Shown here: positions 1 to 22,980 of the stretch, one piece after another | Layout of the letters: every line of letters begins with the position of its first letter | How positions within the stretch are numbered: the stretch's first letter is position 1 | DNA from: a virus | Direction: 5' to 3' (one strand) | IMG/VR virus record: IMGVR_UViG_3300029286_003663 | Span: 1-22,980 of that record | Length of the DNA stretch: 22,980 nt | The notes under the pieces: model-generated | Told to the model about the DNA's origin: nothing | The model's input: only the letters and a program-made list of their open reading frames with translations | Database searches by the model: none | Position numbers and translations under genes: made by a program

Positions 1-1713
1 ATGGATTATAAATTTGAATTTGCAAAACTTTTAGAAGTTGCAATAGCAAAACCAGAATTTAATTCATTTAGAATTATTTCGCTAGTTGAAAGACCACCAG
101 AAAGAACAATGGGAGATTTATCTTTTCCAACCTTTTCATTATCTAAGCTATTCAAAAAAGCACCTATACAAATTTCAAACGAAATTATAGATAATTTAAA
201 TAAAATAGATTCATCAATTTTTGTATTTAATGCTGTTGCGGGATATGTTAATGCTACAATTAAACAAGAAATTTTATTTTATGAAACATTACATGAAGTA
301 ATAACTAAAGGAAAAGATTATGGACGTCTTGAACTTGATTCTAAACAATATGTTATTGATACATTTAATGCTAATCCATTAAAAGTACTGCATATTGGGC
401 ATTTAAGAAATATAGTTACTGGCGACTCCATTTATAGATTGCTTAAGTTCGTGGGAGCAGATCCAAGACCAGTTTCTTACGGTGGAGATATTGGAACTCA
501 TATAGCTAAGTGGTTATGGTATTATAATAAGTTGTCTATTAAAGAAAAAGAATTACCAAAAAAAGATGTATCTAAATGGTTTGGAAATATATATATAAAG
601 GCGGGCCTTGAACTCGAAAAGAATGAAGAAGTTTATAAAAAAGAGATTGATACTTTACAAGTTGAGATAATGAATAATATTTCTTTACAAAAAGAAATAA
701 AATTATTAGTCAATGAAAGCCAAGAAGCATATATGGCAATTGGTTGTGAGCTTGGGGTTTATTTAGATAATAGTTTTTTTGAATCGGATACTGAAAAAAA
801 ATTTCTGGAAATAAAAGATGAATTATTTGATAGTCATAAAGATCTCTTTATTGAAAGTCAAGGTGCAATTGTTGCAGACTTAAAAGATGAAGTGCTTGGG
901 AAATTTATATTAGTTAAACAAAATGGGGCTCCATTATATGGTGCAAAAGATATAGGGTTAGTTTTAGTTAAAAAGAAATCATATCCTGCTTGTGATAATT
1001 TTTTATACATTATTGCTTCTGAACAGGATTTTTATTTAAAACAATTATTTGCTCTTTTTAAGTTTATTTATCCTGGTACTAATCATTACCATATCAGTCA
1101 TGGTTTAATTAATAGTGTGGATGGAAAAATGAAATCAAGAGAAGGGAGCATTATTTTATATGAGGATTTTAGGGATGAACTATTTTCTCGTGTAAGGATG
1201 GTATTAGTTGAAAATGGGCTTGAAGTTGATGAGGAAATAGTTAAAGATATTTCTTTTGGAGTAATAAAGTTTGAAATGCTAAAAACAGGAGTTAATAAAA
1301 ATATTATTTTCGATTTGGATTCTGCTCTTGATTTGCAAGGGGATTCTTCTCCTTATCTTCAATATAGTGGAGTTAGAGCAAAAAGTATTTTAAGAAAAAC
1401 AAATTCAACTACAATTAAGATTGCAAAGAATATTGATACTTTAGAATTAACTTCTGAAGAAAAAGAGCTTTTATCTGAAATATCTATTTTTAAAGATAAA
1501 GTCCAAGAAGCATACAAGGATTTCAGACCAAACATTATTGCTACTTATTGCCTAAATCTTGCAAGAGTATTTAATAAGTTTTATGCAAATTGTCAGGTTC
1601 TTGATCCAAATCCAATAATTAAAAATAACCGTTTATTATTAACCAAGTGCTTTTTAATTACCTTAACAAATGCGCTTGCTCTTCTTGGGATTAATGTACC
1701 TGATAAAATGTAA
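1..1713 (+). CDS. argS: Arginyl-tRNA synthetase (class I)
   Basis: Charges tRNA-Arg with arginine in the cytoplasm. Seen: 570 residues, usual for ArgS. Residues 1-110 fit the N-terminal tRNA-recognition domain. The class I HIGH signature is exact at 131-134, in the context HIGHLRNIVTGD, followed by GGDIGTHIAKW. The KMSKS-like loop is present as KMKS at 376-379, followed by REG. A DALR-type anticodon-binding helical domain starts near SSPYLQYSGVRAKS around residue 450. The ATG is the first base of the window, so its promoter and ribosome binding site lie outside. It ends about 50 nt before an insertion sequence on the opposite strand. It is most simply a host housekeeping gene marking the chromosomal side of the junction with the viral module, though viral carriage cannot be excluded from this window alone. 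Confidence 0.96.
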   Translation: MDYKFEFAKLLEVAIAKPEFNSFRIISLVERPPERTMGDLSFPTFSLSKLFKKAPIQISNEIIDNLNKIDSSIFVFNAVAGYVNATIKQEILFYETLHEVITKGKDYGRLELDSKQYVIDTFNANPLKVLHIGHLRNIVTGDSIYRLLKFVGADPRPVSYGGDIGTHIAKWLWYYNKLSIKEKELPKKDVSKWFGNIYIKAGLELEKNEEVYKKEIDTLQVEIMNNISLQKEIKLLVNESQEAYMAIGCELGVYLDNSFFESDTEKKFLEIKDELFDSHKDLFIESQGAIVADLKDEVLGKFILVKQNGAPLYGAKDIGLVLVKKKSYPACDNFLYIIASEQDFYLKQLFALFKFIYPGTNHYHISHGLINSVDGKMKSREGSIILYEDFRDELFSRVRMVLVENGLEVDEEIVKDISFGVIKFEMLKTGVNKNIIFDLDSALDLQGDSSPYLQYSGVRAKSILRKTNSTTIKIAKNIDTLELTSEEKELLSEISIFKDKVQEAYKDFRPNIIATYCLNLARVFNKFYANCQVLDPNPIIKNNRLLLTKCFLITLTNALALLGINVPDKM

Positions 1714-1764
1714 GTTTGTTTTATTATTTTTTTATAGTTAATGTTTAATGTAATCTTGTTTAGC

Positions 1765-1771
1765 TATACTA
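1765..1771. repeat. Putative left terminal inverted repeat of the IS630 element
   Basis: TATACTA, the inverse of TAGTATA at 2843-2849. It overlaps the stop codon of the transposase DDE frame. The outer TA would be the target duplication. The perfect match is only 7 bp, so the assignment depends on the transposase context. Confidence 0.45.
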
Positions 1772-2491
1772 AATCGGTTCTAAAATTTGGAACTTCATAG
1801 TTAATATCCTCTTTAATTCCTCGTTGAATTTATCTATATTTTCATAGAATTTATTAACCTCTTTTTCAAAGAGGTTAAACTTTTCATAATATCTGTTATG
1901 CACTAAATATTTTTTGGAGAATTTCCACAATCTTTCAATAATATTTAGATTCGGTGAATATGGCGGCAGATATAATAATAAGATATTATTTTCCTCTGCA
2001 TATTTTTTCACAATTTTTGCATGATTATATGGTGCATTATCTAACACCACAACTATTTTTTGCGATATAATATATCTTTTTCTGATTTTAGATAGAATAT
2101 CTATAATTCTGATTGCATTACATTTTTTTTCAGTAATATTATTAACCAATCTAAAGTCTTCAACACAAAATGCTCCAATTATACTAATCCTCTTTCTTCC
2201 AGGATTATTTTTAATTTTAATACTGTATTTTTCCCCAATTGGTTGATACATTTTCGCATTTACAACATTATGTTGTAAATGCATTGGATCCATGAAAAGT
2301 AGCTTGTAACGTGGATCTTCGTGATATTTAACTAATTTTTTAATAAACGCTTGCTGTATTTCTACATCTGGAGTTTTGGCAGGCCTAATACTGCTTTTTT
2401 TGTACGATAATTTCATTTTTTTTAAGCAATCGTAGGATATGGTGTATATTATATTTAATCCCAAATGTTTTTTCCATAAAGTTTTTAACAT
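1769..2491 (-). CDS. IS630-family transposase, DDE catalytic part (frame 2)
   Basis: RNase H-fold catalytic half of the transposase. Seen: the triad D68 (in FMDPMH), D151 (in VVLDNAPYN) and E186 (in NLNIIERLWK). The second Asp and the Glu are 34 residues apart, the classic DD34E spacing of IS630. The genuine protein probably begins by frameshift from the upstream frame around residue 24-26 (LKKMKLSYKK). The first 20 or so codons of this frame are likely untranslated. The catalytic residues are intact, so the only visible lesion is the frame break at the A8 run (2416-2423). Removing one base there gives a continuous protein of about 350 residues, normal for the family. It may be expressed by slippage, or the copy may be inactive. 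Confidence 0.88.
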   Translation of the reverse strand: MLKTLWKKHLGLNIIYTISYDCLKKMKLSYKKSSIRPAKTPDVEIQQAFIKKLVKYHEDPRYKLLFMDPMHLQHNVVNAKMYQPIGEKYSIKIKNNPGRKRISIIGAFCVEDFRLVNNITEKKCNAIRIIDILSKIRKRYIISQKIVVVLDNAPYNHAKIVKKYAEENNILLLYLPPYSPNLNIIERLWKFSKKYLVHNRYYEKFNLFEKEVNKFYENIDKFNEELKRILTMKFQILEPI

Positions 2492-2822
2492 CCTTAGCGA
2501 AAGTAAATGTCCCTTTTTTACTTTCTTCTCTAACTATTTCAATTTGTTCCTTATTTAGTTTAGATTTAGATCCTTTATATTTTAGATTTAGAAGTTCCTT
2601 TATTCCACCTTTAATAAATAATTTAATCCACAAAGTTATTGTATAATTAGTAACGTTAAGAAACTTAGCAATTTCCGTATATGTCCAGCCTTTATTAATA
2701 AGCTTAAACGCATGTATTCTTTTAATCAACTTAGCAGAATCTACTTTTTTTTCGTATCCGTTTAAATCTCTAAGTTCAGACTTAGAGATTGATACTCTTG
2801 CAAATTTTATATCTTTGATCAT
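2385..2822 (-). CDS. IS630-family transposase, N-terminal DNA-binding part (frame 1)
   Basis: Supplies the helix-turn-helix DNA-binding region that recognises the IS ends. Seen: an HTH at about residues 45-75 (GWTYTEIAKFLNVTNYTI), then a linker and a second winged-helix-like segment (KDVKNFMEKTFGIKYNIHHI). Together these are the usual paired HTH of IS630 transposases. The frame matches the family up to LRLLKK, then runs out as NEIIVQKKQY before the stop. The DDE half continues in the +1 frame (equivalent to -2), and the two frames overlap by about 107 nt. The break coincides with eight adenines on the coding strand. A conventional -1 slip would hit an immediate stop, so classical -1 frameshifting cannot join the halves. 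Confidence 0.85.
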   Translation of the reverse strand: MIKDIKFARVSISKSELRDLNGYEKKVDSAKLIKRIHAFKLINKGWTYTEIAKFLNVTNYTITLWIKLFIKGGIKELLNLKYKGSKSKLNKEQIEIVREESKKGTFTFAKDVKNFMEKTFGIKYNIHHILRLLKKNEIIVQKKQY

Positions 2823-2842
2823 ATCTATATATACGATTGAAC

Positions 2843-2849
2843 TAGTATA
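2843..2849. repeat. Putative right terminal inverted repeat of the IS630 element
   Basis: TAGTATA, the inverse of TATACTA at 1765-1771, about 20 bp upstream of the transposase start codon. The inner flank reads CGATT, matching AATCG at the other end with a 4-nt offset. Confidence 0.45.
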
Positions 2850-2898
2850 TAAAAGTTACTAAAACCCATTACACAATAGTATATATTTTTAAATCTAA

Positions 2899-2910
2899 TT
2901 ATATAATATA
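2899..2910 (+). promoter_or_regulatory. Candidate archaeal TATA box for the pilin-like gene
   Basis: TTATATAATATA lies 15-26 nt before the ATG at 2925. There is no Shine-Dalgarno motif between it and the start codon. That arrangement fits a leaderless archaeal transcript starting at or next to the ATG. The whole interval is very AT-rich, so the match is not highly specific. An alternative AT-rich element sits at 2881-2893. Confidence 0.35.
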
Positions 2911-2924
2911 TTACTAGATAAATT

Positions 2925-4310
2925 ATGATTATTAAATTTAAAAGTGTTTCTGCATTAATAGCCACTATTCTTTTAATTGTTGTTGCTGTTGCATTAATTG
3001 CAATTATCTTAACCTGGGGTAAATCTTTTACAAATACAAACCTAACAAACACAAACGATTTACTAAATGCTCCAGCAAGTGATTCCCAATATTACTTAAC
3101 AATTGAAGATGGGCTAAACGGAAGATACTTAGTAAAATACAACCCCCCCATTTCTTTTTATAAAAGAAGTATAACTATAACAAGATATAGGCAACTTAGT
3201 AATAATAATATAATTGATTTAGCAACTCCAATTGACATTAACTCAGGAGATACAAAAGCACTTGATTTAGGAATAATCCATTCTCCTTTTGATCTAGTTT
3301 TATATTTAGATGATAACACCATAATAACAAAACAAAATATAAAAAACACAAACAGAAGCCCAAGAACAATTGATTGCCCCACAGGTTTTATTCCTGTACC
3401 TGGAAACTATCTATATAATACAGTTGAAGGAGATGGTGGCTTTTGTGTTGCTAAGTATGAAATGAAGATTGATGAAACAGGAGATGGAGTAGGGGACGTA
3501 AACGCCTCTTGTCAAAATACAACTTATGCAACCTGGAATAATGGTGCTGCAACTTGTGGTTATAATGCAGGAACTAGAACATTAGTTTCAAGTGCAAGCG
3601 GTTATCCACTTGCAACTATATCTCAAACTACATCAATAACTGCTTGTACAAGTATAGGTGGGCACTTAATAACCAACAATGAATGGATGACATTAGCTCG
3701 AAACATAGAACAAGTCCCAAGCAATTGGTCAAGCGGAGCAATAGGAACAGGTTACATTTATTCAGGACACAATGATGGAGGTCCAAATACAGCTTTAGCA
3801 GCAGACACAAACGATAATAATGGTTATTATTTAACTGTTCAAACAACTGGAAATCAAAGAAGAACATTAAGCTTAACAAACGGAGAAGTAATTTGGGATT
3901 TAGCAGGTAATGTTTGGGAATGGAATAATAATACTATTCAAAGAAAGGATCAACCTGATGGATTTAATAATGTAGATGATTCTGCAAATGCAGCTGGGTT
4001 TAATTGGTTTGATTATTCTAAAGCTAGTGGTGGAACTTATTATTTAAAAAGTAATAGTTTAGGAAATACAACTTTAGGATATAATGATTTGTTTTTATTA
4101 AGTTCAGGTAGTTATACTGCATCAATAAATGGAATAGGTAGAATATACACCTATAGTAATAGTGCGGATACAGATACAACAGAATATGGGTTCTTGCGCG
4201 GTGGCCGTTGGACCGACGGTACGTCTGCGGGGCTTTCGGCTTTGTACTTGTACCGCGTTCCAGGTTTCACGCACTACTACATCGGGTTTCGTTGCGTCGT
4301 AGTCCCTTGA
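2925..4310 (+). CDS. Pilin-anchored C-type-lectin/FGE-fold protein, likely DGR target (variable protein)
   Basis: Predicted surface-displayed ligand-binding protein. Seen: 461 residues. Residues 1-32 are an archaeal type IV pilin/class III signal-like N-terminus (basic KFK, then VSALIATILLIVV and a long hydrophobic helix). A linker is followed from C151 by a formylglycine-generating-enzyme/sulfatase-modifying-factor-type C-type lectin fold: CPTGFIPVPG, FCVAKYEMK, HLITNNEWM and GNVWEW (328-333). It ends in the DGR-target-type tail RGGRW (425-429)...AGLSAL...PGF...IGFRCV. Residues 423-461 are encoded by GC-rich DNA unlike the rest of the gene. Family knowledge: DGR targets in bacteria, DPANN archaea and archaeal viruses share this C-terminal fold. 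Inference: a membrane- or pilus-anchored adhesin diversified by retrohoming. It could belong to the host or to the virus, since it is co-oriented with the structural genes just downstream. Confidence 0.85.
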   Translation: MIIKFKSVSALIATILLIVVAVALIAIILTWGKSFTNTNLTNTNDLLNAPASDSQYYLTIEDGLNGRYLVKYNPPISFYKRSITITRYRQLSNNNIIDLATPIDINSGDTKALDLGIIHSPFDLVLYLDDNTIITKQNIKNTNRSPRTIDCPTGFIPVPGNYLYNTVEGDGGFCVAKYEMKIDETGDGVGDVNASCQNTTYATWNNGAATCGYNAGTRTLVSSASGYPLATISQTTSITACTSIGGHLITNNEWMTLARNIEQVPSNWSSGAIGTGYIYSGHNDGGPNTALAADTNDNNGYYLTVQTTGNQRRTLSLTNGEVIWDLAGNVWEWNNNTIQRKDQPDGFNNVDDSANAAGFNWFDYSKASGGTYYLKSNSLGNTTLGYNDLFLLSSGSYTASINGIGRIYTYSNSADTDTTEYGFLRGGRWTDGTSAGLSALYLYRVPGFTHYYIGFRCVVVP

Positions 4311-4352
4311 ACGATGGGTACTTCTGGAACTCTGACCTCTGACCTCTGGCGT
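4191..4352 (+). repeat. Putative DGR variable region (VR) with 3' GC-rich extension
   Basis: The last 39 codons of the lectin-fold gene plus about 42 nt after the stop are about 57% G+C (69 of 120 bases at 4191-4310, hand count). The preceding 110 bases are about 31%. Codons at the positions expected to vary are mostly NNC (ACC GAC, TAC, TAC CGC, TTC, CAC TAC TAC), as if derived from AAC template codons by adenine mutagenesis. Framework codons (GGT, TGG, GCG GGG, ATC GGG TTT CGT TGC) sit between them. GC-rich sequence continues past the stop and includes a tandem CTCTGAC-like repeat (4330-4348). It may contain the mutagenic-homing initiation site. The template repeat and reverse transcriptase are not in the window. 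Confidence 0.72.
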
Positions 4353-4406
4353 GAAAAGTAAAAGATATGCAAAGATTGAAAAATTAGTATTTAAAAGGTA
4401 ATTATT

Positions 4407-4934
4407 ATGACAAAAATATTTGAGTTTAACAAAGGACAATCAGGAACATTAATTTCTGAGCCAAGTAAATCTGTTGGTGCAATAACCGGTTCAGCTTCTT
4501 TTAAAGGATTAAGCAAGGGATATGGAATTGTATTGTCCAGTGGTAATTCAGTACAATGGACTATATCAAGCTCAACTATAACTAATCTTGTTTCTTTGGC
4601 TAGTGGAAATGGAACTTTAAGAATATCTTGTGGGGCAAACAATACAGACATAACTATTACTGGAGATGAATATAATAATAGTACAGTTAGTTTTTCAGGG
4701 ATTACTACAATTACAATAACTGCAACGTCTGGAACTGTGTATTTGTATAGCCTACAAGCATTCAATGTAGTTTCCACTTTAGATTTAATTAAAATTCAAG
4801 AACAATTCCTCCAAGCCTCACCAATTGAGAAAGAGATTAGAGGTTTTGAATGGGTTAAAGCAACAGACAGTTCACACGAAGAAGGACTCGTGGCACATTA
4901 TGTATTTAGTAAAGACACTGTGGTGAATGAATAA
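4407..4934 (+). CDS. LamG-type virion/adhesin protein, N-terminal fragment (split gene)
   Basis: N-terminal part of a beta-rich structural or adhesin protein. Residues 1-115 are Ser/Thr/Gly-rich with beta-strand patterning and no recognised family. Residues 150-175 (EEGLVAHYVFSKDTVV) match the first strand of a LamG/concanavalin-like domain, which normally continues with DLSGNGNHGTI. That continuation is found not here but at the start of the coding region at 5487, after an intervening HNH gene. The present reading frame ends two codons past the likely break (NE, stop). Joining base 4925 to base 5490 restores one frame of 486 codons. The start has an AGGT ribosome binding site 9-10 nt upstream. 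Role: probable tail fibre or receptor-binding decoration. The exact function is unknown. Confidence 0.72.
   Translation: MTKIFEFNKGQSGTLISEPSKSVGAITGSASFKGLSKGYGIVLSSGNSVQWTISSSTITNLVSLASGNGTLRISCGANNTDITITGDEYNNSTVSFSGITTITITATSGTVYLYSLQAFNVVSTLDLIKIQEQFLQASPIEKEIRGFEWVKATDSSHEEGLVAHYVFSKDTVVNE
4922..4926 (+). promoter_or_regulatory. Ribosome binding site for the inserted HNH gene
   Basis: GGTGA, 7 nt before the ATG at 4934, lies inside the last codons of the LamG N-fragment. The stop and start overlap as TAATG, so translation is probably coupled. Confidence 0.6.
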
Positions 4935-5497
4935 TGGATAAAAAATGTTTAAACTGCGGAATTGAATTAATTAAAAAACCTCATTGGTCTAATAATGCAT
5001 TCAATAATCAAAAGTATTGTTCAAGATTATGTAAGTCAGAATCAGAAAGAAATAGAATACATATAAAGTGTAGATTTTGTGGAAAAGATTTATATATTAA
5101 ACCCTCTGATGAAAAATTAGGTAGAGGTAATTATTGTTCCAGAGAATGCTTTTATAAAGAATATAGTCAGATTTGTAGAGGAGAAAACCATCATAATTGG
5201 AAAGGTGGTATGTATAGAGATGATAAAGGGTATTTGAGAATTAAGAAAGAAAATCATCCAAGAGCTTGTAGAGATGGTTATGTGATGGAACATATTTTAG
5301 TTGTTGAAGAAGTTTTAGAAAGATTTTTAAGAGATGATGAAACAATACATCATATAGATGGTAATAAAAGTAATAATTCTCCAGATAATTTATATTTATT
5401 TGAAACAAGTGGACTTCATACTGCTTTTCATCATTCTATTAGGCGAGGGGAAGAAATAATATTAGAAAGTAATTTAGGTGATTATAATGACAACTAA
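4934..5497 (+). CDS. HNH homing-type endonuclease interrupting the LamG gene
   Basis: Predicted site-specific endonuclease that would spread its own gene by double-strand-break repair. Seen: 187 residues. Two treble-clef/zinc-ribbon-like modules come first (C5, C8, C29, C33 and C46, C49, C68, C72). An HNH_3-type nuclease domain follows: VMEHILVVEEVL at 117-128, then IHHIDGNKSNNSPDNL at 138-153, with the H139/H140 pair and conserved Asn residues, as in phage endonucleases. Its start overlaps the stop of the upstream LamG fragment. Its last codons contain the ribosome binding site and start codon of the downstream LamG fragment. There is no room for a separate intron RNA, so a freestanding endonuclease insertion is favoured over a group I intron. 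Confidence 0.88.
   Translation: MDKKCLNCGIELIKKPHWSNNAFNNQKYCSRLCKSESERNRIHIKCRFCGKDLYIKPSDEKLGRGNYCSRECFYKEYSQICRGENHHNWKGGMYRDDKGYLRIKKENHPRACRDGYVMEHILVVEEVLERFLRDDETIHHIDGNKSNNSPDNLYLFETSGLHTAFHHSIRRGEEIILESNLGDYNDN
5476..5481 (+). promoter_or_regulatory. Ribosome binding site for the LamG C-fragment
   Basis: AGGTGA, 5 nt before ATG 5487. It sits within the 3' end of the HNH gene and favours ATG 5487 over the GTG at 5478. Confidence 0.6.
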
Positions 5498-6431
5498 ACT
5501 TTTAGATATATCGGGAAACCAAAATCACGGAACCATCTCTGGAGCTTTACAAACTAAAGATGGGCTACAATTCAATAATAGTGGGTCAAGTAAAAGCTAT
5601 GTATCATTGAACACAGAAGTAAATTCAGCATTAGAAACTTTACAGTTCGTTATTGATGTTCAAAGCACCGCAGTTTCTGGAACGTTTTATCAGCACTTCA
5701 CATTCAATACTCGTGGTTATAGGCTATCAATATGTAACTGTGGGATATTAAGAATGTCTACTTCACAAGGCGGTGGTATGACTATAACTGCACTTCAAGC
5801 AATAACAGTTGGAAAGCACACAATACAAATCGCAATAGATAACGCAAACTCGAAAGTCTATTCTACTCTTGATGGGGTAACTACTGAATATGCAATAACA
5901 CCATATGTAATTGGTTCAGCAGAAACAAGATATCTTGGAGATTATGGTGGTGGCAGTGCAAGTATAGCTGGAACTATAATTAACCATAGAAGATATAATA
6001 GATTATTGTCTTCACAAGAAGCAGTAAATTATCATAACAGTTTTATTAAGCCAGTATACATCAATTCTTTCGAGAATGATGCCACAGGTGCCACAAGTCC
6101 TAAAGGTTGGGGTAAGGGGACAGGGGTATATAAGATTGGGGAACTTTCAACAGCAATAACTTCTCCTAATTTACCCATCGGAACAAAAGTTTTAGAATGC
6201 ACCTCAAATGGAACAATTATTTTAAATGTTAATTTAGATGCGTATGTAAATAATGGGTATATTTCAATTGATAGATACACTGGTAGTAGTTGGACGCGAT
6301 ATTCTTCTAATGTTTCAAGTTTAAGTATTTCTGAAAGTTGGTTTGATTATAGTGATAAAAAAATAATCTTAACAGCAACTGCAACAGATAGATTTGCAAA
6401 TCTCAAGATTTATGATGGGATAAAGCAGTGA
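5487..6431 (+). CDS. LamG-type virion/adhesin protein, C-terminal fragment (split gene)
   Basis: Contains most of a LamG/concanavalin-like jelly-roll domain. It opens with TTKLLDISGNQNHGTISGA, the usual continuation of a first strand that here is encoded at the end of the 4407 gene. It then has typical beta strands (GLQFNNSGSSKSYVSL) and ends in NHRRYNRLLSSQEAVNYHN, characteristic of the end of LamG repeats. Residues from about 195 onward form a second beta-rich domain of unknown family. A GTG at 5478 is in frame, but ATG 5487 has AGGTGA 5 nt upstream and is preferred. It has no strand 1 of its own, so it probably associates non-covalently with the N-fragment or works as a shortened domain. 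Likely a virion adhesin. Confidence 0.75.
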   Translation: MTTKLLDISGNQNHGTISGALQTKDGLQFNNSGSSKSYVSLNTEVNSALETLQFVIDVQSTAVSGTFYQHFTFNTRGYRLSICNCGILRMSTSQGGGMTITALQAITVGKHTIQIAIDNANSKVYSTLDGVTTEYAITPYVIGSAETRYLGDYGGGSASIAGTIINHRRYNRLLSSQEAVNYHNSFIKPVYINSFENDATGATSPKGWGKGTGVYKIGELSTAITSPNLPIGTKVLECTSNGTIILNVNLDAYVNNGYISIDRYTGSSWTRYSSNVSSLSISESWFDYSDKKIILTATATDRFANLKIYDGIKQ

Positions 6432-6437
6432 TTAATT

Positions 6438-6704
6438 ATGATTAAAGAAAACGAAAAAATTACAAAGTTGGAGATTTGTATGGTAGAGGTTCAAACAGAC
6501 ATAAAATACATAAAGGAATCACAAAAGCTAATGACTAATAAAATGGATGAGTTTATTGATTCTATTCATCGCCAGCGTGAGTCCGATAGAGAAGAATACG
6601 ATAAGAAATACGCAAGCAAAAAGGTTGAAACAGCTTTTTATTGGGTTATAGGCATAATATCTGCAATCGTAATAACTGCAATAATGAGCAAGGTAATTAT
6701 ATAA
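6438..6704 (+). CDS. Small coiled-coil plus membrane-anchor protein, XhlA/holin-like
   Basis: 88 residues. Residues 1-60 are charged and helical (KITKLEICMVEVQTDIKYIK, then DSIHRQRESDREEYDKKY), suggesting a coiled coil. Residues 66-87 form a single transmembrane helix (TAFYWVIGIISAIVITAIM). This layout matches XhlA/haemolysin-like accessory holins and small phage membrane proteins. The ATG is preceded by GTGAT at a plausible distance, and the gene starts 6 nt after the LamG stop. A role in lysis is inferred from layout only. A virion or membrane-tethering role is possible, and no endolysin is seen beside it. Confidence 0.6.
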   Translation: MIKENEKITKLEICMVEVQTDIKYIKESQKLMTNKMDEFIDSIHRQRESDREEYDKKYASKKVETAFYWVIGIISAIVITAIMSKVII

Positions 6705-6714
6705 GTGATAAAAT

Positions 6715-8388
6715 ATGATTTTTGAATCCAAAGAAGATATACAGGCTTATAAAACCAAAATAGTAGATGATGTAATTCTAAAAACACAAACTACTATTGT
6801 TCAAGGACAGGAGAAAATAGACATTAATCCTAGCACTAAAGATGATGGAGTAGTCACTTCTGCAAGAATAGAGAATCAAGGGATGATAAAAAGATTCATT
6901 CCATATTATATTTATAAGCCCCCTTTCGGATTCCCAAGAAGAGATATAGACCTAATTAATTGTAGAAGGCTTGCAAGAACGCCTTTTGTGTTCTCAGTAA
7001 TTAAAACATTATTAGACGAAATAACTTCTGCAAAATGGGATATAATTCCTACTGATGGGTTTACAGAAGATGAAGTTGAAGATGATGTTAAAGCAATTAA
7101 AGAGTTCATTAATAATCCTAATGATAATAACGAATCCTTTAGAGGCATAATTCGTGCAGTTGTTAGAGACATATTTGAATTAGACGCAGGAGTAATTGAA
7201 AAGGTTTACAATCGTAAAGGCGAACTAACAGAGCTTTATTCTGTTGATGGGTCTACAATGCTTATTAATCCTGACGAACACGGGAGCATAAGAAATAGAC
7301 TAGACTATATACCTGTTCTTTACACAAGAGAACTCGAAAGCAATCAAGCACAAATAAGTGCATACTATAATAATTACTTAAAAGAAACATCAGCTTACTT
7401 CCAATATAACTGGACTGGAGGTATCTGGCCTATTCCATTTGGTAAGAAGGAAATAGTTTATATCAAAGCCAATGATACATCTGAAAGCATATATGGAACT
7501 TCTCCTGTTCAGGTTTTGTATAATGTAATCCTAACTTTAGTTTATGCAGCTCAGGTTAATCTTGATATGTACGCAAACAACAACACACCTACAGGAATCA
7601 TATCAGTAATGGATGGAAACAAGCAACAATTAGACGCAATGAGAACATACTTTAATAATCTCACAATGGAAAAGGACATTTATGGAAACAACAGAAAGAA
7701 ATACTTTAATATTCCTATCACATCCACAGAAGCTAAGTATGTTGACTTTGGAATGAACGCAAGAGATATGCAAATGATAGAACAACAGAAATGGTATCAA
7801 GAACTTGTATATCAGACATTCGGCGTAACCTTAGAGGAAATGGGGGTAACTGATAATTCAAATAGATCCACAAGCAATGAGTCTTCGAGAATATTCAAGA
7901 GAAAGGCATTAGCCCCAATGTTCAAGCTATTAGAGTATCATTTAAACACCCAAATCATTTGGGAACTTAATCCTCAGAAAAAGGTTATGTTCAAGTATGA
8001 TGATTATGATGTAGAGTCTGAATTCAGGAAAGCCGAGCTTAACGAGAAATTACTCAATACAACTTGGACACTAAACGAGATCAGACAAAAGGATAATATG
8101 GAAAAGATGGAAGGCGAGGAATACGACAAGCCTAAATCCCAGTCATCTCCTTTTGGTAATTCATTTGATAATCAATTAGACAAGCTCGATAAGGACGGCG
8201 AAAAGAAAGATATAACTAATAATGAAAGAAGCCCAGAAAAGAAAGATAAGTCTAATGAAGACAATGAAGACGAAAAGATATTCAAGAAATCCTTAGACGA
8301 GGACGTTCCAAAGATAACCGAGCTTGAAAAGGAATTATTAGCAAACTACAAGAAAATAGAGAAACAAGTTGTGGAAATGATAATATAA
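6715..8388 (+). CDS. Phage portal protein
   Basis: Forms the dodecameric ring at the capsid vertex through which DNA enters and leaves. Seen: 557 residues, typical for HK97/SPP1-like portals. RTPFVFSVIKTLLDEITSAKWDI (from about 92) and the wing/stem region GTSPVQVLYNVILTLV resemble portal-family core motifs. An acidic, low-complexity C-terminus (about 480-540: repeated K/D/E, DKLDKDGEKKD) is a common portal extension. It is followed without a gap by the MuF-like gene (stop and start overlap as TAATG), the canonical portal-MuF order. GTGA lies just upstream of the ATG. No terminase is encoded upstream within the window, which is unusual for the portal's usual neighbour. Confidence 0.92.
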   Translation: MIFESKEDIQAYKTKIVDDVILKTQTTIVQGQEKIDINPSTKDDGVVTSARIENQGMIKRFIPYYIYKPPFGFPRRDIDLINCRRLARTPFVFSVIKTLLDEITSAKWDIIPTDGFTEDEVEDDVKAIKEFINNPNDNNESFRGIIRAVVRDIFELDAGVIEKVYNRKGELTELYSVDGSTMLINPDEHGSIRNRLDYIPVLYTRELESNQAQISAYYNNYLKETSAYFQYNWTGGIWPIPFGKKEIVYIKANDTSESIYGTSPVQVLYNVILTLVYAAQVNLDMYANNNTPTGIISVMDGNKQQLDAMRTYFNNLTMEKDIYGNNRKKYFNIPITSTEAKYVDFGMNARDMQMIEQQKWYQELVYQTFGVTLEEMGVTDNSNRSTSNESSRIFKRKALAPMFKLLEYHLNTQIIWELNPQKKVMFKYDDYDVESEFRKAELNEKLLNTTWTLNEIRQKDNMEKMEGEEYDKPKSQSSPFGNSFDNQLDKLDKDGEKKDITNNERSPEKKDKSNEDNEDEKIFKKSLDEDVPKITELEKELLANYKKIEKQVVEMII

Positions 8389-9002
8389 TGAACGCAATAG
8401 ATATCCCCAAGAAGGTTGAAGAGCTTATTAAAGAAGCAGGAATTAATGCAGCCTTGTATCAATTACTTATGCAATCAGTAACCAATTACTATTACAAGGG
8501 AATTGATAACATCGAAGCCACATTCCAGATTAACTTTGATACTGTTAATCCTCGTGTTCTGAACTTCATTAAAGAGTATAACTTCAATCTAATCAAGGAT
8601 ATGAACACAGACTTAGCAAACAAGCTCAGGAACACAATAAGTAGGAATATGCTCACAGGAGATAGAAAGCAAATGGTATCTGAAATAAAAGGTATATTCG
8701 ATACGACCCTATCAAGAGCAAAAATGATCGCCAGAACAGAAACTGTAAGAGCATACGCTGTTGGAGAGTTCGTTGGAGCAAAGGAAGCTGAAAAAAGAGG
8801 GATTAAAGTTAGAAAGTATTGGATGGCAGTTGTTGATGATAGAACCTGTCCTATTTGTAAGAGACTAAACAACAAATACACAAAGGATAAATCAATACCA
8901 ATAGACAAGGAGTTCATAGACACTGAAAGCAATTGGAGAGGATATACCCAGCCTGTACATCCAAACTGTAGGTGCACTATAATATACACAAGCATTGATT
9001 AG
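8388..9002 (+). CDS. MuF-like head morphogenesis protein
   Basis: Minor head protein of the Mu gpF/SPP1 gp7 family, usually a few copies bound to the portal. Seen: 204 residues. The diagnostic C-terminal module is complete: AKMIARTETVRAYAVGE (112-127), then DDRTCPIC (150-157) and VHPNCRC (190-196). The paired Cys/His positions suggest metal binding. The start codon overlaps the portal stop, which fits tight translational coupling. The gene ends before the first sizeable non-coding gap of the structural cluster, where a candidate promoter precedes the protease gene. Confidence 0.93.
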   Translation: MNAIDIPKKVEELIKEAGINAALYQLLMQSVTNYYYKGIDNIEATFQINFDTVNPRVLNFIKEYNFNLIKDMNTDLANKLRNTISRNMLTGDRKQMVSEIKGIFDTTLSRAKMIARTETVRAYAVGEFVGAKEAEKRGIKVRKYWMAVVDDRTCPICKRLNNKYTKDKSIPIDKEFIDTESNWRGYTQPVHPNCRCTIIYTSID

Positions 9003-9013
9003 TTTCATACTTG

Positions 9014-9021
9014 TTTATAAA
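9014..9021 (+). promoter_or_regulatory. Candidate archaeal TATA box for the protease-capsid genes
   Basis: TTTATAAA stands in the 45-nt gap between the MuF gene and the protease gene, about 30 nt before ATG 9048. Archaeal TSS spacing would put initiation close to the start codon (leaderless). No Shine-Dalgarno precedes ATG 9048, which agrees. A separate promoter here would raise expression of the abundant capsid and scaffold proteins. Confidence 0.45.
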
Positions 9022-9047
9022 CAACAAAAACTATAAGATATTTAATT

Positions 9048-10097
9048 ATGGGAAGTAATATGTTTAATCAAGAAGTCAGTTATTATTCAGAAATTCAACC
9101 AGAGATAATTACTCTCAAATCCGACAAGAGATACTATGTTCAAGGTTACATATCCACAACCACAATGGACTTAGCAAATGATGTTCTTACAATGGACGCA
9201 CAAAGAGACTTATACACCCAAATCAAGTCCACAATCGCTAAGGGTGGGTTCATAACAGGTGATATCGAGCATATGGTTTTCTATGATGAGCTTGGTAAGG
9301 AACTTGCATTCCCTAAGGTTAGAGATGAGAAAGGGAATATGATAATCCCAGAAATCAAGTTTATCGAAGTAGAACTAAGAAACAACGGAGTATGGGTTAA
9401 GGCAGAAGTGAATAAATACCACCCAAACTTTAATAGCATTTGGAAGTCCATTGAAGAGGGCTTTCTTAATGGTTTCTCTGTTGCAGTAAGAGCAGTAGAA
9501 CAAACAACTCAAAAAATAAACGGAGTTATGGTGGATCTAATATCCAAGATTAAGCTTATCAATGTAACAATGACAGGAACTCCTTGCAATCCCGACGCAA
9601 GAATGCAACCAGTTTTAAAGTCATTAATTAAATCAACAAAAAACAAGAACGGTGATATAATGAAGTATGAAGAGCTTTCAGAAGAGCAAAAGAAAAAATA
9701 CGATGATATGGAATCTGAAGACGATAAAAAGAATTACTTAGCATCTTGTGATACTAAGAAAAAGTCCGACGAAGATACTACAATCGTAGAAGATAATACT
9801 AATCCAGATGACGTTTCTTTAAAGTCCGAGATACCAAGCTTGAAGTCTGAGCTTTCAGTTTTAAAAGCAGACAACACAATCTTGAAATCAGAATTGGCTT
9901 TATTAAAGTCTGAATTAGAAAACCAATCCAATGAGCTTAATACTAAACTCAAATCAGAATTAAGTGCATTTGGAGAAAGAATAACTAAAATCGAAAACCA
10001 ACCCATTAAGAAATCATTAATGGCAGACAAATCAGTAATGCTTGGTGTAGACCAAAATATAAAATTACAAGATAAATCAGTATTTGATTTAATTTAA
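9048..10097 (+). CDS. Prohead protease with C-terminal scaffold domain
   Basis: Cleaves scaffold and capsid precursors during head maturation. Seen: 349 residues. Residues 25-190 are a herpesvirus-type (S78/HK97 gp4-like) protease domain. Candidate catalytic His75 lies in GDIEHM and Ser144 in FLNGFSVAVRA, followed by INVTMTGTPCNPDARM (171-186), equivalent to the conserved domain end. Residues 205-349 are charged and coiled-coil. They include KYEELSEEQKKKYDDM and five LKSE repeats at heptad-like spacing (about 264-320), as expected for a scaffold. Protease and scaffold are fused in one frame. An internal ATG at 9660 may also make scaffold alone. ATG 9060 (MFNQE, with GGAAG upstream) is an alternative start. 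The major capsid gene follows after 17 nt. Confidence 0.88.
   Translation: MGSNMFNQEVSYYSEIQPEIITLKSDKRYYVQGYISTTTMDLANDVLTMDAQRDLYTQIKSTIAKGGFITGDIEHMVFYDELGKELAFPKVRDEKGNMIIPEIKFIEVELRNNGVWVKAEVNKYHPNFNSIWKSIEEGFLNGFSVAVRAVEQTTQKINGVMVDLISKIKLINVTMTGTPCNPDARMQPVLKSLIKSTKNKNGDIMKYEELSEEQKKKYDDMESEDDKKNYLASCDTKKKSDEDTTIVEDNTNPDDVSLKSEIPSLKSELSVLKADNTILKSELALLKSELENQSNELNTKLKSELSAFGERITKIENQPIKKSLMADKSVMLGVDQNIKLQDKSVFDLI
9660..10097 (+). CDS. Putative separate scaffold protein from an internal start
   Basis: ATG 9660, in frame with the protease, is preceded by GGTGATATA, giving a GGTGAT ribosome binding site 3 nt from the ATG (close but usable). It would give a 145-residue protein starting MKYEELSEEQ, exactly at the border between the protease domain and the coiled-coil scaffold region. 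Lambda (C/Nu3) and other phages make scaffold this way. The evidence is positional, and no direct proof is visible. Confidence 0.5.
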   Translation: MKYEELSEEQKKKYDDMESEDDKKNYLASCDTKKKSDEDTTIVEDNTNPDDVSLKSEIPSLKSELSVLKADNTILKSELALLKSELENQSNELNTKLKSELSAFGERITKIENQPIKKSLMADKSVMLGVDQNIKLQDKSVFDLI

Positions 10098-10114
10098 AAA
10101 GGAGATGAAGACAA

Positions 10115-11248
10115 ATGTATAAATCAACAAACGGATATCAAGACGCATTTTGGGCACTTCCAGAAGGGAGTATTGTTTATGACCCATCAGTAAGCAGGGA
10201 AGACAATCACGCTAAGCTCAAGGCATTAAAAACCTTACTTTTCAATGAACACCCAATCTACAAGGAGAACTTATTGAAAGCAACTAATTCAACATCTGGT
10301 GGAGCAGGAACAGCAGGTTATGCAATGTCACCAGTACACGTTGATCCAATCTTAGTAGACAGAACAAGAAAGTTCACACCTGTTAAGAACAAATTAAAGA
10401 GAGTAACAAACATCGGCAGAACAGCAGACTATAATGTAATCACTGCTAAGGGTGGAGCTTTCTGTGCAACAGAAGATGCTAACCTAACAGAAACAAACAC
10501 AACATATGATAGAGTTTCAGTAGCAATCAAATACCTATATTCAGTAGGCAGAGTAACAGGTCAAGCAATGGCTGCAATTCCAGGATACACATTAATAGGT
10601 TCTGATGTTCAAGGAGACGGTAATTCTTCAGCAAACATAATCAATCAGTTTGCACAGAACATCTTACAAACAGAGGTTTTTGTGAAAATGAGAGAGCTTG
10701 CAGAACTTGAAGAAGCATTAATCGTAAGAGGAAACGTATCAACTTCAACTTATTCACAAAATACAGACGGAACAGAATTCAATGGTATTGTTGCAACAAT
10801 GTCAACAACAAACACTTATGCAGCAACAGGCTTAACTTTAACAGAAGACATCATTAATACTGCAATCCAATACGCATTTGATGATTCTGGTAGACCAGAT
10901 ATGGCTATTTGTGATTCAGCAACCTTTAGAGACTTACAAGGAATATTATCAGACAAGAGAATACTCCAAACAGTAACAAAGGTTACAGAATACGGAACAG
11001 TAGCAATAACTTGGTTAGGTATGACAGGAGCAATTGAAATCTATCCATCACAATACCTATTAAACACAACAGGTAACAAGGCTATGTATTTCTTGGACAC
11101 AGCAGTTTGGGAAGTTAGAACTTTACAAGAACCAACTTACTTCGAGTTCGGTATAACTAACGATTCTCAAAAGTTCGCAATCAAGGAGTATATAACTCTT
11201 GTATGTAGAGCACCAACATTCAACTCAAGTATAACTGCACTTGCATAA
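10115..11248 (+). CDS. Major capsid protein, HK97 fold
   Basis: Main shell protein of the icosahedral head. Seen: 377 residues, immediately downstream of protease and scaffold, the canonical position. It has a strong AAAAGGAGATGA ribosome binding site 6 nt from the ATG, as fits high expression. Segments such as DRTRKFTPVKNKLKRV (94-109), KYLYSVGRVTGQAMAA and the C-terminal FEFGITNDSQKFAIKEYITL resemble HK97-fold capsid proteins in their N-arm, E-loop/spine and P-domain arrangement. The N-terminal 60-80 residues could be a delta-like part removed by the protease; the cleavage site is not obvious. A hairpin lies 18 nt after the stop. Confidence 0.88.
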   Translation: MYKSTNGYQDAFWALPEGSIVYDPSVSREDNHAKLKALKTLLFNEHPIYKENLLKATNSTSGGAGTAGYAMSPVHVDPILVDRTRKFTPVKNKLKRVTNIGRTADYNVITAKGGAFCATEDANLTETNTTYDRVSVAIKYLYSVGRVTGQAMAAIPGYTLIGSDVQGDGNSSANIINQFAQNILQTEVFVKMRELAELEEALIVRGNVSTSTYSQNTDGTEFNGIVATMSTTNTYAATGLTLTEDIINTAIQYAFDDSGRPDMAICDSATFRDLQGILSDKRILQTVTKVTEYGTVAITWLGMTGAIEIYPSQYLLNTTGNKAMYFLDTAVWEVRTLQEPTYFEFGITNDSQKFAIKEYITLVCRAPTFNSSITALA

Positions 11249-11266
11249 GTATAGTTATTTAGCAGT

Positions 11267-11294
11267 TTAGGAACGGGAGCAATCCTGTTCTTAA
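11267..11294 (+). promoter_or_regulatory. Stem-loop with GCAA tetraloop after the capsid gene
   Basis: A 10-bp stem (11269-11278 with 11283-11292, two G-U pairs), extendable by two A-U pairs, is capped by GCAA, a GNRA tetraloop. It sits in the 85-nt gap after the major capsid gene. No U-tract follows, so it is more likely an mRNA stability or processing element, or a transcription attenuator, than a simple terminator. Confidence 0.5.
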
Positions 11295-11333
11295 TCGAGC
11301 GAGTATTAATCAAAAAAAGGAGATGATTAAAAA

Positions 11334-11594
11334 GTGACAAACGTAAATACAACTTTAGTAAAAATGCCAGGATTAACCAACAAGAACGGGGATAAGAAGG
11401 GTTATTTTTTAGCTAAGGCAAAGGCAGCACAAAATGATACAATTACAATAAAAGGTATCAAACAATTAATTAAAGTATCTTCATTAACTGATGACACAAC
11501 TGGTGCTTGGGAAACCTTCACTGTAAGTGGAGCAGTTATAACTCTAACCAGTGCAACAACTGGTGCAAAGAGTGGAGAAGTAATATACAGATAA
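11334..11594 (+). CDS. Small virion protein (unknown; possible capsid decoration)
   Basis: 86 residues starting with GTG. The start is fixed by AAGGAGATGA ending 7 nt upstream. The protein is Thr/Lys-rich and beta-patterned: NTTLVKMPGLTNKNGDKKGY, then DTTGAWETFTVSGAVITLTS. No family is recognised. Its place between the major capsid gene and the connector, and its strong ribosome binding site, suggest an abundant structural protein such as head decoration or a tail-like beta-barrel protein. Confidence 0.65.
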   Translation: MTNVNTTLVKMPGLTNKNGDKKGYFLAKAKAAQNDTITIKGIKQLIKVSSLTDDTTGAWETFTVSGAVITLTSATTGAKSGEVIYR

Positions 11595-11616
11595 AATTAA
11601 AGGAGATGAATAATTT

Positions 11617-11904
11617 ATGGCAGCAGCAGTTATGACAGAAACAATAGTTGGTGGTAACATTGTAGGTGGGGGTTCTAAATCAGGAACAGGACTTGTAGAA
11701 GGAGTTTACACAGCAACAATAGTAACCACAGCAGACTGGATTATATTCGATGATTTTGCAGAAGTAAAATCAGTATATGGGACAGTTGATTCAAGTGGGG
11801 CTTATCAGGTTTGTGTAATTGATGGAACTACTAAAAACAAGGTTACAGTAACAACAACAGGTGCTTCAACATTTAGAGTTTTAGGAACACCAGCAACAGT
11901 ATAA
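11617..11904 (+). CDS. Small virion protein (unknown; possible head decoration)
   Basis: 95 residues with a strong AAAGGAGATGA ribosome binding site. The sequence is Gly/Thr/Val-rich and all-beta in character (GGNIVGGGSKSGTGLVEGVY, then YTATIVTTADWIIFDDFAEV). No known family is recognised from the sequence. It pairs with the preceding 86-residue gene: similar size, spacing and ribosome binding site. Both could be decoration or cement proteins of the HK97-type shell. It ends 12 nt before the connector gene. Confidence 0.65.
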   Translation: MAAAVMTETIVGGNIVGGGSKSGTGLVEGVYTATIVTTADWIIFDDFAEVKSVYGTVDSSGAYQVCVIDGTTKNKVTVTTTGASTFRVLGTPATV

Positions 11905-11916
11905 ATGTGATTTTTT

Positions 11917-12783
11917 ATGTATGTGAGTATTTCTGAAGTGCGAAATAGTTTAGGCGTTTCGGACAAAACTATAATTAGTGATGATGTAATTACTCAAGCA
12001 ATTGAGTTTGCAGAAGACGAAATTGACAGGCTCACATACACCACATACTATCCTGTAATCGATAGTGGAACAGTAACAACAAGTGCAACAACCGGATTAA
12101 CAGACACTAGTAAAACTGGTGAATCTGCTTGGGTAGCAGATGAATACATAGGCTATTCAGTTTATATTTATTCAGGAACAGGAAAGGGACAAATCCGAGA
12201 AATAACTGACAATACTACAAATGCATTAACAGTAGCCACTTGGACAACAACTCCTGATACCACTAGCAAGTATTTAATTTCATATTTAAACAAGAAAACA
12301 ATCACAATTGATGGTTCAGGAAATTACGAGATATTAATTCCAGACTATCCAATCGTTCAAGTAGATAAATTAAAGATAGAAGACACTGCTATTAGCAGTA
12401 CATATTATACTGTTTATAATGATACAGGCAAGATTATACTCACACAGGACGCAGAAATGTCATACTTTACTGCACCTATTAACAATTTATATGCTAAGCA
12501 AGTTGAATTGACTTATCATTGGGGTGTTCTTCCTGAACACAAAAGAAGTACAATCTCAATGAACAGGGTTATTAAAAGAGCAACTTGCATAATTGCAAGC
12601 TTACAAACATTAACTTATCAAATAGGCGGAACTTATGATGATTTATCAACCTTCAATCTTCCTGAGTTTTCAGGAACTGTTGGGCAAGCATACATAAATA
12701 TCCAACAAACAGTTACAAACTTAGAAAAAGAATTAGCAGAATTTAAAAAGAATTATTTAGGAAAATATGTTTATATGTGTTGA
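11917..12783 (+). CDS. Head-tail connector (gp6-like adaptor) with inserted beta domain
   Basis: Bridges portal and neck. Seen: 288 residues. The N-terminus SISEVRNSLGVSD...DDVITQAIEFAEDEIDRLT (3-40) and the C-terminal helices from about 205 (RSTISMNRVIKRATCIIASL) are typical of gp6/gp15-like adaptors, which are usually 100-200 residues. Residues 45-125 carry an inserted beta module (IGYSVYIYSGTGKGQIREIT, then TTTPDTTSKYLIS) of a type seen appended to several phage virion proteins. The ATG has GTGAT about 8 nt upstream. The next gene starts at the stop codon. Confidence 0.75.
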   Translation: MYVSISEVRNSLGVSDKTIISDDVITQAIEFAEDEIDRLTYTTYYPVIDSGTVTTSATTGLTDTSKTGESAWVADEYIGYSVYIYSGTGKGQIREITDNTTNALTVATWTTTPDTTSKYLISYLNKKTITIDGSGNYEILIPDYPIVQVDKLKIEDTAISSTYYTVYNDTGKIILTQDAEMSYFTAPINNLYAKQVELTYHWGVLPEHKRSTISMNRVIKRATCIIASLQTLTYQIGGTYDDLSTFNLPEFSGTVGQAYINIQQTVTNLEKELAEFKKNYLGKYVYMC

Positions 12784-12785
12784 TT

Positions 12786-13172
12786 ATGGGTGTAGGAACA
12801 TACGAAACAATTAGGGATAATTTTAGTGATGTAGCTATTACTAAGTATGGTGCATCTGTAACTTATACACCAGTTACTCAAACCACAACAGGGGATTATG
12901 GAGACGAAGTATTAACCGATGGAACACCAGTTACCATAACTGCTTGGATTACAAAAAAGAGCAAGGAATGGTTGCACAAGCTACCCGGAGAGTTTGAGAA
13001 GTGCGATATGATAATGCTTACAAAGTATGATCAAGCAATGAATAAGGATGATAAAATAACTTATAATGATGGTTTAGAAAATAGAACATTTAGAGTTGAT
13101 TATGTTTTGAACAGAACCGCAGGAGAGAACAAGGTTGTTTATAGGGTTTGTGCATTGTATTTGATTTTGTGA
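12786..13172 (+). CDS. Head closure / head-tail joining protein
   Basis: About 128 residues from ATG 12786. In-frame GTG 12777 and TTG 12780 would overlap the connector and are less likely. The all-beta pattern (YGASVTYTPVTQTTTGDYGD, then DKITYNDGLENRTFRVDYV) and small size resemble SPP1 gp16/HK97 gp9-like head-closure proteins. Position between connector and gp10-like neck gene supports this. Recognition is mainly by position. It ends 4 nt before the next ATG. Confidence 0.65.
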   Translation: MGVGTYETIRDNFSDVAITKYGASVTYTPVTQTTTGDYGDEVLTDGTPVTITAWITKKSKEWLHKLPGEFEKCDMIMLTKYDQAMNKDDKITYNDGLENRTFRVDYVLNRTAGENKVVYRVCALYLIL

Positions 13173-13176
13173 TGTT

Positions 13177-13653
13177 ATGGAAATATTTATTGACTGGGGA
13201 TTATGCTTTGATGCAATGAGATTAGAATTAGTTGAACAATTAAAAATCAGATGTCCTGCTCACGATGGAGCTTTGAGAAATAGCATAAGCGCGGCAGTAG
13301 AAGACGGAAGATTGAACATTTGGATGCTCAACTATGCCATGTATGTTGAAGAAGGTTGTTTTTTTGGAAATACACATAGAACAAGAGTATTAACTAAAAG
13401 AGGATACAAGCAACTAAAGGATGTAAAAGTAGGAGATGAAGTATTAACCCATAATAATAAATGGAGGAAAGTAATTGAAAAACCAATTTACCCTGTAAAT
13501 AGAAAAATACCCAGATACACCATAATTACAGAAAGTGGAAAGAAAGTTACTGTTACAGAAGAACACCCATTTAGAGTAAAAACAGAAAATGGATATATTT
13601 GGAAAAAAGCAAAAGAATTAACCACTAAAGATATTATTCAAGAGGTTGATTAA
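13177..13653 (+). CDS. gp10-like neck protein N-extein fused to N-intein (split-intein gene, part 1)
   Basis: Residues 1-60 are the first half of an HK97 gp10-family neck/tail-completion protein: DGALRNSISAAVEDG (30-44) and YAMYVEEG (53-60), the conserved YVExG turn. From Cys61 (13357) the sequence switches to an intein N-terminal half. Block A starts at Cys61 with FFGNTHRTRVLT, followed by VGDEVL, and block B is TVTEEHPF with T127 and H130 of the TxxH motif. The frame stops (TAA 13651-13653) after 98 intein residues. The missing C-intein and C-extein follow in the next gene. Inference: this product is one partner of a trans-splicing pair. Its last codons double as the ribosome binding site of that partner. 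Confidence 0.85.
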   Translation: MEIFIDWGLCFDAMRLELVEQLKIRCPAHDGALRNSISAAVEDGRLNIWMLNYAMYVEEGCFFGNTHRTRVLTKRGYKQLKDVKVGDEVLTHNNKWRKVIEKPIYPVNRKIPRYTIITESGKKVTVTEEHPFRVKTENGYIWKKAKELTTKDIIQEVD

Positions 13654-14409
13654 ATGGGAAATAAAAAAGGATGTATTACTTGGAATAAAGGAAAAGATGA
13701 CAGAATAATAGTTAAATGTAATTATTGTGGTAAGGCAGTAAAGATACATAAATGCAGGCTAAAATATTCAAAAAGATTTTATTGCAATGTAGAATGTAGG
13801 CATAAAGATTGGGTAGGTAAAAACAATCCAATGTGTGGCAAACACCAAAGTGAGTTGAGTAAAAGTATTCGCTCAGAAATGAGTAAAAAGAATAAAGGCA
13901 AATTTAATCCAATGTTTAATAAAAAAATAGATAGTTCAGGTTGTAATTTTTATATAGATGACTTAGGGCATAGATGTAGAAGCAGTTGGGAAATAAATAT
14001 AGGAAGAATATTAAAGTATTTACATATAAATTATGAATATGAAAAAGAAACATTTAATTTAAATAAAGGAGATAGTTACACACCTGACTTTTATTTAAGT
14101 GAGTTAGATTTATACTTAGAAGTTAAAGGATATGAAACCGAAAAGTTTAAAGCAAAATTTATTAGATTTAAAAAAGAATACCCAAAAATAAATATATTAT
14201 TAATAAATCAAGAAATATATAAATTGCTAAAACCAATATATGAAAATAAAATTAACTGGGAATATGAAGGCAAAATAAAAGCAAACTTCACATTTAAGGA
14301 TGTAAAAATAAAGCAAATAAAAAAAACAATGTATAAACCTAAAAGAGTTTTTAATCTAAGTGTAGATGAGGATAATAGTTTTGTGGTAAATGGATTGGTG
14401 GTTCATAAT
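13357..14409 (+). mobile_element. Split intein with nested homing endonuclease
   Basis: Runs from Cys1 to the terminal His-Asn: 98 codons of N-intein, a TAA stop abutting an in-frame ATG, then 252 codons of endonuclease plus C-intein. Removing it joins VEEG to TAPHW and gives a 140-residue gp10-like protein, the normal family size. The intein footprint, nuclease residues and ribosome binding site are all intact, so it looks functional rather than decayed. Confidence 0.85.
13642..13646 (+). promoter_or_regulatory. Ribosome binding site for the endonuclease/C-intein polypeptide
   Basis: GAGGT, 7 nt before ATG 13654, lies inside the last codons of the N-intein gene. It is one of the better ribosome binding sites in this operon. 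It supports genuine re-initiation at TAA-ATG rather than a chance stop mutation. Confidence 0.65.
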
Positions 14410-14652
14410 ACAGCTCCTCACTGGACAAGTGTAGAAAACCTAAAGAAATGGGCAAAGGATAAATTAGGAGATGAGAACTTGGCTTATGCCTTGCAGAAGA
14501 GCATTGCAGTAAAAGGAACAAAGCCGCACCCGTTTATTAAAGAAACATTAATACAAGAGTTTCCAAGATTATTAGCAAAAGGACTGAGCCACAAAGGTGT
14601 GGTTTGTGCCTTAATTGATGGAACTAAATACGAGACAAGAAAATTAGAATAA
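13654..14652 (+). CDS. PD-(D/E)XK homing endonuclease + C-intein + gp10 C-extein (split-intein gene, part 2)
   Basis: 332 residues in four parts. Residues 1-50: a WNKGK motif and a zinc ribbon (C22, C25, C44, C48). Residues 55-91: two NUMOD3-like DNA-contact repeats (GKNNPMCGKH, GKFNPMFNKK). Residues 105-205: a PD-(D/E)XK nuclease core with E113 (SSWEINIGRIL), D145 (YTPDFYL), E156 and K158 (LYLEVKGY). Residues about 207-252: a C-intein, with block F RVFNLSVDEDNSFVVNG and block G LVVHN, His251-Asn252. Thr253 is the +1 nucleophile of the C-extein (253-332), whose APHWTSVENLKKWAKDKLGD and GTKPHPFIKETL are typical gp10-family C-terminal sequence. The frame is the same as that of the upstream gene, and ATG directly follows its TAA. 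Inference: trans-splices with part 1, while the nuclease promotes homing. Confidence 0.85.
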   Translation: MGNKKGCITWNKGKDDRIIVKCNYCGKAVKIHKCRLKYSKRFYCNVECRHKDWVGKNNPMCGKHQSELSKSIRSEMSKKNKGKFNPMFNKKIDSSGCNFYIDDLGHRCRSSWEINIGRILKYLHINYEYEKETFNLNKGDSYTPDFYLSELDLYLEVKGYETEKFKAKFIRFKKEYPKINILLINQEIYKLLKPIYENKINWEYEGKIKANFTFKDVKIKQIKKTMYKPKRVFNLSVDEDNSFVVNGLVVHNTAPHWTSVENLKKWAKDKLGDENLAYALQKSIAVKGTKPHPFIKETLIQEFPRLLAKGLSHKGVVCALIDGTKYETRKLE

Positions 14653-14671
14653 ATCAAGGGATTTAAAGAAT

Positions 14672-15346
14672 ATGACTAATATAAGCTATTTAAGCATAAA
14701 GAGAGAGTTCTTGAACTTTCTGCGTAATTCTGATGTGTTAAGCACTACAACCAGAGGGGTTACAACTAAAACTGATTCATTCACAGCCGCTGGTGGATCA
14801 GAAACATTTACCTTATCAGTTACTAATTGTAAGAATGTGAGATGGGTTAAGGACAATGGAACTGCTTTAGTTTATGGAACAGATTATACTTTAAATTACT
14901 CAACATCCTCAACTACTTATGGGAACATATTAACCGTTACAGTTAGCAAGGTATTAGTTCTTGGACACACAATTACTATTAGCTTGGATTATGGAACAGG
15001 GGATAAAATATACGCAGACTATCCAAGAGATGATATTACTATAAGCTCGTTTCCAAGAATTGCATTTGATATATACGGCTTAACCACAGAAACAGCTGGG
15101 TTTGGAAATGTAAATAAAACAAGCTTTAGATTTATGATTGATATATACGATTCTAAGCAAACAATTGCAGAGGGGTATATGGATGCACTCAGAACTGCAA
15201 TTATAAATGCACAAAATTCATTTTATAATTTTGCATATATCAAGCCTATCAATGTAAGACAAGCAGAACCAATTGACTTCACTAACTATAAAATTTATAA
15301 GCTCGGAATGGACACCGAGCAAAAGAACAATTATGAAATAAACTAA
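14672..15346 (+). CDS. Tail terminator/completion protein with inserted beta domain
   Basis: 224 residues. The N-terminal helix (YLSIKREFLNFLRNSD) and the C-terminal alpha/beta region from about 115 (FPRIAFDIYGLTTETAGFGN, then FRFMIDIYDSKQTIAEGYMD) resemble gpU/gp17-type tail terminators, which normally follow gp10. Residues 30-110 (TDSFTAAGGSETFTLSV, then GTALVYGTDYTLNY) look like an inserted Ig-like beta sandwich of a kind common in virion proteins. The role is inferred from order (gp10, terminator, tube) plus this fold pattern. It is followed, after an AAAGGAGATATGA ribosome binding site, by an HNH gene instead of the tail tube gene. Confidence 0.65.
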   Translation: MTNISYLSIKREFLNFLRNSDVLSTTTRGVTTKTDSFTAAGGSETFTLSVTNCKNVRWVKDNGTALVYGTDYTLNYSTSSTTYGNILTVTVSKVLVLGHTITISLDYGTGDKIYADYPRDDITISSFPRIAFDIYGLTTETAGFGNVNKTSFRFMIDIYDSKQTIAEGYMDALRTAIINAQNSFYNFAYIKPINVRQAEPIDFTNYKIYKLGMDTEQKNNYEIN

Positions 15347-15363
15347 AGGAGATATGATTAAAT

Positions 15364-16014
15364 ATGCCTGCTCCAAAAGACCAAATTAAATATGTTGAGT
15401 GGGTTAAAAAATTAAGTAATTCTAAAAAAGGAATTAAACCCAAAAACCTAATAAATATATGTGGTTGGAATAAGGGATTAAAAGGGGTTATAAAACCAAA
15501 CAAAACATCTTTTAAAAAAGGGCAAATCCCACATAACTTTGGCACTGCTAAAAAAAGAGTGTGTAAAGTTTGCGGGAAAGAGTTTAGGGTAAGTAAAAGT
15601 AAAGTTTATTGTAGTTGGAATTGTTATTTAAAAGATGAACACAAAAACAACCAAGTAAATAAAATTACATCTGAAGAAACGAGAATAAAACAAAGCTGTA
15701 TAAAACGAGGGATTGATACAAAATACTTTGATAAGTTTCTTAGACCTTTAAACAAACAAATACGTAATCTGAATGAATATAAGGATTGGAGATATAAAGT
15801 GTTTAAGAGAGATAACTTTACTTGTCAACATTGTGGTAATAATAAATGTTATTTAGAAGCACATCATTTAGATAGATTATCAGATATAATTATCGAAAAT
15901 AATATTAATTCCATATACGATGCAAAAGATTGCGTTAACTTATGGAATATAAATATAGGCATTACATTATGTAGGGATTGCCATAAAAAAATACATTTGG
16001 AGGAATTAAAATGA
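15364..16014 (+). CDS. HNH homing-type endonuclease between tail terminator and tail tube
   Basis: 216 residues. The N-terminus carries NUMOD-like motifs (GWNKGLKG at 34-41, FKKGQIPHNFG at 50-60). A zinc ribbon follows (C67, C70, C83, C87). The canonical HNH domain begins WRYKVFKRDNFTCQHCG (142-158), continues LEAHHLD with H167/H168, and ends NIGITLCRDCHKKIH with C203, C206, H207 and H211. All catalytic and metal positions are present. It is inserted between genes, and its 3' end supplies TTGGAGGAATTAAAATGA, the ribosome binding site and overlapping start of the tail tube gene. Strong SD AAGGAGAT precedes its own start. It is probably a mobile freestanding nuclease, not a virion protein. Confidence 0.92.
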   Translation: MPAPKDQIKYVEWVKKLSNSKKGIKPKNLINICGWNKGLKGVIKPNKTSFKKGQIPHNFGTAKKRVCKVCGKEFRVSKSKVYCSWNCYLKDEHKNNQVNKITSEETRIKQSCIKRGIDTKYFDKFLRPLNKQIRNLNEYKDWRYKVFKRDNFTCQHCGNNKCYLEAHHLDRLSDIIIENNINSIYDAKDCVNLWNINIGITLCRDCHKKIHLEELK

Positions 16015-16925
16015 ATAGACCAATTTCAGCAGGAGCAGAGAGTTTTAACTTATGGAAGGCAGAGAGTGCTTTTGGAACAGCAGTCACTCCAGACACACAC
16101 TTTGGATTAGACACACAGATAAACGTGAACCTGAATAACAATCTAACAGGCAGAAGGGGTTTTAAGGGTTCAGCAAGTGGTGGAAGGGATATACTCGCAT
16201 ACACAGCTGGTAAATCTGAGGGTTCGTTCACAGTGGACTTTGATATGTGCGATCATACTTTTTTCACACACGCACTTGGAACGGTAGCAGTAAAAACATA
16301 TTCAGGAATAGACTTGCCATTATCATTTACTACAAATGTAGAAATGGACAATGTAACAACAGACAGACACCAAGTTCTTGCTGGATGTGTAGTTGACCAA
16401 GCAACCATCAAGGGTGCAGAGGGCGAGCCAGTAACTGCTAGTCTTAATTGTAAGTTTGCAAAATATGATTTCACAGCTACTCTTGCAAGCAATACTGCTT
16501 TAACAGGAAAAGCACCTTATACATTCACAGAATCAACCTTTGAGCTCCCAAATGCAACAGCAATCACAAATGTAGTAAATGGATTTGAATTAACCCTTTC
16601 TAACAACTTTACATATCATTATGGAACAAGCAGAGTTCCTCAATACTACACAGCAGGAGAAAGAGCATACTCTCTTAAGCTCGATACTAAGTATGTTGCA
16701 GATTTGTTATTAACAGCAGCTTTAGGTGGAACAGGAATTGCAGCAGACACTCCAACAGTAAGCGCAACAATGGAAATCGTATTAACCAGACCAGACAATG
16801 ATACTTTAACTTTCTTATTTGGATTAAGTCCAATTCAAACATACAATCTCACATTACAACTTAATAATCCAGTAAGCGAGAGTATAGAAATCATACCCGC
16901 AACATTAACAGTAACTTATAGTTAA
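16011..16925 (+). CDS. Tail tube protein
   Basis: 304 residues, immediately before the G/GT tail chaperones and tape measure, which is the conserved siphovirus or myovirus position. Beta-rich with recurrent strands; GRRGFKGSASGGRDILAYTA (48-67) and SEGSFTVDFDMCDHTFFTHA (69-88) resemble the tube-protein core, with extra strands to reach 304 residues. Its ATG overlaps the HNH stop (ATGA) and uses GGAGG contributed by the HNH gene. No sheath gene is seen next to it, so a long non-contractile (siphovirus-like) tail is suggested. Confidence 0.78.
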   Translation: MNRPISAGAESFNLWKAESAFGTAVTPDTHFGLDTQINVNLNNNLTGRRGFKGSASGGRDILAYTAGKSEGSFTVDFDMCDHTFFTHALGTVAVKTYSGIDLPLSFTTNVEMDNVTTDRHQVLAGCVVDQATIKGAEGEPVTASLNCKFAKYDFTATLASNTALTGKAPYTFTESTFELPNATAITNVVNGFELTLSNNFTYHYGTSRVPQYYTAGERAYSLKLDTKYVADLLLTAALGGTGIAADTPTVSATMEIVLTRPDNDTLTFLFGLSPIQTYNLTLQLNNPVSESIEIIPATLTVTYS

Positions 16926-16967
16926 ATCTCAAGAGAGATAGAAACAAATCCAAGAGGTTGAATGAAA

Positions 16968-17321
16968 ATGGGAACAAAAGAAATAGAAATCAAGGACTTA
17001 GGAAAGGTCGTTATTAGAGAACTTAATAATGATGATAGAGAACTAATCCAAAACGAATCCACAGAAATAGTCGGAACAGGAAAATTAAAGCAAGTCAAAC
17101 CCAAGATTGGAACATTGAATAAATACACATTCATTTTAGGCATATCTAAAGCTCCATTCTTCAAGACGGACATTGTGGACTATTGCACACCAGAAACATT
17201 AAAGGAAAGATTTATTGAATATCAAAAAATTAATTATAATATAATTCAAACAATAATTCAAGAAATTGCAGACTTTAATAATCTCGATGAAGAGGAGTTT
17301 GATAACTTAAAAAAAAGTTAA
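16968..17321 (+). CDS. Tail assembly chaperone G
   Basis: About 117 residues from ATG 16968. GAGGT lies 9 nt upstream of it but only 3 nt from the earlier in-frame ATG 16962, so 16968 is preferred. A small alpha/beta protein (KEIEIKDLGKVVIRELNNDD near the start, acidic LDEEEFDNLKK at the end). Gene size, position between tail tube and tape measure, and a slippery site at its 3' end identify it as the gpG-type chaperone that coats the tape measure protein during tail assembly. It ends at TAA 17319-17321, just past A8. A -1 slip yields the longer G-T form. Confidence 0.82.
   Translation: MGTKEIEIKDLGKVVIRELNNDDRELIQNESTEIVGTGKLKQVKPKIGTLNKYTFILGISKAPFFKTDIVDYCTPETLKERFIEYQKINYNIIQTIIQEIADFNNLDEEEFDNLKKS
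17309..17315 (+). promoter_or_regulatory. Programmed -1 frameshift site (slippery heptamer)
   Basis: A_AAA_AAA in the gpG reading frame, inside an A8 run directly before AGT TAA. A weak 6-bp stem-loop (17323-17328 with 17333-17338, two G-U pairs) begins 7 nt downstream, the usual stimulator spacing. The -1 frame stays open for 57 more codons after the slip. Confidence 0.78.
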
Positions 17322-17494
17322 GCCTGTTGTATGATAGGGGTTACAAGGTAACTGATGAGAACATACAACGAAAAATCGGTGAGGCGAAGATTTGTATGGT
17401 TTATCAAATGCCTCTTAAAGAAGTTAGAAGATTGCCTATTAAGGATTTTTTAGAAATGGCATTAGTAGCAAGCTATGTGAGTAGAGTATTATGA
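17315..17494 (+). CDS. T extension of tail chaperone G-T (by -1 frameshift)
   Basis: The region between gpG and the tape measure gene has no useful start codon but is open in the -1 frame. It encodes about 59 residues with protein-like composition (KLSLLYDRGYKVTDENIQ, then KICMVYQMPLKEVRRLPIKD, FLEMALVASYVSRVL). It ends at TGA 17492-17494, overlapping the tape measure ATG (ATGA). Joined to gpG it gives a fusion of about 175 residues. This G/GT arrangement is a near-universal tail-assembly feature in lambda-like phages. A minor amount of GT recruits tail tube protein to the G-coated tape measure. Confidence 0.82.
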   Translation, partial: KLSLLYDRGYKVTDENIQRKIGEAKICMVYQMPLKEVRRLPIKDFLEMALVASYVSRVL

Positions 17495-18693
17495 CGGAAA
17501 AAGTTGTTTTAGAAATTGTTACCAAGACATCTGCTTCAGGAGCAGGAACTGGTGGCGGAGAATCCACTGGTGCAGGTGTTAGTGGTAAGGGTTCACTAGG
17601 AGTTCTTGGAGTCATAGGTAAGCTCGCAATAATGGGTAAGCTATTAACTGATATGCTCTATGTTTTCAAGCCAGTTTTAAGTGTTCTTGGGCAAATTGCA
17701 AAAATGATTGGACAATTTCTTCAACCCATAGCAGAGGTTATGATTATACTTTTAAGACCAATTTTAATACTCCTAAGACCAGTTCTTATGGCTTTTAAGA
17801 TTATGCTCCAACCCTTTATGAAATTAATCAACAGAGCAGGAGCAGATATGGCACAAGCCGCTGCAGCAGGGAACACAGGTGCAGTTGGAGCTTTGGGTGG
17901 ATTTGTAATTGGAACTATATTTAAACCATTAATACTTATACTTTCAAACGAACTAGGTAAGGTTTTGCTTGATGCAATAGGTTTCTTGGCTAAATTATTA
18001 CTTGGAGTTTTAGTTGTAGTTGTTACTGCATTTCTATTGCCTATAACTGGGGCTTTAGATGCAGTCTTGGACATTCTTAAAATAATTGCAAAAGGAATAC
18101 TCAATCTTGCAAAAGTATTAATAAGTGCTGCTCCAGACTGGTTAATAGGATCAAAAACTAAGTCATCAATGCTTTCAGGAATAGAGAGTATGTTAAATTC
18201 ACAATTTATGAATGATGAATTATACCTGACAAATAAGTTGCTTGCAAGCGCTAAAAACCTAATCGCTGACACGAGTGCAGTAATAGATACAGGAATAAGT
18301 GCTTGGAAGGACACAATGGACACAAACTTAACCTATGCACTTGATAATCTTGCAATCACACAATCCGAGAAGTTAGTTGAGCTTGAGAATAAGTTTGGAT
18401 TGGGATTAACCACTGCTGTTGAGCAACCTATTGCAAGACTGGTTACAAACCTAAATAATATAACAGCTGGATTGAATCAACCCACAGGCAGAAGCAGAAG
18501 TGGAAGCATAACATACAAAAACGACAAGCCAAGCTATACTCCTCCAAGCAATAGCAGTAATACAAGCTTATTGATTAACCTCTCAAATAATGTGAACACA
18601 AGAGATTGGGTAATGAATAATTTAGGTCAAAGTCCATTAATCACTGGTGGATATGGCGGCGGTAATGGTGGTGGCGGAGGTGGTGCAAGATGA
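17491..18693 (+). CDS. Tape measure protein (short)
   Basis: 400 residues, directly after the G/GT chaperones. It has long hydrophobic helical stretches at about 35-200 (VLGVIGKLAIMGKLLTDMLY, then IILLRPILILLRPVLMAFKI, LLLGVLVVVVTAFLLPI) typical of tape measure proteins that form or cross a membrane channel. A helical region (205-320) and a Ser/Asn/Gly-rich tail ending in poly-Gly follow. At about 0.15 nm per residue the tail would be near 60 nm, short for a siphovirus. The Gly-coding end (GGCGGAGGTGG) doubles as the ribosome binding site for the next gene, whose ATG overlaps the stop. Confidence 0.8.
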   Translation: MTEKVVLEIVTKTSASGAGTGGGESTGAGVSGKGSLGVLGVIGKLAIMGKLLTDMLYVFKPVLSVLGQIAKMIGQFLQPIAEVMIILLRPILILLRPVLMAFKIMLQPFMKLINRAGADMAQAAAAGNTGAVGALGGFVIGTIFKPLILILSNELGKVLLDAIGFLAKLLLGVLVVVVTAFLLPITGALDAVLDILKIIAKGILNLAKVLISAAPDWLIGSKTKSSMLSGIESMLNSQFMNDELYLTNKLLASAKNLIADTSAVIDTGISAWKDTMDTNLTYALDNLAITQSEKLVELENKFGLGLTTAVEQPIARLVTNLNNITAGLNQPTGRSRSGSITYKNDKPSYTPPSNSSNTSLLINLSNNVNTRDWVMNNLGQSPLITGGYGGGNGGGGGGAR

Positions 18694-19172
18694 CAGTAGT
18701 TGTATCCTTAACTAAAAACATAAATGGAACAAGCATAACATTTACATTCAATGATTGGGAAATAGAAAGCATAAAGTCCACAACTATGCAAACCCCAGAT
18801 AACACACCTATAACTGGAACTGGGGCAATGGGATCGTATGTGTATAATTATGACGGAGCAACCAAAGCCATAACCATAACAGGCACAATACAAACTGCGT
18901 CAACCACGAGAACATCAACAGGAACAGTAACCTCTATGGTTGACCAAGTTAAATGGCTTGAAGGATTGTTCTGTGGAAGCTCAAACTCCATAACATTTAC
19001 AAGCACTTATGATTCAGTAACTCCTGATACAGAAATAAACGCAGTTTCTCCATTCCCAGCACACTATGCAAACACCACAGTTATTGGGGGTATGTTCGAG
19101 CACGATGAAAGAAATGGAGAAGTTAATATTGTTCCATTCACACTTACATTAATTGTTGGACAGGGGTTCTAA
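18690..19172 (+). CDS. Distal tail / baseplate-adaptor protein
   Basis: 160 residues, all-beta in pattern (TSITFTFNDWEIESIKS, then ATKAITITGTIQTAS, ending NIVPFTLTLIVGQGF). It sits between tape measure and baseplate hub, where Dit-like or tube-like distal tail proteins are encoded. The start overlaps the tape measure stop (ATGA), with GGAGGTGG upstream formed by the preceding gene's glycine codons. The family is not recognised with certainty. The role is inferred from order and fold pattern. Confidence 0.6.
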   Translation: MTVVVSLTKNINGTSITFTFNDWEIESIKSTTMQTPDNTPITGTGAMGSYVYNYDGATKAITITGTIQTASTTRTSTGTVTSMVDQVKWLEGLFCGSSNSITFTSTYDSVTPDTEINAVSPFPAHYANTTVIGGMFEHDERNGEVNIVPFTLTLIVGQGF

Positions 19173-19174
19173 AA

Positions 19175-21130
19175 ATGCAAGGTCAACCTATTTTAACTAA
19201 AGTTATACTGAAAGGCACAACCATTAAAGATGATAGCAATACCTCTGCTTATAATTATGTGGTTTCTTGGAATCAAACAGACTTGTCTGGTTCAGATTAT
19301 ATGAAGTCTATATATATAATTTGTCCACAGAGCATAAACGATATAATCACAATAAGCAAGGAAGATATAATCGGCTCAGAATTATTAGTATATAGAGGCG
19401 AAACAACTTCTACTGATTATGTGATATTCAGAGGCACAATAAGAAGCTACACTCAACAGGGTGGTGTAATTGTGTTTGAGGGAATAGACAAGCTCTATGA
19501 AACCACAAAGCAAACAATAACCTATACTTTTGATAAAGATGTTGATGCTTCAGCTGGAGTAATTTCTGAAATATTTAAGTTCATAATAGGATATAAAACC
19601 ACACTAACAGCAGATGCAACTTCCGTTCAAAGCTCAGGAACTACAAACATACTAAGTAAGTTCGTTTGTAAATCTGAAGTCGTGTATGATGTTTTAAAGA
19701 AGCTCGCTGATGCACTTGGTTGGATTTTCTTTTATAATCCAGAAGACGACAAGGTTCACTTCGAGCCAAAGGGATTTGTGAATAATACATCAGTATTACA
19801 AAATGCAGTGAATATTGTTAAGTCTCCTGAATGGAAAACCGATTCAAGCTTATTATTTAATAAGATAAGAATTGATGGTGCAAGTCAAGAAGCACTAACC
19901 ACAGAAACAGGCAGGATTGGAACAACAACAGGTTACACAACAAGCTCTATACAATTAACTCAAATACCAATGACTATAAGAGTTCTATGTGATTCAAGCA
20001 CACCACCAACTACAGAAAGAACACTTGGTGTTCCAGAGTCCACGACTCCTTATGATTATTATGGAGACAAGACTAAAAAGCAAGTTATTTGGAATACAGG
20101 AACATACACTCCTGGAGCAAGTGATTATGTAATAGTTCAATACACTTTTAATCGTCCAACTCCAATAGTTGTAAGTGATATTGATTCAATTAATACTTAT
20201 GGTTTAAAAGAAAAAACATTAGAAAAAAGTGAATTAACAACTGTTGCTGATGCAGAATTGTATGCAATGTCCTACCTTACTGACCACAAGACACCAATAG
20301 TTTCAACAGAACTAAAAATCACAAATGTGTTAGACTTAGACATTGGACAATCAGTTAGAGTAATTGATTCAAACAATAATATAGATAGTTATTTCAAGAT
20401 TACAGAAATTAAAAGAGGATATCCTTATTCATTTGATACTATTAAGGTAACCTCAGATATTCTCGAGGAAACAGATTACTTAGTTATGGTTGATAGAAAG
20501 CTCAAAGAACTCGAAAGAGCAACACAAGATGATTATTCAAGCTTAATAGAAAGACTAGACTTTTATGATAATATTATTGCAGAAGATAGATATGCAACCA
20601 TAAGCAAAGGCACAATAACTTCTGGAGTTTTATACTGGGATAATGATGTTCAAGGAAATTGGGCAGCAGATGACGGTTCTCTCGGATTTAATTGGGGAGA
20701 CGATAATGCACTAACACTCACAACCCAACAGATAGAGCAATCAGATAAGAAGTATATTGAATTATTTGTAGATAATGATTTTAAAAGTTCAACCACAGGA
20801 ACTTGGAACACAACCACAAATCAATTAGAACTTGCAAATACACAAAATGCAATTTCATCAGCATTTGCATTGGACATAAACAATACAAGTAATAATGCTT
20901 ATACAAGTGCGAGATTTGAAATAACAGGAACTGCACTTGACAAATTAACTTACTACATCGGAGAAAATAATAACTCAAGCATAACATATACAACAGTTAT
21001 AACCTCAGGAAACACAACAAATAGAACAGGAACAATAAATCTTGTAGGAACAAACAAATATGGAATCAACTGGAAAGTAATTGCCTCAGATACTGTAACA
21101 ATTACAAAGCTTATAATAACATATACTTAA
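19175..21130 (+). CDS. Baseplate hub / tail-tip protein with C-terminal beta domains
   Basis: 651 residues. The N-terminal 430 residues fit a hub (gp27/Tal-like) protein: early beta domains (NDIITISKEDIIGSELLVYR), a central SEVVYDVLKKLADALGWIFF with FYNPEDDKVHFEPKG (about 165-205), and a closing IGQSVRVIDSNNNIDSYFKI (384-403). This is followed by a helical linker (LVMVDRKLKELERATQDD). Residues 470-651 form beta-sandwich, carbohydrate-binding-like modules. It would cap the tail tip and contact the host surface. AGGGG precedes the ATG, which begins 2 nt after the upstream stop. Confidence 0.72.
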   Translation: MQGQPILTKVILKGTTIKDDSNTSAYNYVVSWNQTDLSGSDYMKSIYIICPQSINDIITISKEDIIGSELLVYRGETTSTDYVIFRGTIRSYTQQGGVIVFEGIDKLYETTKQTITYTFDKDVDASAGVISEIFKFIIGYKTTLTADATSVQSSGTTNILSKFVCKSEVVYDVLKKLADALGWIFFYNPEDDKVHFEPKGFVNNTSVLQNAVNIVKSPEWKTDSSLLFNKIRIDGASQEALTTETGRIGTTTGYTTSSIQLTQIPMTIRVLCDSSTPPTTERTLGVPESTTPYDYYGDKTKKQVIWNTGTYTPGASDYVIVQYTFNRPTPIVVSDIDSINTYGLKEKTLEKSELTTVADAELYAMSYLTDHKTPIVSTELKITNVLDLDIGQSVRVIDSNNNIDSYFKITEIKRGYPYSFDTIKVTSDILEETDYLVMVDRKLKELERATQDDYSSLIERLDFYDNIIAEDRYATISKGTITSGVLYWDNDVQGNWAADDGSLGFNWGDDNALTLTTQQIEQSDKKYIELFVDNDFKSSTTGTWNTTTNQLELANTQNAISSAFALDINNTSNNAYTSARFEITGTALDKLTYYIGENNNSSITYTTVITSGNTTNRTGTINLVGTNKYGINWKVIASDTVTITKLIITYT

Positions 21131-21142
21131 ATGTGAAAAAAT

Positions 21143-22027
21143 ATGACACTCTCAAATAATGGAATGAAAATACTGATTAACAGAGGAACAAAAGCTACTC
21201 CTGACTATACAGTGCCTTCAAGATTTAAGGTAGGTATAAACCAAGCCATAGTAGGAGTTGCAGATAATGATTTAACACAACCCATTCCTATAAGTGGAAC
21301 AGAAGTCATAAGTGCGTGTGATGTAACCACAAACTGGACAGCAGGGACTGATGGAGCAATCACAGTTAATTCAACCACTTATAAAGAAGGAGTTGGATCT
21401 TTAAACCTAACCAAAACAGGAGCGACAGCAAATAATGTAATTTGGTATAATCAAAGCTTGAGTTCATTGGATCTAACTTCTAAAGATGTTTGGGGGTGGA
21501 TATACATTAAAGACGCAACTGCACTAGCAAAGCTTGCAACGAGTTCAGCAGTAGAAGTTAGATATGGAAATGATTATAATACAAATTATTACAAAATAGT
21601 TTATGACTTAGCAGACTTAGCAGTCGGTTGGAATGTTATAACCTTCAACACCACAACAGGCACACAAGTTGGAACAGTTACACTTAATGCTTGTGATTCC
21701 TTAGGAGTTAAATTAACTTACACAGGAACGGCAATAACCACTTCAGCAGGGGATATTATTATTGATGACTTCAAGCTCGCAAGCTCTGGGGATTATTATA
21801 AGAATATGGAAGCTGGTTATCCAACCATAAACGAAACCACTTTTGAAAGCGATGAAAATTATTATTTAAATTCCACAGAAGCAGTTGGATTCAACATAAC
21901 AGGAATGGCGAGCTTTAATACTGATACAAGCACATTTATGAGCTCAGCATTTAAAATGACTGCTCAAAGCCATTCAAGCACTGATGAATTGAGCTTACAT
22001 ATTAAGAAAAGATTGACGAGGAGATAA
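21143..22027 (+). CDS. Beta-rich tail fibre/adhesin protein
   Basis: 294 residues. The N-terminus (LSNNGMKILINRGTKATPDY) looks like a short tail-attachment segment. Residues 55-215 form a jelly-roll carbohydrate-binding-like domain (TTYKEGVGSLNLTKTG, then WGWIYIKDATALAKL, ending DIIIDDFKLAS), as in discoidin/CBM-type modules. A C-terminal segment (YPTINETTFESDENYYLNST) is also beta-rich. It follows the hub gene by 12 nt with a GTGA upstream. Receptor or glycan binding is inferred. No enzyme motif is visible. Confidence 0.65.
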   Translation: MTLSNNGMKILINRGTKATPDYTVPSRFKVGINQAIVGVADNDLTQPIPISGTEVISACDVTTNWTAGTDGAITVNSTTYKEGVGSLNLTKTGATANNVIWYNQSLSSLDLTSKDVWGWIYIKDATALAKLATSSAVEVRYGNDYNTNYYKIVYDLADLAVGWNVITFNTTTGTQVGTVTLNACDSLGVKLTYTGTAITTSAGDIIIDDFKLASSGDYYKNMEAGYPTINETTFESDENYYLNSTEAVGFNITGMASFNTDTSTFMSSAFKMTAQSHSSTDELSLHIKKRLTRR

Positions 22028-22029
22028 TT

Positions 22030-22980
22030 ATGGGACTAACAATATTTACAGCTGGAACTAAAGCAAAAGCAAGTGAGGTTAATAATAATTATAGTGATGT
22101 TTTTAAACTAATTAATGAGAAAGCCATCAATGATGTTACCGCAACGGCATCAGGAGTTCTTGCAGTAAGCTCACAGAAGATGATTGATAAGTTCTTGGAT
22201 TCAACAGGACAAAATAATACAGTGGATACTGGGACAACTACAGGAACATATGATCCCACTAATAAATATTATTTCTGTGGTTACTGGACAGCATTAGCTC
22301 AACCACAAACTAATGCACTAGATTCTACCAATTCCGGTTCTGCTCCAAGAGGAATTAGAATATCGGTAGACCAAAATTGTTCATTGTATTCTGTGACCAA
22401 ATCAAGGACTACGGGGGATAGACTTTTAATTAAAAATGATGCAGGAACTACTTTATACAGCGAAGATTATAGTTCTGGTGCGGTTAATCCTCTGATACTA
22501 ACAGCTCCATATCCATTAGTTGCAAGTTCTGGCTACAGAATAGAAATTGCAGAAAAAGGAGGTGGGCCTATGACTATGGATATTGATACAAGTCCATCAG
22601 TAGTAGATAACGCATATATAAATTATGTAAGCGGTTCTGCATCAGGGTCTGATACAGGGTCCTTTTATGGTATTACTTCTATGACTATAAAGCACACATT
22701 AGCAGATTCAATAGTCCAATCAGCAGTAACAACAGTTCCAACAGGAATGACTAAATGTTATGTAACACCATTAATGTATGAAGCATTAAGTGGTTCAGAC
22801 AATATCACAGCAGATGTTAGTATTGATAATGGTTCACATTATACAACGGCAGTTCCAATTAATACTTGGACAGCAATAACTTCAGCAAATGGAACACAAT
22901 TAATAGTGAAAATGAATTTAGATACTTCGACGGGAGCGTCTTCTCCGAAGGTACTTGGATGGTGCGTTCTTTTAGAATAA
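22030..22980 (+). CDS. Tail fibre-like protein
   Basis: 316 residues, complete, with its stop at the last bases of the window. The N-terminus (GLTIFTAGTKAKASEVNNNY) is the short motif often found at the start of phage tail-fibre and minor tail proteins. The rest is beta-rich with many Thr/Ser/Gly (SGYRIEIAEKGGG, then ITADVSIDNGSHYTTAV) and ends SPKVLGWCVLLE. A good GGAGATAATT precedes the ATG, 3 nt after the upstream stop. Likely a host-contact protein at the tail tip. The binding target is unknown. Confidence 0.68.
   Translation: MGLTIFTAGTKAKASEVNNNYSDVFKLINEKAINDVTATASGVLAVSSQKMIDKFLDSTGQNNTVDTGTTTGTYDPTNKYYFCGYWTALAQPQTNALDSTNSGSAPRGIRISVDQNCSLYSVTKSRTTGDRLLIKNDAGTTLYSEDYSSGAVNPLILTAPYPLVASSGYRIEIAEKGGGPMTMDIDTSPSVVDNAYINYVSGSASGSDTGSFYGITSMTIKHTLADSIVQSAVTTVPTGMTKCYVTPLMYEALSGSDNITADVSIDNGSHYTTAVPINTWTAITSANGTQLIVKMNLDTSTGASSPKVLGWCVLLE

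What the first reader, a model, noticed from the sequence alone, without database searches (positions are those of the whole stretch)
13177..14652. Stop-start split intein in a viral gp10-like neck protein gene
Seen: intein N-half from Cys61 (blocks A and B with TxxH), then TAA immediately followed by in-frame ATG, then endonuclease and C-half ending His-Asn before Thr. The exteins join as VEEG|TAPHW, giving a 140-residue gp10-family protein of normal size. GAGGT lies 7 nt before the ATG. Known: split inteins with a nuclease gene between the halves (fractured genes) are described from phage-rich metagenomes, usually with separate nuclease genes. Here the nuclease is fused to the C-intein and the split is a single stop codon with re-initiation. 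Inference: an intermediate between a contiguous and a fully split intein, and essential virion assembly would depend on trans-splicing.
Basis: partly seen in the sequence, partly recalled or inferred. Interest (0 to 1): 0.92.

Follow-up and report, generated by a model that had tools for sequence, protein, structure and literature searches.

The report
Split intein with nuclease-fused second half
A virus, probably of a tiny archaeon, carries its head-tail connector protein as two separate genes that a self-splicing protein element should stitch back together, and the element's DNA-cutting enzyme is built into the second gene; the same layout in two other, quite different viruses shows it is real, mobile and not a sequencing error.

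Summary
Window 13177-13653 encodes 60 aa of a Neck1/gp10-type protein plus a 98-aa N-intein. TAA is followed directly by ATG, and 13654-14652 encodes a zinc-finger/NUMOD3-like region, a phage-endonuclease-I-like PD-(D/E)xK nuclease, a C-intein ending His-Asn, and 80 aa of C-extein. Intein models match each half, and the joined exteins hit Neck1 (1.5e-7). About 50 intein-free relatives read straight through the same YVE(E/F)G|T motif. Two other viral contigs (L002, L004) carry the same split element at the same site, with the second ORF in the -1 and +1 frame and a GAGGT ribosome-binding site kept before its ATG. So the stop is not a sequencing error, and read-through cannot explain the set. 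L002 and L004 exteins are 22% identical while their intein parts are 57-61% identical, so the split unit moved as one piece. Best reading: a mobile, trans-splicing split intein, a variant of 'fractured genes' with the nuclease fused to the C-intein rather than free-standing, here in a virion-assembly gene. Whether it is an evolutionary 'intermediate' is unproven. Splicing and homing are inferred, not shown.

The parts
13177..13356 (+). N-extein: first 60 residues of the Neck1/gp10-type (head-tail connector) protein, ending ..MYVEEG
   Evidence: joined exteins hit phrog_5 1.5e-7; intein-free homologue L001 71-72% identical
13357..13650 (+). N-intein, 98 aa: Cys1, block A, block B TEEH, ends after block N4 (..KELTTKDIIQEVD)
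   Evidence: PF14890 22-92, TIGR01445; 59-63% identical to the N-inteins of L002 and L004; weak Hint/gp41-1 intein matches
13642..13646 (+). GAGGT Shine-Dalgarno site of the second ORF, inside the end of the N-intein
   Evidence: kept in L002 and L004; 43% of genes here have an SD match of 5 nt or more against 4.7% of other ATGs
13651..13656 (+). split point: TAA stop directly followed by ATG
   Evidence: replaced by an ATGA overlap in L002 and TGA-T-ATG in L004
13654..13926 (+). N-terminal part of ORF2: CxxC..CxxxC zinc-finger-like segment and two NUMOD3-like GKxNPM motifs (probable DNA-binding part)
   Evidence: NUMOD3 sub-threshold in the window (0.0024), above cut-off in L002 and L004
13966..14238 (+). 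phage-endonuclease-I-like PD-(D/E)xK nuclease domain; E113, D145, E156, K158 of ORF2
   Evidence: phrog_9019 3e-18; Phage_endo_I in L004 5e-4, below cut-off; weak match to T7 endonuclease I 1m0d; catalytic residues invariant in three copies
14278..14409 (+). C-intein, about 44 aa: block F VFNLSVDEDNSFVVNG, block G LVVHN
   Evidence: TIGR01443 1e-5 above cut-off; PF14890 79-155; 50-64% identical to L004 and L002
14410..14649 (+). C-extein: last 80 residues of the Neck1/gp10-type protein, starting T(+1)APHW
   Evidence: 82% identical to L001 in this part; uninterrupted in about 50 relatives

Best explanation
The locus is a naturally split, mobile class-1 intein in the gene of a Neck1/gp10-type virion protein. 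Two proteins are made from adjoining ORFs: N-extein plus N-intein, then, by initiation at the GAGGT...ATG site (probably coupled to termination upstream), nuclease plus C-intein plus C-extein. The two intein halves fold together as one Hint domain and splice in trans, joining VEEG to TAPHW into an uninterrupted 140-residue connector protein. This leaves the 98-aa N-intein and a 252-aa nuclease-C-intein. The nuclease is the homing enzyme: it would cut the intein-free neck gene of a co-infecting virus at or near the G|T site, so that repair copies both ORF halves into it as one unit. Shown: anatomy, split conserved in three viruses and three frame relations, conserved catalytic residues, conserved ribosome-binding site, empty sites in relatives, discordant intein and extein divergence. 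Inferred: trans-splicing, cutting, homing, need for splicing in virion assembly.
For: Intein half-models on each ORF. Exteins join into one Neck1 protein at E 1.5e-7 while single halves barely score. Intein-free allele L001, 72% identical, with the same synteny. About 50 of 80 relatives in IMG/VR show the motif YVE(E/F)G|T(A/R)PH(W/M) uninterrupted, and no further intein halves occur among them; an intein-free copy lies in an Iainarchaeota genome. Same split element at the same site in L002 and L004, with the second ORF in frame 0 (window), -1 (L002) and +1 (L004). GAGGT kept in all three although the intein's Glu codons are nearly all GAA (GAG 4 of 25, 3 of 25, 2 of 16). L002-L004 exteins 22% identical but N-intein 61% and nuclease plus C-intein 57%. 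C1, TxxH, HN and +1 Thr/Ser, and nuclease E..D..ExK, all kept.
Against: No splicing or cleavage data. The structure model of the read-through intein has low confidence (mean pLDDT 49, pTM 0.28), although its matches are Hint and intein structures. Block F Asp is Asn in two of three copies and the F-block His is absent. Only three copies were found, and the collection scans match by short patterns, so the breadth is poorly known.
Confidence: 0.85

Rival explanations
1. An ordinary contiguous intein; the TAA is a sequencing error, a recent nonsense mutation, or is read through.
For: In the window the two ORFs share a frame, so one codon separates them from a continuous precursor.
Against: L002 and L004 carry the same split with ORF2 in the -1 and +1 frame, which no single error or stop read-through explains; a ribosome-binding site is kept at the break; TAA followed by A is not a leaky context (general knowledge).
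Confidence: 0.04
2. Gene in pieces without splicing: the intein is dead or irrelevant and the two connector halves work as separate chains, as reported for a phage ribonucleotide reductase split by a nuclease gene.
For: Such split proteins exist (Friedrich et al. 2007, cited in PMC10448857), and this same window has a LamG-type gene that looks broken by an HNH gene with no intein.
Against: All splicing residues are kept in three copies that have diverged to 50-63% identity, including a switch of +1 Thr to Ser, another nucleophile; the Hint halves are as well conserved as the nuclease.
Confidence: 0.08
3. The element splices but no longer homes: the nuclease is vestigial or serves another role, such as junction resolution.
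For: Its nearest named families are Holliday-junction resolvases and phage endonuclease I; no cleavage site is known.
Against: Catalytic residues are intact in all copies, NUMOD3-type motifs are typical of homing enzymes, and intein and extein divergence are discordant.
Confidence: 0.2

Closest known systems
Fractured genes with split inteins (Dassa et al. 2009, NAR 37:2560; full text not held, so described from memory and citing papers)
   Same: A conserved phage-type gene broken in two by a split intein, split at the usual endonuclease site, with a nuclease between the halves
   Different: There a free-standing nuclease gene, many Vsr-like (EDxHD), in DNA-metabolism genes; here the nuclease is the N-terminal part of the C-intein protein, is phage-endonuclease-I-like, and the host gene is a virion connector
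AceL NrdHF split intein (PMC7891396)
   Same: 98-aa N-intein, short C-intein, phage-like contig, intervening nuclease
   Different: Class 3 intein (no Cys1), 48-aa C-intein, separate GIY-YIG nuclease gene, ribonucleotide reductase
Pseudomonas phage MIJ3 PolB split intein (PMC6892783)
   Same: Phage gene split around a nuclease, intein blocks on both sides
   Different: Separate HNH gene (orf154) between orfs 153 and 155; DNA polymerase
gp41-1 and Aes123 PolB1 natural split inteins
   Same: Typical split position (about 100 + 40 aa); gp41-1 is the best solved-structure sequence match of the N-half (3.7e-4)
   Different: The lab-used C-inteins carry no nuclease; other host genes
Contiguous inteins with a homing endonuclease (LAGLIDADG-type inteins of DPANN SufB, aRF1 and DNA ligase seen)
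   Same: Same order: N-intein, nuclease, C-intein; related Hint domain
   Different: One reading frame, other nuclease family, cellular genes

Membership tests
Class 1 intein (Hint splicing domain) | Cys/Ser at position 1, block B TxxH, C-terminal His-Asn, +1 Cys/Ser/Thr | tested here: met
   C1, TEEH/TDNH, HN, +1 T/T/S in the three copies; intein models
Naturally split intein | Halves encoded by separate ORFs at the canonical site, in more than one genome | tested here: met
   three loci, three frame relations, RBS kept
Naturally split intein | Protein trans-splicing activity | not testable with these tools
   needs co-expression
Fractured gene (Dassa et al. 2009) | Free-standing endonuclease gene between the intein halves | tested here: not met
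   nuclease and C-intein are one ORF in all three copies
Fractured gene (Dassa et al. 2009) | Conserved gene broken by a split intein, with intein-free alleles | tested here: met
   L001, L025 and about 50 uninterrupted relatives
Vsr-like/EDxHD homing endonuclease | Nuclease of the Vsr-like family | tested here: not met
   best matches are phrog_9019, Phage_endo_I and T7 endonuclease I; no Vsr match
Phage endonuclease I-like PD-(D/E)xK nuclease | E..D..ExK active site and profile match | tested here: met
   residues invariant; phrog_9019 3e-18; Pfam Phage_endo_I only 5e-4 in L004, below cut-off
Homing endonuclease | Cuts the intein-free allele | not testable with these tools
   only indirect: intein-extein discordance
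HK97 gp10 / Neck1 (phrog_5) | Profile match of the joined exteins and position among head-tail connector genes | tested here: met
   1.5e-7, L025 above Pfam cut-off for HK97-gp10_like; neighbours are head-tail adaptors

The most novel reading that the evidence does not exclude
A stable, separately inherited class of split intein in which the homing nuclease is the front part of the C-intein protein. Translation of the second ORF from its own ribosome-binding site makes nuclease independently of the first half, and trans-splicing both releases the nuclease and completes a virion connector; the split unit spreads as one piece among archaeal viruses.
Probability: 0.5. Interest if true: 0.72.

Novelty: new variant of a known kind. 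Interest (0 to 1): 0.62.

Why it matters
How contiguous inteins become split, and how nuclease genes come to sit between the halves, is an open question. This element has an organisation not described in the papers read here: split, yet with the nuclease still covalently part of the C-half. It is seen in three viruses with three different junctions, so the split can be studied as a maintained state and not as damage. It also puts a split intein into a virion-assembly protein of a probable DPANN-archaeal virus, and offers a split intein with a built-in nuclease for protein engineering.

Tried and rejected
Sequencing error or simple nonsense mutation: rejected, since L002 and L004 have the break in other frames. 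RNA intron: no Rfam match in the window, and the intein motifs explain the insert. Vsr-like nuclease (my own first guess): the profile matches point to phage endonuclease I instead. Contiguous inteins with the same nuclease: none seen in 87 genomes of the phylum of Ca. Forterrea or 156 of the phylum of an Aenigmatarchaeota genome; the hits there that I read were LAGLIDADG-type inteins in SufB, aRF1 and DNA ligase, or an unrelated nuclease. Annotated phages: nuclease-only matches, no N-half match; the haloviral one sits beside thymidylate synthase with no intein annotated. Genome collection scan with ORF2: nothing. Nuclease-only viral scan: the same two loci. L003 is a short, unrelated match. 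AlphaFold of the read-through intein: too poor to argue from. My first genome search used an arbitrary pattern and means nothing.

Full report
Observation. Half-models of inteins match each ORF (Pfam Intein_splicing 22-92 in ORF1 and 79-155 in ORF2; TIGR01445 and TIGR01443). The joined exteins match the Neck1/tail-completion family phrog_5 at 1.5e-7, while the N-extein alone gives 0.094 and the C-extein alone no phrog_5 match. The gene lies among portal, minor head, protease, major capsid and head-tail adaptor genes.

Relatives without the intein. L001 (IMG/VR) has the same genes in the same order with an uninterrupted neck protein, 71-72% identical to the joined exteins. A scan with an alignment of four family members gave 80 loci. 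In about 50 of them the motif YVE(E/F)G-T(A/R)PH(W/M) is read straight through, and no intein half was found in any locus other than the already known L004 contig. An intein-free copy (FVEFG-TEPHMPP) lies in a genome of the phylum of Ca. Forterrea, Iainarchaeota. The intein sits exactly between G and T of a strongly conserved motif of the family, as expected of an intein.

Relatives with the intein. L002 (IMGVR_UViG_3300029286_002828) and L004 (IMGVR_UViG_3300008255_000631) carry the same element at the same site, also split after block N4, also with the nuclease fused to the C-intein. The junctions differ: TAA|ATG in frame in the window, an ATGA overlap in the -1 frame in L002, TGA-T-ATG in the +1 frame in L004. 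One error, read-through or one frameshift cannot produce all three, whereas initiation at a new ATG fits all. The GAGGT before that ATG is kept in all three, although Glu in these inteins is GAG in only 4 of 25, 3 of 25 and 2 of 16 codons, and Shine-Dalgarno use is real in this virus (matches of 5 nt or more before 43% of genes against 4.7% of other ATGs).

Mobility. Between L002 and L004 the exteins are 22% identical but the N-inteins 61% and the nuclease-C-intein parts 57%. The window's closest extein is intein-free L001. So the split unit moved between diverged viruses as one piece. The nuclease keeps an E..D..ExK active site in all copies. Its best matches are phage endonuclease I / Holliday-junction resolvase families (phrog_9019 3e-18; Phage_endo_I 5e-4 in L004, sub-threshold; T7 endonuclease I weakly), with NUMOD3 motifs above cut-off in L002 and L004. 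It is therefore not the Vsr-like family tied to the original fractured genes (known to me from memory, and from PMC12350094).

Mechanism. Two precursors are made, the second from its own ribosome-binding site. The Hint halves associate and splice in trans; the products are the connector protein, the N-intein and a nuclease-C-intein. The nuclease would then open intein-free neck genes of co-infecting relatives. Splicing, cutting and homing are inferences. The read-through model from AlphaFold is poor (pLDDT 49) and adds only that its matches are Hint and intein structures.

Host. The arginyl-tRNA synthetase at the left end is 62% identical to that of Ca. Forterrea multitransposorum (Iainarchaeota, DPANN), next to an IS630-like transposase. 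A DPANN-archaeal virus or provirus is likely but not proven.

Comparison. Described natural split inteins in phages have a separate nuclease gene between the halves (AceL NrdHF, PMC7891396; MIJ3 PolB, PMC6892783; Dassa et al. 2009, from memory, text not held). The element fails the free-standing-nuclease criterion and differs in nuclease family and host gene. It works like a fractured gene but is a variant. No paper in the library joined 'archaeal virus' and 'split intein'. Whether it is a step from contiguous to fully split, or a fusion of a free nuclease to the C-intein, cannot be told from three copies.

Noticed in passing
window 4407-6431: A LamG-type structural gene looks broken by an HNH gene (4934-5497): the first part ends GLVAHYVFSKDTVVNE, the next part starts MTTKLLDISGNQNHGT; no intein motifs and no Rfam intron. 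Possibly a gene in pieces without splicing, in the same virus.
   Followed up: partly
window 15364-16014: A free-standing gene with weak HNH matches sits between two genes that are adjacent in L001 (4690 to 4708) and in L004 (7644 to 7657), so it looks like an insertion in this lineage.
   Followed up: partly
window 1-1713 and 1769-2822: Arginyl-tRNA synthetase (62% to Ca. Forterrea multitransposorum) next to an IS630-like transposase in two overlapping frames: host flank of a provirus, or carried genes.
   Followed up: partly
window 2925-4310: Protein with a pilin/flagellin-like start (VSALIATILLIVVAVALIAIILTWG) and an FGE-sulfatase-type domain (3.3e-6).
   Followed up: no
window 13177-13356 and 14410-14649 against L001: The C-extein DNA is 83% identical to L001 (about 91% over the first 150 nt) but the N-extein only 63%; co-conversion during homing or uneven constraint could explain it.
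   Followed up: partly
phrog_36001 (715-position profile): Matches the N-half at positions 99-184 and the C-half at 436-482, so it may hold a contiguous intein related to this one.
   Followed up: no
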